From positions 1 to 64,000 of the forward strand of contig JACQZR010000169.1 of the NCBI GenBank assembly GCA_016213775.1: a stretch of DNA of 64,000 nt. Direction: 5' to 3'. Made by a program: the position numbers and the translations under genes. Shown piece by piece: positions 1 to 64,000 of the stretch. The DNA comes from Acidobacteriota bacterium (GTDB taxonomy: Bacteria; Acidobacteriota; Terriglobia; Bryobacterales; Bryobacteraceae). Each line of letters begins with the position of its first letter. Positions within the stretch are counted from its first letter, which is position 1. The notes beneath the pieces were generated by a model. It searched no databases and was not told the DNA's origin. It saw nothing but the letters and a program-made list of their open reading frames with translations.

Positions 1-320
1 AGGTGGCTCCCCAGAAACCCGAGTTTGCAACAACCTCTCCGAAACGCAAGTTATTGACAACAATAGGGCGAAGAGGTGGCAATGACGAGGGCGGTGCCGA
101 GGTCTGGTTGACCACTGGAGACATCGGCTACTCCGTCGACGTTCTGGCAGGCACCAAGGTCCCGGTGTCCCGCGAATCAACGCTCCGACCCGGTTGCACG
201 TCTACCCCAGCCTGCCTTCAACCATCCGGTCGATAAACCAGGAAGCCAGTGTGCGCAACGAATCCTTCCGGCAGTCTGTAATAATTCAGCGATACGTGTC
301 ACTCACCCGGAGGAGGACTC
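1..320. other. Leading region without a recognisable gene
   Basis: The short open frames here carry no motif I recognise and have no convincing ribosome binding site. The stretch holds the upstream region of the kinase gene at 321, whose Shine-Dalgarno sequence lies at its end. It could also hold the tail of a gene that begins before the window, but I cannot support that. Confidence 0.5.
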
Positions 321-1373
321 TTGTCCCAGGACCTAACCCAAGAGCGCCCGAGCGCCACAAGTGCCGATCATGTCCCCCACCAAGCGGGACCCGCCGACTA
401 CGTTCTGGATCCCCTAAATCTGAAGGCGATGAATGAACACCTTCAGAAGCTGCGGTGGGTGCCAGCGGGACCGGTCGTTTCCGCCGAACGAATCGGCGAT
501 GGAAACATGAACATGACCGTCCGGGCGCACTCAGAGCGGTCGAGCTACATCCTTAAGCAGGCAAGACCGTGGGTCGTGAAGTATCCTCACATTCCTGCCC
601 CCGTCGAGCGCGCTGAAGTCGAAGGCGCGTTCTACTCGGCCATCACCTCGATTCCCGAAGTCGCCGAGCGAATGCCGAAATTGCTCGGGTTCGATCCAGG
701 AGCTCACTTGCTCTGGCTGGAAGATTTGGGAGATCGGGGCGACCTGACGAGCCTCTATCGCACGGGAGGGTTGTCAGGCGATGACTGTACCATCCTCACC
801 GACTACCTGGTGGCTCTGCATCGAACCACGGTCCCGGAGACCTTTCGACCCACATTTGTGAACCGAGCCATGCGGGCGCTGAACCACGAGCACCAGTACG
901 ACTACCCGCTCAGGGCCAACAACGGCCTCGACCTGGACCGGATCACGTTTGGACTTACGGCTCAGGCGGAGATCCTTAAGGAGGACACGCGGTACCGAGA
1001 GCAGGTAGCCAGATTGGGAAGGATCTACCTCGGGGAAGGGCCAGTCCTCGTCCACGGTGATTTCTTTCCGGGAAGCTGGCTGCGGTCCAGCCACGGGTTG
1101 GCAATCATCGATCCGGAGTTTTGTTTCCTGGGAGCGGTTGAGTACGACGTTGGGGTGTTTCTTGCTCACCTGGAGTTAACGGGGGCGCGGGCGCATTGGG
1201 CGTTGGTAAAGGAACGATACGCGGGTGATGCCGATTGGGCTCTGGCGGGCGCGTTCGCAGGCGCCGAAATCATGCGGCGACTCATCGGAGTTGCGCAGCT
1301 CCCGTTGGCGGTCGATCTGGGGCAAAAGATCGCCTGGCTGGAGCGGTCGAGAGAACTGGTATGCGCATTCTGA
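321..1373 (+). CDS. 5-methylthioribose kinase-like phosphotransferase
   Basis: 350 aa kinase of the APH/choline-kinase fold, closest by motifs to 5-methylthioribose kinase (MtnK). Visible features are the glycine loop GDGNMN (residues 59-64), a Lys in YILKQ shortly after it, the catalytic loop HGDFFPGSW (about residue 245), which has the MtnK-type GS instead of the usual Asn, and the metal site IDPEF (about 262). Known MtnK enzymes are about 400 aa and phosphorylate methylthioribose in methionine salvage. The start is TTG, chosen because a strong GGAGGAGG Shine-Dalgarno lies 5-8 nt upstream. The 3' end overlaps the nucleoside hydrolase gene by 13 nt. That pairing suggests salvage or degradation of a nucleoside-derived sugar, which is inference. 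A generic aminoglycoside-phosphotransferase-family kinase is the alternative. Confidence 0.75.
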   Translation: MSQDLTQERPSATSADHVPHQAGPADYVLDPLNLKAMNEHLQKLRWVPAGPVVSAERIGDGNMNMTVRAHSERSSYILKQARPWVVKYPHIPAPVERAEVEGAFYSAITSIPEVAERMPKLLGFDPGAHLLWLEDLGDRGDLTSLYRTGGLSGDDCTILTDYLVALHRTTVPETFRPTFVNRAMRALNHEHQYDYPLRANNGLDLDRITFGLTAQAEILKEDTRYREQVARLGRIYLGEGPVLVHGDFFPGSWLRSSHGLAIIDPEFCFLGAVEYDVGVFLAHLELTGARAHWALVKERYAGDADWALAGAFAGAEIMRRLIGVAQLPLAVDLGQKIAWLERSRELVCAF

Positions 1374-2320
1374 TCCTCCTCGCCGCTATCGCGTCTCTTG
1401 CGAACGTGGAGAAACGCATCCCAGTGTGGATTGACACTGATCCATCCGTTGCTCCTGGCGGGCACGAAGTGGATGACGGCATCGCCCTGCTCCAGGCCTT
1501 CGCGTCTCCGGAGCTGGACATCCGAGGTATCAGCGTCGTTTTCGGAAATGCAGACCTCGCCACTGCCAGCCGGATCGGCCGGGAGATCGCAGGGAAGTTC
1601 GGCCCGATGAATGTGACAGTCTACGACGGCGCTTCGGGCGCCGCGGAACTGGGGCAGGAGACGGAGGCGAGCAGGGCGCTCGCGGCCGAACTGGGACGGA
1701 CGCGCCTCACCATTCTGGCGCTTGGCCCGGCGACAAACGTGGCAACCGCTGTTCGGAACCACCCGGATCTTGCGAAGCGAATCGATCGCATAGTCGCGGT
1801 GGCGGGAAGGAGGCCGGGACAGCATTTCCGGTCGGGTCCCACGCAAAAGACACCATTCCGCGATCTCAACTTCGAGCTGGATCCCGAAGCATTTCGCATT
1901 CTGCTGGCCTCTCGGGTACCCCTCGTGTTAGCGCCGTGGGAGATCTCTTCCGGAGTTTGGCTGTACCAGGAGGAACTGCAGGCCGCGGCCGCACGGAGTT
2001 CCGGGATGGGGTGGATGCTCCCCGCGGCGAGCGACTGGCTCGATCTCTGGAAGCGAGAGTTCGGCACCAGAGGGTTCAATCCCTTCGATGCCCTGGCCGT
2101 CGGCGTTCTGGTTCACCGGCAATCCCTCAAATGCGAACGGCTTTCCGCAACTGTTGAGACAGCGCCGGATGACACCGCCACCTCACAGCCCGCACCGGAC
2201 AAGCCGTATCTGCTGGTCAGACCCTCGCCGGGCGTGCAGACAAACGTAACTTATTGCTCCGCTGCCAATGCCGATTTCAAATCGGATCTCTTGCGGCGGC
2301 TCGGCCGGGAGACCCGATGA
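1361..2320 (+). CDS. Nucleoside hydrolase (inosine-uridine preferring family), exported
   Basis: 319 aa. The N-terminus (MRILILLAAIASLA) looks like a short signal peptide. A Ca-binding nucleoside hydrolase motif follows as DTDP, then an insertion, then HEVDDGIAL; the family consensus is DTDxxxDD without the insertion. LGPATNVATA and NFELDPEAF follow, and NPFDALAV lies near the C-terminus. These enzymes split the N-glycosidic bond of ribonucleosides. An upstream extension of the frame exists, but this ATG gives the signal peptide and overlaps the kinase gene by 13 nt. The stop overlaps the next start (ATGA), so the three genes are probably co-translated. The insertion in the metal-binding loop makes the substrate uncertain. 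Confidence 0.8.
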   Translation: MRILILLAAIASLANVEKRIPVWIDTDPSVAPGGHEVDDGIALLQAFASPELDIRGISVVFGNADLATASRIGREIAGKFGPMNVTVYDGASGAAELGQETEASRALAAELGRTRLTILALGPATNVATAVRNHPDLAKRIDRIVAVAGRRPGQHFRSGPTQKTPFRDLNFELDPEAFRILLASRVPLVLAPWEISSGVWLYQEELQAAAARSSGMGWMLPAASDWLDLWKREFGTRGFNPFDALAVGVLVHRQSLKCERLSATVETAPDDTATSQPAPDKPYLLVRPSPGVQTNVTYCSAANADFKSDLLRRLGRETR

Positions 2321-4035
2321 CGCAGATTCACCGCTGGTGGACGCGGCCGCTGTTCTGGGTCGCCACTTTTTACCCGCTTTACATCGCCGCCCAGATCTGG
2401 GTCCGTGTTTTGCCTGCGTACGTGCATAGTTGGTTGACAGGCGCCGAGGCCGGCCCGCTCCGGATGGATGCGCTATTCATCTCTGCCCGGGCGCGGGGCG
2501 GGGTCGGAACGGAGCTGCTGTTTGCCGGACAGACCTCAGCCATTGTCGCTGCGGCCATTGGGGTGATGCTGCTCGGACCCCTGCGGAAGCGAATGCCTGA
2601 CTTAGCAGGCCGCGCGGCTGCAATGATTGGTCTGACGCTTTGCGGGAATTGGATTGGGGGAGTGCTCGTCCGCAACGCACCACCCTTGCGCGGGGCAGTA
2701 CCCGCTCTGGTTGGCCTAGCGTTTTTGACAGTCGGCATGCGATGGGCGATGGCGGCGATTCCGGGCCGTTACTGGGGAAGGCTGGGAGTTGCGCTGGCCG
2801 GCATGGCACTCCCGGCCGCAATGCTGCCCATGCTGCTCTCAAACTGGAACAGATCGTGGTTTGGAGGGGTGACCACAGTCCCGGCAATTGCACTGGCGGC
2901 GCTCGTTCAATTCCGCCTGACCCCGGTGGTGACAGAAGTCAGGTTGAGATCGGCGGGCCTTGGATTACTCCTCTCGCTTTTCGTTTTCGGCGCGCTTGAC
3001 CAGGGGCGTGAATGGCAGCAACGGGCGCGGGAAACCGAGGTGGCGAAGGTGCTCGCCAGCCTGCCCAAGCGGCGGGAGGATGACACGTTCCCAAAGCACT
3101 ACTTCCATCGAGGGGTCAATTTTACGGCCAACGGCTACGGGTACGAATCCGAGCAGGCGCGCTCGCTCCTGCGCCGGCTTCCGGAGTTTGGAGTCCAGTC
3201 CATCGCGGTTGTTCCTTACGGAGGGATGGATCGGCGGACGTTGCGGATGTCACCCGCTCGACCGGGAACGTGGGAGAGCGATGCGGGCGTTGAGATTATT
3301 ACCGCCACCGCGCGCGGATTGGGCATGAAGGTGATGCTGAAGCCTCACATCTGGCGACCGCAAGGAGACCAACCGCTTTCCGAGGAAGATCGCGCGGTGT
3401 GGTTTCAGGAGTACACGGCATTCATCGAGCATTACGCCCGGCTGGCTCAGCGCATTCATGCCGACACGCTTTGCATCGGCGTGGAGTTCGGGCAACTGAC
3501 CGAGTTTGAGCCGCAATGGCGTACCATAATCGCCACTGTCCGAAGTCTCTACAAGGGTCCACTCGTTTACGCGGCCAACCATGGGAGGGAGTTCGAGTCG
3601 ATCCGATTCTGGGACGCCTTGGACTACATCGGGCTCGACAACTACTATCCCCTTCCGGACGATTACTCCGCGGCGGAGATCGTGAAGAAGGTAGAGGAGG
3701 TGGCGAAGCGGTACGATCGCCCAGTGTTGCTGACCGAAGCCGGTTATTCCTCGGCGGTGGGTTCGCACAAGACTCCCTGGGCGGACCATCCGCCCAGCTC
3801 GTTGTCGCTTGAAGAACAGGTGCGATGCTATGAGGCGATCTTCGCCGCCTTCTATGAGAAGCCATGGTTTGCGGGCGTGTATTGGTGGAAGATCGAGACC
3901 GACGGCGCAGGGGGGCCGGCAGACAACAGCATGGTCCCTTGGGGAAAACCTGCGATGCAGACCATGAAGAAGTGGTACGCGCGTCCGGAAGCTCTCCGTG
4001 TTCCCGCGCAAGGCGCACGGGGCTCAACGAATTAG
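2317..4035 (+). CDS. Membrane-anchored TIM-barrel glycoside hydrolase (GH113-like)
   Basis: 572 aa. The N-terminal part (about residues 1-235) is rich in hydrophobic segments, probably 6-7 membrane helices. The C-terminal part (about 265-555) is a TIM-barrel hydrolase of the 'glycoside hydrolase TIM-barrel-like' type: GVNFTANGY, KVMLKPHIW, CIGVEFGQL (candidate acid/base Glu), YIGLDNYYPL and LLTEAGYSS (candidate nucleophile Glu). Such domains act on beta-mannans or related glycans, or as phage-tail TIM barrels. The ATG overlaps the nucleoside hydrolase stop. I infer that the catalytic domain faces the periplasm. Substrate unknown. Confidence 0.7.
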   Translation: MTQIHRWWTRPLFWVATFYPLYIAAQIWVRVLPAYVHSWLTGAEAGPLRMDALFISARARGGVGTELLFAGQTSAIVAAAIGVMLLGPLRKRMPDLAGRAAAMIGLTLCGNWIGGVLVRNAPPLRGAVPALVGLAFLTVGMRWAMAAIPGRYWGRLGVALAGMALPAAMLPMLLSNWNRSWFGGVTTVPAIALAALVQFRLTPVVTEVRLRSAGLGLLLSLFVFGALDQGREWQQRARETEVAKVLASLPKRREDDTFPKHYFHRGVNFTANGYGYESEQARSLLRRLPEFGVQSIAVVPYGGMDRRTLRMSPARPGTWESDAGVEIITATARGLGMKVMLKPHIWRPQGDQPLSEEDRAVWFQEYTAFIEHYARLAQRIHADTLCIGVEFGQLTEFEPQWRTIIATVRSLYKGPLVYAANHGREFESIRFWDALDYIGLDNYYPLPDDYSAAEIVKKVEEVAKRYDRPVLLTEAGYSSAVGSHKTPWADHPPSSLSLEEQVRCYEAIFAAFYEKPWFAGVYWWKIETDGAGGPADNSMVPWGKPAMQTMKKWYARPEALRVPAQGARGSTN

Positions 4036-4053
4036 ACCCAGGCGCTACCGGCG

Positions 4054-5160
4054 TCAGTTCCCGGATCCAGCCTTACGCTGCAGATCCGCCGGCGCTCTCT
4101 GATTGTCGTGAGCCTCGTAACGCAACGTCCACTGCAGCGGGACTGTGGCCGGCGGAAAGCATTGGCGGTCGTCACAGGCCTGGTAGCGGAATGCGCCTCG
4201 CACGACGAGTTCGTTGCCGCCTCCAGCCAGGGCAGGCCGAACCTCGGATTGCTGGCCAATAGAAAGATCGCGACTGAGACGCATCTTGCCTTCATAGACG
4301 GGAACGGTCTCGCCGATGGCTGGCAGCTGCAAAGTGCGCGCCTTCGGGAAGGTGGCAGGGTGGACAGCCCAGGCCCGAGATGGCTCCACCGTCCACACGA
4401 TTGGCTTGTAGGTGGTTTGAACACCCGGCGCATACACGTGCATCCCAGGCTTCAGTTCGACTTCGATTGCCAGTTCGATTCGGCTTCCGGCCCTCACGAT
4501 CAAATCCGTTGCGGCGTATCGGAGCCTGAGGTGTGGAGTGACGACGTCGGTCCAGGAAACGCCCTCCGCCGTGCGAAAGCTCTTGGCCAGGATACTCGCG
4601 GCCGTGTAACGATCGCGGTGATCCTCTTCGAAATACTTCGCCGTCACCACGCCCTTCTCATCGATGATGAAAGTCCCTGGAAACGGGACACCGGACCATT
4701 CGTGGTCCTTGGGGAAGTTCTCGTTCAAGATGTCGAATGCGCGAATCACCCGAGAGGCGGAGTCCGCCAGCAGTGGGTAAGTTATCGACCGCCGTTTGGC
4801 GAAACCGGCCAGCAACGCTGAACTGTCATAGCTCAGAGCGGCCACTTTCAGGCCACGCTGCTCGAATTTCTTTTTCTCCTGCTCCAACTCGACCAGTTGG
4901 GTTTTGCAGAAGGGTCACCAATCCGCCGAGCGGATGAAGAGTAGGACAAGGCCTTTCGATCCGCGCAGGGATTCAAAGGTCTGCCTGCGGCCCATGTGGT
5001 CGGTGACATCAAAGGACGGAATCTTGCTGCCGATTGCGGGCCCCGTCTTCATGTTCTTGTCCAGATCCGGCAAGGGTCTCACGCGTGCCTCCTGGGCGCT
5101 GGCATGCCCCGCAACAAGCAGCAGGGAAGTCAATACGATCAAGTTTCGGGTGCGCATCAT
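4054..5160 (-). CDS. Selenocysteine-containing redoxin fused to a DsbD-alpha-like domain
   Basis: 368 aa if the in-frame TGA at 4915-4917 (codon 82) is read as Sec. Signal peptide at residues 1-22 (ends ASAQ). An AhpC/TSA-type thioredoxin fold follows, with the active site reading SADW-U-PFCKTQ, where family members have Cys (DWCPFC). The frame continues with clear homology: LKVAALSYDS, YPLLAD, GTFIIDEKG. Residues about 205-355 resemble the N-terminal domain of DsbD, with a YQACDDRQCFPP cysteine pair. It probably acts in the periplasm as a peroxidase or thiol-disulfide relay. Shine-Dalgarno GGAG precedes the ATG. It lies 15 nt downstream of the DUF3179 gene in the same operon. A conventional annotation would split it into an 81-aa and a 277-aa ORF. 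A nonsense pseudogene is the alternative, but the TGA falls exactly at the active-site Cys and a SECIS-like hairpin follows. Confidence 0.85.
4884..4900 (-). promoter_or_regulatory. SECIS-like hairpin of the seleno-redoxin gene
   Basis: On the transcribed strand, starting 14 nt after the TGA, there is a perfect 6-bp stem CCAACT/AGTTGG closing the loop GGTCG. The GGUC apex and its place 21 nt after the UGA closely match the Escherichia coli fdhF SECIS, where the GGUC loop begins about 19 nt after UGA. The sequence also encodes QLVEL, so part of the structure may be coincidental. Confidence 0.75.
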
Positions 5161-5175
5161 CCGGTTGTCTCCATT

Positions 5176-6285
5176 CTATTCTTGCAGGCGGGGAGAGGCG
5201 GGCGGTTCTCCCACAACCAAGGTATCTGGTTGGAAGGCCAGCCAGGCGAAAGCGAAGTAGACGCCATGTTCGACTGGGTTCAGAGAAGTCCCTTTCAGCG
5301 CTCCGTCGTATGCCTTGCCCGTGACATTCCATCCACTGCCGGTTTCCCGATCTTCGATTCTGCCCTTTTCACGGCGAAAGCGAATACTGCCTGAGGCGTT
5401 TTCCGCCGAGAACACGCCGATGGAGCCAACCGAACGGGACTGGGCCATCGTTGGGGCGTCTACCGGGCTCAGCCCGTCGGGAGTGTAGAACAGGACGAGT
5501 GGGCGGCCGTCCACCTTGTCCTCAATGACGCCCCGGCGCGCCAATTGCGAAACCGGGTAGGCGCGGTAGCCCTTGCCGTCCTTGAGAACCACCAGCTTCT
5601 CCATCGGGCGCAGCGATGTCGTGCGCGATGACCGGACCGGCATGATGGGGCCGTTGCCGAATTCGTATGCCCGGTAGGGGTTCCGTCCATAGTCGCGCTG
5701 AAAGCCCGTTTCACGGGTGAGGACAACGCCGCCAGGATAGGACTCCTTGAACTGATCGAAAGGAATCATCTGGGACGGGATGATTCTGAGCGTAGAGCCG
5801 GTGTGCGTTCCCACGATGCCTTCTCCCGTGATCTGCTGCCAAAGGGAATCAGTTTGCCGATCGTACATCACCATGTCACTGTTGCGAAGCATGCCCGAGA
5901 CGCCGAACTCAAGTGTGGCGCCGGCGACCCTGCGGTCGAAGACAATGGCGCTGTTGCAGAGCGGGCAATAGCTGACGAGAATTGGATTCTCGCCTGCCCG
6001 GTCGTTAACCAGTTCGTGCCACATGAGAATCTGCAAGGGGTAGGCGCGGGCTTTCCCGTCCACATGCACAGCGATCACCAACTCCTTGGGCGCCAGCCAG
6101 TCAATGACATTGGATGGAAGGAATCGCGGGTTGTCAATGGACCGGATCCCATCCTTCGGTGGCCCTCCACGCACGAGTTCATTCAAGTCAATCGACTTCC
6201 TGGACCGGTCGGTCTTCCAGTTCCCTTCGGCGAATTGGGCGTGCGCCGGAAGGGCCAGGAGCAGCGCCAGAGCTATGCTTTTCAT
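5176..6285 (-). CDS. DUF3179 domain-containing exported protein
   Basis: 369 aa with a signal peptide (residues 1-16, ending AHA). It carries the DUF3179 signature: ARAYPLQILMWHELVND, then SYCPLCNSAIVFDR with a CxxC pair, then GTLEFGVSG-like and DSLWQQITGEGIVG segments, and DYGRNPYR. The biochemical role of the family is not established. The conserved CPLC resembles a thiol redox or metal site. It sits in a minus-strand redox operon between the deiodinase-like redoxin (50 nt upstream) and the seleno-redoxin (15 nt downstream), so a role in periplasmic thiol chemistry is plausible by context only. Confidence 0.8.
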   Translation of the reverse strand: MKSIALALLLALPAHAQFAEGNWKTDRSRKSIDLNELVRGGPPKDGIRSIDNPRFLPSNVIDWLAPKELVIAVHVDGKARAYPLQILMWHELVNDRAGENPILVSYCPLCNSAIVFDRRVAGATLEFGVSGMLRNSDMVMYDRQTDSLWQQITGEGIVGTHTGSTLRIIPSQMIPFDQFKESYPGGVVLTRETGFQRDYGRNPYRAYEFGNGPIMPVRSSRTTSLRPMEKLVVLKDGKGYRAYPVSQLARRGVIEDKVDGRPLVLFYTPDGLSPVDAPTMAQSRSVGSIGVFSAENASGSIRFRREKGRIEDRETGSGWNVTGKAYDGALKGTSLNPVEHGVYFAFAWLAFQPDTLVVGEPPASPRLQE

Positions 6286-6334
6286 CCCGCTTCAACCATT
6301 CGCTCGAACCTGATCGCCGGTAACGCGGCTACCC

Positions 6335-7186
6335 TCATTTTCCGGCAAGGAACGTGGCGCCCAAGGCCGCGAATCCGGCCGTCAGCGACAGTAACAGGAC
6401 CATGGCGTACAAACCGCGTTTCTCGCGCGGTAAGAAGAACAGCAGATCGGAGACAATCGTCATCAGGGCCATCGGCAGAGCCATTTTCCAAAAGTCGAGG
6501 CGGGCGCCGCTCCCTGCAGCCGATAGGACCGTGGTCGTGTAGCCGGCCGATTTGAGGATTGCCTGGAAGGTGTTTGTGACGGTCAGAGCACGGAGACTTT
6601 CACCCGCCGTGATCGCGGCCAGCGCCGCACCGATGGCAGCGGTTTCGTTCGCCCACTGAGCCCGGAAGAGAATCGTTCGGGACGGGGAGATGAGGTAGGC
6701 GCTGTTCGGCCGCCCCCCGAGGCTGCGATGGAAAGTTCCGTCGATGTCGTCGACGGCCACTTCGAAGGGCAGTTGATAGAAGCGTTGGAGCGCGATTGCG
6801 TGCTGCAACTTCCGATCCGACGTCTTCGGCTGTGGGATGAAGGCGCCCGGATGCGCCTCTCTCACCTGCACCATTACGAACCGCACGTGAGCGCCGAAGC
6901 GGGCGTGCAAGGTCTTGAGGCCGTCCAGCCCGCTTACCATCACAGGACATGTTCTTGAACCGAACACGAGCAAGACCGGCCTCCGCTGAGCCGGCAGGTC
7001 ACCGCTTCTCAGCCAACCGCCGTCCGTGGTTTGCAGTTCGAACGGTCCAACCTGGTCGCGGGGCCCAGGCTCACCATCCCGGATGTACATGTCTCGAAGT
7101 ACATCCAGGATTCCCGGGTGGTCAAACCGGTAGCTCGATTGCGCCGACGAAACGGCCGGCGGTACCGGAGTCGTTGAAGGACTCAT
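6335..7186 (-). CDS. Deiodinase-like redoxin with C-terminal membrane segments
   Basis: 283 aa. Residues about 45-200 form a redoxin domain resembling the bacterial relatives of iodothyronine deiodinases: LLVFGSRTCPVMVSGLDGLKTL, then FVMVQVREAHPGAF with the conserved E-A-H. The position that is Sec in animal deiodinases is Cys here (RTCP). Two hydrophobic stretches follow near the C-terminus (about residues 230-280), suggesting a membrane anchor. No N-terminal signal peptide is visible. It is the middle gene of the minus-strand redox operon. Activity (peroxidase or reductase) is unknown. Confidence 0.7.
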   Translation of the reverse strand: MSPSTTPVPPAVSSAQSSYRFDHPGILDVLRDMYIRDGEPGPRDQVGPFELQTTDGGWLRSGDLPAQRRPVLLVFGSRTCPVMVSGLDGLKTLHARFGAHVRFVMVQVREAHPGAFIPQPKTSDRKLQHAIALQRFYQLPFEVAVDDIDGTFHRSLGGRPNSAYLISPSRTILFRAQWANETAAIGAALAAITAGESLRALTVTNTFQAILKSAGYTTTVLSAAGSGARLDFWKMALPMALMTIVSDLLFFLPREKRGLYAMVLLLSLTAGFAALGATFLAGK

Positions 7187-7278
7187 GAATCACTCCTGTC
7201 CCCGTCCGTGCGGGAGACGCAACTCGGTTTCCTGGTTGGGGGAGCGGCAAATGGAGCTGCCCCCAAAGTCATCTGCTT

Positions 7279-8055
7279 TCAGTTGCCGCTGTGATCGAGG
7301 AAGAAGCGTTCGGCGACCGTCGTGAAATGGATCGGCTCCTCGGCCATCGGGTGATGTCCGGAGCCTTCGAATACCCGCATGGTGAAGTTCGGGAACCACT
7401 CGCCGAGGGTGGCCGAGATGGCATCCGGGCTGAACGCCGCAAAGTCGTGCCTGCCGGCGATGGCAAGTACCGGGACGGCCGAGTTTTTCACGTCGCGGTG
7501 GAAGTCCGTACAAGACCACATGCGAAGAAAACCAGCGGCCGCCTTGGGATCGACTTGCTCTCGGAACTCGCGGAGGCTGGACTCGTGCCAACGATCCGTC
7601 AGGCGATTGCCCGTGATCATGTTGGCGATCGTCTTCCATTGCTCGTCATTGCCGACGGCGGAGGAGAACATCGCGTAGCCGTCCGCGTCGAGGCGAACTC
7701 CGCTCGCCGGCACTGGCGTCACGGCGATCAGCGACTTGAGCCGCGCGGGCGCATCGACCGCAAGCCGCTGCGCAACCATGCCGCTCATGGAGTGGCCCAT
7801 CACGTGGAACCGCTCCCAGCCCAGTTCGCCGGCCAGGCGCAGGCCGTCAGATGCGGCCTCCTGTGCTGTGTACTTACCCTCAATCTGTCTGGACAATCCG
7901 TATCCGCGATGGTCCATAAACGCGTAGGAGAAGCGCTCCTGGTCGAGGATCGGCCAGATCGGCTGGAAACTGCGGTGGGTCGCCATCCAGTTGTGCATGA
8001 CGAGGACCTTTTCAGGGCCGCTGCCCACTACTTTGTGACCCAATTGGCTGTACAT
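7279..8055 (-). CDS. Alpha/beta hydrolase
   Basis: 258 aa, cytoplasmic, no signal peptide. It has the alpha/beta-hydrolase nucleophile elbow GHSMSG (Ser about residue 94), the oxyanion region VMHNWMATH, DHRGYGLS, the catalytic Asp region AIAGRHDFA and a C-terminal catalytic His in EGSGHHP. The substrate cannot be told from sequence; homologues include esterases and non-haem haloperoxidase-type proteins. It begins 10 nt after the CMD-family gene and is presumably co-transcribed with it from the TetR operator region. Confidence 0.8.
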   Translation of the reverse strand: MYSQLGHKVVGSGPEKVLVMHNWMATHRSFQPIWPILDQERFSYAFMDHRGYGLSRQIEGKYTAQEAASDGLRLAGELGWERFHVMGHSMSGMVAQRLAVDAPARLKSLIAVTPVPASGVRLDADGYAMFSSAVGNDEQWKTIANMITGNRLTDRWHESSLREFREQVDPKAAAGFLRMWSCTDFHRDVKNSAVPVLAIAGRHDFAAFSPDAISATLGEWFPNFTMRVFEGSGHHPMAEEPIHFTTVAERFFLDHSGN

Positions 8056-8065
8056 GGTGATTGCC

Positions 8066-8632
8066 TTACCCCTTGACCGCGGCAGCAGGTTCCCACGCGG
8101 CGGAGGCGAACTGGCGATCGAGCGGGGTCTTGGCGAAGTGGTTCGTATAGTTGGAGAGGGTCTTCATGCCGACGCCGAGAACGACTTCCAGCGCCTGTTC
8201 ACTGGTGTAACCAGCGGCTTCGAATCGGGCGCTCGCCGCGGCGGAAGGCCAACCCCGGCGCTCCACGACTTCCCGAGTGTAGTCGCGCAATGTCTCCAGT
8301 TTCCCATCGGCGATCGGTTCGTTGGTGCGAATCGCCTGCACCACGTCCTGTGGCACCTTCTGCATGCCGGCGATGGCTGTGTGCGCGGCCACGCAGTATT
8401 CGCAGCCGTTCTGGGCGCTGACGGTGAGCAGTACAACTTGGCGCTCGGTCGGGCTGAGCGACGTCTGGTCGAACAGTGCGCCCACGGACAGGTAGGCCTT
8501 GAGCAACGCGGGCGCGTGCGCCATGTTGCCGAGGAGGTTGGGAATGAACCCGTAGTTCTTTTTCGCCTGGCCGAGGACCTCGCGAGCGACCTCGGGGGCG
8601 TTCAGTTCATTCAGTGGTTTGAGATTGGTCAT
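8066..8632 (-). CDS. Carboxymuconolactone decarboxylase (AhpD-like) family protein
   Basis: 188 aa CMD/AhpD-fold protein with the redox or catalytic motif GCEYCVAAHT, followed by the usual helices (LEVVLGVGMKTLSNYTNHF). Length fits the small single-domain members, which often act as peroxidase-like enzymes. It is the first gene after the TetR operator at 8661-8690 and is followed 10 nt later by the hydrolase. Induction by an electrophile or peroxide sensed by the TetR protein is an inference. Confidence 0.85.
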   Translation of the reverse strand: MTNLKPLNELNAPEVAREVLGQAKKNYGFIPNLLGNMAHAPALLKAYLSVGALFDQTSLSPTERQVVLLTVSAQNGCEYCVAAHTAIAGMQKVPQDVVQAIRTNEPIADGKLETLRDYTREVVERRGWPSAAASARFEAAGYTSEQALEVVLGVGMKTLSNYTNHFAKTPLDRQFASAAWEPAAAVKG

Positions 8633-8660
8633 TGTCAGACTCCTTGTATCTGTTGAGATG

Positions 8661-8690
8661 TTTTGTCTGGAACAAACGTTCCATACAAAA
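8661..8690. promoter_or_regulatory. Probable TetR operator (30-bp inverted repeat)
   Basis: Arms TTTTGTCTGGAAC and GTTCCATACAAAA around a 4-nt centre, with one mismatch. The site lies between the TetR gene and the start of the CMD gene. The half-site TCTGGAAC recurs at 9327-9334, upstream of the TetR gene, suggesting regulation of both transcription units by the same repressor. Confidence 0.65.
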
Positions 8691-8709
8691 CCAAGAAAAA
8701 CACGCCCGG

Positions 8710-9291
8710 TCAGGCCAGAAACGTGGATACCTGATTCACCACGGACTCCTGCACGGATTTTGGCGCTTTCGAGCGGACCAGCACCATCAGCCCTACCATC
8801 TGGTTCATCAGTGTCCGTCCCATTTCCGTGGGATCCAGTTGCTTCGGAAACTCGCCTTTCTCCTGCCCGGCACGAATCAGTTCCGCGAAGAATCGCTCGA
8901 CATCCCTCAGTCCCTCACGAACAATCTGTGAGGCTTCTTCGTCTTGCGGAGCGACCTCAAGGGCGGAGTTCACCAGAAAGCAGCCATGACGTCCCTGGCT
9001 GCCACGAGACCCATCAATCATGCCGCGGAAGACTGCCGTAATCGCCTCCCTTGGGGACTTCCCCGCGGCGACGGCGCGGATCACAGATGCCCGATCGTCC
9101 GCACTGTAGCGGCGAAGCGTACGAATCATCACATCGCGCTTGCTCTTGAATGTGTCGTAGAAACTGCCCCGGTTGATGCGCATTGCCTTGAGCAGCATCT
9201 CCATCGAGGTCGCCCCATAGCCATGCTCCCAGAAGATATCCTTGGCTCTGTCAAGAGCTTCATCGACGTCGAATTGCTTGTCCCAAGGCAT
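8710..9291 (-). CDS. TetR/AcrR family transcriptional regulator
   Basis: 193 aa. N-terminal helix-turn-helix: FDVDEALDRAKDIFWEHGYGATSMEMLLKAMRINRGSFYDTF is split here as helix 1 (residues 8-22), then GATS and the recognition helix ending in FYDTF. Start chosen at MPWDKQFD because TetR homologues typically begin MPWxKxFD. A GTG at 9312 would add 7 residues. The C-terminal ligand domain contains the CFLVNSALEV motif seen in many AcrR-like members. The neighbouring inverted repeats make autoregulation and control of the downstream CMD/hydrolase/redoxin operon likely. Confidence 0.85.
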   Translation of the reverse strand: MPWDKQFDVDEALDRAKDIFWEHGYGATSMEMLLKAMRINRGSFYDTFKSKRDVMIRTLRRYSADDRASVIRAVAAGKSPREAITAVFRGMIDGSRGSQGRHGCFLVNSALEVAPQDEEASQIVREGLRDVERFFAELIRAGQEKGEFPKQLDPTEMGRTLMNQMVGLMVLVRSKAPKSVQESVVNQVSTFLA

Positions 9292-9365
9292 CGGGGGAAT
9301 GGAACCTTCCACTAGATCGTCTCACGTCTGGAACGATCAGTCAAGACATTTTGAGAAGGAAGCGA

Positions 9366-10946
9366 TTACTGAATCCCCAGAGCCCGCAATCTCGACGCGA
9401 GGGTCGTCGGGCGCATTCCCAATAGTTCTGCCGCGCCTCCAACGCCGAACACTCGCCCCCGCGTCTGTCGCAGAGCTTCAACGATGCTCTCCCGTTCCAT
9501 CTGTTTGAGTGCTTCGCGAGTCAGCACGCGGGGCGGTTGCGAAGACGTCTGAGGTCCAGCCGTGATTCCCACTGGCTGTTCCGCATCGAGAGGGAAGGTT
9601 AATGGGCCTTCCTGCCAGAGAATGACGGCTCTTTCCACGACGTTTTGGAGTTCGCGGATGTTGCCTGGCCAGTGGTGCCTGGCAAGCTTGTCGAGTGCTG
9701 CGTGGGAAGCCCGAGGTATTCTGCGGTTTAGATTTCGGCTTGTTTGGACCAGGAAGTGTTGGACGAGCAGGGGGATGTCATGCCGGCGCTCCCTGATGGG
9801 CGGAATGTCAATCGGGAAGACGCTGAGGCGATAGAACAAGTCCTGCCTGAATCGTCCGGCCTCCACGTCCTTCTTCAGATCGCGGTTGGTCGCCGCGATG
9901 ATGCGAACGTCCACCTTGCGTGTTCGGGTGTCGCCCAGACGTTCGAATTCCCTTTCCTGCAGGACGCGCAGCAGCTTGGTCTGCATCGCCAAAGGCAATT
10001 CCCCGACCTCATCCAGAAACAGCGTGCCGCCATCCGCGAGTTCGAACCGCCCGATGCGATCATTCATTGCTCCCGTAAATGCACCCCGGATATGCCCAAA
10101 AAATTCGCTCTCGAAGAGGCTGTCCGGAACGGCGGCGCAATTTACCTTGATCATGGCGCGAGACCTTCGAACGCTGCGGTCATGGATGGCGCGGGCAACC
10201 AGTTCCTTGCCTGTTCCACTTTCCCCTGTGATGAGCACGGCTGCGTCGGTGGGAGCGACCAGTTGCACTTGCCTGAGCACCTTTTGAAGGCCTTCACTCT
10301 CGCCGACAAAGTCTCCACCTCCTAGTGCCGCGCTCACCTCCTCGCGCAAGTATTGGTTTTCTTCCTCGAGCCGGCCACGCAGGAGCTCAATTTCCTCGAA
10401 AGCCTTTGCGTTGGCGATACTCACCGCCGCGTAATCGGCGAACACGCGCAGCCACTCGAAGGCAGCGGCGTCTAGCAATCCTCTGTCGAACAGAGCCAGC
10501 ACCCCAAGAACCTCGCCGCGGAAGACCAGGGGTTGTGCCGCGAATGTCCTGATGCCCTCGACCGCGATCCAGTCAGGCTTCGCAATCCAATCATCGCTCC
10601 CGGTCAGCCCGGCCAACAGAAGCGGTTCGCCACTCTGTGCGACGCGGCCGATCTTCCGTTCCCCAAGGGAAAAGCGATGGAAGGCGCCTTGCATGCGGCC
10701 ATAGTCCCAATCGCCCCCGCGAGGGGTTCCCGCGCTCGCAGCAAGATGCAGGCCCCGACCCTCAAGAGGCGGGTCGCTCTGAGCGCCGCACACGCCGCAG
10801 TCGCCATCGTCCATGATCAGCCAAATGCGGGTGAGTGCGACGCTTGCGCATTGCGCAATTCCACCGGTGACGGTACTCAACACATCGGTCAAGGCTCGCT
10901 GGCTTGCCGTTGCGACCATGATCTGCGGCAGTTTGGACGTATCCAC
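9366..10946 (-). CDS. Sigma-54-dependent activator with GAF domain
   Basis: About 526 aa. Order: GAF-like sensor (about residues 10-175, with an internal CGVCG segment), coiled-coil linker (LRGRLEEENQYLREEV), AAA+ domain with Walker A GESGTGKE, GAFTGA loop (GHIRGAFTGA), Walker B GGTLFLDEVGE, and a C-terminal Fis-type helix-turn-helix (GVGGAAELLGMRPTTLASRL). It activates sigma-54 promoters in response to a signal bound by the GAF domain. An upstream TTG would extend it into the inverted repeat at 10953-10999, so I prefer the GTG at 10946. It is divergent from the CMD/isochorismatase/SDR operon, its likely target. Confidence 0.85.
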   Translation of the reverse strand: MDTSKLPQIMVATASQRALTDVLSTVTGGIAQCASVALTRIWLIMDDGDCGVCGAQSDPPLEGRGLHLAASAGTPRGGDWDYGRMQGAFHRFSLGERKIGRVAQSGEPLLLAGLTGSDDWIAKPDWIAVEGIRTFAAQPLVFRGEVLGVLALFDRGLLDAAAFEWLRVFADYAAVSIANAKAFEEIELLRGRLEEENQYLREEVSAALGGGDFVGESEGLQKVLRQVQLVAPTDAAVLITGESGTGKELVARAIHDRSVRRSRAMIKVNCAAVPDSLFESEFFGHIRGAFTGAMNDRIGRFELADGGTLFLDEVGELPLAMQTKLLRVLQEREFERLGDTRTRKVDVRIIAATNRDLKKDVEAGRFRQDLFYRLSVFPIDIPPIRERRHDIPLLVQHFLVQTSRNLNRRIPRASHAALDKLARHHWPGNIRELQNVVERAVILWQEGPLTFPLDAEQPVGITAGPQTSSQPPRVLTREALKQMERESIVEALRQTRGRVFGVGGAAELLGMRPTTLASRLRALGIQ

Positions 10947-10952
10947 AAGCCC

Positions 10953-10999
10953 GATTCTACGAGTATTCGTGGTCTGGCACAACGGTTATTCGTAGAATC
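10953..10999. promoter_or_regulatory. 10-bp inverted repeat between divergent operons
   Basis: GATTCTACGA at 10953-10962 and its exact reverse complement TCGTAGAATC at 10990-10999, 27 bp apart, followed by the palindrome CGACATGTCG at 11001-11010. It lies between the sigma-54 activator and the divergent CMD gene. It is a candidate upstream activator site or autoregulatory operator for the activator. Confidence 0.55.
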
Positions 11000-11158
11000 A
11001 CGACATGTCGTAGGGGGTGCCGTTCGCAGTCTGCGAGATAAGGCATGTATTATCAGAGGGTTACCATGATGGTCGGTTTTGGCGCTTCTCGTGCCCTATG
11101 GAGAGTCGCTACCGCGCTCGACGCGCGGTACCAAAATTCAACAAGGACACGACAATCC

Positions 11159-11728
11159 ATGAACAGAATCACTCCGATCGATCCAGCGACAACCGCCGGC
11201 CCGGCAAAGGCCCTACTCGAGGGCGTGCAGGCCAAGTTGGGCGCCGTCCCAAACCTCTTCCGCGTCTTGGGGAACGCCCCTGCCGCTCTCAACGCTTACC
11301 TGGGATTCAGCGCGGCTTTGGGTGGCGGTGTGCTCGGGGCCAAGCAACGGGAGCAGATCGCACTGGCGGTGGCCGAGACAAATCAATGCGGGTACTGCCT
11401 CAGTGCCCACACCTTCATCGGGCGCAAATTGGGGCTGACCGAACAAGACATCCTGGACGCCCGGCGCGGCCACGCGGCAGACCCCCAAACCAACGCCATT
11501 CTCGAACTCGCCCGCAACATCGTCGTGCAACGAGGTGAACTCGGCGCAACGGGCCTGGAGCGGGCACGCTCGGCTGGTCTCACGGATGCCGAGATCGTCG
11601 AGACGACCGCAAACGTTGCGCTGAACATCTTCAGCAACTACGTCAACCACATCGCCGGCACGGACATTGACTTTCCGGAGGTCAAACCTGGCAGCGGACT
11701 GGTGACGGCCTCCTGCCACTGCGGTTGA
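11159..11728 (+). CDS. Carboxymuconolactone decarboxylase family protein
   Basis: 189 aa AhpD/CMD-fold protein with the CxxC motif QCGYCLSAHT (about residues 78-87) and the downstream LNIFSNYVNHI helix. It has an unusual HCG-ending tail (ASCHCG). The ATG has an AAGGA Shine-Dalgarno about 10 nt upstream; an earlier in-frame ATG at 11045 gives a non-conserved leader. It starts the operon followed by isochorismatase and SDR genes and is divergent from the sigma-54 activator. Probably a peroxidase-like or small-molecule decarboxylase activity. Confidence 0.85.
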   Translation: MNRITPIDPATTAGPAKALLEGVQAKLGAVPNLFRVLGNAPAALNAYLGFSAALGGGVLGAKQREQIALAVAETNQCGYCLSAHTFIGRKLGLTEQDILDARRGHAADPQTNAILELARNIVVQRGELGATGLERARSAGLTDAEIVETTANVALNIFSNYVNHIAGTDIDFPEVKPGSGLVTASCHCG

Positions 11729-11772
11729 GCGCTTTGAGCGAACCCCAAACGAGAAATAGGGAACCCCATCCA

Positions 11773-12585
11773 ATGAAGATCAAACTGAACTCACTCCTGC
11801 CAGGCCTCGCCTCACTCGTCATCGGCCTCTACGGCAACCCTGTGCTGTTGGCGCAGGAAAAGCCAACCATCCACCATTACTCGGGTCCGCGCGAAGATGC
11901 GCCGGTACCGCGCCCCGGCATGCAACCGGAGAGAGGGCGCACGGCCTTGGTTGTCACGGACCCGCAGAACGATTTCCTGAACCCCAAGGGGGTTGCCTGG
12001 GGAGTCGTTGGAGAGAGCGTGCGCGAGAACAAGACAGTGGAGAATATCGAATTTCTCCTGCGGGCCGCGAAGTCCTCCGGCGTGCCCGTGTTCGTGAGCC
12101 CTCACTATTACTACCCTCACGACCATCAATGGAGATTCGGAGGCGCACTGGAAGTGCTGATGCACAAGATCGGCATGTTCGACCGCAAGGGCGCCTTGAA
12201 TACTACGGGCTTCGCTGGCTCGGGAGCGGATTGGCTCGACCGGTATAAGCCCTACATCGAAGATGGCAGGACTGTGGTGACCAACCCACATAAGGTCTTT
12301 GGACCGGAGTCCAACGATCTGGCGCTTCAGCTTCGCAAGGCTGGGATCAGCCAGGTGATTCTGGGCGGCATGTCGGCAAACCTGTGTGTGGAGTCGCATA
12401 TGCGCGAGTTGCTGGAACAGGGCTTCGAGGTTGTCGTGGTGACTGACGCCACGGCTGCCGCCAAGTTGCCTGGTTTCGACGGCTACGAGGCAGCGTTCGT
12501 GAACTTCCGTCTCATGGCGAGCGATGTCTGGAGTACCGCCCAGGCAACCGCCAGGATGCAGGCCCTCCAGGCGGGGAAACAGTGA
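11773..12585 (+). CDS. Exported cysteine hydrolase (isochorismatase family)
   Basis: 270 aa. N-terminal signal peptide (about residues 1-28, ending LLAQ). Isochorismatase-like fold: LVVTDPQNDFLNPKG (catalytic Asp), then the Lys region near TNPHKVFG, and the catalytic Cys in GGMSANLCVESHMRELLEQG. The family splits amides, isochorismate or related compounds. The ATG was chosen because it begins a clean signal peptide; upstream codons are not conserved. It overlaps the next gene start (GTGA). Substrate unknown. Confidence 0.85.
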   Translation: MKIKLNSLLPGLASLVIGLYGNPVLLAQEKPTIHHYSGPREDAPVPRPGMQPERGRTALVVTDPQNDFLNPKGVAWGVVGESVRENKTVENIEFLLRAAKSSGVPVFVSPHYYYPHDHQWRFGGALEVLMHKIGMFDRKGALNTTGFAGSGADWLDRYKPYIEDGRTVVTNPHKVFGPESNDLALQLRKAGISQVILGGMSANLCVESHMRELLEQGFEVVVVTDATAAAKLPGFDGYEAAFVNFRLMASDVWSTAQATARMQALQAGKQ

Positions 12586-13352
12586 GCCGCCGATTCGAGG
12601 GGAAAGTCGCCATTGTCACTGGGGGCGGTTCGGGCATCGGGCTCGAAACCGCCCGGCAACTGGTGGCCGAGGGAGCAAAGGTTGTCATCAGCGGCCGCCG
12701 GGCGGAAGTGCTCGACGATGCGGTTCGCCTGTTAGGCTTGGACCACGCCGCAGCCGCACCTGGAGACATCAGCCGTCCGGAGACTTCAACCGGACTGGTT
12801 GCGGCGGCTGAAGCGCGGTTCGGCGGCGTCGACATCCTGATCAACAACGCCGGCGTCTTCAAGCCCAATCCGTTCCTGGAGATCTCAGAGGAGGACTACG
12901 ATCACTTCCTCGACATCATCCTCAAGGGCAAATTCTTCATGGCGCAGGCCGCGGCGAAGGCGATGCAGAAGCGTGGCGGCGGCGCGATCGTGCAGACGGG
13001 CTCGATGTGGGCGCTGATGGCGGTGGGCGCCACGCCGTCGAGCGCCTATTCGGCTGCCAACGCGGGCGTGCATGCCCTGGTTCGAAACCTCGCACTGGAA
13101 CTGGCGCCCCTCGGTATCCGCATCAACGCCGTAGCGCCTGCGGTCGTTGAGACGCCAGTCTACGAAACGTTCCTAAGCAGGGAGGAGGCGGTCAAGGTGC
13201 TCTCGACGTTCCACGCTTTCCACCCGCTCGGCCGGAACGGTCAACCACGGGATGTCACCGCCGCAATCCTATTCCTTGCTTCTGAAGAGTCAGCCTGGAT
13301 CACCGGCGCGGTACTGCCGGTGGACGGTGGCGTTACGGCAGGTCGCAATTAG
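12582..13352 (+). CDS. Short-chain dehydrogenase/reductase with altered active-site lysine
   Basis: 256 aa classical SDR size. Nucleotide-binding TGGGSGIG (residues 13-20), NNAG (about 89-92), catalytic Ser region QTGSMWAL and Tyr in SAYSAANAG. The canonical YxxxK reads YSAAN here, so the catalytic Lys is Asn (codon AAC). C-terminal INAVAPAVVETP and VDGGVT segments are normal. GTG start overlapping the isochorismatase stop. Either an enzyme with changed chemistry or a non-enzymatic SDR fold. Confidence 0.85.
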   Translation: MSRRFEGKVAIVTGGGSGIGLETARQLVAEGAKVVISGRRAEVLDDAVRLLGLDHAAAAPGDISRPETSTGLVAAAEARFGGVDILINNAGVFKPNPFLEISEEDYDHFLDIILKGKFFMAQAAAKAMQKRGGGAIVQTGSMWALMAVGATPSSAYSAANAGVHALVRNLALELAPLGIRINAVAPAVVETPVYETFLSREEAVKVLSTFHAFHPLGRNGQPRDVTAAILFLASEESAWITGAVLPVDGGVTAGRN

Positions 13353-13415
13353 CATCAGCCGTACGCCAACACGAGCCGGTTCATAACAGATGCATCGCAA
13401 TCAGAAGGGGACAAG

Positions 13416-13994
13416 ATGCCAATGAAGTATACCTACTCCGCAATTCCAGAAGAGGAAGTTCCTCGGGCCACATCGCCGCGCTTTCAGCACCTGCTGGACA
13501 CGTATGCGAGCGAGTCGAACAAGGTGCGGTCCGTTTGGTCATTCTTCACTGACGCCGAACTGGATTGGCGGCCGCACGCACGATCGAGCACAGTTCGGGA
13601 GATCCTCCGTCATCAGTTGCTGAGCGAGCGGCGATTCTTCGGCGAGTTTCTTCAGGTGCCGGAACCAACTGCCTCCACCGTGCTTCCTGTGCACGAAGAC
13701 GTGGGATCGTTTTGCGCGCGGATGACCAGCTTGGTGCGACCACGACTTGCTTTCCTTGCGGATCGAACGGAGGAGTGGTGGCACTCGGATGTCCGCTTTT
13801 TTGACGTCACCCGGGAACGTATCTGGGTATTCTGGCGTCGCGTGCTGCACACTGCTCACCATCGCACGCAGCTTGCCGTCTACCTCCGGCTCCTCGACCG
13901 TTCGGTTCCATCCAGCTACGGGCCAACGGCGGACGTGACGTGGGAGGGCGCCGATCCTACGACGACAATCGATGCGGCATCGAGAAGTGCATAG
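13416..13994 (+). CDS. DinB family protein
   Basis: 192 aa four-helix-bundle DinB/YfiT-type protein. The metal-binding His residues are visible in REILRHQLLSE (about residue 67) and HTAHHRTQLAVYLRLLDR near the C-terminus. An AAGGGG Shine-Dalgarno precedes the ATG. Family members are often metal-dependent thiol S-transferases or unknown in function. It follows the SDR gene after 63 nt on the same strand. Confidence 0.8.
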   Translation: MPMKYTYSAIPEEEVPRATSPRFQHLLDTYASESNKVRSVWSFFTDAELDWRPHARSSTVREILRHQLLSERRFFGEFLQVPEPTASTVLPVHEDVGSFCARMTSLVRPRLAFLADRTEEWWHSDVRFFDVTRERIWVFWRRVLHTAHHRTQLAVYLRLLDRSVPSSYGPTADVTWEGADPTTTIDAASRSA

Positions 13995-14015
13995 CGAAGG
14001 CCGAACGCAAATCGC

Positions 14016-14798
14016 TCAGCTTTGCATTGTCCGTCGCCCCGCCAGGTACCCGCCGGTTATTGACAACAGCATCGCGAGCGCGTGCCATACCAACAGGTGT
14101 CCGAACTCCTGATCCGGGCATGAGATCTGGAGCGCGAGGATGGCCACAACGCCGCCGATCACACCGATCGTCGCCCCGGTCCGGGGCCAATTGGTCGAGT
14201 AGCCCCGGCGCGCGAGTGCATATGTGAGTCCGGCCGTCATGGCGGCGACCATCAACCCGCCGGCGAGGCATCGGACTCCGTCCGCGACAAAATGCTCCCG
14301 CGGGCCGGATGGAAACAACCAGCCGATCAGGCTAGGGAAACCTATCGCAAGGGCGAGGATCGGAATGGCCGCATGCACTCTCTGGCGGCTGCCGGGGCGG
14401 ATGGAGGCAATCAGACTGATGGCCGCGAGCAGGATCACTCCCAAGAAAAGTCCGCTGAGCCAGTGCACCTGCAACCAGGACAAGGCTGTCCAACCGCGCA
14501 CTCCCATGGTCAGTGTATGCAGCAGTGAGATCATCCCAGCCAGCACAAAAGCGCCGCCGATTGCCCCCAAAGTCGAGGGCAAGGGCCGGACCGGCTTGAG
14601 GTCTGCGTGGATCAGGGAGCGAATGCGCTCTTCGACGAGCTCCCCCAGCCCGGGATCAGGCGCCGGTGCCTCGGTCCATGACACCAAGTCCTCGCAGCGC
14701 CTGCACGATTGCATGTGCTCCAAGACCGCCGCACGCAGCTTCATCTCCCTGACGGAGACACCTTCGCTTAAGAGTTGGTCAACGTCTGTGCACGTCAT
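14016..14798 (-). CDS. Anti-sigma factor with NrsF-like (DUF1109) membrane domain
   Basis: 260 aa. N-terminal zinc-binding anti-sigma motif H-x3-C-x2-C (EHMQSCRRCE, about residues 28-37), then six or so membrane helices from about residue 75 onward. The start overlaps the sigma-factor 3' end by 20 nt on the minus strand, the usual arrangement for an ECF sigma/anti-sigma pair. It should hold the sigma factor at the membrane until an envelope signal arrives. Confidence 0.8.
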   Translation of the reverse strand: MTCTDVDQLLSEGVSVREMKLRAAVLEHMQSCRRCEDLVSWTEAPAPDPGLGELVEERIRSLIHADLKPVRPLPSTLGAIGGAFVLAGMISLLHTLTMGVRGWTALSWLQVHWLSGLFLGVILLAAISLIASIRPGSRQRVHAAIPILALAIGFPSLIGWLFPSGPREHFVADGVRCLAGGLMVAAMTAGLTYALARRGYSTNWPRTGATIGVIGGVVAILALQISCPDQEFGHLLVWHALAMLLSITGGYLAGRRTMQS

Positions 14799-15420
14799 CG
14801 GATTCTTCTCCTTGCTCCTGCTTCAGGCCGAGAGCCCGGCGCACGGCTTGGTAGGCTCGGTAGGCCTTCTGCTTCACAGCAGCCGAACTGGACCCGGTCG
14901 CTCGCGCCACCTCCTCGACACTCATTCCGCTGACCTTCAACATCATCAGGATTTCCCGTTGCGATTCGGGAATCCTTTCCATGACGGCAAGAATTGAATT
15001 TGCCTCCAATCGCGTCTCCATGGTGGAGCGCGGGTCGGAAGACGGATGCTGCGCCATGGCGTCGATACTGGACTCCCGGCCAGACGAGCGCTTCCAGCGA
15101 CGATACTGGTCGACGCGAGTGTGACGTGCGATGGCCAGTATCCAAGGCAATACCGGATCGCCGGGCCTGTAGCTCTGTCTCGCCCGATGGATCCGCAGCC
15201 AGCAATCCTGCAGCAAGTCCTCGACGATCCTGGGATTGCCGGTCAGGGCATAGTAGTATCGCGCGAGAATGGGGTTGACGCGAGCGACCAATTCGTCTGC
15301 GGCCGCCGCATCGGCTTGCTGATAGCGCCGCATCAGATGGAGGAGCATCTCGGACAGCGCCATCCGGCTGTCTGAGTTGATGTCCGGCCCTGCCTGTGGT
15401 GACTGCTCGGAATTCATCAT
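14779..15420 (-). CDS. ECF RNA polymerase sigma factor
   Basis: 213 aa. Region 2 (residues about 40-105) has NPRIVEDLLQDCWLRIHRARQSYRPGDPVLPWILAIAR broken up as VEDLLQDCW and PWILAIARH. Region 4 (about 140-195) has IPESQREILMMLKVSGMS and the helix-turn-helix EEVARATGSSSAAVKQKAYRA. It is followed by the overlapping anti-sigma gene. Similarity of layout to NrsF-regulated sigma factors suggests a stress response; targets are unknown. Confidence 0.88.
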   Translation of the reverse strand: MMNSEQSPQAGPDINSDSRMALSEMLLHLMRRYQQADAAAADELVARVNPILARYYYALTGNPRIVEDLLQDCWLRIHRARQSYRPGDPVLPWILAIARHTRVDQYRRWKRSSGRESSIDAMAQHPSSDPRSTMETRLEANSILAVMERIPESQREILMMLKVSGMSVEEVARATGSSSAAVKQKAYRAYQAVRRALGLKQEQGEESDDVHRR

Positions 15421-15528
15421 CTTGGGGCGGCCATCTGAATATGCTCATCCGGCCATCCTCTGAGTGTGCTCCTGACGACGCCCCAGGAGCAAGGCGACAG
15501 CCGAACCATAGGCATTCACCCTCGCAGC

Positions 15529-16620
15529 TCATATCAATGGCCTCGATGCGCTGACACCCTGAATCTGGACGAGGATCGCCTCCTGCGGATCGCGTGAGCT
15601 CCTGTTTTCGAGGCGCAATACGCCGCGCGGGCAGACCTCAGCGCAAAGCCCGCAGCCGACGCACGAAGCACGCGTGAAACTCTCGCCAGCCTGAGCATAC
15701 GAGCGAACGTCGATGCCCATCTCACAGTACTTCGAGCACATGCCGCAGGAGATGCACATGTTCTGCTTGACGGTGATCCGGTAGCGGCCAAACTTCTGCA
15801 CAAGACCCAGCAGGGCGGCCATGGGGCAGAAGAAGCGGCACCATAGACGGGTTCCGCCGAGTGGGTAAAGGCCAACGCCTACGACCCCTGCGAGCATCGA
15901 TGAGACGATCAGTCCGTAAAAGGATTGGAACCCCGTAGTGAAGCGGGCCAGTTCCGGATTGCTCTTGCCGGCGCCCCAACTGATAAAGAGCATCGCCGTC
16001 AGCAGGAGACTGGTCCCGAGCACCGTGTAGATCGTGATCTTCTCAATTCTCCACGAGGTGCTCGATTTGTCGGAAAGATGCCGCCATGGCTCGCCGAAGG
16101 TGTTGGCTAATCCGCCGCAGCCGCAAACCCAGGAGCAGTACCACCGCTTTCCGAACAAGGCCGCCATGATGGGCACGAGTAACGCGGAGCCCAGGAAGCT
16201 GTAGACAATGAATGGCAGCGGAAGGGCGAAGATGTAAGACGGGGTCAGGTAATCCATCTTCAAGGGCCAGAGATAGCTGAAGTAGTACTCCGGCTGGTGC
16301 AAGAACTTGAGTAGATGCGGAATCGAGAAGGCAAAGGTTGCCTGGATGAGGATCACCACCGAGGTACGGACGACCTGGTAGCGGTTGTGACGATACTTGC
16401 GGATGACCCATAGGCCGCCTAGCGTCACGGCCACCGTATAGAGCAATCCGTAGAGCGTCCACTTGCTGTCGAGGCCGATTCCTTGCGCGAGGGGCGTCAA
16501 CCATTCAGTGAAATAGAGCACGAGGTAGAACGCCGTCAGTATTCCACTCAGAAGCCAGGCGGTGATGCCCCGATTCTTCAGGTCGTGCAGCAGCCAGTGA
16601 GTTGTTCCAATCTTCGTCAT
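15529..16620 (-). CDS. NapH/NosR-like membrane iron-sulfur protein
   Basis: 363 aa with five or six membrane helices (first at about residues 18-40) and polyferredoxin motifs: CSWVCGCGG and CRFFCP in loops, as in NapH/NosR/RdxA, then two 4Fe-4S clusters CISCGMCSKYC and CVGCGLCAEVCP at the C-terminus. It probably passes electrons across the cytoplasmic membrane. It starts 10 nt after the FAD oxidoreductase gene, so the two form an electron-transfer unit. Confidence 0.85.
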   Translation of the reverse strand: MTKIGTTHWLLHDLKNRGITAWLLSGILTAFYLVLYFTEWLTPLAQGIGLDSKWTLYGLLYTVAVTLGGLWVIRKYRHNRYQVVRTSVVILIQATFAFSIPHLLKFLHQPEYYFSYLWPLKMDYLTPSYIFALPLPFIVYSFLGSALLVPIMAALFGKRWYCSWVCGCGGLANTFGEPWRHLSDKSSTSWRIEKITIYTVLGTSLLLTAMLFISWGAGKSNPELARFTTGFQSFYGLIVSSMLAGVVGVGLYPLGGTRLWCRFFCPMAALLGLVQKFGRYRITVKQNMCISCGMCSKYCEMGIDVRSYAQAGESFTRASCVGCGLCAEVCPRGVLRLENRSSRDPQEAILVQIQGVSASRPLI

Positions 16621-16630
16621 GATTTTTTCG

Positions 16631-17932
16631 TTAAGCCGCTCGCCGGCTTCCCGTCTTCAGGTATTCGGCGAACGCGGCCCTGACACCGTCCAGCCTGACT
16701 CGCCCGAACTCGACATCAAACTGGGCAAGATGCAGTTGTTGCATCACGTCTTCCATGGATCGCCGCTCGTGGATCCAACGCTCGAACCAGGTGTGATCCC
16801 AACGCGATCCGAGCATATTGAAGCCGATGACAGAACCATTCCTCTCAATCACGCGAATGCTCACAGCGTCTCCGGGGAGCCGGTGTAAAAAGCTTGTGGC
16901 GTCATCCGGCAGCCGTGTCACATCGCCGACGGTCGTGTACTCAATATCGAAGAACTTGGCGCTGTTGTAGAAAAGCGACGGCTTGTAATCGACCGCATCG
17001 CCGAGCATGGCGCGCGCGGCGAGTTCTCCTTGCCGCTTGGCCGCGTACCAGATTTGCTCGACCAGAGGGCTTCCGTCTGGACGGACGAATTCCGCGCAAT
17101 CTCCCGCCGAGAAGACATCGGGCAGCGTTGTTTGAAATGATTGGTTTACTTTGATTCCCCGGTTGATCTCGGGGGGCGTGGTCACGGGCTTCAGCCAGTC
17201 AACAGCCGGCCGGACGCCGATACAAATGCCGAGCATCTGGCAGGGGAGATCCAGTCCCTTATTGGTGCTGACTGAAACGACCCGGCCGCTTGCATCTGCT
17301 CTTACAGCATTCACTTCGTGCTCAATGTGCAGCTTCACGCCGTGGCGCCGAATGTGGTTCGCGATCAACTCGCCTTCCTCCTTCGCAAGCGCCATTGGCC
17401 AGTACCAGGATTCACGTACCAGGAAATCGACTTCGACACCGTGATGGACGAGGCACTCGACTAGTTCCACACCGATCAGCCCGCCGCCGACCACCACCGC
17501 ACGTTTCGTGGAGGGAGTCAGCCCCTCGCACTCGGCAAGGTGCTGCAAAGATACGAAATGCACTACTCCATCTTTCGCAGCATTCAGGCCTGGCCATTGA
17601 AAACGGTTGGGTGCCGAACCCACGGCCAGGAGCAGTCTGTCGTAGATGATCTTGCGGCCATCCTCCAGACGGATCTGGCGCTGATCCGCGTTGAGGTCCC
17701 GGACCCAGCCTCGCACGCGGTCGATCTTCTGCTTGTCGTAGGCCTTGCGTTCGAAGGGCTCTAGGTCGCGGAGGTTCATGCGATCCATGTAGGCGTACAT
17801 CAGCGCGGTACGAGAGATGAAGTAGTCGCTTTCACCGCTGATGACCGTGATGCGGGCGTGGCGGTCTCTTTCCCGCAGAGTGAACGCCGCGGTGATCCCC
17901 GCGACGCCGTTGCCGATGATGACGTAGTGCAT
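16631..17932 (-). CDS. NAD(P)/FAD-dependent oxidoreductase
   Basis: 433 aa, two-dinucleotide-binding-domain flavoprotein. FAD motif IIGNGVAG (residues 4-11), NAD(P) motif VVGGGLIG (about 150), second FAD motif DVFSAGDCAEF (about 275). The C-terminal interface domain lacks an obvious redox Cys pair, as in rubredoxin reductase or nitrite-reductase-type proteins. The longer open frame starts at 18028 but MHYVIIGNG is the natural start. It lies 17 nt after the lipoprotein gene and 10 nt before the NapH-like gene. Confidence 0.85.
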   Translation of the reverse strand: MHYVIIGNGVAGITAAFTLRERDRHARITVISGESDYFISRTALMYAYMDRMNLRDLEPFERKAYDKQKIDRVRGWVRDLNADQRQIRLEDGRKIIYDRLLLAVGSAPNRFQWPGLNAAKDGVVHFVSLQHLAECEGLTPSTKRAVVVGGGLIGVELVECLVHHGVEVDFLVRESWYWPMALAKEEGELIANHIRRHGVKLHIEHEVNAVRADASGRVVSVSTNKGLDLPCQMLGICIGVRPAVDWLKPVTTPPEINRGIKVNQSFQTTLPDVFSAGDCAEFVRPDGSPLVEQIWYAAKRQGELAARAMLGDAVDYKPSLFYNSAKFFDIEYTTVGDVTRLPDDATSFLHRLPGDAVSIRVIERNGSVIGFNMLGSRWDHTWFERWIHERRSMEDVMQQLHLAQFDVEFGRVRLDGVRAAFAEYLKTGSRRAA

Positions 17933-17949
17933 TTGAGTCTCCAATTCCC

Positions 17950-18945
17950 CTATGGTGTTCGGGGAGCGCGTCTCAGCAAGCCGAGGCGGCTCAGTGCGGA
18001 TTCTCCACCTGGCTTGTTCATCTCCCAATACTTCAACCGGTCCGATTTCACCAGCACCGCTCGCTCACCGTCTGAAGAACTCCACTCAAGAATTCGATGA
18101 GGCGCCGCGCGTTCGACGGTGAAATTGCGCGTTGGTCCATCCTGCAGTTCCGCACGCCAGATCTCCACCTCGAATTCACCGGCAGGCACAGCCAGCCTTG
18201 CGGGCAGTGCTGCGCGGCTCAGGCGGGCGGTTGACCACTTAGCGTCGTGATGCGAGTGCCTCTCGAACTGCAGTGACCTCCGAAAAGGAACGGCGCGCTC
18301 CTCGCCCGGCTTCAGCTTCGGTTCGGCCATGCCGCGGGCCCAGAACATGAGCTGCTCTTCGGCGATGCCGCCGGCGAGAAGTGGGACCTGTGCCGATCGG
18401 TCCGCCTCCCCATCGAAGTAGCTGTGTCCCACGTACTGCAGGCCCGCCGGCTGCACGATCCACTGCGCCCAGGAGTGTCCGCACCACTCCTGGCTCGAAA
18501 ACGACACCTTCGTCAGATGGCCAGCCGGTTGGTGCGCGATGGCGGCCAGCGCGAGGAAACTGCTGGTCTGTTCGTTGTAGTCGTAAATCCCTGTCTGGAA
18601 GTCCTCGACAAGGTTCAGCTTCATCACCGGAAAGACGTCACCCGGTTGGTGCTTGCCAGGATCTGCCTTGACCCGCGCCGCCAGAGAGAAGGATTCGGTG
18701 ACGTAGATTGCCACGGCAATGCCCGCGCGAGGGGACCCGTACCGCGGGTAGGTGAGGTCATAGCTCGAAACTTCAGCCAGCCCGTCGCCCCACTGCGCCC
18801 AGAACTTCTCATCCACGTAGGGCACCGGGTTCTTCTGCTTGCGCTCTCGATATGGAGTTGTGTTTGGATTACAGGAGATCAGTCCCAGGCAGCAGAACAA
18901 AGCCCCTGCGACCCGAAGCGCACGAAGTGCAAACGTATGAGCCAT
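17950..18945 (-). CDS. Lipoprotein of a family often mislabelled 'septum formation inhibitor Maf'
   Basis: 331 aa. Lipobox LGLISC gives a lipid-anchored Cys about residue 25. The mature part has AEVSSYDL, RYGSPRAG, AIYVTESF and GIYDYNEQTSSF, the pattern of a lipoprotein family common in Bacteroidetes and Acidobacteria that has been misnamed after Maf. It shows no Maf nucleotide pyrophosphatase motif. Start taken at MAHTFALRAL because it begins the signal sequence. It leads the operon with the FAD oxidoreductase and NapH-like gene and is divergent from the bufferin operon. Function unknown. Confidence 0.7.
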   Translation of the reverse strand: MAHTFALRALRVAGALFCCLGLISCNPNTTPYRERKQKNPVPYVDEKFWAQWGDGLAEVSSYDLTYPRYGSPRAGIAVAIYVTESFSLAARVKADPGKHQPGDVFPVMKLNLVEDFQTGIYDYNEQTSSFLALAAIAHQPAGHLTKVSFSSQEWCGHSWAQWIVQPAGLQYVGHSYFDGEADRSAQVPLLAGGIAEEQLMFWARGMAEPKLKPGEERAVPFRRSLQFERHSHHDAKWSTARLSRAALPARLAVPAGEFEVEIWRAELQDGPTRNFTVERAAPHRILEWSSSDGERAVLVKSDRLKYWEMNKPGGESALSRLGLLRRAPRTP

Positions 18946-18976
18946 CGAAGAATGATATTCGTCGACGCTCAGGAAT

Positions 18977-19029
18977 TGGTAACGCCTCCAAATCGCCGCG
19001 AAAGTAGTTTTCAACTTTGTGCGTTACCA
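18977..19029. promoter_or_regulatory. 9-bp inverted repeat in the divergent promoter region
   Basis: TGGTAACGC at 18977-18985 and GCGTTACCA at 19021-19029, an exact inverted repeat 35 bp apart, between the lipoprotein gene (minus) and the bufferin precursor gene (plus). It is a candidate regulator site for one or both operons. Confidence 0.45.
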
Positions 19030-19091
19030 CCTGCCGCGAGGCGGCGAATCCATTCCACGTCGGGCCGGCATTCCGACGACGAGTGGCTGGC

Positions 19092-19111
19092 TCGAATCTC
19101 ACGAGATTCGA
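19092..19111 (+). promoter_or_regulatory. 20-bp perfect palindrome just before the bufA ribosome binding site
   Basis: TCGAATCTC and GAGATTCGA around a 2-nt centre, ending 1 nt before the AAAGGAG Shine-Dalgarno. It could be a repressor site, or a 5' hairpin that stabilises the mRNA or gates ribosome access. Confidence 0.55.
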
Positions 19112-19128
19112 AAAGGAGAACCTATCTG

Positions 19129-19503
19129 ATGACACGACGAAACTTCGGAAGCCGGCTGGCCGCGGCTGTCGCGGGAATTGGCGCGGCGGCTGCCGTGACC
19201 ACCGCCATGGCTGCGGACAAAAAGGCGAAGCATGTCTGCAAGGGCATGAACGACTGTAAAGGCCAGGGTGGCGGTCCCAAGGGAGTCGCCGGCAAGAACG
19301 CCTGTAAGGGGCAGGGTGAATGCGCGACGGTCGCCAAGCACGACTGCAAAGGCATGAACGACTGCAAGGGTCAGGGCGGCTGCTCGAGCGGCGACAACAA
19401 CTGCGCAGGCAAGAATTCCTGCAAGGGCAAAGGCGGTTGCCAGGTTCCGCTGAAGGCAAAGAAGTCGCTCATGCTGCGGCGCGACCGCCAAGCGCTCGCC
19501 TAA
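19129..19503 (+). CDS. bufA: Bufferin-type Cys-rich RiPP metallophore precursor
   Basis: 124 aa. Signal peptide to about residue 28 (ends TAMA) with a twin-arginine-like start MTRRNFG. The mature part is built of repeats of the form CKGMNDCKGQGG and KNxCKGxGxC with 10 Cys; one repeat lost its last Cys (QGGG). This is the pattern of BufA2-type precursors, whose Cys residues are modified by a DUF692/MNIO enzyme to make periplasmic copper-binding bufferins. The next genes encode that enzyme and its partner. Strong Shine-Dalgarno AAAGGAG 10 nt before the ATG. A long in-frame extension upstream to 18424 is not coding. Confidence 0.85.
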   Translation: MTRRNFGSRLAAAVAGIGAAAAVTTAMAADKKAKHVCKGMNDCKGQGGGPKGVAGKNACKGQGECATVAKHDCKGMNDCKGQGGCSSGDNNCAGKNSCKGKGGCQVPLKAKKSLMLRRDRQALA

Positions 19504-19517
19504 CGGACTTCCCTCGG

Positions 19518-19548
19518 CTCGCCGGGAGCTTCCTCCGACCCCGGCGAG
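19518..19548 (+). terminator. Hairpin after the bufA stop
   Basis: Stem CTCGCCGGG/CCCGGCGAG (9 bp) with a 13-nt loop, 15 nt after the stop codon. There is no U-tract. It may protect the 3' end of the bufA message. Confidence 0.5.
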
Positions 19549-19586
19549 CGCTTCTGCGGGGCCCACAGGGGTGGCTCACGCGGAAT

Positions 19587-19626
19587 CGGCCCGCCGCGCC
19601 ACCTTCTCCGGATTCGCGGCGGGCCG
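19587..19626 (+). terminator. Partial terminator or processing hairpin between bufA and bufB
   Basis: Perfect 12-bp stem CGGCCCGCCGCG/CGCGGCGGGCCG with a 16-nt loop, followed by GATTTTA. The weak U-tract suggests incomplete termination, which would give many bufA transcripts per bufBC transcript. Confidence 0.65.
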
Positions 19627-19659
19627 GATTTTACTGCATTCGAATTGAGGTGCTACGAA

Positions 19660-20526
19660 ATGGCAAATCGATGGGGCCTTCCGGACCTCGGCTTCGGAAT
19701 CGGACTGCGAACGGTTCACTTCCCCCACATCCTTGCGGAACGTCCAGTCATGGACTGGTTCGAGATTCTCTCTGAGAACTTCATGGACACCGGAGGCAGA
19801 CCGGCATACGTGTTGGACCAAGTCGTGGAACGTTACCCGGTGGTCATGCATGGCGTGTCGATGTCGGTCGGCAGTACCGACCCGGTCAACTTCGAGTACC
19901 TCAAGAAGCTGAAGCAACTCGCGCGCCGGACGAAGGCCCGCTGGATCTCGGACCACCTTTGCTGGACGGGCGTTTCCGGCCTGAACACGCACGACCTTCT
20001 GCCGATGCCGTACACTGACGAATCGTTGCGTCACGTCGCGGGGCGAGTCAAGATCATCGCGGACTACCTGGAACGGCCTGTCTTCCTCGAAAACCCGTCC
20101 ACCTATCTTGAGTTTTCCGAGTCGACCTGGAACGAGTGGGATTTCCTGGCGGAACTCACCGAGCGCACCGGATGCGGGATTCTGCTTGACGTGAACAATG
20201 TCTATGTCAGTTCTTTCAATCACGGCTTCGATCCGTTCGATTACGTGGACAGGATTCCAGTGGACCGTGTCGTCCAGATCCACCTCGCAGGTCATACGAA
20301 CAAGGGAACCCACATCCTCGATACCCACAGCGATCACGTTGTAGACGATGTCTGGCAGTTGTACCGGCGCGTTTATCAGCGGATGGGCGGCATCGCCACA
20401 CTGCTGGAGTGGGACGAAGCGATCCCCTCCTTCGACACGGTACACGCTGAAGCCTTGAAGGCCGGGAACTACCGGACGGCGCCCGAACAGGAGGCTCGCG
20501 ATGGCCGCGCTATCCATGCCGCGTAG
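19660..20526 (+). CDS. bufB: DUF692 multinuclear non-haem iron enzyme (bufferin-modifying)
   Basis: 288 aa. DUF692 (MbnB/TglH/BufB) TIM barrel: GFGIGLRTVHF, WFEILSENFMD, VMHGVSMSVGS, WISDHLCWTG, VFLENPSTYLEF, GCGILLDVNNVYVSSFNHGFDP, QIHLAGH, DTHSDHV and LLEWDEAIPS. The His, Asp and Glu residues in these motifs are the family's iron ligands. Such enzymes oxidatively convert precursor Cys residues to thiooxazole or oxazolone/thioamide groups. Start ATG has GAGGTG 8 nt upstream. It overlaps the partner gene by 26 nt. Confidence 0.92.
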   Translation: MANRWGLPDLGFGIGLRTVHFPHILAERPVMDWFEILSENFMDTGGRPAYVLDQVVERYPVVMHGVSMSVGSTDPVNFEYLKKLKQLARRTKARWISDHLCWTGVSGLNTHDLLPMPYTDESLRHVAGRVKIIADYLERPVFLENPSTYLEFSESTWNEWDFLAELTERTGCGILLDVNNVYVSSFNHGFDPFDYVDRIPVDRVVQIHLAGHTNKGTHILDTHSDHVVDDVWQLYRRVYQRMGGIATLLEWDEAIPSFDTVHAEALKAGNYRTAPEQEARDGRAIHAA

Positions 20527-21358
20527 TCCGGCTGAAGCGCCGCATTTGGGCCGGCTGCAGCGGTGGATGCAGGCCTGTATGATGGCCAACGGCCCAGTGG
20601 AGAGCGCGGTAGAGACACCGGCCGCAGTAAAGGAATTTCCCGCAAGCCAGGCGCCAGGGTTGATCCGCGCTTCGCGGACCCTGGCGCCCCTGGAGAGGCT
20701 GGACATCTATCGCGGAATGTATGACCTGCGCCTCGTCGAGGCCCTGCGGGTCGATTATCCGGGCCTTCTGAAGTTTCTTGGGGAGAAGACGTTCGAAGAA
20801 CTTGCGAGGCTCTATATCGCCTCTTGCCCGCCAGAAAGCTACACCCTGAATCGCTTGGGCGACCGTTTGCCGGACTTCCTGTCACAGGTCGACGGGATTC
20901 ACAGGCCCGGCTTTGTCGAGGCCCTTGCTCGCCTGGAACTGGCGGAGACATTTGTGTTCGATGAAGAGGAATCGCCCGTAGCCGCGATGGAATCGTTTGG
21001 CGGACTTTCTGAAGACCAGTGGGGCAGGCTGCGGCTGACTCCGATCCGCGCCCTTCGCTTGCTCCGCCTCAACTATCCCGCTCACGAGTTCATGCAGGCA
21101 ATCCGCCGGGACGAGGCGCTGCCGTCACTTCGCCCGCGAAGAACTCACCTCATCGTCCACCGCAGAGAGTACGGCTTGTTTCACCTGTCGCTGAGCGCGC
21201 CAGCCTTTGCACTGTTCCAGGCACTGGCGGAACGGGCGCCTCTCGATGAGGCCATGCAATCGATGTTTGACGCCGGTGGCGGATCACAGAAGCAGGTGTT
21301 CGAGTGGTTCCGTCAATGGTTTAGCGAAAGGTTGTTTTCGAGTGTCGAGATTTACTAG
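20501..21358 (+). CDS. bufC: DUF2063 partner protein of the bufferin enzyme
   Basis: 285 aa. Residues about 15-125 match the DUF2063 'putative DNA-binding' domain, with LQRWMQACMM, RLDIYRGMYDLRLVEALRVDYPGL split here as IYRGMYDLRL and LRVDYPGL, FEELARLYIASCPP, and NRLGDRLPDFL. In bufferin and methanobactin clusters this partner binds the precursor and delivers it to the iron enzyme; it is not thought to bind DNA. The 3' end overlaps the TonB receptor gene by 17 nt. Confidence 0.88.
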   Translation: MAALSMPRSPAEAPHLGRLQRWMQACMMANGPVESAVETPAAVKEFPASQAPGLIRASRTLAPLERLDIYRGMYDLRLVEALRVDYPGLLKFLGEKTFEELARLYIASCPPESYTLNRLGDRLPDFLSQVDGIHRPGFVEALARLELAETFVFDEEESPVAAMESFGGLSEDQWGRLRLTPIRALRLLRLNYPAHEFMQAIRRDEALPSLRPRRTHLIVHRREYGLFHLSLSAPAFALFQALAERAPLDEAMQSMFDAGGGSQKQVFEWFRQWFSERLFSSVEIY

Positions 21359-24300
21359 CTGGATTTTGGCTGTCGCTTCCGTATTGCTGCCCGTCGCGAG
21401 CTTCGCGCAAACGACGGGAGGTGCGTTGACCGGGGAAGTGGAGGATGCCCAGGGAAGGGCGGTTCGCGGCGCGACAGTCGAGGCAACGAACCTGGAGGCG
21501 GGAGCGCGATTTGTTGCGACCACGAATGACAGTGGCGTGTACCGGTTCTCGGCCCTGCCTGTCGGGCGGTACCTCGTTCGCTTCTCTCATCAAGGCTTCC
21601 AAAGCGCCGAGATTGAGGGCGTGGAACTGCACGTCGGGCAGGACCGAAGGGCTGATTTCCGGCTGGCAGTGGCGGGCCAGAAAGACGAAATCACTGTGTC
21701 TGACTCGTTGAGCGGGCTGGATGTCCAGACATCGGCATCCTCACGGGCCGTTCTTGCTGAGGAAGTCCAGAATTTGCCCCTCAATGGCCGCCAGTTACAA
21801 AACCTCGCGCTTCTGGCACCCGGAATCGCCGCTGGTTGGAATTGGTCCACGGCCGCAAACCGGTATGGAAAGGCGCGCGAGAACCTCGAAGGCGCATTCA
21901 ATGTCAACGGGGCGCGGGCTCGATCGAACAACTTCACACTCGATGGCATCACGCTCAACCTCCGCCAGTATGGGGTGATCAATTTCGAACCGTCGGTGGA
22001 GGCAGTGGAAGAATTCCGGCTCGTCAGCGGCACTCCCGCTGCAGAGTACGGTTCCACAATGGGCTCAGCAGTCACCTTGGTGACCCGGAGTGGCGGCGAG
22101 CAATATCGCGGCAGCCTCTACGAGTTCTTTCGCAATGACCGGCTGGATGCCAATGACCCTTTCAACAAGTCTGCCGGTTTGCCGAGAGGGAAGCTCCGGC
22201 AGAACCAATTCGGCGGTTCGCTCGGAGGGCCCATCTACAAGAGGTCGCACTTCTTCTTCGTGAACACCGAGTTCCTTCGAATCATCGAGGGCGTGGAGAC
22301 GCGGCTTACGAGTGTCCCGACAGCGGAAGAAAGTCGCGGCCTGCTCCGATATCGGGATTCGAACGGACCCCGAACGCTCGACTTGTCCAGCCAGATCACT
22401 CCCACCAGTCAGAATCTCCTTGGCCTGTTTCCTCAGGCGAACACGAGTGGCGCCCAGGACTTGAACTACAGCTCATCCTTATTGATCCGGCTGAACGACT
22501 ACCAAACACACGCCCGCACCGATCACTACCTGAGTTCGAAGGATCTCCTCAACGTGCGGTTTTCCTGGAACCTCAACGACCAGGAGTATGTCATCAATCG
22601 GTTCGGCGGTCCTTTCATTCCCGGATTCTCACTGCCGAATCCGGAGAAGACAACGAATGCAGGTGCAGGATACACGCGGACCATCGGCCCCGCGATGGTG
22701 AATGAGCTTCGGGTTGGCGTGAATCGCTACCGCAATCCGCTCGCCAACGGAGATCAGCGAAGTGCCCGGAATATTGGACTTCCCAATGGCAGTGTTGCGA
22801 ACGGAATCCCGTCTGTCGAATTCCGTGGCGGGACGTTGGAGAGTCTTGGGGGACTCGCCTGGTTCAATCGCGATCAGAACGAAACGACGTACCAGGTGTC
22901 GGACTCACTGAGTGTCCTGATTGGCCGTCACAGCCTCAAATTCGGAGGCGCCGTTCTGCGCCAGCACATGAACACGCGCGGGGCCTACAATCAGCGGGGC
23001 ACGGTGCGCTTCGACGGTACGAGAAACACGCTGATCCCCCGGCTGCCCGGGAATGAGCGGGCTTCGTTGCTTGCCGATTTCCTGCTGGGCTTGCCGTCTG
23101 AGGCGTCCATCACGCTGGGCCAATTCGGACGGGGCTTCCGCCAGTGGAACTGGTCAGGTTTCGCGCAGGATAGCTGGCGCGTCACGTCGCGCCTTACCCT
23201 CAACCTTGGCCTCCGCTATGACTACACCGCGCCGTGGACTGAGGTGAATTCCAAATTGTCGAACGTGTTCCCCGGACGAGGCTTGGTTTCCGCTCAGGAC
23301 TCGGCGTTCCCTGGTTTGTACCCCAGTGACCCGAACAACTTTGCACCTCGGCTGGGATTCGCCTACGACATTGGGGGGCGTGGTAGCACGGTGGTCCGCG
23401 GCGGCTTCGGCTTCCTCTATGAAACGCTGCTGCAGGCAAACTCAGTGGAGTTGGTCGAGAACAATGCTCCCTTCTCGTCTTCGGCAATCACACGATCGCC
23501 AACGCCATTCTCAACGGGCGGTAGCCAATCCGCGACACTCCTCGACCTGGCAGCCCTCGCCACGCCATCACGGAGTCTGGGCGCCATCGGGAGTTTCCGG
23601 AATCCCTACACGATGCAGTTCTCTTTCGGCATCCAGCAGCGGCTCGCCTCGCATTGGATTCTGGAGGCCACATATGCCGGCACACGAGGTCTGCGCCTCC
23701 CGGTCTACAGAAATGGGAACCAGGTTCCGCTGGAATCTCTGACACCCAGCCAGCGTGCACTCATCGGCGGCGCTGCAGCCGCAGGCCAGGACACCACTCC
23801 ACTCCTCCAGCCGTTGCGCCCATATCCTGAGTTCGACAACATCACAGTGAGCGAAAACATCGGCTCATCGACGTATCACAGCGGCCAAGTCAGGCTCAGC
23901 CGCCGTTTCAGCAGCGGATTGCTCCTGGATACGTCGTATACATTCGCCAAGTCGATCGACAATGCAAGCGACTTCAATTCCGGCGATCCATCGGAGCATG
24001 TACTCAATGCCTACGAACTGAGCCGCCAACGCGGCGTTTCCAGTTTCGACATTCCGCACCGCTTGACGTCGAGCGTTCAGTACGCCGTGCCGGTGTCATC
24101 GGCCTTGAATCGCAGCGCACGGGCGATACTTTCGGGCTGGACTCTCAACGGGCTCATCACCATTCAGTCGGGTCAGCCGTTCACTCCCTTTGTGCCGAGT
24201 TTCGATCCCTTCCGGAATGAAGCCTTCAACCGACCCAATGTGGCCGGTGACCCCAACAAGGGCGTGCCCTCGGGACTGGCGTTCAACCCCAGCGTTTTTA

Positions 24301-24560
24301 CCGTGGCGGCCCCGGGCACGTTTGGCAACGCGGGCCGCAACATTGTTCGCGGAGATTCATACCGCAGCTTTGATTTGTCGGTGTTTCGCACCTTCCGCTT
24401 CGATGAACGGCGATCGCTGCAGTTCCGCGCGGAGGTGATGAACGCGCTCAACACGGTGAACTTCCAGGGTCCGGTGACCGATCTCACCGCCGCACCGGGA
24501 GCGTTCGTTGCGGCCGCTCCGCCGCGGGTTGTCCAACTGGGCCTGAAGTTTCAATTCTGA
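21342..24560 (+). CDS. TonB-dependent outer-membrane receptor with carboxypeptidase-regulatory-like domain
   Basis: 1072 aa. Signal peptide (ends VASFAQ), carboxypeptidase regulatory-like domain (about residues 25-110; GALTGEVEDAQGRAVRGATV), plug (about 125-240; LPLNGRQLQNLALLAPG, AFNVNGARARSNNFTLDG) and a beta-barrel ending LGLKFQF with a terminal Phe for outer-membrane insertion. These large OmpA-like/TonB receptors are typical of Solibacter-type acidobacteria. GTG start inside the bufC 3' end implies translational coupling to the bufferin genes, so uptake of a metal-bufferin complex or other metallophore is a reasonable inference. Confidence 0.88.
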   Translation: MSRFTSWILAVASVLLPVASFAQTTGGALTGEVEDAQGRAVRGATVEATNLEAGARFVATTNDSGVYRFSALPVGRYLVRFSHQGFQSAEIEGVELHVGQDRRADFRLAVAGQKDEITVSDSLSGLDVQTSASSRAVLAEEVQNLPLNGRQLQNLALLAPGIAAGWNWSTAANRYGKARENLEGAFNVNGARARSNNFTLDGITLNLRQYGVINFEPSVEAVEEFRLVSGTPAAEYGSTMGSAVTLVTRSGGEQYRGSLYEFFRNDRLDANDPFNKSAGLPRGKLRQNQFGGSLGGPIYKRSHFFFVNTEFLRIIEGVETRLTSVPTAEESRGLLRYRDSNGPRTLDLSSQITPTSQNLLGLFPQANTSGAQDLNYSSSLLIRLNDYQTHARTDHYLSSKDLLNVRFSWNLNDQEYVINRFGGPFIPGFSLPNPEKTTNAGAGYTRTIGPAMVNELRVGVNRYRNPLANGDQRSARNIGLPNGSVANGIPSVEFRGGTLESLGGLAWFNRDQNETTYQVSDSLSVLIGRHSLKFGGAVLRQHMNTRGAYNQRGTVRFDGTRNTLIPRLPGNERASLLADFLLGLPSEASITLGQFGRGFRQWNWSGFAQDSWRVTSRLTLNLGLRYDYTAPWTEVNSKLSNVFPGRGLVSAQDSAFPGLYPSDPNNFAPRLGFAYDIGGRGSTVVRGGFGFLYETLLQANSVELVENNAPFSSSAITRSPTPFSTGGSQSATLLDLAALATPSRSLGAIGSFRNPYTMQFSFGIQQRLASHWILEATYAGTRGLRLPVYRNGNQVPLESLTPSQRALIGGAAAAGQDTTPLLQPLRPYPEFDNITVSENIGSSTYHSGQVRLSRRFSSGLLLDTSYTFAKSIDNASDFNSGDPSEHVLNAYELSRQRGVSSFDIPHRLTSSVQYAVPVSSALNRSARAILSGWTLNGLITIQSGQPFTPFVPSFDPFRNEAFNRPNVAGDPNKGVPSGLAFNPSVFTVAAPGTFGNAGRNIVRGDSYRSFDLSVFRTFRFDERRSLQFRAEVMNALNTVNFQGPVTDLTAAPGAFVAAAPPRVVQLGLKFQF

Positions 24561-24568
24561 AGCGCGCC

Positions 24569-25549
24569 GTGCCGAGCGGAGACCGGATTGGGAGGCGAGG
24601 GTTTCTCCTGGCAAACACCGGATTGGCGTTCGCGCAACACCCAAGCCAGCAAAGCTGGGACATGCCCGTTGCGGGTGGGACCGTCCAGATCAACCTGGGT
24701 GCGGGCCGATTGCATCTCGATCGGGATGAGTTGCTCCAGTGGATCCGCCGGGCCGCTGAAGCAGTCACGACCTTCTACGGACGGTTTCCGGTTGAGAAGG
24801 TGCATCTGAGAATAACGCCGGTGCCCGATCGTCGGAGCGTCTCCGGAGGCTCCACGTACGGAACCGATCCTCCCACTATTCGTGTTTCGGTCGGTGACCG
24901 CGCGACGCGAGCGCAATTGGAAGACGATTGGATCCTCACGCATGAGATGGTTCACCTCGCCTTCCCCTCTCTTGAGCGGCGTCACCATTGGCTGGAGGAG
25001 GGACTCGCAACGTACGTCGAGCCGTTGGCCCGCGTACAGGCCGGGCAACTGCCGGAGAAACGGTTCTGGCGAGAATTCATGCGAGATCTTCCCCAGGGGC
25101 TGCCGAGTCGGTCGGACCGCGGCTTGGACTACACTCCGACCTGGGCTAGAACCTATTGGGGTGGTGCGCTCTTCTGCTTCTTGGCCGATGTGACAATCCG
25201 CGAGCGAACAAGGAACCAATACGGATTGCAGGAGGCCATTCAGGCAATCGTACGGGCGGGTGGAAACGTATCGAAGGAGTGGCCGCTGCAAAAAGCGCTG
25301 CAAATTGCCGACGAGAACTCTGGAGAAACGGTCCTGACGAATCTGTACGGCGAGTGGAAATCAAAGTCTGTGACTCCAGATCTCGAGAGAACCTGGCTCA
25401 GGCTGGGCGTGCGCAATAGAAACCAGGAGATTCTGTTCGACGACACCGCTCCATTGGCGGCGATTCGAGACGCGTTAGTGCGCCCCAGTGCTCATGGCGT
25501 GTCGGGAAGAAATACTGCGCCCCTGAAAATATTCGGAGTATTCGTGTGA
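24569..25549 (+). CDS. Exported zinc-metallopeptidase-like protein
   Basis: 326 aa. Tat-like signal (RRGFLLANTGLAFAQ). Gluzincin signature HEMVHLAF (about residues 129-136) followed about 19 residues later by HHWLEEGLATYVEP, giving HExxH plus a downstream Glu as in the MA-clan peptidases. GTG start 8 nt after the receptor stop, so it is probably in the buf/receptor operon. A processing role for the bufferin leader is possible but unproven. Confidence 0.7.
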   Translation: MPSGDRIGRRGFLLANTGLAFAQHPSQQSWDMPVAGGTVQINLGAGRLHLDRDELLQWIRRAAEAVTTFYGRFPVEKVHLRITPVPDRRSVSGGSTYGTDPPTIRVSVGDRATRAQLEDDWILTHEMVHLAFPSLERRHHWLEEGLATYVEPLARVQAGQLPEKRFWREFMRDLPQGLPSRSDRGLDYTPTWARTYWGGALFCFLADVTIRERTRNQYGLQEAIQAIVRAGGNVSKEWPLQKALQIADENSGETVLTNLYGEWKSKSVTPDLERTWLRLGVRNRNQEILFDDTAPLAAIRDALVRPSAHGVSGRNTAPLKIFGVFV

Positions 25550-25628
25550 CCGAATCTCCAACTACAGCAAATCCTTTCTCCAGTGCCCCTGAGCACCACT
25601 ACAGTCGATCGCAAGGAGATGCATACCG

Positions 25629-26390
25629 ATGAAGACAAATTACCCGCGCGCCCGCTGGGCGGTTGCCGCTTTGGCAGCCGTGGGCTTCGCCTCCCTGAGT
25701 TTTGGCCAGAATCCGCCGGCGGCGCCGTGCGGGAAGTACCTGGTTTACAGCGCTGCCGGTGTATTCAACCCGAATGTGCCTCCAGTCGAAGGAGATCTCG
25801 CTGCCTGGTTCCATGGCACAATCATGGGCCGCACTCCCTTCGAGATCCAGCAGTAGCAGACAAAGGCTGATCAGTACTTTCAGAACACGTTCGGCATCAT
25901 GCCGGGACATTCGATGGCGTTTGGGCTGGATCCGCGCAATGCCTACACCGCTTACTTCATCTCTGGGGAGAACGTGCCCCGCGAGGGGTGGGTTGTGCGG
26001 GACGGGGGTTTCATGGCCGTAACCGGGGACGATGGCAGCGGTGGCATGAAACTTCACGGCACGTGGGGCGGTGCCGCTGGCAAGTGGGTTCCCGCCGGTT
26101 CGTTTGTCGTTTTCGGGGACTACAACATTCGGGTTGCGGGTCCCGGAAACGGGAATGGCAACGACAAGGACGTCCGGAAACCGATCATCATCCACTACGA
26201 GTCCGCTGAGCCCATCATCGGCAACCCCTATCAGGCAGGGATTCTGTTCCAATGCCGGATCTCTCACCCCGAGTTCGGCACGGGTCTTGCTCAGGGGATC
26301 TCGATTCCCAAGTCGACGGCAGACGGCCGGACGATCGCAAACATCCGCAACGTCCTCACCTTCCCCGGGCTTGGCTTCGGTGCGCAATAG
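25629..26390 (+). pseudogene. Secreted protein gene interrupted by an in-frame TAG
   Basis: The frame would encode 253 aa but codon 76 (25854-25856) is TAG in the context EIQQ-stop-QTKAD, one base from CAG. Signal peptide at residues 1-25 (ends SFGQ). The downstream part (PGHSMAFGLDPRNAYTAYFISGENVPREG split, then KLHGTWGGAAGKWVPAG and ESAEPIIGNPYQAG) keeps normal codon use for another 530 nt, so the interruption is recent, a sequencing error, or suppressed. I do not recognise the family. It cannot be a Sec codon because it is TAG. Confidence 0.6.
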
Positions 26391-26420
26391 TCTGATCAAC
26401 ACCCCCTGGAGTTTCGCGCA

Positions 26421-26451
26421 GCGGTGGAGGGCTATCCGACGCCTCCACCGC
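26421..26451 (+). terminator. Hairpin after the interrupted secreted gene
   Basis: Perfect 10-bp stem GCGGTGGAGG/CCTCCACCGC with an 11-nt loop, 30 nt after the stop at 26390. No U-tract follows. It is probably a transcript end or a stabilising structure. Confidence 0.5.
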
Positions 26452-26544
26452 GCCGGCGACACCCGGCTTTCTACACTCGGGCTTGCTGCCGCCTCCCTTT
26501 GAAGCGCGTTACCGAATCTGCAATCCGAGCGAATCTTTCTCATT

Positions 26545-27099
26545 ATGATCACGCGTATCATCCCCTTAGCTCTCCTCGCCTTGGCAACGATGGCAAGCAC
26601 GCCGCTCCGCGCGGCCTCGCCGCAAGTGGGACAGGTGGCACCCGATTTCCAATTGAGATCACTCGGGGGTGAAGAAGTCCGCTTCGCAGACCTGGTGAAG
26701 CAGGGAACCGCGGTCCTCATTGTGCTTCGTGGGTACCCCGGCTACCAGTGCCCAATCTGCAATCGCCAAGTTCAGGAGTTCATCGCCAAGGCCAAGGCTT
26801 TCGCCAATGCCGGCGCGCGGGTCGTGATGGTGTACCCGGGCCCTCCCGATCATCTCGAAGAAAGGGCCGCCGAGTTCATAGCTGACAAGAAGTTCCCTGA
26901 GAACTTCCACCACCTCCTCGACCCGGATTATCGATTCACGAATCTCTATTCGCTTCGATGGAATGCTCCGCGGGAAACGGCTTATCCATCCACTTTCATC
27001 GTTGGCACGGACCGTAAAGTGAGGCTCGCGAAAGTCAGCACTACCCATGGGGGAAGGTCCAGCGCCGCTGAGATCCTCGCCATCCTCGAGGCGAAGTAG
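26545..27099 (+). CDS. Exported peroxiredoxin (AhpC/TSA-type redoxin)
   Basis: 184 aa with a signal peptide to about residue 24. Redoxin fold: GQVAPDFQLRSLGGEEV, then YPGYQCPICNRQVQEF with a CxxC, ARVVMVYPGP, and YPSTFIVGTDRKV. Both active-site residues are Cys, unlike the seleno-redoxin at 4054-5160. Probably a periplasmic thiol peroxidase. It is followed 21 nt later by the carrier gene. Confidence 0.85.
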   Translation: MITRIIPLALLALATMASTPLRAASPQVGQVAPDFQLRSLGGEEVRFADLVKQGTAVLIVLRGYPGYQCPICNRQVQEFIAKAKAFANAGARVVMVYPGPPDHLEERAAEFIADKKFPENFHHLLDPDYRFTNLYSLRWNAPRETAYPSTFIVGTDRKVRLAKVSTTHGGRSSAAEILAILEAK

Positions 27100-27120
27100 T
27101 GCCACAGGCCGGAGTCGTCG

Positions 27121-28461
27121 ATGCCCACCCACTCAACCCACAGAGCACCGGCCGCGCGACCAAGCCCGCAACCGTGGAACAGCGCTCTGCCTTCGCTCGC
27201 TCTGCTTCTCTTGACCGCTTCCTTTACGATCACTAAGACCGGGCGTGACGTAGTCTACGTCCACGGCGGGGGCGTGAAAGATCTGCCGCTCGCCTATCTC
27301 TGTATTTCGATCTTGGCTCCGGTGGTCGCCATGGCGACACTTGCGGCGATGGTGAAGTGGGGATCGCGGAAAGTCCGTGTTGCCTTGCCAATGGCCGTCG
27401 CCATCCTTCTGTTGACTGCCCCCTACTGGGCGAACTCCAGACCTGCCTTGGCCTTTCTGTTCATCTTCATCCCCGTCATATTCGGCGTTATCCTCTCTGC
27501 GGCCTGGCTGCTCGCTGCAGAATCAGTCGTTGGCGGTCAGGACGAGCGGATCCGTGCTTTCTCGGTGATCGGGGCGGCGTCTATGCTCGGCAGCGTCGCG
27601 GGGGCTGGTGCAGCCCGGATCATGGCGGCCTCGGTCGATCCAAGCCAATACTTCACAATCGGCGCGGTGATTCTCCTGGCTGCTTCTGCTTTGATCGCCG
27701 CAGGTCACCACTTCATTCCGCGCCTTCCGTCGGCGTACAATCCATCTGGCGACCTGATACCGCCCCTCCCGAGCCTGAAGCCGCTCTTGGCCGAGGCCTT
27801 CGTCCGCTCCCTCTTCATCGTGGTGATCGCGGCGAGTGCCACGGGCGTTTTGGTTGAATACCTCTTTTACGCAAACGCCAGCAACTCCCCCACGGCGTCG
27901 AGTGGCGGCGCGACATACTTCGCAAATCTTTATCTGTGGCTGAACGGCGGCGGTCTTGCCCTTCAACTCGCGGCGCTCCCGTTTCTCCAGCGGAGGCTCG
28001 GTCTTGGCCAAAGCCTGTTGCTGGTACCGGCAGCCGTTTGCGTCACATCACTCTTGTTTGCAGTCCGTTTCGTGCCTGCGAGCACCCTTCGCATTGTTGA
28101 GGGGGGCCTGAAGTCCTCGTTCTACCGTTCCGGATGGGAGCAGTCCTATACCCTTGTTGCGAAGGACGTACGTGCCGTGACTAGAATCCTGATCGACGGG
28201 GTGGCGAGCCGCCTCGGGGAGGGCATCGCCGCCTTGGGGCTGATGATCGGGCTGGCGCCTCTGCCGTCTACATGGAACCGACCGGCGATTACTGCGGTGG
28301 CTCTGCTCGGTGTTGTCCTGACGTGGGCGGTCTCGGTCAACACCATGCGGAAGCTGATCGAAGGACATGAAGCTTGTGTGGTTGCCTCAGAACGCGATCC
28401 GGAAGGGCATCCGGTGGACGGCTGCGCCCTCACGGCGACGCTCGGTAGGCGGCTGGCCTGA
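27121..28461 (+). CDS. ADP/ATP-carrier-like (NTT/MFS) membrane protein
   Basis: 446 aa with 10-12 hydrophobic segments. It resembles the non-mitochondrial ADP/ATP carrier-like proteins found in free-living bacteria: N-terminal ITKTGRDVVYV, LKSSFYRSGWEQSYTLV (compare the conserved FRSxWEQ motif) and a DGVASRLGEG motif. Transport substrate is not known; most free-living members are unlikely to import ATP. The stop overlaps the next start (TGATG), so it is coupled to the GT-C gene. Confidence 0.75.
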   Translation: MPTHSTHRAPAARPSPQPWNSALPSLALLLLTASFTITKTGRDVVYVHGGGVKDLPLAYLCISILAPVVAMATLAAMVKWGSRKVRVALPMAVAILLLTAPYWANSRPALAFLFIFIPVIFGVILSAAWLLAAESVVGGQDERIRAFSVIGAASMLGSVAGAGAARIMAASVDPSQYFTIGAVILLAASALIAAGHHFIPRLPSAYNPSGDLIPPLPSLKPLLAEAFVRSLFIVVIAASATGVLVEYLFYANASNSPTASSGGATYFANLYLWLNGGGLALQLAALPFLQRRLGLGQSLLLVPAAVCVTSLLFAVRFVPASTLRIVEGGLKSSFYRSGWEQSYTLVAKDVRAVTRILIDGVASRLGEGIAALGLMIGLAPLPSTWNRPAITAVALLGVVLTWAVSVNTMRKLIEGHEACVVASERDPEGHPVDGCALTATLGRRLA

Positions 28462-29825
28462 TGGATAGCATCGCCGGAATTCCGCGGTCAATCGGGAGTC
28501 TGCGCGAGCCGATGGAACCGGTCACTCTGCTTGGCGCGGTGCTTCTGGTGGTTAGCGCCTGCTTGCTCCGGCCCTTCGGCGATCTGGAAATCCTTTCGAA
28601 CGTCGTGCCGTTCCTTGGCGGCGCCTCGGTGATGTGCCTCGGCTTCCTGTTGACCCTGCGAACTCGCTCGATTGGACCGCTGTGGTTTTGGCTGGTAGCG
28701 GTGGGCGTCAGAATCGTGTTGTCTGGGATGCAGCCTGGCAACGACATCTTCCGCTACATCTGGGAAGGCGAGGTTCAAAACGCCGGGTACAGTCCCTACT
28801 GCCTCGCCCCGGATTCCCAGGCCCTCTCGCCTCTCAGAGACTCTTTCTGGAGCCTGGTCAAGCACAAACAGGTTTCGGCGATCTATCCTCCATTGGCCGA
28901 GCTGGCATTCCGCGCCGTGACCGCAGTATCTGCCAGTGTTTTGGCTATGAAGCTCGTATTCATTGCCGCCGATCTTGCTATCTGCTGGCTCGTCTTCCAT
29001 CGGTACGGCGGTAGTCTGGCTCTGGGATATGCTTGGAATCCTCTGGTTCTGTACAGCTTCGCGGGCGGTGGACACTACGACAGCTTGTTTATCCTTGCCG
29101 TCACCGGCGCCTTCCATCTCTGGGATAGCAAGGCTTCGCCGTCGAACCGGTTAGCATGTGTCACACTTCTCGGGGCGGGCGTTGCGCTCAAGTGGCTCTG
29201 TCTGCCCGTGCTTGGTTGGGCCTTATGGAAGACGTGGCGCCTTGACGGCTTGAAGCGGTTTTTCCTCGCTATGTGCGCATCGACCGTCCCGTTCGGCTTT
29301 GCCTGGTCTATCGTCGCCTTGGCGCAGTGGAGTTGCCCCCTCGTGCCGGCGGACTTCACACGTGTTGCCCGGAGCGCCGAGGCACTCCCGGCATTGGTGG
29401 AGTGGCTCCTACCTTCCAACCATTTGCTCAACAAGAACTCCAGTTACCTCGCGATTTTCGGGCTTCTCTCGGTTGTGCTGCTCTGGCGGCAAAACTCCAT
29501 TCAGCGGGCCGGCCATTCAGTGATGTCGGCGGCGCTCCTGACAACGCCCATGTTCCACGCATGGTACGGAACTTGGATCATGCCACTCCTGCTGGAGGAG
29601 CGAAGCCGAGGCTCCATCGCTCTCAGTCTCTCCGCGTTCGTGTATTTCTGGCTTCATCACACGGCCGGGCAGCCAGGAGGAATTTGGCATCAGTCCTGGT
29701 GGGAGAAGGTGCTGCTTTGGGGGCCTTTCATCGCCGGCCTGCTTTGGGATCACCGGACGCGACGGCGCGGCGGTCCGCGACGAGACGATTCAGACGGATC
29801 ACGAACTGATTGCGTCGTTACCTGA
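28461..29825 (+). CDS. GT-C fold polyprenyl-phosphate-dependent glycosyltransferase
   Basis: 454 aa, about 10 membrane helices. GT87/MptA-like features: GNDIFRYIWEGEVQNAGYSPYCLAP (quoted as GNDIFRYIWEGE; the acidic residues of this first loop are catalytic in GT-C enzymes), then AIYPPLAEL, and a loop GGGHYDSL. It would use a lipid-linked sugar on the periplasmic face of the membrane. Members of this type accompany the DUF2064 and GT2 transferases of arsenosugar or 'rSAM/selenodomain' loci. Confidence 0.75.
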   Translation: MDSIAGIPRSIGSLREPMEPVTLLGAVLLVVSACLLRPFGDLEILSNVVPFLGGASVMCLGFLLTLRTRSIGPLWFWLVAVGVRIVLSGMQPGNDIFRYIWEGEVQNAGYSPYCLAPDSQALSPLRDSFWSLVKHKQVSAIYPPLAELAFRAVTAVSASVLAMKLVFIAADLAICWLVFHRYGGSLALGYAWNPLVLYSFAGGGHYDSLFILAVTGAFHLWDSKASPSNRLACVTLLGAGVALKWLCLPVLGWALWKTWRLDGLKRFFLAMCASTVPFGFAWSIVALAQWSCPLVPADFTRVARSAEALPALVEWLLPSNHLLNKNSSYLAIFGLLSVVLLWRQNSIQRAGHSVMSAALLTTPMFHAWYGTWIMPLLLEERSRGSIALSLSAFVYFWLHHTAGQPGGIWHQSWWEKVLLWGPFIAGLLWDHRTRRRGGPRRDDSDGSRTDCVVT

Positions 29826-29875
29826 ATGCTGTTCCAGCCGAATACGGAGAAGGGCCTGAGGAGGGCCGTTGCAGC

Positions 29876-30196
29876 ATGACGAGAACTCGATTCTTACGAC
29901 TGGTGTCTGCGGCCGTAGTGGTCTCCACCGCAATCGCCGCTGAGAAGAAGGAGCGATTTGTCCTCGAGGTCCACCGCCTGGTTTGAGAGGAGTGCCGCCA
30001 CTCGGTCGAGGAGGCATTGCTCAAAGTGAAAGGGGTGCTCGAGGTCTACGCGGACCTCCGGGCCAGCGAGGTAGAGGTGATCGCGCGCAAGGGGGAGGTT
30101 GCGGCCCTAGTCCTGGTCGAGACTGTCAACAAGACGCAAGATAGCGAGCACGGCTTTCAGGCTAAGCTGAAGAAGGGCCCGGAGCCTGTCGAGTGA
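29876..30196 (+). CDS. Selenocysteine-containing HMA (heavy-metal-associated) domain protein
   Basis: 106 aa if TGA at 29984-29986 (codon 37) is Sec. Signal peptide MTRTRFLRLVSAAVVVSTAIAA is quoted as residues 1-22. The mature part has the ferredoxin-like HMA pattern: FVLEVHRLV-U-EECRHSVEEALLKVKGVLEVYAD; the metal site that is CxxC in MerP and copper chaperones is UxxC here. It follows the GT-C gene and its stop overlaps the GTG of the DUF2064 gene (GTGA). Shine-Dalgarno GGAGG about 10 nt upstream. Gene callers would miss it because neither half is long. Likely a periplasmic Hg, Cu or similar metal-binding redox protein; it lies next to the mer operon. Confidence 0.8.
29998..30014 (+). promoter_or_regulatory. 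SECIS-like hairpin of the HMA selenoprotein gene
   Basis: CTC-GGTC-GAG upper stem-loop, extended by CC/GG below an A versus GA internal loop. A TGCC/GGCA pairing (29993-29996 with 30013-30016) is an alternative lower stem. The GGUC loop starts 18 nt after the UGA, at the distance expected of a bacterial SECIS. The upper stem is only 3 bp, so this is the weakest of the three. Confidence 0.55.
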
Positions 30197-30942
30197 CTTG
30201 GGCTCGTGCGATTTCGATGAGAGAGCCGAATGTGCCCAAACGTCCGCTGATTATTCTGTTTGCCAAGGCGCCGGCGGCGGGGCGAGTCAAGACAAGACTG
30301 CTGCCGCTGCTTTCGCCAGACCAGACAGTGGAACTTCACAGAGCCATGGTGTTGGATACCCTGGAGACGCTGCAGCGACTCCGGCACATCGCCGACATTG
30401 AGCTGCACACCGATCTTCCCACGAATGATTGGGCGGTGTTCCCATTCCCACGGCGGCTGCAGCCAGATGGAGGGCTCGGCCAACGGCTTTGGGTGACTAT
30501 GGCTCGGGCGCTTGGAGAAGGACACGCAAGAGTGCTCATTCTTGGCAGCGATTCACCGGGTTTGCCCGCGGCTCATGTGACCGGCCTGCTCGAATCCACA
30601 GCCGATGTCAAACTGGGGCCAACCGAGGACGGCGGATTCTATGGCATCTCCGCGAGACGTGTCACGCCAGAGATGTTCGACGGCATACGCTGGTCGACGG
30701 CCCACACCCTTGCCGATACGCGTGTGGCCCTGCAAAGGATCGGCCTCTCTGTCGAAACCGGCGAGGATTGGTTTGACGTCGACGAGCCTGGGGATCTTAT
30801 CCGGCTCACAACGATGGGGTGCGCGGGACTCCACCTGACTTCGTGGCTCGACACCTTCTACCAGGGAGGCAGCCGGCCGAATCGCGGAATCGCAAACCAA
30901 GGTCAACCCGCGCAGCAAGATAGCTTTTTCACGTCCCGGTGA
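30193..30942 (+). CDS. DUF2064 / TIGR04282-type glycosyltransferase (rSAM/selenodomain-associated transferase 1)
   Basis: 249 aa. A nucleotidyl/glycosyl-transferase-like fold: IILFAKAPAAGRVKTRLLP, VLILGSDSPGLPAAHV, GPTEDGGFYGI, GIRWST and DWFDVDEPGDL. This is the DUF2064 family, known as transferase 1 of the rSAM/selenodomain or arsenosugar loci. GTG start overlaps the selenoprotein stop and has GGAG 8 nt upstream; an ATG at 30217 or GTG at 30232 are alternatives. Its 3' end overlaps merA convergently by 40 nt. Confidence 0.88.
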   Translation: MTWARAISMREPNVPKRPLIILFAKAPAAGRVKTRLLPLLSPDQTVELHRAMVLDTLETLQRLRHIADIELHTDLPTNDWAVFPFPRRLQPDGGLGQRLWVTMARALGEGHARVLILGSDSPGLPAAHVTGLLESTADVKLGPTEDGGFYGISARRVTPEMFDGIRWSTAHTLADTRVALQRIGLSVETGEDWFDVDEPGDLIRLTTMGCAGLHLTSWLDTFYQGGSRPNRGIANQGQPAQQDSFFTSR

Positions 30943-32369
30943 AAGGCTTGGGCAGCTAGTTTCACGCCTTCGACGGCCGCCAGATACGGAAAGATGGTGT
31001 CCGCGAGTTGGTAGGTTGTCAGGCCCGCCTTGAGGGCCATGACGACAGTCTGGATGCTGTCGCCGGCTTCGGGCGCAAGGATTGTGCCCCCTAACAGCAA
31101 ATCGTTCCTGCGTTCCGCCACCAACTTGATGAGACCGCGCGTATCGCGGCTGGCGATGAATCTGGGGACATTGTCGAGCGTAATGAGGCTCGTCATGACA
31201 TCGTAGCCCGCGGCCTTCGCGGCCGCTTCGGTCAGTCCGGCGGCTGCGACTTGAGGGTCGGTAAACACGACCGAAGGCATGGCCACGTTGCTGTAGGCTT
31301 GGGTGTTGCCAGTCAGCGCGTTCCTGGCGGCGAGTTTGCCGCCGTAAGCGGCCATGTAGACAAACATGTCCTGTCCAGTCACGTCTCCAACGGCGTAGAC
31401 ATCAGGGTGGCTGGTTTGCATCTGTGCGTTGATGATGATGCTACCGTTGCGTTGCAGCGCGATGCCGGCTTTCTCCAGGCGAAGACTCGCGGTATTGGCC
31501 CTGCGGCCAGTAGCAACCAGGACCTGTTCAGCGCGGATGATTTTCTCCCCTTCCGGAGTCTGGCAGGTAAGCGCGACGCCTCGATTGGCATTCTCAATTG
31601 TTTGGTAGCTGACGCCTTGCCAGACTGTGACGCCTTCCCGGCTGATATACTCTGCAAGCGCCTCGCTCACTTCGTGTTCGGATTCAGGTAGCAGGCGGCT
31701 TCGGCAGCATATGGTGACTTTGACGCCCGCCCGCGCAAACATTTGGCCCAATTCGACACCAATGATGCCGCCACCGATGACAAGCAGCGATTCCGGCAGC
31801 TTCTCCAGAGCGAGAGCGGTTGTACTGTCAAGCAAGGCCACGCTTTGAATGCCGTTGATCGGCGGCCGCGTGGAGGAGGACCCGGTAGCCAGGATGATCT
31901 TCTTCGGGTGATAGAGTACGCCGTTGACCTCCACTTCCGTACCTTCGCCGGTAAATTGCGCTCTGGCTTGCACATAGGCGATGTTCGGATACTGGGTAAG
32001 CAGGTCCTGATATTTGGTTTTGCGGAGGGCATCGACAAGAGCCTGCTTCTGTTTCACGACATCCCCCCAATTGGAGATCGTCGAGAACCCCTTGATTCCA
32101 TCGAACCGGCCTGCCTCCTTTCCGTCATAGACGGCCTGCATGGCGCGAATCAGCGTTTTTGATGGCACGCAGCCCACGTTTACACAAGTTCCGCCGATCG
32201 TCCCTTCGCCAGCCATCACGACCCGTGCGCCAGCCTCCGCCGCCGTGATGGCAGCGGAAAAAGCGGCCGATCCCGCGCCAATGATCAGAATGTCCGGCTT
32301 GGTCTGCCCATGATCCGGACTCGATGCAAGCTCTTTGTTGGGCTCAACTACACAGCAATCGTGCGCCAT
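30903..32369 (-). CDS. merA: Mercuric reductase
   Basis: 488 aa, disulfide-oxidoreductase flavoprotein that reduces Hg(II) to Hg(0) with NADPH. FAD motif IIGAGSAA, redox pair GGTCVNVGCVPSK, NAD motif VIGGGIIG, FAD motif DVYAVGDVTG, and the C-terminal vicinal Cys pair (LSCCAG) that hands Hg to the active site. There is no N-terminal HMA domain, although the N-terminus has DCC (residues 4-6) that might bind Hg. Third gene of the merTPA operon, after merP. Confidence 0.95.
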   Translation of the reverse strand: MAHDCCVVEPNKELASSPDHGQTKPDILIIGAGSAAFSAAITAAEAGARVVMAGEGTIGGTCVNVGCVPSKTLIRAMQAVYDGKEAGRFDGIKGFSTISNWGDVVKQKQALVDALRKTKYQDLLTQYPNIAYVQARAQFTGEGTEVEVNGVLYHPKKIILATGSSSTRPPINGIQSVALLDSTTALALEKLPESLLVIGGGIIGVELGQMFARAGVKVTICCRSRLLPESEHEVSEALAEYISREGVTVWQGVSYQTIENANRGVALTCQTPEGEKIIRAEQVLVATGRRANTASLRLEKAGIALQRNGSIIINAQMQTSHPDVYAVGDVTGQDMFVYMAAYGGKLAARNALTGNTQAYSNVAMPSVVFTDPQVAAAGLTEAAAKAAGYDVMTSLITLDNVPRFIASRDTRGLIKLVAERRNDLLLGGTILAPEAGDSIQTVVMALKAGLTTYQLADTIFPYLAAVEGVKLAAQAFHRDVKKLSCCAG

Positions 32370-32414
32370 GGATTCCTCCGCTTCGAGTTCTTGCCGATCG
32401 GAACGCCCGTAAAC

Positions 32415-32699
32415 TCACCGCTTCTCGGTAGCGGGATAGCCGGCATTCTTGATGGCATCCTTCAGCTTCTCGACGTTCGCCTTTGCGTCATCGTAGACCA
32501 CAATGGCCTCCTTCTTCTCGAAGCTGACTTCAGCCTTCTCGACGCCCTGCACCTTGGCGAGCGCCGTCTTCACGGTGATCGGGCAAGCCGCGCAGGTCAT
32601 GCCGGGCACGGATAGTCTGACCGTTTTCGTCTCTGCCAGAGCAGGCGCGGCCGAAATCGCTCCAAGAGCGATGACTGCCACGAGTGACAGGATTTTCAT
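32415..32699 (-). CDS. merP: Periplasmic mercury-binding protein MerP
   Basis: 94 aa. Signal peptide to about residue 22 (PALA) and an HMA domain with GMTCAACPITV, where the two Cys bind Hg(II), then VSFEKKEAIVVYDD. It collects Hg in the periplasm and passes it to MerT. It lies 15 nt after merT and 45 nt before merA. Standard Cys version, which contrasts with the UxxC protein at 29876-30196. Confidence 0.95.
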   Translation of the reverse strand: MKILSLVAVIALGAISAAPALAETKTVRLSVPGMTCAACPITVKTALAKVQGVEKAEVSFEKKEAIVVYDDAKANVEKLKDAIKNAGYPATEKR

Positions 32700-32714
32700 T
32701 GTAGGACCTCCAAT

Positions 32715-33101
32715 TTAGTAGAACAGCGGTAGAAGGTAGGGGAAGGCGATCGCGATAAGCACGAGCGCCGCCACAACCAAGAACAGGAATCTGTACGTCT
32801 TCTGGACCTGGGGAATGGCGCAGACCTCTCCCGGCTGGCAGGCCTTCGCTGGCCGGAAAATGTGCCGGTGTGCAAAAAAGAGCGCAATCAGGGCTGCGCC
32901 GATAAAGAGGGGGCGAAAGGGTTCGAGCAGGGTCAGATTGCCGATCCAGGCCCCGCTGACTCCAAGCAACACCAGCACGAGCGGACCGAGACAGCAAGTC
33001 GATGCGACGATGGCCGCGAGGGCCCCCACAAAGAGACCCATCCGGCCTTTGCGACCCGAGGCCGTTGCAGGTTTCTGTCCATCGATCAACGCTTTAGCCA
33101 T
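32715..33101 (-). CDS. merT: Mercuric ion transporter MerT
   Basis: 128 aa with three membrane helices. The Cys pair in helix 1 (ASTCCLGPL) and the second pair in the cytoplasmic loop (ACQPGEVC) are those that relay Hg(II) into the cell. First gene of the mer structural operon, transcribed from the mer operator at 33127-33166. Confidence 0.95.
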   Translation of the reverse strand: MAKALIDGQKPATASGRKGRMGLFVGALAAIVASTCCLGPLVLVLLGVSGAWIGNLTLLEPFRPLFIGAALIALFFAHRHIFRPAKACQPGEVCAIPQVQKTYRFLFLVVAALVLIAIAFPYLLPLFY

Positions 33102-33126
33102 GTATGCATCTGCCTTGTGCTCTAGC

Positions 33127-33166
33127 TTGACTTCAGTGTAGACTCCGTACTAGAGTACGGAGTCAA
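33127..33166 (-). promoter_or_regulatory. mer operator/promoter
   Basis: Perfect dyad GACTCCGTAC-TAGA-GTACGGAGTC (33141-33164). On the minus strand the merT promoter has -35 TTGACT (33161-33166) and -10-like TACACT (33135-33140) with a 20-bp spacer (19 bp if the -10 is shifted by one). The over-long spacer and the dyad between the elements are the hallmark of MerR control by DNA untwisting. Confidence 0.9.
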
Positions 33167-33177
33167 GAGAATTCTTC

Positions 33178-33585
33178 GTGAAGAAGACACTAACCATAGG
33201 CCGGGTGGCCGAACTGGCGGGCGTCAACGTAGAGACGGTTCGCTACTATCAACGGCGTGGGCTGCTTCAGGAACCGAAGAAGCCGAGCGCGGGCTACCGG
33301 CAGTATGGGCCAGAAACCGTGGACCGGCTTCGATTTATCAAGCGCGCGCAAGCGCTCGGCTTCACGTTGGAAGAAAGCTCCGAGCTGCTACGTTTCGAGA
33401 AAGCCTGCGCGTGCGCCGAAACGAGGACCCTCGCTGCGCACAAACTGGAACTCATCGATGAGAAGGTGAGGGCGCTGAGCGCCATGCGGAACGTTTTGGG
33501 GGATCTCATCCAGCGATGCGACGTCGAGGAGTCCAAAGATGGATGTCCCATCATCCAGGCGCTATCCCGGGACGCTGCCGCCTGA
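33178..33585 (+). CDS. merR: Mercury-responsive regulator MerR
   Basis: 135 aa. N-terminal winged helix (TIGRVAELAGVNVETVRYYQRRGLL), long dimerisation helix, and three Hg-binding Cys: the pair in KACACAETR (about residues 79-81; one of these is the canonical Cys) and those in RCDVEESKDGCP (about 114 and 123). GTG start. Divergent from merTPA across the operator. It represses and then activates the operon on Hg(II) binding. Confidence 0.95.
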   Translation: MKKTLTIGRVAELAGVNVETVRYYQRRGLLQEPKKPSAGYRQYGPETVDRLRFIKRAQALGFTLEESSELLRFEKACACAETRTLAAHKLELIDEKVRALSAMRNVLGDLIQRCDVEESKDGCPIIQALSRDAAA

Positions 33586-34320
33586 GTGCCGCTCGGATGA
33601 TCTGGAACCCCGGCTCATGTAAAGCATTACCAGCACCCGGACAATTCGCAGGCCTGCGCGGATGCCGCCGATCAGCGATCCGCCGATCTTGGAACGCCCG
33701 CCGCGCCGAGGCAAGGATTGTACGGGGATCTCAACGACTCGCAGCCGCTCCTCCACCGCGCGAACCTGCATTTCGAGCGTCCACCCCCACGTGCGGTCCT
33801 CCATTCGAATCCTCTCGAGGGCGCTTCGGCGGATCAATCGGAATGGCCCCATGTCCTGGTATCGGTATCCCCACCCCCAGGCGATGCTCGTGGTTGCAAT
33901 GACATTTCCGATCCGCTGAGCAAGGCTGACGCCCGTCGGGCCCTTTTGTGGACTTTGCCGGGCGCCCAACACGAAATCGTGATTCAGCGCGTATCTAAGG
34001 AAGTCCGGCAAGCGGCTGAAGTCATCGCTTCCGTCAGCGTCGCAAAACAGAATCCAGTCCACTTCTGTTGGTAGCCCCTGCAGCCCTCTCCAACAAGCTG
34101 CGCCATAGCCTCGTCGAGGCTCAGCGAGTGCGTCCGCGCCGGCTTCCCGTGCGATGGTGGCGGTGTCATCTGTGCTGCCGTTGTCGACCACTCGAACATA
34201 GGGGATGCCGGCTTGCCTGAGAGATCGAACCACATAGGCGATCGAGTCGCCTTCGTTCAGTGCAGGGATGATCGCGGCGATAACCGGAGAGGAATTCGGC
34301 ATTGAGGCCGCCAAGATCAA
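33562..34320 (-). CDS. Family 2 glycosyltransferase (dolichol-phosphate-mannosyltransferase-like)
   Basis: 252 aa. GT-A fold: AAIIPALNEGDSIAYVV, VVDNGSTDDTA, the DXD-like LFCDADGSDD, and MGPFRLIRRSALE, as in cytoplasmic dolichol-P-mannose/UDP-GlcNAc transferases. It has no membrane anchor, or at most a weak C-terminal hydrophobic stretch. The start overlaps the anti-sigma stop (ATGA), and its 3' end overlaps merR convergently by 24 nt. Function in polysaccharide or glycolipid making is inferred. Confidence 0.85.
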   Translation of the reverse strand: MILAASMPNSSPVIAAIIPALNEGDSIAYVVRSLRQAGIPYVRVVDNGSTDDTATIAREAGADALAEPRRGYGAACWRGLQGLPTEVDWILFCDADGSDDFSRLPDFLRYALNHDFVLGARQSPQKGPTGVSLAQRIGNVIATTSIAWGWGYRYQDMGPFRLIRRSALERIRMEDRTWGWTLEMQVRAVEERLRVVEIPVQSLPRRGGRSKIGGSLIGGIRAGLRIVRVLVMLYMSRGSRSSERHSGGSVPG

Positions 34321-34589
34321 TGCGTCTGCTCGTCGTTTCCGGTTGGAGGGTTTCGCAGCTTCGCCAAGACGCGCACTTCAAGACCCGAATCGCCGCCGGC
34401 AGGGCTCTCGGATTCGAAGGTGGAGCGGAGACGCCGGCCCGCTTCCCGCATCTGCCGCATCTGCCGCACCAGACGGGAGCAGTGCTTGCACATCCACAGA
34501 TGGAAGCGAATCTCCAATCGTGTCCAGGCACTCTGCCGCTCCAGTTCCCCGGATGTCGCCAGCGTCGAGACTTGTTTGCACGTGATCAT
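34317..34589 (-). CDS. Small zinc-finger anti-sigma-like protein
   Basis: 90 aa with the H-x3-C-x2-C motif FHLWMCKHCSR (about residues 29-39) near the N-terminus, typical of zf-HC2 anti-sigma factors. It lacks an obvious membrane helix, so it is probably cytosolic. Starts at MITCKQVS, overlapping the sigma stop (ATGA). Confidence 0.75.
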   Translation of the reverse strand: MITCKQVSTLATSGELERQSAWTRLEIRFHLWMCKHCSRLVRQMRQMREAGRRLRSTFESESPAGGDSGLEVRVLAKLRNPPTGNDEQTH

Positions 34590-35179
34590 TGGGTTTTCCC
34601 CCATCCTCGGCCTTCCAGGCACTCGCGCAGACGGTTTCTCGCCCGAAACATGAGTACCCCCATGTTGGTGACAGATACTTCGAGAATCTTACAGACCGCG
34701 TCGCCGTCCAACCCTTCCATCTCCCGGAGAACGAAGACGGATCTCTGCAGTGGTGGGAGACCCTCCATACAGTGAGCGATTGCCTCCCCAATCTGCTTCG
34801 ATTCCATGAGCCGAACAAGATCCTGAGGGGGGGATGCCCAACTGCCCGAGCCATCGAACTTCGATTCGAAGATTTCGTCAATAGTATCGTGCTGATCCTC
34901 TCGGACGCGCTTTCTGCGGCGCTCCATGCTCTTGTGATGAAGGATGCCGAAAAGCCAAGTCCGCAACTGGGAGCGGCCTTCGAAGCGGTCGATCGAGGCG
35001 AGAAATGTGATGAAGACGTCCTGCACCATGTCTTCTGCTTCGTCTTCTTTGAACCCCATGCCTCTGGCCGCTCGGTAGAGCGGTCGGCTGTGTTCGTTTA
35101 CAAGGTCGGCGAGAACCTCTGGATCGCGATTCTTTAGCCGAGCGAGGGCATCGGATTCGGAAAGCTCCGCTTGCTTCAT
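34586..35179 (-). CDS. ECF RNA polymerase sigma factor
   Basis: 197 aa. Region 2: EDEAEDMVQDVFITFLASIDRFEGRS split as EAEDMVQDVF and TWLFGILHHK. Region 4: LPPLQRSVFVLREMEGLDGDAVCKILEVSVTNMGVLMFRARNRLRE, quoted in part as LRSVF-like and the helix-turn-helix around DAVCKILEVSVT. Overlaps the small anti-sigma gene. It is divergent from the AhpD selenoprotein, 125 nt away, and may control it. Confidence 0.88.
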   Translation of the reverse strand: MKQAELSESDALARLKNRDPEVLADLVNEHSRPLYRAARGMGFKEDEAEDMVQDVFITFLASIDRFEGRSQLRTWLFGILHHKSMERRRKRVREDQHDTIDEIFESKFDGSGSWASPPQDLVRLMESKQIGEAIAHCMEGLPPLQRSVFVLREMEGLDGDAVCKILEVSVTNMGVLMFRARNRLRECLEGRGWGKTQ

Positions 35180-35304
35180 TGGTGTGCAGGACCAGTCCTA
35201 TTCTGACAAGTCGGCGATGATCTGCACAGGGGGGCGAGAGTGCGTTGGCGCTGCCTCGTTCTTCTGTTCCACCTCGGGACAAAGGATGCTAGCGTGAAGG
35301 TCAT

Positions 35305-35835
35305 ATGGCCTGGATCAAGATGATCGACGAGAGCGGGGGCGGTGAGCCGCTGCGTGAGGCATTCGCGACGGTGCGAGGAACTCGCGGTGAAGTCGCTAAC
35401 ATTCTTCAGATCCACAGCTTGCGGCCGGATGTTCTGAAGGCTCACCTTCAGCTCTATCGGAGTCTGATGTTCGGTCAGTCTGACCTGACCCGGCGTGAGC
35501 GGGAAACGATTGCGGTCGCCGTGTCCGCGTTGAACCGCTGCCACTATTGAATCGAACATCACGGGGAGGCTCTCCGTAGGACAGGTGAAACCGGCGAACT
35601 GATCGATGCGCTGGTGCGGGATCCAAGCTCTGCCCCGCTGGACGCCAGGAGAGCCGGGCTTGTTCAGTATGCAGCAAAGCTGACCCAGACACCCTCGCGG
35701 GTGTCTGATCAGGACGTGGCGGCACTTCGCGAAGCTGGCTTCTCCGACCAAGCCATACACGATGCGGCTGCGATCACTTCCTACTTCAACTTCGTCAATC
35801 GAATGGCCTCTGGGCTCGGCGTGGAACTCGAGTAG
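35305..35835 (+). CDS. Selenocysteine-containing AhpD-like (CMD family) protein
   Basis: 176 aa if TGA at 35548-35550 (codon 82) is Sec. Alkylhydroperoxidase-D fold: MIDESGG near the start, RERETIAVAVSALNRCHY-U-IEHHGEALRR, and ITSYFNFVNRMASGLG at the end. The AhpD active-site CxxC with its following His reads CHYU-IEHH. Without readthrough the product would end just before the catalytic centre and the second half would lack a start. A GAAGG Shine-Dalgarno lies upstream. Likely a peroxidase-type enzyme with a selenol at the attacking or resolving position. The neighbour is a divergent ECF sigma/anti-sigma pair. Confidence 0.88.
35561..35577 (+). promoter_or_regulatory. SECIS-like hairpin of the AhpD selenoprotein gene
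   Basis: Stem ACGGGG/CTCCGT (6 pairs, one G-T wobble) closing the loop AGGCT, beginning 10 nt after the TGA. The GG of the loop is 18 nt after the UGA, as in the other two candidates here. Confidence 0.7.
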
Positions 35836-36030
35836 ACTCCGGTCGGCTGACGCATCGACCTTGACCCACGCGATTTGCTGTCTTGCAGTTGAAGACGTCG
35901 TCTGAGTCGGAAAACTTCTTTGCGCCAGGTGTAAGGAACAGCCGCCTTTGTGCACTCACACTTCGGAAGCCGGAAAGACCGGCAGTCCTAGAACCCAGAA
36001 GAAATCGCAAGAACAAGGAAACAATTTCCC

Positions 36031-36516
36031 ATGAAGCTCAATCAGTCCCTCTCGAAACTGACCCTCGGAGTCGCGCTCGCCGCGGCCTCCTTTATCGCAA
36101 CTCCTGCTTCCGCCTCTGAAAACGCCTTCCAGGGCGGGCGCGTTGCCGTGGAATCCGGCAAGTCGTTCGACGACGTAACCAAGGCCGTCAAGAACCTTGT
36201 CGCCAAGAACGGCATGATGGTGATGGCCGAGGTGGATCAGGGCAAAATGCTTTCCATGACCGGCCTGCAACTCAAGGCAACACTCTTCCTGATCGGCAAT
36301 CCGAACGTCGGCAAGCAGCTCTTCGAACAGGATCACGCTGTCGGCCTGTACGTTCCTCTGCGGCTTTCCGTCTACAGCGATGCCAACGGCAAAACGTTCG
36401 TTGAATACGACAAGCCCTCTACTGTGCTGGGACAGTTCCAGAACGAGAAGATTGGCATGGTTGCCAAGATGCTCGACGAGAAGATCGGCGGGTTGGCCCA
36501 AATGGCGGCGCAGTAA
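36031..36516 (+). CDS. DUF302 domain-containing exported protein
   Basis: 161 aa. Signal peptide to about residue 28 (ASAS). DUF302 core: SFDDVTKAVKNLVAKNGMMVMAEVDQGKM, LIGNPNVGKQLFEQDHAVGLYVPLRLSVY, VEYDKPS. The family has no agreed function; it is often found near thiol/metal genes. Located after the AhpD selenoprotein with 195 nt between, in which I see no gene. Confidence 0.85.
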   Translation: MKLNQSLSKLTLGVALAAASFIATPASASENAFQGGRVAVESGKSFDDVTKAVKNLVAKNGMMVMAEVDQGKMLSMTGLQLKATLFLIGNPNVGKQLFEQDHAVGLYVPLRLSVYSDANGKTFVEYDKPSTVLGQFQNEKIGMVAKMLDEKIGGLAQMAAQ

Positions 36517-36582
36517 CAGACAAGATCGTGGGCGCCTGGCGAATCGCCACGGCGCCCATTCCCATCCTGAGAGGAGATCCCA

Positions 36583-37296
36583 ATGCCTGACATCCAATGG
36601 AATCGTGCATTCTCGTTGCTGCCGGTCCTCGCCCTGGCGTCGGTTGCGCCGAACGCTTTCCCAGTAGCGCAGCTCGGCTATGCCTCGCTCCATGATCTCG
36701 CGCTCTACGCGATCCTGCCCGCTCTGCTGGCCTTGTTGGGAATCGCGGCCTGGAGCCGCTGGAAGGGGGACGCGACGGCTGCTCAGGTCATTCTTTCCGG
36801 TGCGATGGCTGGAGCGCTTGCTACGATGGCGCTCGAAGCCGTTCGCTATCCCGGATTCCGTTTGGGCTTCATGCCTGGCAATCTCCCGGAACTGATGGGT
36901 GTCCTGTTACTTGATCAGTTTGCTCAGGGCCCGTCCACGGCATCATCGATCGCGGGTTATGCGTACCATGCCTGGAACGGAGCGAGCTTCGGAATCATCT
37001 TCGCGGCACTTCTGCAGATCGGCCTGGTCCGGCGATCGACGACGTGGGCTGTCGCCTATGGGCTGTTGGTTGGTGCTGGATTCCTCGCGAGTCCAGTCGT
37101 ACAGAGCCTCGGGGGTGGGCCGTTTGGCATCGAGTTCGGCTGGCAGTTTGCGGCCACCGTACTCACAGCCCATACCGCCTTCGGCTTCGCTCTCTTGCTC
37201 CTGTTGCGAGCCGGTGAATCGTGCGTGATTCGATTCTCGCCCCGCTCATCACAGGGAGAGGACAGAGCGGGCGTGGCCTTGGGGACAAGCCGGTGA
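36583..37296 (+). CDS. Multi-spanning membrane protein of unknown function
   Basis: 237 aa with six or seven hydrophobic segments (for example residues 10-28, 38-55, 62-80, 120-140, 155-170, 195-212). I do not recognise a family. An AGGAGA Shine-Dalgarno is placed 7 nt before the ATG. It follows the DUF302 gene and may be co-transcribed with it. Confidence 0.7.
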   Translation: MPDIQWNRAFSLLPVLALASVAPNAFPVAQLGYASLHDLALYAILPALLALLGIAAWSRWKGDATAAQVILSGAMAGALATMALEAVRYPGFRLGFMPGNLPELMGVLLLDQFAQGPSTASSIAGYAYHAWNGASFGIIFAALLQIGLVRRSTTWAVAYGLLVGAGFLASPVVQSLGGGPFGIEFGWQFAATVLTAHTAFGFALLLLLRAGESCVIRFSPRSSQGEDRAGVALGTSR

Positions 37297-37367
37297 GGCA
37301 CCTGGACACCACATTGCCGTACCAGTTCGCGCAACCCAACCGCTCGTTCCTGTATAGAGTCGATTGA

Positions 37368-38054
37368 ATGATCTCAGCCATCATCCCCGCACTGAACGAG
37401 GAATCCGAGATCGCGAATACGATCGAAGCCGTTCGATCTTTGCCTGACACCATCGAAGTGATCGTGGTCGACGGGGGTAGCTGCGATCGTACCGTTCCGA
37501 TCGCGCAGGGCATGGGCGTCAGGGTAATCCAATCCGCGCGAGGTAGGGGCAGGCAGATGCACGAAGGCGCCTTGGCCGCCCAAGGGGAGGTCCTATGGTT
37601 CGTTCACGCCGACACGACGCCGAGCGCCGACTGCACAACCCAGATGCTCCGGGCTCTCGGTCATGACTCAACTGCGGGCGGCAACTTTTCTCTCGTCTTC
37701 GACGGACACTCGTTTGGAGCGCGAGTGCTCAACGCGCTCCAGCCTCTCATGAAGCGGCTGGGTTCCTATTACGGTGATTCGACCATCTTCGTGAGGCGGT
37801 CCGTCTATTTTGCTGTTGGCGGTTTTAAACCCTACCCGGTCTTTGAAGATTCCGATCTCATCCAGAGGATCAAGTCGGTTGGCGATTTCGTTTCGCTCCC
37901 GGCAACGGTCAGAACGTCGTCCAGGAGATTCGAGCAGAAAGGCTTCTGCCTGACTTGCCTCTGGTGGTCCAGCCTGCAGCTGCTCTTCTGGCTGGGAATT
38001 CCGGCAGAATGCCTGGGGAAACTGTATGGGCCGATTCGTCGTGGTTCCGTGTAA
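37368..38054 (+). CDS. TIGR04283-type glycosyltransferase 2 (rSAM/selenodomain-associated transferase 2)
   Basis: 228 aa GT2. MISAIIPALNEESEIANTI, VVDGGSCDRTV, RGRGRQMHEGALAAQGEVLWFVHADT quoted as GRQMHEGA and LWFVHADT, and GGFKPYPVFEDSDLIQRIK. This is the family labelled transferase 2 of rSAM/selenodomain or arsenosugar loci. Its usual companions are DUF2064 (30193), a GT-C enzyme and a radical-SAM selenoprotein (ArsS). The last is not in the window. Confidence 0.88.
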   Translation: MISAIIPALNEESEIANTIEAVRSLPDTIEVIVVDGGSCDRTVPIAQGMGVRVIQSARGRGRQMHEGALAAQGEVLWFVHADTTPSADCTTQMLRALGHDSTAGGNFSLVFDGHSFGARVLNALQPLMKRLGSYYGDSTIFVRRSVYFAVGGFKPYPVFEDSDLIQRIKSVGDFVSLPATVRTSSRRFEQKGFCLTCLWWSSLQLLFWLGIPAECLGKLYGPIRRGSV

Positions 38055-38087
38055 GACTTTGCGGCCCAAGAACACTCACTCTTGACT

Positions 38088-38984
38088 ATGAAATCTCTTG
38101 CACAGTTCGCTTGTGTCTTGGCATCTGCCCACGTGCTGATGGCGGCTCCGGGAACTGGCCCCGATCCATCGAAGTGGGAAGCCGTGCTGAAGAAATACGT
38201 CAACGCCGAGGCTCGCGTCGACTACGGCGGACTAAAGCAGCACGGGCTCGGCGATCTCGACGGCTTCCTTCGTGAAGTTGCCGCACCCTGGCCCGCCGGG
38301 ATCGAAGTCAATACGCGCAAGGCGGCGTTGATCAATGCCTACAACGCCCTCACCGTCCGGTGGATTGTTACCAACTATCCCGTCGAGAGCATCATGAAGA
38401 CGCCCAACCCGTTCAAGGCACAGCGCCACGCCGTCGACGGCCGCACCGTTTCGCTGGACCAGGTGGAGAGTGAACTGCGCGCAATAAAAGACCCGCGTAT
38501 TCACGCGGCCCTCGTGTGTGCGGCCAGAAGTTGCCCGGCGCTACGCCGCGAGGCATATGTCGCCGAACGACTGGAAGTCCAACTCGACGACAACACCCGT
38601 GCCTGGCTGGCGAATTCCCAACTGAACGAGTTCTTGCCAGATCGGGGCCTTGCCTCGGTGAGCCCGATCTTCAAATGGTACGGGGAGGATTTCGGGTCAG
38701 CCAAGGGCCTCAGTTCATTTCTCGCTCGTCACGCGCCCGATGGACGGGGAACCTTTCTTCTCAGCCCAGGAGCCAGGATCGAGTTCAAGGACTACGGCTG
38801 GGGGCTCAATGACGCTTCGACGCTGGGAGGGGGCTACTCCCGATGGAATCTCTACTGGGATCTGGCGATCCACAATCCAACCGTGCGGTGGGCGATAGTG
38901 GGCGCTATCGGAGTCCTGATCGGCGGCTCCTTCTGGTGGCTGGGCCGGCGTCGAGCCAAGGCACGAAACGTGAGCGGAGCATGA
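38088..38984 (+). CDS. DUF547 domain-containing exported protein
   Basis: 298 aa. Signal peptide to about residue 20. DUF547 core: VDYGGLKQHG, LINAYNALTVRWIVTNYP, HAALVCAARSCPALRREAY (conserved Cys pair), FKWYGEDF. A C-terminal membrane helix (about residues 263-283) follows with a basic tail. The role of DUF547 is unknown; it resembles a cysteine-containing glutaredoxin-linked protein. It overlaps the next gene (ATGA). Confidence 0.85.
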   Translation: MKSLAQFACVLASAHVLMAAPGTGPDPSKWEAVLKKYVNAEARVDYGGLKQHGLGDLDGFLREVAAPWPAGIEVNTRKAALINAYNALTVRWIVTNYPVESIMKTPNPFKAQRHAVDGRTVSLDQVESELRAIKDPRIHAALVCAARSCPALRREAYVAERLEVQLDDNTRAWLANSQLNEFLPDRGLASVSPIFKWYGEDFGSAKGLSSFLARHAPDGRGTFLLSPGARIEFKDYGWGLNDASTLGGGYSRWNLYWDLAIHNPTVRWAIVGAIGVLIGGSFWWLGRRRAKARNVSGA

Positions 38985-40501
38985 GTTACACATACGACAT
39001 GCTGGTCATTGGCGGCGGCGCCGCGGGCCTGACCGCCGCCGGCATGTCCGCCGTCTTGGGCGCGAAGACCGTCTTGATCGAAGCGAACCTGTTGGGCGGT
39101 GACTGCACGTGGCACGGTTGCGTGCCGAGCAAAAGCCTACTGAAGGCGGCCAAAATCGCCCACGAACTGCGCCACGCTTCTCGCTACGGCCTGACGGCGA
39201 CTCCGAACGAGCATGACTTGGGACGGGTGATGGCGCGGGTGAAAGCCATTCGTCAGCATGTTTACGAGGATGCGGATGCCCCGCCGCACTTCGAGAAGCT
39301 TGGCGTGGAGGTCATCATGGGCCAGGCCCGGTTCATTTCGCCGCATACGGTCGAAGTCAGCAACGGTGGCTCCGCGCAGCATCTTAGCGCCAAGCGCTTC
39401 GTGATTGCGACTGGAACGGCACCACGCCGTCTCGAGATTCCGGGATCTCAGGACGTGAAGCTGCTGACCAACGAGACGATCTTTGATCTGGACCAGCTTC
39501 CCAAGCGCCTGCTCGTCATCGGTGCGGGACCCATCGGCGTTGAAATGGCCCAGGCGTTCCATCGCCTCGGTTCCGACGTGACAGTGGTGACATCTTCAGG
39601 CCGGATTCTTCCTCGGGACGACGCCGAACTCTCAACGCTTCTCTTGGAACACCTGCGAGGTGAAGGGATTCGGATTTTACTCAACACCGAGATCAAAGCG
39701 TTCGATCGTGGTGCGGCCATCTCCACGGACGGAGAGAGGCTCAGCGCTGATGCCGTCCTGGTAGCTGTGGGGCGAACCCCGAATGTCGGCTCGCTAAATC
39801 TTCCGGCTGCGGGCGTCCAGTTCAACAACAAGGGCGTCGTGGTCGATAGCCGGTGTCGAAGTTCAGCCAGGCATGTCTACGCCGCGGGCGATGTTGCAGG
39901 ACGGTACCTGTTCACACACATGGCCGAGCACATGGCGAAGATTGCCGTGACGAACGCGCTTCTCCGCTTCCCCTCCAGCATCGACGAGAGACACGTACCG
40001 TGGACAACCTTCAGCGATCCCGAACTGGCCCACGTTGGCAGGAATGAAGACGATCTACGTCGCGACGGTGTGCGGTATTCCGTCTTCCGCTTCCCGTACT
40101 CGCAACTGGACCGCGCCATCACAGATTCGGAGACCACAGGCCTCATCAAGGTCCTGGCCAATCGATGGGGCCGGATCCTTGGCGTGACCATTCTTGGGGC
40201 GCACGCCGGCGAGTTGATCGGCGAGTATGCCGTAGCCATGAAGAATGGGATCCGGCTCGACAAGGTTTCATCCACGATTCACCCCTATCCAACCTTTGGC
40301 ATGGGTAACCGGCGCGCCGCCGACCTGTTCGTGACCACGAAGTTCACTCCAGCGATGGCCCGCCTGATTCGTTGGGTGTTCCGTCTTCGAGGCGAGAATC
40401 GAGCCTTGCCAGCACTCAATCAACCCCTGGCGGTCGATGCTACCCCCGATCGCGAACGATCAACCGGAATGAACCCCGCCGAGAAGACCATCCATGAATG
40501 A
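38981..40501 (+). CDS. MerA-like pyridine nucleotide-disulfide oxidoreductase
   Basis: 506 aa. FAD motif VIGGGAAG, redox disulfide GGDCTWHGCVPSKSLLKAA, NAD motif VIGAGPIG, second FAD motif HVYAAGDVAG, and the C-terminal catalytic His region IHPYPTFG. It lacks the C-terminal vicinal CC of true MerA, so its substrate is another disulfide or metal compound; homologues are often mislabelled mercuric reductase. It lies in one tight operon with DUF547 before it and the DedA-rhodanese gene after it (both overlapping). Confidence 0.85.
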   Translation: MSYTYDMLVIGGGAAGLTAAGMSAVLGAKTVLIEANLLGGDCTWHGCVPSKSLLKAAKIAHELRHASRYGLTATPNEHDLGRVMARVKAIRQHVYEDADAPPHFEKLGVEVIMGQARFISPHTVEVSNGGSAQHLSAKRFVIATGTAPRRLEIPGSQDVKLLTNETIFDLDQLPKRLLVIGAGPIGVEMAQAFHRLGSDVTVVTSSGRILPRDDAELSTLLLEHLRGEGIRILLNTEIKAFDRGAAISTDGERLSADAVLVAVGRTPNVGSLNLPAAGVQFNNKGVVVDSRCRSSARHVYAAGDVAGRYLFTHMAEHMAKIAVTNALLRFPSSIDERHVPWTTFSDPELAHVGRNEDDLRRDGVRYSVFRFPYSQLDRAITDSETTGLIKVLANRWGRILGVTILGAHAGELIGEYAVAMKNGIRLDKVSSTIHPYPTFGMGNRRAADLFVTTKFTPAMARLIRWVFRLRGENRALPALNQPLAVDATPDRERSTGMNPAEKTIHE

Positions 40502-41444
40502 GATGCTCGCCTTCCTGGCCAGGCACGGATATGTGGTTGTATTTGCCTATGTGCTTGCGGATCAAGCGGGCCTCCCCCTGCCGTCGCTCCCGCTGCTCAT
40601 GGCGGCTGGAGCGCTCGCGGCGGGCGGCGAATTGTCCGTTTGGCTGTTAATCGGCTTAGCGGTACTCGCATCCGTGGTTGGCGACGCGCTCTGGTTCGGT
40701 CTCGGACGATTTCGCGGCAGGTCGGTGCTCAATCTAGTTTGTCGAATCTCCCTTGAACCCGACTCCTGTGTCCGACAGGCGCAAGACTCTTTCGAGCAGC
40801 ACGGCGCCAGACTGCTCCTACTCTCCAAATTCCTACCGGGCCTTGGGACTGCCGCCCCGCCACTCGCCGCGATCGTGAAGATGCCTTTCCTGAAGTTCCT
40901 GCTCTGGGATGGGCTCGGCTCGTTTCTTTGGGCCGGTTCCTCGGTCGCATTGGGATACCTGTTCCGGGCGCAGCTGGAGCAGGTCGCGCTCTACGGTGCA
41001 AGGCTTGGAGCTGGGCTGTTTCTATTGTTAGGTCTCGGCCTGGTAGCCTACGTCACTCACAAGTTCATCGCACGACGCAGATTCTTGCGCATGCTTCGGA
41101 TGGATCGCATCACCCCTGAGGAATTGATGCGCAGCATAGAAGAAGGCCCGCCGATGGTAATCGTCGACCTGCGGCACCGACTCGATCTTGCGATTTCAAC
41201 AGAGAGGGTACCGGGTGCAATTCAGATCGCGCCGGAGGATTTCGCGGCGCGTCATCAGGACATCCCGCGAGATCGTGAAGTCGTTCTCTACTGCAGTTGC
41301 CCGAGTGAAGCAACCAGCGCTCATGTTGCTCTGCAACTGCGGAACCGTGGTATTGTACGCGTTCGACCGCTTGCCGGCGGATTTGAAGCGTGGCGAAGTG
41401 CCGGCTTCCCGGTCGAACCTCTCATCGTTGCGTCAGCAAACTGA
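40494..41444 (+). CDS. DedA-family membrane protein fused to a rhodanese domain
   Basis: 316 aa. Residues 1-190 are DedA/SNARE-associated: DQAGLPLPSLPLLMAAGAL, GDALWFGLGRFRG, SKFLPGLGTAAPPLAAIVKMP, plus several membrane helices. Residues about 205-305 are a rhodanese domain with VIVDLRHRLD, and the active loop VLYCSCPSEATSAHVA (Cys about residue 267). It would face the cytoplasm and could handle persulfide or selenium-sulfur transfer. The fusion is a known arrangement in some bacteria. It overlaps the flavoprotein gene. Confidence 0.85.
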   Translation: MNEMLAFLARHGYVVVFAYVLADQAGLPLPSLPLLMAAGALAAGGELSVWLLIGLAVLASVVGDALWFGLGRFRGRSVLNLVCRISLEPDSCVRQAQDSFEQHGARLLLLSKFLPGLGTAAPPLAAIVKMPFLKFLLWDGLGSFLWAGSSVALGYLFRAQLEQVALYGARLGAGLFLLLGLGLVAYVTHKFIARRRFLRMLRMDRITPEELMRSIEEGPPMVIVDLRHRLDLAISTERVPGAIQIAPEDFAARHQDIPRDREVVLYCSCPSEATSAHVALQLRNRGIVRVRPLAGGFEAWRSAGFPVEPLIVASAN

Positions 41445-41612
41445 ATATCTGCCGGAAAGGCCACCGCAATTGGATCGGAACTCCCCGTTACCAGGCCGAA
41501 TGCTAGAGCGAAGATATCCATGTGGTTGGCGCGGGAATCAGCACCATCTGTCAGCTGGTGGATGACGTACATAAGAGTGCCGACGAACAACGGCGAAAGC
41601 GAGACCCTGAAG

Positions 41613-41897
41613 ATGTCAGAGATCAACACCCCTGAACAATGCGGTGATAATGCCCAAAACAACGGAACGCAGGCTGGCGCTCAAGGCCTTCAGGCCGCTG
41701 GCTCAGCTTCCAATGTTCAAGACGAGATTGCCTGCCTGGCTTATTCATACTGGGAGATCCGGGGCGGTCAGGACGGCTCACCCGAGGAGGACTGGCTGCG
41801 GGCAGAAGCGATCGTCCTGCGACAATCCGGCGGGGACGCCCATTCTGCGGAGCATGGCGATGTATCGCCGTTCTTCGAGTTGCCACGTCGGTCGTAA
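41613..41897 (+). CDS. DUF2934 small protein
   Basis: 94 aa. The C-terminal half matches DUF2934: ACLAYSYWEIRGG, DGSPEEDWLRAEAIV. Such proteins are abundant in soil and plant-associated bacteria and lack a known function. The frame begins at MSEINTP after a longer open stretch; the upstream 168 nt show no convincing gene. Confidence 0.7.
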   Translation: MSEINTPEQCGDNAQNNGTQAGAQGLQAAGSASNVQDEIACLAYSYWEIRGGQDGSPEEDWLRAEAIVLRQSGGDAHSAEHGDVSPFFELPRRS

Positions 41898-41926
41898 ACC
41901 CGCGCCTCAATCTTTCGAGGACCTCT

Positions 41927-42313
41927 ATGAATGGCGTAACGCCCCTTCGTGGATCAGTGCTGATGATTGTGAGCCCGGTGGGGACTGATGCGGCCTTTCG
42001 CCTTGATGAGTCTCGCGATGATGGTGACCGGGCAGCGTACATGGAATGCTCGATCGAATCGGCCCTGAGCAGGCTCCGGTCCCATGAGCCCGCACTCATC
42101 ACAACGAGTTCCCGTTGCCTACCATTCCCGAACTGGCAGGTAGTATTCGAGGAACTTGAAAGAGCCGCTGCCCGACCTGCCGTCATCATTGCCGTTGCCG
42201 CCGCGGGCCAAGAGCTTTGGCGCACCGCCCTCGATTCTGCGCAGCGGAACGTCTACGTAATACCAGTCGATCTGGATGACATGGTGCGGCTGCTGTCCAC
42301 TAATTCCGGATAG
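41927..42313 (+). CDS. Receiver-like small protein, function unknown
   Basis: 128 aa. The pattern resembles a degenerate response-regulator receiver fold: VLMIVSPVG, then LSRLRSHEPALITTSS, then PAVIIAVAAAGQELWRTAL and VYVIPVDLDDMVRLL. No phosphoacceptor Asp or conserved Lys is visible. Such truncated receiver-like proteins are common in Solibacter-type genomes. Start and reality of the gene are moderately supported. Confidence 0.5.
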   Translation: MNGVTPLRGSVLMIVSPVGTDAAFRLDESRDDGDRAAYMECSIESALSRLRSHEPALITTSSRCLPFPNWQVVFEELERAAARPAVIIAVAAAGQELWRTALDSAQRNVYVIPVDLDDMVRLLSTNSG

Positions 42314-42395
42314 CCTCAATTGGGGCATTGTGCATGTAGACGCACCCATGCAGCGGTGACACACGCAGTTCCCCAGCAGATTGCAGGACCGAGTC

Positions 42396-43661
42396 TTACC
42401 TGCCCAACGCGAAATGAAGTGCGCTATGTGCAATCTTCTCTTCAAGAACAGCCGTTGCTTCTCCGGCGGCAGCCCTTACCAGTTCGGCTTGAGCAGCGTT
42501 CACCTCGACGGCGCTACCGAGCCTCTCCCTGTAACGCGCTTGAGCAAGCCGCGATGCGTTGCGGGCCGCATCAGCCTGGATGCCATAGGCGGCGATAGAC
42601 GCGCGGGCTGCCTCTCGCCTGGCGTACGCTTGCCTAACCTCGGACTCTATCCTCTGCTCCAGTTCCTTCTTCCGGCTCTCAAGAACTGAGAGTGTCGCCT
42701 CGGCCTCCTGGATCATGCCCTCCAGCCGACCGCCGGAATACACGGGGAAGTTCAGTCCTAATCCGATGGCCGCCAGTTGACCCGCCAATTCCTTGGGCAG
42801 CCTGGCGTATCCACCGGCTCCACCAAATGAAAACGCAGGCTTTTTCTCGCTCTTCGCCGCTGCCACCCGCTCCGCCGCTGCTCCAAGTTCGGCTTGGATC
42901 GAGAGCAACTCCGGACGATTGGCTAACGCCTCCTGAATAAGCGCAGGAAGGGATTGCATCTCGGCGAGAGTCGTACCTGCCTCCTTCGGCACGTAGTCGG
43001 CATCTTGTGCGGAACTCAACAAACGGCCGAGTTCCGAGTTCGCAACCTGCACCTGGTTTCGTGCTGCAAGCTGTTCGATCTGGGCTCTGCCGAGGGCGGC
43101 CCGGGCCAGGTCGAGATCCACGCGCGATCGGATCTGGGCTTCGTAGAACGCCGTTGCCTGGCGAACGACGGATTCCTGGCTTGCCACGATTGAATCGGCC
43201 ACTTCGCGCATTCGGCGCGCGCGAAGCAGTTCGAAATACGCCCTCTCGGCGTCGCCCAGCACCGTCGCCTGCGCAGCAGCGAGATCGGCTTCCAATACCT
43301 CCCTTCGTTTTCGCTCGAAGGCCAGTTTGTGTTCACGGCGTCCGAAGTCGAGCACGTCATATCGGCCGTAGAAACCAGCAGCAACGTTGCGAATCGCGGG
43401 AGAGTTGGCCAAGCCGAATGGGTTGACAATGTTCATCACGCCGGTCAGGCCCGCTTTCGCCAGCCCGCTGAACCCGAACTGGGGCTGGTAATCGGCTTTG
43501 GCCTGCCGGATTCTCGCGTCTGCCTCGGCCAGCCTGCGGCGGGCGGTCTCGATGGATGGATTCCGCGTGACCGCCATCTCGCGAACTTCGGCAAGTGTAA
43601 TCGGAGTCTCAGCCCGCAGTCCGAAGCAAGATATTGTCACCGCGATGAGGGCCGCCTTCAT
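42396..43661 (-). CDS. TolC-type outer-membrane factor of an RND efflux system
   Basis: 421 aa, signal peptide at residues 1-16 (FGLRA). Two outer-membrane efflux protein repeats with coiled-coil content: VREMAVTRNPSIETARRRL, and a second half with LANRPELLSIQAELGAAAERV. It forms the trimeric exit duct. It overlaps the adaptor gene stop. Last gene of the sigma/anti-sigma/RND operon. Confidence 0.88.
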   Translation of the reverse strand: MKAALIAVTISCFGLRAETPITLAEVREMAVTRNPSIETARRRLAEADARIRQAKADYQPQFGFSGLAKAGLTGVMNIVNPFGLANSPAIRNVAAGFYGRYDVLDFGRREHKLAFERKRREVLEADLAAAQATVLGDAERAYFELLRARRMREVADSIVASQESVVRQATAFYEAQIRSRVDLDLARAALGRAQIEQLAARNQVQVANSELGRLLSSAQDADYVPKEAGTTLAEMQSLPALIQEALANRPELLSIQAELGAAAERVAAAKSEKKPAFSFGGAGGYARLPKELAGQLAAIGLGLNFPVYSGGRLEGMIQEAEATLSVLESRKKELEQRIESEVRQAYARREAARASIAAYGIQADAARNASRLAQARYRERLGSAVEVNAAQAELVRAAAGEATAVLEEKIAHSALHFALGR

Positions 43662-44850
43662 TTGCCGGACCTCACGAGCGCACCGTCTTTCAAAGCGCCG
43701 GAGGATCGGACGGCCACCTCTTCATTGCCACTGAGACCCTCTGCGACCTGTATCCACTCTGGGGACTGAAGGCCGGTCTCAACAACCACACGCCGGGCGA
43801 CTCGGCCTTCGACGCGGTAGATCACCCGCTCCGGCCCCTCGGTGCGGAGCGCGGCGACAGGGACGGTAAGCGCCCCTCGGAAGCTTCGAACAGTGAGTGA
43901 AACCTTCGCCGAGGCGCCCGGGCGCAGGAGATCACTTCGATTCGGCAGGTCGATTTCGGTGCGCATCGTCCGGCTTGCCGGATGGAGAACTCGGGCCACG
44001 CGAGTCACTCGCGCGGAGATGGGTTCGCCGGAAAGCCCCTCGATCCGCACGGATGCTGGGGTCCCCACCCTCACCTGGGCGGCCGCGACTTCTGGCACGT
44101 CCACAACCACGCGGACCCGATCCACGCGAGCGACGGACACGATGGGGGCCGACTGTGTGCGTGACGCCGCGGCAGTTTGTATCAGGTCCCCTGGGTCCAC
44201 GAACCGCTCGGTCACAACGCCGCTGATGGGCGCCCCGATGCTGGCGTACTTCATCATCGTTTCCAGCGTCGAAAGCTCCGCCTGCGCCGCGGCGGCTGCC
44301 GCTTCCGATACCTTCACGTGCGCCTTGGCGGCCTCCCGCTTGCTAGTGGCAACGCTGAACGCCGCGCGGGCCTGATCGACGTCCTGCTGCGGAATCAGGC
44401 GGCATCACGGTCGTGAACCGACTTCAGTCGCCGGTGGTTGATCTCGGCGAACTCCGCCTCGGCGCGCATCTGGTCTACCGCAACGCTGGCCTGTTCGTGG
44501 AGCGCGCGCGCCTTGAGCAGCGCTGCGCGTTTCTCCTCCAACTGGGTCTCCATCTCGGGAGCCTCCAGCACGGCGATCGTTTGTCCGCGCCGAACAGTTG
44601 TTCCGATATCGACGTCGATCGACTTGAGGTACCCGGACAGGCGGGCGTAGACGGTCACTTGCTCATCGGGGACAACAGTGGCGGCTAGTTCAATCTGGTC
44701 CTGGAGGTCCCGCCGGTCCGGCTTTGCCGTCTCGACCGTTATCGTGGCTTGGCCGTTCCCGGTCGCCGAAGCCTGTCCTTTCGGACCACTAGAGCAGCCC
44801 CCGCTCACCAGACAGCCAATTAGCACTACGCCAAGGGTCAGATTCTTCAC
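43658..44850 (-). pseudogene. RND membrane-fusion (adaptor) gene with a frameshift
   Basis: GTG start at 44850 overlaps the RND stop (GTGA). The lipobox SGGCSS gives a lipoprotein. The first frame (barrel-sandwich LSGYLKSIDVDIGTTVRRGQTIAVLE, then alpha-hairpin to RLKSVHDRDAA) ends with TGA at 44395-44397. The second frame picks up directly with LIPQQDVDQARAAF and continues through VAAAQV, the beta-barrel and VRSSGALKDG to 43658. A single missing base near 44396-44400 explains this. It is either a broken adaptor (pump then inactive) or a sequencing error. Length without the shift is about 397 aa, normal for the family. Confidence 0.75.
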
Positions 44851-47800
44851 TTCTTGAACTCCAGGTAGAGGAGGGGCACAACCACCAACGTCAGGACTGT
44901 GGACGAGGCCAGCCCACCGATCACCGCGCGCGCCAGCGGCGCCGCCGGGTCGCCCGCGTTGAGGGCGGCCGGGAGTAAAGCGATGAGAGCAGCCCCCGCG
45001 GTCATCAGAATCGGCCGCAGGCGCGTCCGGGACGATTCCACTACCGCTTCGCGCGGCGCCATTCCGTTCGCCCTCAGGCGATTGGCGAATTCGACCAGAA
45101 GCGTGCTGTTCGACTGCGCGATGCCGATCATGAAGATCGTGCCCATGAAGGACTGAATGTTGAGCGTTGTCCCCGTTGCCCACAGCATCCAGAGCACGCC
45201 GACGAGACCTAGTGGCACGGCGAGCATCACAATCAGCGGGTCAAGGAAACTGCGGAACAGTGGCACCATGACGAAATAGATCAGGACCACGGCAAGCAGG
45301 AACCCGAACGCGAGGCCTTGGAAGGATTCGCGCATAGAGGCCACTTCGCCGCGGATTCGCACGAAATACCCGTCCGGCCACTTCTCGCCCGCGAGCCGCT
45401 GTTCTATCTCCGCGGAAACCGAACCCACGTCCCGTCCATCGAGATCGGCGTACACATCGATCACACGCGTGATGTTGTGGTGATTCACTTCCGCCGGCAC
45501 CGAGGTCCGGCGGACCTTGGCGATGTTCCGAAGCAGGACGGGACGCGTGCCGTTCAAGTCGGCGGTCTTTGGAGCCGAACGGAACAGATTCGCGGAGGCG
45601 GCGCCGGCCTGAGGCTGAGCCAGCCCCGTGATAGGTACGTCGAGCAGGGTATCGAGCGACCGGATTTCCTCCTCGCGGTACTGAGCGCCGACGAAGTAGT
45701 GATTCCCATTCCGTTCGTCGATCCAAAACGCAGGGTTGAAGTTGATACTTGAGTTGAGGCTCGTCACGATGTTTTTGACGGTATCGACCGCGTTGACTCC
45801 CAGCAGGCCTGCCTTCGTCCTGTCGATCTCGAGCGAAAGCTGCGGGTAATCGAGACGCTGGTGAACGCGCACATCCGCAAGTCCTGGAATGTTGTGAATC
45901 GCATCGGCAATGCGCCTGGCAATCCCTTGAGCTACATCGAGCTGGTTACCCTCCACCTGGATGTTGATCGGTGTGGGAAGGCCCAAGGTGATCGCGGATC
46001 GGATCAGCCCACCCGTTTCGAAGGAGAATTCGAGGAATGGAAAATCCTTTCGAAGCCGCTCGCGCAATCGCCGGACGTACTCCGTGGTGGGCGTTGAGTG
46101 GACCTCGCCAAGCTGGACCATCAGATAGGAATCCATCGGGCCGGCGTTGGGCGTATAGGCTGCTGGCCAGTCGTAGAGCACTCCGGTGTTCGAAATCAGC
46201 ATTTGCAGATCCGAGGCCGGGATCATCTCCCGGATCACGCGCTCGACATCCGTCACGTGTGCCTCTGTCCGCTCGATTCTCGTCCCGGATGGGGCCCGCA
46301 TCTGGATGCCGAACTGGCCTGAGTCCACCTGTGGAAACAGTTCCGTGCCGATGAGTGGATATAGCGCGGCGGATCCCCCAACTACGATTACCGTGAATGC
46401 CAGCGCAGTCCTTTTGTGGCCCAGCGCCCATTGCAGGCTACGCCCGTAGGTATTCTGGAATCGCTCGTAGGTCCTCTCGAACCACCTGAGTCCGGTCTCG
46501 CCTTCGGTGGGCCTTAGGAAGCGTGCGCAGTAGGCGGGGACAACAGTGAGCGCCACGACGTAGCTTGCAATCATCGCGAAGGTGACACTCAGAGCCAAAG
46601 GAGTGAACAGAAACTTCCCGATTCCGCTGAGGAAAATGACGGGTGCGAAAACCACCACGGTGACGATGGTCGCCACCAGGATGGGCATCCGTACCTCTTC
46701 CGCGGCGTCCTGCGTCGCCTGAGCAGGCGCCTTGCCCATCGCAAGATGCCGGTGCGTATTCTCAAGAACCACAATCGAGTCATCCACCAGGCGGCCGACC
46801 GCCAGCGCCATGCCTCCCAGCGTCATCAGGTTCAGGCTGTTGTTTGTGAAGTAGAGACCGATAGCCGCAGCGAACATGGACAAGGGGATCGACAGCAGAA
46901 TCACCGCTGTAGAACGAAAGCTGCCGATGAAGATCAGGATCATGACGCCCGCAAGCAACGTCCCCAAAATGACCTCGTTGCGTAAACTTTGGATCGCCTT
47001 CCGCACGTAAATGGATTGATCGAAGACGACGTCGAGATTGATGCCTCTGGGCAACCGGGTCAGGATTTCTGCGATGGCGGCTTTCACGCCCTCGACCACC
47101 CCGATCGTGTTAGCGCCGGGTTGCCGGTAAATCGGGATGTACACCTGCCGCTTCCCGTCGACGTGAACGACGTTCGTCTGGATCTGGTGCGAGTCCTCCA
47201 CCTTGGCGACGTCGCGGATGAAGACCGGTGCGCCACGCTCATCGAGTTTGACCGTGAAGTTGTTCATGTCGGAGACGTGCGGCACCATGCCGTTAGCGTT
47301 GATCTGGTAGTCGAAGCCACCGATTTTTGCGTTGCCCGTCGGGATCATCGTGTTGTAGGACTGAAGCGCCTGAACCACGTCCATCGGCGAGAGCCGGCGG
47401 CTTTCAAGCTGGTCCCGGTCAACGTAGGCCAGAATTCGCCTGATGCGGCCGCCGTACACAGCGGGCGCGATCACTCCGGAGATACCCTGTAGCCGATTTC
47501 GTAGGTCGAAGTATGCGACATCGTAGAGCCGGGTTTCGTCGAAGGTCGGACTGCTGACGCTCAGGAGAGCCAATGGTAAGGTTGCCGTCGGATCAAATGG
47601 CATCACCATCGGCGGGATGGTGCCGGGAGGAAGATAGTAGAGATCGGAAATCGCGAGAGACGAGACCTGCGACATAGCCGTATTTGGATCGATGTCAGGG
47701 CGGAAGTAGTCACGGACTACACTGACGCCCGTCATCGAGCGAGACTCCTGACGCGCTACGCCGTTGGCCTGCCCCGTCCAACGCTCGAGCCGTGTGGTGA

Positions 47801-47981
47801 TGTCCTTCTCCATGACTTCCGCCGGCATTCCCGGATAGAGGGTCAAGATCTGCACGGCGGGAGTCTTAAAGGTGGGGAGAATGTCGGTCGGGATGCGGCT
47901 GAGAGCAACGCCACCCAGCAGGATGACGGTCATCGCGCCGATGACCACCGCGTAGGGATTCTTAAGGGATCCTCTGACCAA
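44847..47981 (-). CDS. RND (AcrB/CzcA-type) efflux permease
   Basis: 1044 aa, normal length. 12 membrane helices, two periplasmic loops. GGVALSRIPTDILPTFKTP at the N-terminus, helix 4 with GGMALAVGRLVDDSIVVLEN (the proton-relay Asp pair), and IGIAQSNSTLLVEFANRLR in the second half. The TTG start is chosen for GGAGG 8 nt upstream. A longer frame to 48191 overlaps the anti-sigma gene and does not look conserved. Substrate class (metal or hydrophobic compound) cannot be fixed from motifs; the sigma/anti-sigma pair upstream recalls metal-inducible systems. Confidence 0.88.
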   Translation of the reverse strand: MVRGSLKNPYAVVIGAMTVILLGGVALSRIPTDILPTFKTPAVQILTLYPGMPAEVMEKDITTRLERWTGQANGVARQESRSMTGVSVVRDYFRPDIDPNTAMSQVSSLAISDLYYLPPGTIPPMVMPFDPTATLPLALLSVSSPTFDETRLYDVAYFDLRNRLQGISGVIAPAVYGGRIRRILAYVDRDQLESRRLSPMDVVQALQSYNTMIPTGNAKIGGFDYQINANGMVPHVSDMNNFTVKLDERGAPVFIRDVAKVEDSHQIQTNVVHVDGKRQVYIPIYRQPGANTIGVVEGVKAAIAEILTRLPRGINLDVVFDQSIYVRKAIQSLRNEVILGTLLAGVMILIFIGSFRSTAVILLSIPLSMFAAAIGLYFTNNSLNLMTLGGMALAVGRLVDDSIVVLENTHRHLAMGKAPAQATQDAAEEVRMPILVATIVTVVVFAPVIFLSGIGKFLFTPLALSVTFAMIASYVVALTVVPAYCARFLRPTEGETGLRWFERTYERFQNTYGRSLQWALGHKRTALAFTVIVVGGSAALYPLIGTELFPQVDSGQFGIQMRAPSGTRIERTEAHVTDVERVIREMIPASDLQMLISNTGVLYDWPAAYTPNAGPMDSYLMVQLGEVHSTPTTEYVRRLRERLRKDFPFLEFSFETGGLIRSAITLGLPTPINIQVEGNQLDVAQGIARRIADAIHNIPGLADVRVHQRLDYPQLSLEIDRTKAGLLGVNAVDTVKNIVTSLNSSINFNPAFWIDERNGNHYFVGAQYREEEIRSLDTLLDVPITGLAQPQAGAASANLFRSAPKTADLNGTRPVLLRNIAKVRRTSVPAEVNHHNITRVIDVYADLDGRDVGSVSAEIEQRLAGEKWPDGYFVRIRGEVASMRESFQGLAFGFLLAVVLIYFVMVPLFRSFLDPLIVMLAVPLGLVGVLWMLWATGTTLNIQSFMGTIFMIGIAQSNSTLLVEFANRLRANGMAPREAVVESSRTRLRPILMTAGAALIALLPAALNAGDPAAPLARAVIGGLASSTVLTLVVVPLLYLEFKK

Positions 47982-48003
47982 CGATTGATTCCTCCGGTTC
48001 TTT

Positions 48004-48765
48004 CTAAAAGCCGGCAGATCTGGTTCGCGCCATCGAGGCCATCTGCAGCAGGTCGGTTTCGCGGAGGTCGGACACCAGGACGAACACGACCCCGCGCTGC
48101 TCGAAAGCGGCCAGCGCGTATCCCTTGTAGGACATCCGCCAGAAAGGAGCGCCATCAATGACGGAACGGTCCAATCCAGCGAGTGACACATCCTTGGCGT
48201 TCAACTGAAACATCGACACTGGCCGGCCGCTCCTCCGATAAAAGATCAGCGCCGCTTTGCGCTCTCGAAGAAGGCACAGCCGCGCCCCAAGCAGATTCGT
48301 GGTCTCCAGTGCCGGAACCCGGACTCCGAAGTCCGTCTTCTCCCGGAACCAGGTCTCGATCTGCGAAGGATCGGTCGATTGAAGCTGCGATTCCGCAGTC
48401 AAGTATTTCGCATGGTCCTCGCAAATCGACCGAAAGAATCCCTGGGAATTCGTACGGCTTGCCAGCCAACCGACCGCAATCGCAATAAGCAGCACGGCCG
48501 CCGCGGCAACCTGCAACGCTCTTCGCGACAGGAGTCCGGCTCGTCGAGGTTGAGTGATCTCATTGACCGCTTGGCGCAGGTGGCTTGGAGCGGCTAGGGG
48601 TGAGAGCTGGGATTTGAGTTCGCCTACCCACGAGGCGCGAGCTTCGAACAGCCTCTGGCAGTCGTCACAGGAGCGCAAATGCGCCAACGCCTCTGAATGT
48701 TCGATGGTGACTTCGGCCTGTTCCGGGTTTGGATAGAGAAGCTTCCTGGCGTGTGCGCAGTTCAT
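48004..48765 (-). CDS. Membrane anti-sigma factor (zf-HC2)
   Basis: 253 aa. Cytoplasmic zinc finger H-x3-C-x2-C (LAHLRSCDDCQRL, about residues 29-41), one membrane helix (about 85-103), and a periplasmic domain of about 150 residues with a few Cys. It should inhibit the neighbouring sigma factor until an envelope signal is sensed. Overlaps the sigma stop (ATGA). Confidence 0.85.
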   Translation of the reverse strand: MNCAHARKLLYPNPEQAEVTIEHSEALAHLRSCDDCQRLFEARASWVGELKSQLSPLAAPSHLRQAVNEITQPRRAGLLSRRALQVAAAAVLLIAIAVGWLASRTNSQGFFRSICEDHAKYLTAESQLQSTDPSQIETWFREKTDFGVRVPALETTNLLGARLCLLRERKAALIFYRRSGRPVSMFQLNAKDVSLAGLDRSVIDGAPFWRMSYKGYALAAFEQRGVVFVLVSDLRETDLLQMASMARTRSAGF

Positions 48766-49310
48766 GCTCCACCTCCCTCGCGTGAGAATCGAGAACGGTA
48801 GGCTTCAAGCGAGTCGCGCAGTTCCCGATTGGCTCGCGCCAGTCGCGACGCAGCGGTTCCTGGCGGGATCTTGAGAATTGCCGCCGCCTCGGAGATCGTG
48901 AACTCTTCGAAATGAACGAGGAGGACGATGGCCCGCAGTGGAGGGTTCAACTTTGCTATAGCGGCCGGAACATCGTGCATCGAGCTTGTATCGGGAGCAA
49001 GGGAATAGTCCGACTCCGAGGCGCTTAGGTCCACCTCGTGCCAGAGCTTCTGTCTGCGGAGGTGATCGCGAATCAGGTTGATTAGAATCTTGAACACCCA
49101 CGCCCTTGGATTGCGCTGGTCTCGCATTGACGAAGCACCCTGCATAGTCTTCCTCGCGGTTTCCTGTACCAAATCCTCGGCAAGATCTCGCCTTCCGGTC
49201 ATACGAATGGCCGTGGCGTACAGGGAGTTGATCTCCTCCAAGAGAACCGTTTCTAGTGGCGGGCGCTCCGGGGAGTTATCTGAGCCGCTGTTGATCGGCA
49301 CAATCTTCAC
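48762..49310 (-). CDS. ECF RNA polymerase sigma factor controlling the RND operon
   Basis: 182 aa. Region 2 with RRDLAEDLVQETARKTM and PRAWVFKILINLIRD, region 4 with LNPPLRAIVLLVHFEEFTISEAAAILKIPPGTAASRLARA quoted as ISEAAAILKIPPGTAASRL. First gene of a five-gene operon with anti-sigma, RND permease, adaptor and outer-membrane factor. Confidence 0.88.
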   Translation of the reverse strand: MKIVPINSGSDNSPERPPLETVLLEEINSLYATAIRMTGRRDLAEDLVQETARKTMQGASSMRDQRNPRAWVFKILINLIRDHLRRQKLWHEVDLSASESDYSLAPDTSSMHDVPAAIAKLNPPLRAIVLLVHFEEFTISEAAAILKIPPGTAASRLARANRELRDSLEAYRSRFSREGGGA

Positions 49311-49378
49311 GACCCTTCCTTCTTACTGAACTACAACGAACGAAGGCGATAGATTTATCTCGGCATCGGGCCAGACTC

Positions 49379-49497
49379 GGTCGCCGAAGCCTGTCCCTTC
49401 GTACCACTCGCGCACCACAATCGAGTCATCCACCAAGCGGCCGACCGCCGCCCCCCCAGCGTCATCAGGTTCAGGCTATTGTTCGTGAAGTAGAGAC
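49379..49497 (-). pseudogene. Decayed remnant of a second adaptor/RND gene pair
   Basis: 49379-49408 matches 44761-44790 inside the adaptor gene at 28 of 30 bases. From 49414 on, the sequence matches 46769-46857 inside the RND gene with few changes and a deletion of about 8 bases near 49450. The two pieces are fused, with the parts between lost. This is a scrap of a paralogous pump operon. Confidence 0.75.
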
Positions 49498-49559
49498 AGG
49501 TTCTCCAATAGCCAAGTGCGGGAGAACGGTTTGCCGGACGAAGTCCAGTCCGCGCATCG

Positions 49560-50498
49560 TCAGCTTCGGCTCGCCAACGTTTCGAGCAGCAGTTGGACGG
49601 CGATGTGCTGCGTCAGTTCGGCGTGATCAAGGTAGGGATTGACCTCTACTATATCCGCGCCAACCAGTTTGCCTTGTTTTCCTAGTGCGCGCAGAAGAGT
49701 CCTGGCTTGACGGAACGTGAGGCCGTCGGCTTCCGGGCTCTCGGTGCCGGGCGCGATGGACGGGTCAAGACCGTCGATGTCCAGACTGACGTAGTAATTT
49801 CCCAGATCGCCAATCTCAGCAGCGATGGCCGCGGCACCCCGATCCGACACGGCGTCGGCGGTGATGACGAGATTCCCGCGGCTGAGGCTTTCACGATATT
49901 CGAGGTCGGTGCTCTTGATTCCACGGGCGCCGATGGTCACGATGCGCTTCACAAAAGGCAGCTCCGTTGCCCGGCGGAATGGACTATTGTTGGTGTACTC
50001 CAGGCCGAGGAAGCGGTCGCGGTAGTCAAGGTGCGCGTCGAACAGGACAATGGTGAGCGGCCCTTGTTTTTCAAACGCCGAGATGAGAGGGAAGCTGACG
50101 GAATGGTCGCCGCCGATCGAGGCCAGAACCGCGCCGGTATCCAGTATCTTCCGGGCATGCTCGGTAGTTCGCGCCCGGGTGATTCCTTCGTCCAGCGAAA
50201 CGTCCACGTCGCCAGCATCGACGATCCGCTTTTCAGCCAGGAAGGTTCGCCCGGTAGCGATATCGAAATAGCCTTTCGAGTTCGTGGGTTCGCCCAGCCA
50301 CCCGAACCGCGCTGAGGCGTCGCGCAGGGCGCGTGGAGCCTGGCGGCATCCGGGGCGCATCGACGCCATGCCGTCAAACGGCACGCCGAGAATCGCAATG
50401 TCCGCATCAATTAAGGATGGGTCGAAAACATAGGGAGCTTTGCAGAAGGTGGCGATGCCGGTGTGTGGCAGCGATGCAGAAGGACGGGATGCTGGCAT
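49560..50498 (-). CDS. Ureohydrolase (agmatinase/arginase family)
   Basis: 312 aa. Binuclear Mn motifs GGDHSVSFP, DAHLDYRDRF and SLDIDGLDPSIAPGTESPE. Order and length fit agmatinase-type enzymes, which remove urea from guanidino compounds; the substrate could also be formiminoglutamate or another guanidine. It is the last gene of the minus-strand cluster beginning at 52802, 14 nt after the reductase gene. Confidence 0.88.
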   Translation of the reverse strand: MPASRPSASLPHTGIATFCKAPYVFDPSLIDADIAILGVPFDGMASMRPGCRQAPRALRDASARFGWLGEPTNSKGYFDIATGRTFLAEKRIVDAGDVDVSLDEGITRARTTEHARKILDTGAVLASIGGDHSVSFPLISAFEKQGPLTIVLFDAHLDYRDRFLGLEYTNNSPFRRATELPFVKRIVTIGARGIKSTDLEYRESLSRGNLVITADAVSDRGAAAIAAEIGDLGNYYVSLDIDGLDPSIAPGTESPEADGLTFRQARTLLRALGKQGKLVGADIVEVNPYLDHAELTQHIAVQLLLETLASRS

Positions 50499-50512
50499 AC
50501 GTGTATTCTCCT

Positions 50513-51433
50513 TTAGAGTTCAAGAACTAATGATCCGCGGGCCCAGGAAACACAGGGGGTCATCGAGGTTTCGCGCTCTGCCTGGCTGAGGCAGTGGTCG
50601 CGGTGGACCGGTTGCCCCGCCACCACTTGCGTCAAGCACATGTGGCATTCGCCGCGACGGCAGTCGTAGGGAACCCAGACTCCCGCAGCTTCTATGGCTT
50701 CGAGTAAGGTCTGGCCGACGGGTACGTCCAGAGTCAAGCCGGAATGCGTGAGTTCCAGGTGAACGGATTCATCGGTGGCGATCCATAGGGCGCCGAAGCT
50801 TTCGAAGTGGATCTGATCCGGCTTCAGCCCGAGTCCAGCAGCCGTCTCGCGGACCGACTCCACAAGCCCTGGGGGGCCACAGACGTAAATGTGCGATTCC
50901 GTTGGTGAAGATTTCAGTATTGCCGCAACATCCATGCGCCCGCTCTCTGATGAGATGTAGTAGAAGGCGCGGCCGCCGGAATAGCCCTCCACAGCATCGC
51001 GAAAAGCCATCCGCTCACGGCTATGGGCGGCGTAATGGACCTCGAACGACGCGCCGCGGCGCGCTAATTCGCGGGCGTGTGACAGGATCGGCGTCACACC
51101 AATGCCCCCGGCAATCAAGATGCCATGCCGCGCGTCCGCGAGCGCGAATTCCGTCCGGGGCGCCTCCGCTTCGATCGTGTCCCCCGCCTTGAAACGTTCA
51201 TGCAGGAGAGACGAACCTCGCCCGCCTGCGTGATGAAGTACAGCGATTGCGTAATGGGATAAATCGGCGGGGTCCGAGGTGAGCGAATAGCGGCGTGTGA
51301 GGCCGGCTGAGAGGTGTAGTTCGATATGTGCGCCGGAATCGAAGGCGGGCAGCGCGGCTCCGGCGGGGTCCCGCAGTTCGAAAGCTCTTACATCCTCGGC
51401 GAGCAGGTCAACGCGGGAGATGGTCAGCTTCAT
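50513..51433 (-). CDS. PDR/VanB-type oxidoreductase with C-terminal 2Fe-2S
   Basis: 306 aa. Phthalate dioxygenase reductase layout: FMN-binding barrel (RRYSLTSDP), NAD-binding domain (LIAGGIGVTPILSHA, YVCGPPGL), and plant-type ferredoxin domain with YDCRRGECHMCLTQV and a later Cys. It supplies electrons to an oxygenase or acceptor. The start overlaps the stop of the preceding gene by 4 nt. Confidence 0.88.
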   Translation of the reverse strand: MKLTISRVDLLAEDVRAFELRDPAGAALPAFDSGAHIELHLSAGLTRRYSLTSDPADLSHYAIAVLHHAGGRGSSLLHERFKAGDTIEAEAPRTEFALADARHGILIAGGIGVTPILSHARELARRGASFEVHYAAHSRERMAFRDAVEGYSGGRAFYYISSESGRMDVAAILKSSPTESHIYVCGPPGLVESVRETAAGLGLKPDQIHFESFGALWIATDESVHLELTHSGLTLDVPVGQTLLEAIEAAGVWVPYDCRRGECHMCLTQVVAGQPVHRDHCLSQAERETSMTPCVSWARGSLVLEL

Positions 51434-52365
51434 GGCGCCACCACCGGGGGGTTGAATGGCGAGTAGTCGAGAAGCTCGGCGCTCAGGTCAGAGGGGAGCG
51501 GAAGCTCCTGCCATCGCGCGATCCTCATCTCGACAAATCGACGGGTGCCACCGGTCTCGTTCGCGGGATCGCTCTGATCCCATAACGTGACAGCACTACC
51601 CGTCAACTGGAGGATGCGGCCCCGCTCGAAATCCGGAATCGCCAGGCCGGCTTCAGGATTGTGCACCAGGTTGCCCAGGGTGTTGAACATGCTGTTGCCC
51701 GGGTATTCAGGCCATTGGATGGTGAGCGGTCCGGTGACTTTCACGAAGCCCGGAAGGCCGCCGCGATGGCTCACATCGTAGCCGCCCTCGTCACTGCGGG
51801 TGGCCACAAACAAGGTGTCCGCGTTGCTGATCATGGCCAATGGCGCCGCGGAGAGTCCGGTGCCCGACGGCCGCGCTCCATCGGCTACCGGCGCTACTAA
51901 AGACGCGATTCGAACGTGTCGGCGAGTAATGTACTTTGGGCACGCCGGGTAACTCTCTTCGACGTCAATCCTGAGGTGGTTGTTCGCCTCAACGCGGGCG
52001 GGACCATTGATTCGGATGCGGCGACGGCTGGCAAGCTCGATGACGAGGGAGCCCAGACGCATTTCGCGTCCGGCGTTGACCCATAGGGGATCACGTGGAT
52101 CGACCAGGGCCCGGTTCAGGTCGATATCGAGGGAGGCTCCATCCGCAGACGCCAGGAAGCCCGGCCGCCCAAAGACTATCGACGCCCACATCGCTGATTG
52201 CTCGTCCGAGCTGGAGAGCACGATCATCGGCTGCTGTGTCAAAAACAGGCGTGCTCCGCCCATCACTTTGCCCGAAACGGCCGAGCCGTTCCGCCGGGCG
52301 ATGGCTGCCTCACCCGCTCGCTCCTGAACCGCCAATTCCCCGCTATGGAAAGGTGCGTTTGTCAT
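51430..52365 (-). CDS. Pyridoxamine 5'-phosphate oxidase-like flavin-binding protein
   Basis: 311 aa. Split-barrel FMN-binding fold: PMIVLSSSDEQSAMWASIVFGRPGFL, SRRRIRINGPARV, NADTLFVATRSDEGGYDVSHRGGLPGFV quoted in parts, and YPGNSMFNTLGNLVHNPEAGL. Homologues are often found as separate partners of PDR-type reductases. With the ferredoxin reductase beside it, the pair could form one oxidoreductase complex (inference). Confidence 0.85.
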   Translation of the reverse strand: MTNAPFHSGELAVQERAGEAAIARRNGSAVSGKVMGGARLFLTQQPMIVLSSSDEQSAMWASIVFGRPGFLASADGASLDIDLNRALVDPRDPLWVNAGREMRLGSLVIELASRRRIRINGPARVEANNHLRIDVEESYPACPKYITRRHVRIASLVAPVADGARPSGTGLSAAPLAMISNADTLFVATRSDEGGYDVSHRGGLPGFVKVTGPLTIQWPEYPGNSMFNTLGNLVHNPEAGLAIPDFERGRILQLTGSAVTLWDQSDPANETGGTRRFVEMRIARWQELPLPSDLSAELLDYSPFNPPVVAP

Positions 52366-52427
52366 ACAGGACTTCTTTCATTCCCCGGACGGCCCCGCTG
52401 CTCATCGGAGCCGTCCGCGTCGATGGA

Positions 52428-52802
52428 TCAGAACGTGAGGATCGAGTAGCCCTGTGCAGTCAGATTGCGCAGGCTCGGCAGACCCGTAGTCCCGGGTATC
52501 GGATTGTCCGTGAGCAGCGCAAAGCCGCTTGCCTTCGCATCGCCCGCGGCCCCGAAGGCGTCCGCGCAGCCACAGGAAACACCGGCGACTTTGTCTTCCA
52601 CGGCCTTGTAGAGAGCGTTGAGAGGGTGATCCGCCTTCGTAAGAATGCCGGACCAGCGAGTGCCCGGCCCGTTGAAGAGGATCGTCACGTCGTCGCCCTT
52701 CTGCTTATAGTCATAGGCTGCCGACAAGGCATTGAAGACGCGGCCAAATGCTTCTTCCGTCCCCGGTTTCGGGTCGGCCAGAACCACGATTGCTGCTTTC
52801 AT
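52428..52802 (-). CDS. DsrE/DsrF-like family protein
   Basis: 124 aa. MKAAIVVLADPKPGTEEA, DVTILFNGPGTRW, and a Cys-containing segment GVSCGCADAFGA (about residues 84-95) fit the DsrE-like fold used in sulfur relay. First gene of the minus-strand oxidoreductase cluster, directly downstream of two palindromic operators. Confidence 0.75.
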   Translation of the reverse strand: MKAAIVVLADPKPGTEEAFGRVFNALSAAYDYKQKGDDVTILFNGPGTRWSGILTKADHPLNALYKAVEDKVAGVSCGCADAFGAAGDAKASGFALLTDNPIPGTTGLPSLRNLTAQGYSILTF

Positions 52803-52824
52803 TTGTGTTTCTCCTTTTTCTTGA

Positions 52825-52842
52825 GTAGACCGATCGGTCTAC
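52825..52842. promoter_or_regulatory. TetR operator 1 (perfect 18-bp palindrome)
   Basis: GTAGACCGATCGGTCTAC in the promoter region of the DsrE-like gene. It is an exact palindrome of the TAGACCGATCGGTCTA type commonly bound by TetR repressors. Confidence 0.85.
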
Positions 52843-52903
52843 ACTGCCTTGGATGGCGCGCAGGCAGCTTGGTTGCAAAAATCTTTCGCGAAAGTCCGCG
52901 GCG

Positions 52904-52919
52904 TGAACCGATCGGTCCA
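52904..52919. promoter_or_regulatory. TetR operator 2
   Basis: TGAACCGATCGGTCCA, sharing the ACCGATCGGT core with operator 1, centred 78 bp from it and just upstream of the tetR gene. It suggests autoregulation. Confidence 0.8.
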
Positions 52920-52939
52920 GTATTGGCGTCTAATGGGAC

Positions 52940-53521
52940 ATGGGGCTTCAAAAGTTCTCAGAGAACGAGGTGCTCAGCACGCTGACCGGCTTGTTTCGCG
53001 ACCACGGATACGATGGGACCAGCCTGTCACTCATCATGAAGGCGACGGGCCTCGTCAAAGCCAGCCTCTACCATCGGTTCCGCGGCGGGAAGGAAGAGAT
53101 GGCAGCGGCGGTGATGGACCGGGTGGCAGGCGAGTTTGCTACGGACCTTTTGGCGCCTCTGAACGAGCCGGGCGATCCGGCCGAACGTCTGTGGAAAACC
53201 GGGGAAAGGCTGCGGAAGTTCTACGGTTCGGGGAAGAAGGCTTGTCTGCTGGACACGTTAACTCTGAATCGGGAAAGTCCGGCGGTGCAGGCTCGGGCAA
53301 AGGCGGCGCTTGAGTTCTGGATCGATTCGTTCGCACGGTTCGCCGAGGACTCGTGCGGACTTCCTCGCGTTCTTGCGATGGAGCGCGCACAAGACGCGGT
53401 GTCGGCTCTTGAAGGTGGATTGGTGATTTCGCGCGTTTCCGGAAACAGAGCCCCCTTTCTGAGGGCTATAGAAAGCCTGCCCGAGAGGTTGATGCTGGTG
53501 AGTGGAGAGGTTTCGAAATGA
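52940..53521 (+). CDS. TetR/AcrR family regulator
   Basis: 193 aa. N-terminal helix-turn-helix: VLSTLTGLFRDHGYDGTSLSLIMKATGLVKASLYHRF is covered by residues about 10-46; LYHRF ends the recognition helix. The LERLDTLTL-like segment in the ligand domain (KKACLLDTLTL) is normal. Divergent from the DsrE/PNPOx/PDR/ureohydrolase cluster, with two matching palindromes between, so it very likely represses that cluster and itself. Confidence 0.88.
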   Translation: MGLQKFSENEVLSTLTGLFRDHGYDGTSLSLIMKATGLVKASLYHRFRGGKEEMAAAVMDRVAGEFATDLLAPLNEPGDPAERLWKTGERLRKFYGSGKKACLLDTLTLNRESPAVQARAKAALEFWIDSFARFAEDSCGLPRVLAMERAQDAVSALEGGLVISRVSGNRAPFLRAIESLPERLMLVSGEVSK

Positions 53522-53702
53522 TCATGCGAGTCTGGCGTGGTTGGACCACCGAGGCCAATGCGGACGCATTCGAGTTGTTTCTGTGCGAAGAAAACTTCCA
53601 GGCGATCGCCGGATTCCACGGCATGAGTGTGTTGCGTCTGGATGGCCCCGCGAGGTCGAGTTCATGACCATCATGAGATTCGACTCGCTGGATTGGTCGT
53701 AG
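53518..53702 (+). pseudogene. Antibiotic-biosynthesis-monooxygenase (ABM) family remnant
   Basis: ATG overlaps the TetR stop (ATGA). The frame reads MRVWRGWTTEANADAF, then IAGFHGMSVLRLDG, and then is shifted near 53650. The second frame continues as EVEFMTIMRFDSLDW and stops at 53700-53702. Intact ABM proteins of this type are about 100 aa, so the last 35 or so residues are lost. It is a broken gene or a fused scar. Confidence 0.7.
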
Positions 53703-53937
53703 CTCTGGGCGCCGATCTGGCCCCTGACGCGATCGCAGGGCTCGCAGCTTCGCATACTTTCTACACGCTCGATGGTGCTGCCGCTCTTCGCGATGCTCTC
53801 ACCACGTTCGCCGGCGGGCGCATCGCCTTAGTGTGTTCGCGCACGCGCAGGCGGAGGTCATCTCTCAGCGAATCGCCGCGGAGGTCACGGATCGTTCGTG
53901 CGAATCGGCATTCTGCGGGGACGGGTACTGCATGCGG
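53693..53937 (+). pseudogene. Sulfide:quinone-oxidoreductase-like remnant with a large internal deletion
   Basis: First piece (to about 53831) reads VALGADLAPDAIAG, FYTLDGAAALRDAL and FAGGRIALV, the N-terminal third of an SQR-like FAD oxidoreductase. It is joined in another frame (from 53833) to FAHAQAEVISQRIAAEV and AFCGDGYC, from near the C-terminus. About 150 or more residues between are missing. It is not functional. Confidence 0.65.
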
Positions 53938-54080
53938 GAAGCGGCAAAGTTGGCGTCTGCGGCTCCTGTATGGACGCACGCGGCCTTAAGCCCAAGGCAC
54001 TTGCGGTCGGAGCGCATCGGAGTTCGACGGAGGAGCTGACCTGCTGGACGCAGGAAGCGGACGAGGTACTGGTATTCTGA
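53937..54080 (+). pseudogene. DsrE-like C-terminal remnant
   Basis: In a third frame: GKVGVCGSCMDARGLKPKAL, GAHRSSTEELTCWTQEADEVLVF, ending with a stop at 54078-54080. It matches the C-terminal half of DsrE-type proteins. It is the third fused scrap after ABM and SQR. Confidence 0.6.
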
Positions 54081-54117
54081 TGCCCGTCCCACCCACCCGG
54101 CGGGATTCCTCGGAATC

Positions 54118-55989
54118 TCAAGGATTCGAGTAGAGCAAGATGTACCCGACAGTGGCACCGGTCGGAGTTTTTACCTTGAGTACGCCGGCCCAACCGCTTG
54201 GATTGGTGGCGCTCATCAGCTCGGCCATGCGGTAGCCGTTGCCGACGCCGCCGGCGAGGATGAGTTCGCCATTGGCGGTGAGTTCGAGGAGGGCGCTGTC
54301 GGCGAGGTTGGAGCCGGGGCCGTGGATTTTGAGAGGTGAGGTCGTCGTATTTGGGGCGGCGATCACGGTCGGGCCGGAGGCGATGCCGGAGGCGACGTGC
54401 GGCGCCTGGGATGCCCAGGTTCGGGCGTAGGCTTTTTGTGGGTCGTTGCCTTGCTGGACGCAGGCCCCCCACAGGTGGATGTCGCCGGTGGTCCAGTCGT
54501 CGCCGTTGGCGGCGTGCTGGCGAACGACGATCCAGAGGCCGGCCTGGCCGGCCTCCAGCGTACTTGTGATCTTGAATCGCTGCCAGGAGGTTGTCAACGT
54601 CACCTGCGTGGGTCCGGTTAGGTAGGTCGCGTAGGCGTTGTTGACGATGGCCAGCGAGATCTTGCGCGTGCCGGAGGGGACGCGCGCCCAGATGTAGAAC
54701 GTGTAGGTGCCGCCGTCCGCCAGGCCGGCGATTTGCTGCTGGATGACTGGCGTGGTGGTTACGGCGGTGACCACGTCAGCGGTCTGGTTCCCATCGGGCG
54801 CTATGATGGCGTTCGCGGTGGCGGAACACGAGCCGCCGTTTTTGTCCCAGGTCGCCGCGGCGAAGTCCTCCGAGTGCTTCGCCATGTTCTCCAGGCGGCC
54901 GCCGATCGTCTGGTGCGGACCACAGTCGATAGAGCCGGTGAAGTGCTCGCCCGCCAGGTTGGCAGGAACGTAGCCCAGGGCGTTGGTGATCTCGCCGGCG
55001 TCCGGTGGGCTCGCTCCGATGGTCACGCTGACACGGTCGTTTGCGGGGTCGTCGGCAGCCGCAAGCGACACACGGGTGCCTTGGACGAGGTTCAGCGCCC
55101 GGCGCGTTCCGACGTCGGTGCCGTCCTTCTGGACCTTGTGCGGCAGCTCGCCGCTCATGATGTCGCTGGCGGCATGGGTGTGGCCAGGCAGGTCGGCCGC
55201 CGCCAGATTCGCGCCGGCGGTCACGCGTCCCTTGGCGTCGACGGTGACTTTTGGATAGGTGCCCGGCGACACCCCGGACTGCGCCATCGACAGCAGGCCC
55301 GCTTCGACAGCCAAGCCGCCGGCGGCATCGACCTGCACGATGCCTTTGTTTCCGTACCCAGCGTCCGGATACGAGAACGCGCCAAAGGTCTGCCCTGGCG
55401 CGAAGTCGATGATGGCATCGGCGGCGAGATGGTCATTGGCGTTGAGGGCGACGCCCAGGTCTCCGGAGCTGTCGGCCTTGCGCCATTTCAAAGCTCCGGT
55501 GTTCGGCAGCCGGACCAGGCCCGTCGCAGCCTTGTTGCCGGAGCCGAGTTCCGCTCCGTCGACGAAGCTCTTGAGCCCCGTGATAGTGACGGCCCCGTCC
55601 TTGCGGACGTAGTTGCGGCTGGAAGCCGTGCCGAGTTCCTGCTCGACGGCGATGACCGCTTCCTGGAGGGCCTCGATGTAGGCCGCGACCATGTTGGCGC
55701 GCACCGTGGCTCCGGCGGTGTGCTGCGCGGCGACGGTGCCGAATGCGCCGCGCTGGCACCCGGTGAACTGCCCGGCGGTCTTGGCCGTGTAGACGATCAG
55801 CTCGTCGTCGATGGAGAGGATCCCGTATTCGTCCGCGAATCCCCCGCCAGTGGACTCGACACTGATTGTCGAATCGTTGGCTTGCACCAGCATCGTCGTG
55901 ATCGTCTCCAGCGGCTTCGTTGAGAATGCATCGGCTGGCGAGAACAGGCTCGCTGCGTCGTCGATCGCGGACGGGAACTTACTGGCCAT
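54118..55989 (-). CDS. Phage tail fibre / receptor-binding protein
   Basis: 623 aa. N-terminal part with repeated beta-strand patterns (SIDDELIVYTAKTAGQFTGCQRGAFGT) resembles tail fibre attachment; middle has GLVRLPNTG, KVTVDAKGRVTAG and DLPGHTHAASDI typical of collar/fibre repeats; the C-terminal part (from about 370) is a carbohydrate-binding-like beta-sandwich (FYIWARVPSGTRKISLAI). No chaperone-type tail seen. It overlaps the upstream tail gene by 11 nt. Confidence 0.75.
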   Translation of the reverse strand: MASKFPSAIDDAASLFSPADAFSTKPLETITTMLVQANDSTISVESTGGGFADEYGILSIDDELIVYTAKTAGQFTGCQRGAFGTVAAQHTAGATVRANMVAAYIEALQEAVIAVEQELGTASSRNYVRKDGAVTITGLKSFVDGAELGSGNKAATGLVRLPNTGALKWRKADSSGDLGVALNANDHLAADAIIDFAPGQTFGAFSYPDAGYGNKGIVQVDAAGGLAVEAGLLSMAQSGVSPGTYPKVTVDAKGRVTAGANLAAADLPGHTHAASDIMSGELPHKVQKDGTDVGTRRALNLVQGTRVSLAAADDPANDRVSVTIGASPPDAGEITNALGYVPANLAGEHFTGSIDCGPHQTIGGRLENMAKHSEDFAAATWDKNGGSCSATANAIIAPDGNQTADVVTAVTTTPVIQQQIAGLADGGTYTFYIWARVPSGTRKISLAIVNNAYATYLTGPTQVTLTTSWQRFKITSTLEAGQAGLWIVVRQHAANGDDWTTGDIHLWGACVQQGNDPQKAYARTWASQAPHVASGIASGPTVIAAPNTTTSPLKIHGPGSNLADSALLELTANGELILAGGVGNGYRMAELMSATNPSGWAGVLKVKTPTGATVGYILLYSNP

Positions 55990-58900
55990 TGAGTCTCCTC
56001 GCGTTGAGATGGAAGGTGTTCATCCGGCTGCTCGGCTCCGGCGCATAGGCGACGGCGATGGGCGCCTCGGGCGACCTGGCGGCACGCGGGCGGTGATAGG
56101 TGGCGAGAGTGGCCGTGGCCTGCGACGCGACCTCCAGCGGCACGGGCCGGGAGTTCAGACAGAATTGGTCGAAGGCCCAGAAGCACAGTGAGTACAGCCC
56201 TCGGTTGCGCCACATGCCATAGGCCTCCCGCATCGGCGGGTCGGGAGGACCATAGATGCCGGCGAGATACATGCACTCCGATGCTGGGCGACCGAGTTTC
56301 ATCGGGAACTCGAGCGTCTGGCGCATTTGGACAGCATTCTTTTGCCACACGTCATAGTCGAAGCCTTCCGAGCGGAAGTACTTCACTCCGTAGGCCGAGG
56401 TCTTCCACTCGTTGGGGAGATTCACGTGGAAGTTCAGCGCACGGAAGGCCGGATCCGGGGCGGGCTTACCCTGGTTGGCGTCGAGCGGCCAGAGGCATTC
56501 GAAGACCGCCGACGGATGGAACCGCCGCACGTGGCTGACGACCTCGGCGCAGTACTCCCAGATGCGATCGCGGAGGAAGTCCGCCGCTTCGATGTCGTCG
56601 TTGGGCGAGTCCGTGTTTGCGAGGAACCGGTGCAAGGGCCGGCTGTAGCGAGCCTGGAACTCTGCCTTCGTGTCGTCGTCGTAGAACGGCATGCCGGAGG
56701 CGTTCGGGAAATACCACCATTGCGTCTCGCCGAACTGGAGCACGATGGGCAGGCCTGCGGCCGCGATCTCGTCGGCGCACTCCTTGTACAATTGCCTGAG
56801 GTAGTTCCGCACCCGCGTGCCGAAATGCATCTGGTGTGACGGGATCGGTAGGAAAACCGGCTCGCCGTCCCAATAGCGCGCGGCCATCTCCATTGGCGGC
56901 CGGTAGCACTCCATTGAGAACGCGAAGCTTGCCTTGATGCCAGCTTGTTTGAACTCGCGGGCCAGGTCGCGAAGCCAGTTGCGCGCCCCGTGAGTCATCA
57001 CGGGCGAGATTGTGTCGATCATCTCCCAGTCGCCCTCGGCGCCGGGCTGGTCGAGCGGCGGTGTGCCCTGCGTGATGCTCAGTTGTGAGCTGGCCGAGAT
57101 CGTGAAGGTATAGCTCGGTGCGCGCGACCGGATGTGGATCGAGCCGACATCACTGGTGCACCAGACGCCCGGAAAAGTGACGTTGATCATCGCGCGCAGG
57201 TGTGCGGCGATGTCCTCCGTTTCGAGGCCTGCGCCAGGCGCGAAGTAGAGCGTGGTGCCGGAGAGGTTGACCCAGAGCGGGTCATCCGGCTCCCAAGTGC
57301 CGACGCTCACCGCGCAACTCGGGTAGGTCGCCTCGACGCGCCGGCGCTTGTTGTTCCAGAAGACGCCCATGTAGACGTCGGCGTGGCCGCAGAAGCCGAG
57401 CCGGTCCAGGTGCCAGACGTGCCAGGCGGGCGGCTTCTTGTAGCCGTGGTCGGTGTCAAAGTCGATGGCAAGTGAGACGTTGCTGTACACGGCTGGCGGG
57501 TCCGGAGGGTCCTGCGGCTCCAATGGCCAGAGGTAATCGAAGTAGAAATAGTAGCCACTGCCGGCCGGGTGCTTGTCGAAGAGCGAGCGGATCTCGACGG
57601 TGTGTGTTCCGGCCGGCAGCGCGACGGCGAGCTTCTTCATCGCCGCAAGGCCGTTGTAGTCGTTCAGGTAGAGATCGTGCACCACGGGCGCGCCGCCGTC
57701 AATCGTGACCTGAATCCTGCCTACGTCGCGGCCGAGCCAGGTGCCGAGGTAGAGATCGTGCTGCGTGGAGCGCGAGTACCGGATGGTGACTTGTCTGAGA
57801 TCCTGCGCGTCGGTGGGGGCGCAGCGCTTCGCATGTCCCAGCGACCACCATTGCGTGGGCCACGCCGCGCCGTAGCTGTAGTCCTCCCAGAACCCTTCGT
57901 AGCGGCAGCGGCCATCCGACTCCTCGATACGCGGGGCGTCGCCGCCGGCCTTGAGTGTCCTGTCGCCCGTCGCGGTTAGGTTGGAGATCCTGACCTGCCA
58001 CTCAATGTCCGAGCGGGTTCCGGTGATAGTGGAGATGCGCTGGATGCGTGTGCCGGGCGGCCAGGCCTGCGGCGTCGAGGAGTCCTCACCGCGCCGCACC
58101 AGGATCCGGCAGAACCAAGTTGCCGGGTCATCCGGATCGGGTTTCGACAGGCCGAAATTGGCGAGGCAGGTGATTCGCTCCTCGGCTGCCGGTGTGCCGA
58201 CGTGGTACTTGAGGCCAGAGAGCATCGCCTCTGCGTCGGCGACCTGCCACTCCTCCTCGGTGCCCGAAGCGGACGCAGAGACCGCTGCCTTCAAGATTCC
58301 GCCCGCCGCGAGTCCGTACTCCACATCCTCGAAGCGAGGCGCGAAAGTCAGGTGGACCTTGACAATGTCGTCGGCAGCGACAGAGACGAGAGCATTGCGG
58401 TCTCCATTCCGGTATCCGGAGAGAGACGCGAACGGGAAGGTGAAGCGGTATACCCGGTTGTTGTCGGCGCCTTCGACCCGCGAAACGAGCGCGTTGGCTC
58501 CGAACGCGCCCTCCGTGTTCTCGATGCGCACGATCTGATTGCCGCCGTCGACCGATCGGGAGCCGCCTGCGAGCGATTCGACGGAAACATGCACGGGGAT
58601 GCCGTTGGCGTCGCGCCCGTACTCGCCCATTTGTCCAATGAGCCGGAGTTGGAGATTGGCAGACGTGTCCATGGTTGCGAATGCCTGGGCGGCCAGGCTA
58701 CTGGGCTGGTCTCCGTAGTCAGGAAGCGGGTGATCCACCATCCGGTCCTTCAGCACCCGCCCGAAGTGCCGCGCCCGCGGAAGGACCCGGCACTGGATGT
58801 TGTAGAGCTTGCCGTAGTGCGGCTGCGTGAAATAGGCCGAGAAGGTGCCGGACCCCGCCGCGATGACCTTGACGACCTCGTCATTCGCGCTGCCAATATC

Positions 58901-59851
58901 GACGCCCACGTAATCGCCGGCGCGGATCTCGGCGGAAGAGGCGACTTGGGCGGTGTAGATGCCCGGCACGAAGCGCGTGAGCGTGGCGGGCGCCGAACCG
59001 CTGTTGGTCGACACCACGACGGGTCCGTTCACACCAGTTTCGAGAGTGACCGTGATCACGTTGCCGGCAGCGGAGCACTCCACGAGGTAGCTGGAAATAC
59101 CGACCATCGAGGCCAAGCGCGCGGCGATGTCCGCGGCGTCGGTCGCGCCGTCCTCCCGGATACCGGCGCCGCCATTGTTGACCAGCAGGTAGTGCCAGAA
59201 GTTGGGATCGTTTTGCCACCAGATAGCCTGCTCGCACGAAGGCACGTCCGGCGCGCCGATGTTGTCCAGCAGACGCGTTTCGAGATTGCAGAACGCGATG
59301 GCTTCCGCTGACGAGCACGACCACCGCGTGCCCATGAAGTACACGTAGACCTGATCGGTGAGGCCGGGAGTGGGGCCTCCGACCAGAAGTTCATCGAGGG
59401 TCTCGCTGTCGCGGTCGCAGACAGAAAAGCCGAACGTGCCGGGCGTGAAGCCGCCGGAGAGGATCTGCGCGTGGCTCATCAGCGGGACTTCGTAGATGTC
59501 GCCGGCGCCGGTTGTGATCGTGAGCTTGTCCCATCCGACCGAGGCATAACGGACGCAGTCGGGCCGGACATTGCCCTCCTCGCCGTTGACGCGGAGAACC
59601 TCCATGTCGAACTGGAGCATCAGCCCGGACAGGTCCGTTACTGGCAGCGGCTTCGCACGGAGGTGGTTGAAGTAGTCGTAGGCCGAGAATAGCTGGACAT
59701 TGGCGAAGTCCTCGGCGGCCTGGAAGATGCCCGAGACCTGGAAGCCGGTGGCGGTGGCGTCGTGCAGGGTTGTAGTGGCGGCGCGGCCAGAGAAGCCCTG
59801 AAGTTGGATGGTGCGGCGCGGATCGAAGATCAGGAGAGATTCAGCGGGCAT
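55979..59851 (-). CDS. Large phage tail protein with C-terminal TIM-barrel/glycosidase-like domain
   Basis: 1290 aa. The N-terminal 600 residues are beta-rich. Residues about 690-800 look like a beta-sandwich (WPLEPQDPPDPP linker). From about 960 on there is a TIM-barrel hydrolase-like domain: FAFSMECYRPP, LPIVLQFGETQWWYFP, VFECLWPLDANQG and CFWAFDQFCLNS, with Glu residues placed as in glycosidases. It could digest surface polysaccharide on entry, but the catalytic residues are not proven. Relatives are labelled non-contractile tail sheath or GTA TIM-barrel proteins. Confidence 0.65.
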   Translation of the reverse strand: MPAESLLIFDPRRTIQLQGFSGRAATTTLHDATATGFQVSGIFQAAEDFANVQLFSAYDYFNHLRAKPLPVTDLSGLMLQFDMEVLRVNGEEGNVRPDCVRYASVGWDKLTITTGAGDIYEVPLMSHAQILSGGFTPGTFGFSVCDRDSETLDELLVGGPTPGLTDQVYVYFMGTRWSCSSAEAIAFCNLETRLLDNIGAPDVPSCEQAIWWQNDPNFWHYLLVNNGGAGIREDGATDAADIAARLASMVGISSYLVECSAAGNVITVTLETGVNGPVVVSTNSGSAPATLTRFVPGIYTAQVASSAEIRAGDYVGVDIGSANDEVVKVIAAGSGTFSAYFTQPHYGKLYNIQCRVLPRARHFGRVLKDRMVDHPLPDYGDQPSSLAAQAFATMDTSANLQLRLIGQMGEYGRDANGIPVHVSVESLAGGSRSVDGGNQIVRIENTEGAFGANALVSRVEGADNNRVYRFTFPFASLSGYRNGDRNALVSVAADDIVKVHLTFAPRFEDVEYGLAAGGILKAAVSASASGTEEEWQVADAEAMLSGLKYHVGTPAAEERITCLANFGLSKPDPDDPATWFCRILVRRGEDSSTPQAWPPGTRIQRISTITGTRSDIEWQVRISNLTATGDRTLKAGGDAPRIEESDGRCRYEGFWEDYSYGAAWPTQWWSLGHAKRCAPTDAQDLRQVTIRYSRSTQHDLYLGTWLGRDVGRIQVTIDGGAPVVHDLYLNDYNGLAAMKKLAVALPAGTHTVEIRSLFDKHPAGSGYYFYFDYLWPLEPQDPPDPPAVYSNVSLAIDFDTDHGYKKPPAWHVWHLDRLGFCGHADVYMGVFWNNKRRRVEATYPSCAVSVGTWEPDDPLWVNLSGTTLYFAPGAGLETEDIAAHLRAMINVTFPGVWCTSDVGSIHIRSRAPSYTFTISASSQLSITQGTPPLDQPGAEGDWEMIDTISPVMTHGARNWLRDLAREFKQAGIKASFAFSMECYRPPMEMAARYWDGEPVFLPIPSHQMHFGTRVRNYLRQLYKECADEIAAAGLPIVLQFGETQWWYFPNASGMPFYDDDTKAEFQARYSRPLHRFLANTDSPNDDIEAADFLRDRIWEYCAEVVSHVRRFHPSAVFECLWPLDANQGKPAPDPAFRALNFHVNLPNEWKTSAYGVKYFRSEGFDYDVWQKNAVQMRQTLEFPMKLGRPASECMYLAGIYGPPDPPMREAYGMWRNRGLYSLCFWAFDQFCLNSRPVPLEVASQATATLATYHRPRAARSPEAPIAVAYAPEPSSRMNTFHLNARRLNGQ

Positions 59852-59853
59852 GG

Positions 59854-62800
59854 CTACGTCTGAATCACGAGTGTCAGATCGGAGCCCGAGTCCGGCGAGG
59901 CGACGCTGAGAATGTCAAACGCCAGGTCGTCACCCTCGTTGAGAGTCGGAGTGGGCCAGATAGTCGGCCGGATGCGCTCGCCGTCGGCGTGGTCCTTCGT
60001 GACGATGGCGTCGAACGTCTGGTTGTCTGGATCGGCGCTGATCACCTTCACGCACTCCTCGTTCGGGCCGCCGAGATTGAGGAAAACAAACTTGCCGCTC
60101 CCGATGCCCAGGCGGTTTGCACCATAGGAGGCCGTCTGGATCGTTTGCGGCGTCTGGTTGCCGGTGACCGCCTGCGCGAGGATCAGGCCATAGTCGGCGT
60201 AGGGAAGGCGGCGCGTGGCGGGTAGCCCGTAGCCTTCGTTGTTCACCAGGAAGTCGTAAGTGTTCTTGTAGGCATCCGGCAGTGCCTGCGCGATGCCCAT
60301 GTATTCAAGGGGCTCCCAAGTCGCACCGCCATCCCGGCTGATCTTTACAAGGAACGCGGACTGGCCATCGGTCGTGCCTTGCTGCAGGTAGGCGTAGATG
60401 CAGCGGATCGAGGCGGCGTCCTGGACCTTGAGCGGGATGACCACGTTGTCCTGTACCGAGAGCGGGCCCGGAACCTGGAACGTGTAGGCGCCACCGTTGC
60501 AGGTCCGCAGGCCAGGCATGTAGGGTTCGTTGTGACGGGAGAGCGGGAAGACGGTAAATGGCCCGTAGCCGAAGTGGTTGGCCACGCCCGCAAGTGCGGC
60601 GACGAGACAGGAGCTTGGGAGTTTCGCCTCGATGCGCGCTGGCAGTCCGGGTGTCCGGAAGAAACCCTTGCGGACGCTGAAGGTGAACGTCTTCTGGTCG
60701 AGCCTGTAAAATCGGATTCCGGCGAGATGCGCGCATCGCATTGTGCCGAAAGTGGCTTGGCCTTCCGGAACGCCGGGGTACGCGCGCTGGAACGCGACGC
60801 CGCCCGTGGGAACGACATCGCCCGTGTTCCCCGGTCCGATGATCTGTGCACATTCGTATGACCGCCGGCCTGGGTTGTTCGGGTCGGCGGACTCGTTGTT
60901 GAGCACGACAAAGTCGCCAACGCGGAACACCCGGCTCGTGTCGGGATTGACGGTGCAGGAGACCGTCGCAGGATCGGTGGCGGCATCCAAATCGGTGTCG
61001 ATAGATGCCCACAAATCCGTGGTCAGTTCGTCGACATAGTACAGCGCCAGGGTGATCTCGTGCGCCCCGACGATGTTCGAGTTGCCAGAAGCATCTGGAG
61101 CGACCGACATGTCGTCGATGGCGAAGGTGCCGTAGTCGCCGAGGCGCGGCGTGCCGCTGAGAACGCCGGGGACGCCGGTGTCGATCATGATCTCCTCCGG
61201 CACCTGGTCCGGCACGACATCGGCGGGCTTCGGACCGGAGACGAGGTCGTACATCGAGTCCGTGGTCGTGCGGCCCTGGATGTCGATCGAGTAGTCGCGG
61301 TTCAGCCGCCAGGAGGTGACCCGGAACTCCCCGGTCCCGTCCGGCAAGTCCGGGTGCGTCATGGAGCAGACCATGCCTGGTTCCGTGTTGAGAGCCAGGA
61401 CCGTCGTCTTGAGGGCCAATTGGCGGGCCTTCTTCCACTCGTCCGCAGTGATTCCTCCCAACTCCTCCCGCAGCCGCGCGGCCACGATTCGGCCTGCCTG
61501 TGACTTCGACGAGCTCCCGGAAAGGTTGACGCTCGACTTCAGGAACAGCGGTCCGGCCCCGCCACCGATGAGGTTCGCGTGGTCAATGTCGTAAACGGCG
61601 ACCGAGTTGGCGACGAACTCGAAATCCTCGTCCGCGAAGTTGGCGGTCAGGTGATTGAAGGATGGTTTGAGCGGCGCCAGTTGCAGGCTCCGAAACAGGA
61701 TGTTCCCTTCGGTGAATGCCTCGATCGCCGAGGAGTTCACGCGCACGCCGATCTTGAGCTTGCCGAAGGCGAACGTGTAGTAGCCCAGGCAATTCATGAG
61801 CACTTCCTGGAGCCAGTCCCGGAACGGTTTCTCTTCCTGGATCGCGCCGCGGAACTTGAACTGCGACTCGGTACCCGTGCCGACCAGCTTCGACACCTGC
61901 TCGTCGCAGATGGATGCGGCCGCGATGGCGGCACTCACGTCGAAGAACGTCTCGGCCAGATCGAGCTGCTGCGTGGTGGCGGACTCGCCCAACCGGATGC
62001 CCCTTGCGCGGAGGAGCATGTTGATGGCGATCCACACGGGGTTGGTGAGCGGCGGACCCCAGACCCGAACGCCGGGCGAGGTCCAAACCCAACCCTTCAT
62101 GCCCAACGAGACAACGGCCTCCATCTGGTGCTCGCCGGGCCGGGAGAGTTGGAGGCCCTTGGCGTCGGAGCGCCGGATCACCAGAAACGCAGTGCCCGCG
62201 GCGAAGTTGTCCTTGTAGGTGGAGTTGCCTGCGAAGACCTTCCGCCAATCGCCACCGGTCTGATTGCCGGACTGGTCGAGAGAGAACCAGTCTTGCGCGC
62301 CGGCCGGATCGGAGCCGGGCACCTGGCGCAAACCGAAACTGCCGGGGTAGCCGTGATGGTACTGACCGTCGAGCTTGTGGCCGGTGCCGAAGGCCACCAG
62401 CGGACCTTCTCCAACGATGCCCAGCGCCTCGTAGAAATCGCTTTCGTCACGCCCGGCGGCGATCTTGCAGTTCACCGGCATGGCGGAGTCGGTGTAGATC
62501 TCCGGCAGGACCTGATCGTAGATGGAGTCGGCCACGAGCGAAACGCTGGTGAGCGGCGAGCGGCCGAAGCCCCAGGTTCCGGTGGAGTTGTCCTTGATGC
62601 GGACGCTCTGTGGCTCGGCCAGGATGCCCCCGTAATGGCGCTTCATGCCGTGCGCCAGGCAGCCGTTCTCGGTCTCATAACCCTTGTCGCACTTTGCTGG
62701 ATCAGACGAAGGGAAGTGGACGAGGTCCATCGCGCCTTGGGCGGCGAAAGGGCAGGCCTGGGAGTTGAAGGGCTTCCAGCAGGTGCGGGAGATCTTACGC

Positions 62801-63663
62801 GTGGGATAGGGAAGGTTCAGCTCGTACAGGCCGTCTGCAGCCGTGACGCGGAACTCTGGGCCGGCGTCACAAGCCCAATTGACGATCTCGCCCTTCCAGA
62901 GATCGAGCTTGATGCCAGTGCCGACGTGGAAGAGGGAGAACTCGAGTGCGGCACGGTAAAGGTCGACGTCGTTGGCCAGGTCGCGCATGGCGCGGTCGGC
63001 ATTCCCGAAGGAGAATTGTGCTTCGTCGGCCTCGTTGCCCATGCCCTGCGAGATGCCGTCGAACTCCAGGAGGCGCGCCTGATAGAGCTGGCCTCCGATG
63101 GTGCATCGACGGTCGGAGACGTAGATGGCGGGATAGCCGGACTGGAGCGGTTGGATGCGGACGAGCGGGATGATCTCCTGGACCTGGGACAGCAGTGCCG
63201 TTTGGAGCGCGGTGGACGGGAATCGGTTTACGGTCTGGGTGAGCGAGTAGGAAGGCGAGGTCGTTAGAATTTCAATCAGCGTGACACCCAGCGAGCACGC
63301 CCAGTCGGCGACTATCTCCCAGGAGAGCGGCTCGTTGGCAAAGCGGCACGTAACAGGCGTGGTGCCACTGCCGTCGTCGTTCGGCGCGTTGTAAGTAAAG
63401 GCTCCGTAGGGTCCGTACTTCGACTCCCAGAAGCTCCGCAGGGCGATGCGATCGGCGTCACGCAGCCAGTTCTTGCGGATCGTGAACCGTCGCGCGCCGT
63501 TGCCAATCAGGAAACGCTGCTCGATCTTGGCGTTGCCAGAACCAAACTGATGAACGGCCACTTCGCGGGCGCGGGTCTGCCCGTGCGGGTAATCCGGCAC
63601 GAGGGGGAAGACGCCACTCGGGGCGATTTCCGGCACAGCGATGTTGCCGATGTAGTCCGGCAT
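59854..63663 (-). CDS. Phage tail protein, DUF2460 + DUF2163-like + tail-tip domains
   Basis: 1269 aa. Residues about 25-115 match DUF2460 (RRFTIRKNWLRDADRIALRSFW, YGAFTYNAPND). About 190-360 resemble DUF2163 of gene-transfer-agent and siphophage tails, with a Cys-rich segment (CWKPFNSQACPFAAQG, CDKGYETENGCLAHG). The rest (FRGAIQEEKPFRDWLQEVLMNCLGYYTF quoted in part as DWLQEVLMNCLG) is a tip/hub-like region with multiple beta domains. In many phages these are two or three separate genes, so this is a fusion. It is preceded by an 87-aa gene. Confidence 0.7.
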   Translation of the reverse strand: MPDYIGNIAVPEIAPSGVFPLVPDYPHGQTRAREVAVHQFGSGNAKIEQRFLIGNGARRFTIRKNWLRDADRIALRSFWESKYGPYGAFTYNAPNDDGSGTTPVTCRFANEPLSWEIVADWACSLGVTLIEILTTSPSYSLTQTVNRFPSTALQTALLSQVQEIIPLVRIQPLQSGYPAIYVSDRRCTIGGQLYQARLLEFDGISQGMGNEADEAQFSFGNADRAMRDLANDVDLYRAALEFSLFHVGTGIKLDLWKGEIVNWACDAGPEFRVTAADGLYELNLPYPTRKISRTCWKPFNSQACPFAAQGAMDLVHFPSSDPAKCDKGYETENGCLAHGMKRHYGGILAEPQSVRIKDNSTGTWGFGRSPLTSVSLVADSIYDQVLPEIYTDSAMPVNCKIAAGRDESDFYEALGIVGEGPLVAFGTGHKLDGQYHHGYPGSFGLRQVPGSDPAGAQDWFSLDQSGNQTGGDWRKVFAGNSTYKDNFAAGTAFLVIRRSDAKGLQLSRPGEHQMEAVVSLGMKGWVWTSPGVRVWGPPLTNPVWIAINMLLRARGIRLGESATTQQLDLAETFFDVSAAIAAASICDEQVSKLVGTGTESQFKFRGAIQEEKPFRDWLQEVLMNCLGYYTFAFGKLKIGVRVNSSAIEAFTEGNILFRSLQLAPLKPSFNHLTANFADEDFEFVANSVAVYDIDHANLIGGGAGPLFLKSSVNLSGSSSKSQAGRIVAARLREELGGITADEWKKARQLALKTTVLALNTEPGMVCSMTHPDLPDGTGEFRVTSWRLNRDYSIDIQGRTTTDSMYDLVSGPKPADVVPDQVPEEIMIDTGVPGVLSGTPRLGDYGTFAIDDMSVAPDASGNSNIVGAHEITLALYYVDELTTDLWASIDTDLDAATDPATVSCTVNPDTSRVFRVGDFVVLNNESADPNNPGRRSYECAQIIGPGNTGDVVPTGGVAFQRAYPGVPEGQATFGTMRCAHLAGIRFYRLDQKTFTFSVRKGFFRTPGLPARIEAKLPSSCLVAALAGVANHFGYGPFTVFPLSRHNEPYMPGLRTCNGGAYTFQVPGPLSVQDNVVIPLKVQDAASIRCIYAYLQQGTTDGQSAFLVKISRDGGATWEPLEYMGIAQALPDAYKNTYDFLVNNEGYGLPATRRLPYADYGLILAQAVTGNQTPQTIQTASYGANRLGIGSGKFVFLNLGGPNEECVKVISADPDNQTFDAIVTKDHADGERIRPTIWPTPTLNEGDDLAFDILSVASPDSGSDLTLVIQT

Positions 63664-63666
63664 CTC

Positions 63667-63930
63667 TCAGCGTTCCTCAACCCGGACGATGAAGGAGCGG
63701 TCCTCGGTCCGTCCCGCCGCCGTGGTGATGCGGTTGGTCACGGTGTATGACTGGCCCACGCTGCCGCCGGACAGCCAGACCGTTGCCGAAGTGGAGGTCT
63801 TTGAGTCGGCCATCCTGGTCAGTCCGGACGGGATGATCCACTCGCTCGTCGCGATCTGGTCACCCGCAAGCCAGCGCGTCCAGTCGATGCTGTAGTCGAG
63901 GACCGCATTCGGATCCTTGGTGAAGATCAT
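63667..63930 (-). CDS. Small phage protein (fibre-tail adaptor-like)
   Basis: 87 aa. Reads DPNAVLDYSIDWTRWLAGDQIATSEWIIPSG (quoted as LDYSIDWTRWLAGDQI) and ATVWLSGGSVGQSYTVTNRITT, an Ig-like beta-sandwich found in siphophage tail or head-tail gene clusters. It overlaps the next upstream gene (ATGA). Confidence 0.75.
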   Translation of the reverse strand: MIFTKDPNAVLDYSIDWTRWLAGDQIATSEWIIPSGLTRMADSKTSTSATVWLSGGSVGQSYTVTNRITTAAGRTEDRSFIVRVEER

Positions 63931-64000
63931 GCGTCGATGCCCCGGTTCTCGTGCGGCACACAGAGGGAGCGCGACTCCGCCGCTGGCGAAACGGACCGGC
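63927..64000 (-). CDS. Partial phage gene at the window edge
   Basis: Only the last 23 codons are visible: ending SLCVPHENRGIDA and a TGA overlapping the adaptor-like gene start. The ENRGIDA ending resembles small proteins beside this adaptor in prophage clusters. Start and most of the gene lie beyond the window. Confidence 0.5.
   Translation of the reverse strand, partial: RSVSPAAESRSLCVPHENRGIDA

Follow-up and report, generated by a model that had tools for sequence, protein, structure and literature searches.

A predicted selenoprotein of Acidobacteriota that joins a UxxC redoxin domain to a DsbD-alpha-like domain

The predicted selenoprotein gene and its neighbourhood

The stretch of DNA analysed here (the window; 64,000 nt of a contig from an Acidobacteriota genome) carries on its reverse strand a gene with an in-frame TGA codon. 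When this TGA is read as selenocysteine (Sec, U), positions 4057-5160 form a single open frame of 368 residues with a second TGA at its end. The features of the locus are listed below, all on the reverse strand.

4054..5160 (-): selenoprotein gene, with ATG at 5160, in-frame TGA (Sec82) and stop TGA at 4054-4056; 368 aa; from the frame and relatives
5095..5160 (-): signal-peptide-like leader, residues about 1-22, ending ...LLLVAGHASA before QE; read by eye from the sequence
4639..5034 (-): AhpC-TSA/Redoxin domain, residues 43-174, with UxxC at 82-85 and invariant Pro161; from Pfam, alignments, a PDB alignment and the model
4915-4917 (-): TGA codon read as selenocysteine 82, context DW-TGA-PFC; from the frame and relatives
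4876..4912 (-): bSECIS-type hairpin, apical stem-loop 4884-4900, loop GGUCG 4890-4894; from folding and comparison
4906..4908 (-): Cys85 of UxxC, present in 60/60 sequences of alignment A2
4144..4497 (-): DsbD-alpha (DsbD_N, PF11412) domain, residues 222-339; from Pfam, the domain model, Foldseek and VIA-align
4159..4176 (-): second redox pair, Cys329/Cys334 (CDDRQC, Cx4C), each 60/60 in alignment A2

The TGA stands at x of the redox motif D-W-x-P-F-C, its first redox residue, and gives D-W-U-P-F-C with Sec; the frame continues beyond it, just as a sequence-only reading of this DNA had proposed. A plain ORF list without recoding gives an 81-aa and a 277-aa ORF, and gene callers that halt at the TGA would cut the selenoprotein into these two pieces. 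Both parts of the architecture proposed in that reading, a UxxC redoxin and a DsbD-alpha-like domain, scored above the Pfam gathering thresholds in the 368-aa protein (AhpC-TSA, E 1.8e-28; DsbD_N, E 1.2e-7, 32.2 bits vs gathering 25), and no Pfam match to the transmembrane beta or the gamma domain of DsbD was found within the 368 aa. The leader reads MMRTRNLIVLTSLLLVAGHASA. The periplasmic location suggested earlier holds up as far as an export-type leader is concerned: in a hydropathy test, which is not a signal-peptide predictor, a hydrophobic 11-residue stretch was present before the redoxin domain in 96 of the 107 members of a pool of relatives (see below), against 4/107 for an internal control segment.

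At 5176-6285 (-), ending 15 nt ahead of the selenoprotein ATG, lies a gene for a DUF3179 protein (PF11376, 331 bits) with a CPLC motif; DUF3179 is itself among the selenoprotein families listed in a recent review (PMC13188914). Among the 79 loci surveyed, one besides the window's has a DUF3179 neighbour. The second gene upstream, at 6335-7186 (-), encodes a deiodinase-like protein (PF00837, 30.6 bits) with the sequence FGSRTCPV and a hydrophobic C-terminus, and the Cys of this motif sits where deiodinases have Sec. The neighbour survey covered 77 loci from the species-genome scan described below, the paralogue L061 of the same genome and the window gene, with crude ORF picking; it revealed no conserved neighbour that would hint at a substrate or electron donor, since at most 6 of the 79 loci share any neighbour cluster.

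A bSECIS-type hairpin follows the UGA

Downstream of the UGA the transcript is predicted to form a hairpin with a perfect 6 bp apical stem (CCAACU/AGUUGG), a 5-nt loop (GGUCG) and, beneath an internal loop, a 7-bp lower stem. The GGUC loop and perfect stem reported earlier were found again, while the distance of 21 nt given with them is that to the loop (20 nt when measured), the apical stem beginning already 14 nt after the UGA. The folding energy of a 51-nt piece is -16.0 kcal/mol (z -2.30; 3/200 shuffles do equally well), and longer pieces of 86 nt and 141 nt were unexceptional against shuffles (z -0.88 and -0.87). An Rfam scan of the window gave no family at gathering score. Published criteria for bacterial SECIS elements are a loop of 3-9 nt, a stem of 4-16 bp, a G in the first two loop positions, a distance of 16-37 nt from the UGA and an MFE of at most -7.5 (PMC13188914); the hairpin, with its 5 nt loop, 6 bp stem, GGUCG sequence, 20 nt distance and -16.0 kcal/mol, falls within all of these.

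The stem is conserved in Sec-containing relatives beyond what the encoded protein requires, in line with the earlier identification of a SECIS element. In a set of 38 distinct Sec sequences to which the window gene belongs, Watson-Crick pairing holds at 225 of the 228 stem positions, whereas 2000 synonymous-codon shuffles of the same sequences gave 158.5 +/- 5.7 such positions (maximum 178); complete 6-bp stems occur in 35 of the 38, against a shuffle mean of 3.1 and a maximum of 10. The underlying coding sequence, Q-L-V-E-L, yields a 6-bp stem with particular synonymous codons only, and the Gln and Leu codons covary over 42 Sec loci, with CAA+TTG found 21 times, CAG+CTG 20 times, and one exception. 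In a wider pool of relatives, six pairs were formed in 68 and five in 14 of 82 distinct Sec sequences, all of which (82/82) have GU in the loop, while among Cys forms just 1/21 has six pairs and 6/21 have the loop GU. This comparison indicates that the hairpin is under selection, being kept in Sec copies and mostly lost in Cys copies. One Cys form (L160, G352:C2) from a genome without selB retains all six pairs, and its nearest neighbour in the tree (L163) is a Sec form; its hairpin is possibly a relic SECIS left after a recent loss of Sec.

Selenocysteine machinery of the host genome

The window's genome (10.96 Mb in 314 contigs, 98.5% complete) was searched for the genes required for Sec insertion, as had been advised in the sequence-only reading, and selA, selB, selD and tRNA-Sec were all found. 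The scores were 494 bits for selA (cut-off 268; exceeded in 1/14 control genomes), 380 bits for selB (cut-off 242; 2/14 controls) and 350 bits for selD (cut-off 125; 2/14 controls). The selD gene shows one in-frame TGA in the profile search; a SelD motif-pattern search gave no match. The tRNA-Sec scored 77.6 bits (gathering 47, a less specific cut-off that 5/14 controls pass), and ARAGORN called the same tRNA as tRNA-SeC with anticodon tca.

Sec and Cys forms among relatives

The first set consisted of the window's own genome and 60 relatives; every genome gave some match, many to the redoxin superfamily only. From these 61 genomes, 44 full-length loci with both domains were taken, including the window gene (L029), and the codon at position 82 is TGA in 42 and TGC in two of them. 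Far from all close relatives having Cys at this position, it is found in 2/44, and the proposed selenoprotein status is supported by the comparison. One of the Cys copies (L036) occurs in a genome that also carries a Sec copy (L059) and the other (L069) in a genome (G029) with selB absent above cut-off. Besides the window gene, its genome encodes another Sec copy, L061, and contains a stretch (G000:C49:76065-76307) that is 51% identical to residues 214-295 and lies in a 121-aa open frame, and which, judged by this similarity, is a partial further copy of the alpha-like domain alone.

A scan of 84,980 species genomes gave at least 478 relatives among at least 592 pattern matches. The best 80 of the at least 478 relatives were kept; they overlap with the first set, are labelled acidobacterial except for two loci (L074 and L082) labelled Acidimicrobiia, and carry 62 TGA and 16 Cys codons, with two unread (L129 and L151). 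A pool of 107 was then assembled with duplicates removed (near-copies remain), one TGA locus (L131) left out, and the window gene in every count; five of 20 extra fetched stretches (L165, L166, L167, L170 and L171) are not full-length and were excluded from the tree and from the hairpin and selB counts. The pool comprises 86 Sec and 21 Cys forms, the latter over-represented because they were fetched deliberately, and a tree of the 107 proteins (quick search, position 82 masked) implies at least 11 switches between Sec and Cys.

An alignment of 60 members (A2) shows U/C82, C85, C329, C334, D80, W81, P83, P161, H241, Y243 and others to be invariant, so that the Cys pair attributed earlier to the DsbD-alpha-like domain is present in 60/60. 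PF11412 was matched at an E value of at most 0.001 in 59 of 60 members. Some variation in architecture was seen. Three of the excluded stretches (L165, L167 and L170) are redoxins without the DsbD-alpha domain, with the motif YWUPWC or TWUPYC, an in-frame TGA and stem pairing in six of six positions, and L170 runs on, by eye, into a repeat-like region. Additional N-terminal regions are present in L138-L140, L068, L070 and L132, and a DUF5818 match was found in one of 60 members scanned.

When 396 genomes were drawn evenly from the phylum, 63 of them, counting the window's own, had a match with an E value of 1e-30 or lower. Of the 62 others, 50 were examined and 12 had partial matches only. These 50 encode a full-length protein, in a Sec form in 43 genomes (called from in-frame stops, seven of them also codon by codon) and as Cys only in the other seven (all seven read). 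A selB gene above cut-off is present in 41/43 Sec genomes vs 2/7 Cys-only genomes (Fisher p 1.9e-4). In the 61-genome set, 35 of 37 Sec genomes have selB and the single Cys-only genome lacks it; both sets combined give 76/80 vs 2/8 (p 1e-5, uncorrected for relatedness). The Sec/Cys state follows the presence or absence of selB. The exceptions are four Sec-form genomes without selB above cut-off, G003 (87% complete), G004 (79%), G336 (97%) and G376 (93%), and two Cys-only genomes with selB (G443 and G452). In G336 and G376 there is no selB match at E 1e-70 despite their Sec-form members, which could reflect either assembly gaps or a recent loss of selB. Overall, the window protein is very probably a real selenoprotein, and its architecture represents a mostly Sec-using family that is widespread in the Acidobacteriota genomes searched.

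Predicted fold and active-site class

The AlphaFold model of the full protein, built with 60 sequences, has a mean pLDDT of 93.9 and a pTM of 0.89. As the top 50 Foldseek matches of the full-length model were redoxin-type chains only, the C-terminal domain was modelled alone (mean pLDDT 95.5), and its ten best PDB matches were then all DsbD N-terminal domains (DsbD-alpha) or ScsB. Upon re-alignment with VIA-align, 11 DsbD/ScsB rows gave Z scores of 10.5-11.9, with the other listed rows at most 8.3. Sequence-only PDB searches with this domain found no DsbD relative, so the fold comparison was needed, and a BFVD search returned weak thioredoxin-fold matches and noise.

The redoxin domain fits ResA and Bcp about equally well. 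Peroxiredoxins carry a Thr/Ser three residues before the peroxidatic Cys and have an active-site Arg. In alignments to AhpE and Bcp, C85 of the window protein takes the place of the peroxidatic Cys, but the residue aligned to their Thr/Ser is U82 (Cys in Cys forms), and the position of their Arg is occupied by the invariant P161 (60/60). The motif given for the peroxiredoxin type of selenoprotein is PxxxTxxU (PMC13188914). On the other side, U82 aligns to the first Cys of the ResA CxxC in three ResA alignments, and P161 to the ResA Pro in the one alignment that reaches it, so that by alignment position both the CxxC-type site (as UxxC) and the conserved Pro of ResA/TlpA/CcmG-type oxidoreductases are present. 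Since the Thr/Ser position is U82 and the Arg position is an invariant Pro, as in ResA, a canonical peroxiredoxin was rejected and the domain is better described as a Prx-like thiol:disulfide oxidoreductase. No NCBIfam family scored above cut-off for the window protein: ResA (NF002854) reached 48.8 bits vs 170, the SelL-related redox protein (NF040769) 53.4 bits vs 120, and the peroxiredoxin families were far below their cut-offs.

Comparison with described proteins

A 2026 review (PMC13188914) includes in its table UxxC selenoproteins named 'Prx-like thiol:disulfide oxidoreductase' and 'Redoxin family protein'. They share with the window protein a Redoxin/AhpC-TSA domain and Sec as first residue of UxxC; by their description they are set apart, as the rows cited here name the redoxin domain alone and no DsbD-alpha. 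A 2008 study of the GOS data described Prx-like selenoproteins fused to other Cys-bearing domains (PMC2398784). One of them, Prx-like 3 joined to an unknown domain (Unknown_3), is likewise a UxxC Prx-like selenoprotein with a further Cys-bearing domain, but that domain has three conserved Cys including a CxxC, where the window protein has two invariant Cys as Cx4C; in the portion of that paper's text cited here (PMC2398784), DsbD-alpha is not among the Prx-like fusion partners. The TsoB rhodanese/DsbD fusion-like selenoprotein (NF045694) has, by its name, a DsbD-like part, with a rhodanese rather than a redoxin and a UxxxxU motif.

The window protein resembles ResA, TlpA and CcmG in its Trx fold, CxxC-type site, conserved Pro and export, and differs in having Sec for the first Cys, an extra C-terminal domain and a ResA score of 48.8 against the cut-off of 170. 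ResA, TlpA and CcmG have a reducing role outside the cytoplasm. With the alpha domain of DsbD and ScsB (PF11412; 1L6P, 1VRS, 1Z5Y, 6C29) it shares the fold (Z 10.5-11.9) and the Cys pair, but the window chain has no membrane domain, places this domain behind a Sec redoxin, and is 14-21% identical to the solved domains.

No redoxin/DsbD-alpha selenoprotein was named in the literature searched, mostly at title and abstract level, in which little was found on selenoproteins of Acidobacteriota; a 2006 survey gave four selenoproteins in three families for the phylum (PMC1794560). The earlier remark that no described protein of such architecture was known stands for the fusion, for which no description was found and which would be what is new here, and not for its components, as UxxC redoxin and Prx-like selenoproteins (PMC13188914) and Prx-like fusions (PMC2398784) were already known.

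Proposed function and alternatives

The protein is probably an exported, Sec-dependent thiol:disulfide oxidoreductase, acting as a reductase, with its own DsbD-alpha-type relay, where the direction of electron flow and the substrate are what we infer. The supported parts are a UGA probably recoded with the aid of a bSECIS-type hairpin in a host that has the Sec machinery, a predicted ResA-like Trx fold with UxxC, a modelled DsbD-alpha fold with an invariant Cys pair, and a putative export leader. DsbD hands electrons through its beta, gamma and alpha domains to exported proteins (PMC4460558). In the proposed pathway, electrons would cross the membrane by way of the cell's own DsbD, from cytoplasmic thioredoxin to beta and gamma; gamma would pass them to C329/C334 in the tethered alpha-type domain, from where they would reach U82-C85 in the redoxin domain, and this site would reduce a disulfide, sulfenic acid or peroxide outside the cytoplasm. 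Such a protein would unite in one chain a DsbD-alpha donor and a Trx-fold acceptor of the type that is usually a separate protein reduced by DsbD-alpha. With Sec, the last transfer would be fast and less prone to overoxidation. Transfer within the chain, raised as a possibility in the sequence-only reading, may occur between the two domains, and the electron direction could be the reverse. A narrower version, in which this Acidobacteriota family forms a self-contained selenium relay whose alpha-type domain takes electrons directly from DsbD-gamma and passes them within the chain to the Sec-containing Trx-fold site, is put forward tentatively, at a little under an even chance.

The partner proposed for this pathway is encoded in most of the 61 genomes. 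The window's own genome encodes, on a different contig from the selenoprotein gene, one DsbD_TM protein with DsbD_N (alpha), transmembrane and thioredoxin-like parts, and DsbD_TM was matched in 58 of the 61 genomes; the Sec-form genomes without a match among these are G051 (94% complete) and G054 (74%). Given the alpha domain of the native DsbD, a second one is not strictly needed, and the alpha-type and thioredoxin-like parts of that protein lend something to a reverse or regulatory arrangement, in which the redoxin domain is fed by the native alpha domain or from elsewhere and the C-terminal domain is an output, docking or chaperone module. The confident joint model would accommodate this, as it leaves the direction unfixed, but the published electron route through DsbD runs from beta over gamma to alpha and on to exported proteins (PMC4460558), and both Cys of the C-terminal domain are invariant (60/60); we regard this arrangement as improbable.

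A Sec peroxidase, with the redoxin domain reducing envelope peroxides and the alpha-type domain recycling it from DsbD, is unlikely but carries rather more weight. Peroxide chemistry suits Sec, AhpC-TSA is the best Pfam family, C85 falls on the peroxidatic Cys of AhpE and Bcp, and an envelope peroxiredoxin that the title of Cho et al. 2012 reportedly names would be a parallel; against it stand U82 and the invariant Pro at the peroxiredoxin Thr/Ser and Arg positions, together with the NCBIfam peroxiredoxin scores far below cut-off. That there is no selenoprotein at all, the TGA being a sequencing error, a pseudogene stop or a true stop, is very improbable. A TTG-started ORF after the TGA makes a second ORF formally possible, but a TGA at the same codon in 42/44 loci and in 86 of the 107 pooled rows, the selection on the hairpin, the full Sec machinery and a Sec/Cys state that tracks selB all speak against it, and a sequencing error or pseudogene was rejected on the retention of the TGA in relatives, the hairpin selection and the selB association.

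The family adds a Sec-dominated two-domain member to the selenoproteome of Acidobacteriota, one for which the window protein matches no NCBIfam model above cut-off. If the proposed relay is real, the meeting of DsbD-alpha with its exported partners would here take place within one covalent chain, giving the cell envelope a reducing branch of the DsbD pathway that is dedicated and resists overoxidation. As far as the literature searched shows, the protein would then also be the first covalent fusion of such a donor and acceptor to contain selenocysteine. The repeated switching between Sec and Cys in step with selB provides natural matched pairs for learning what Sec buys in a cell-envelope reductase.
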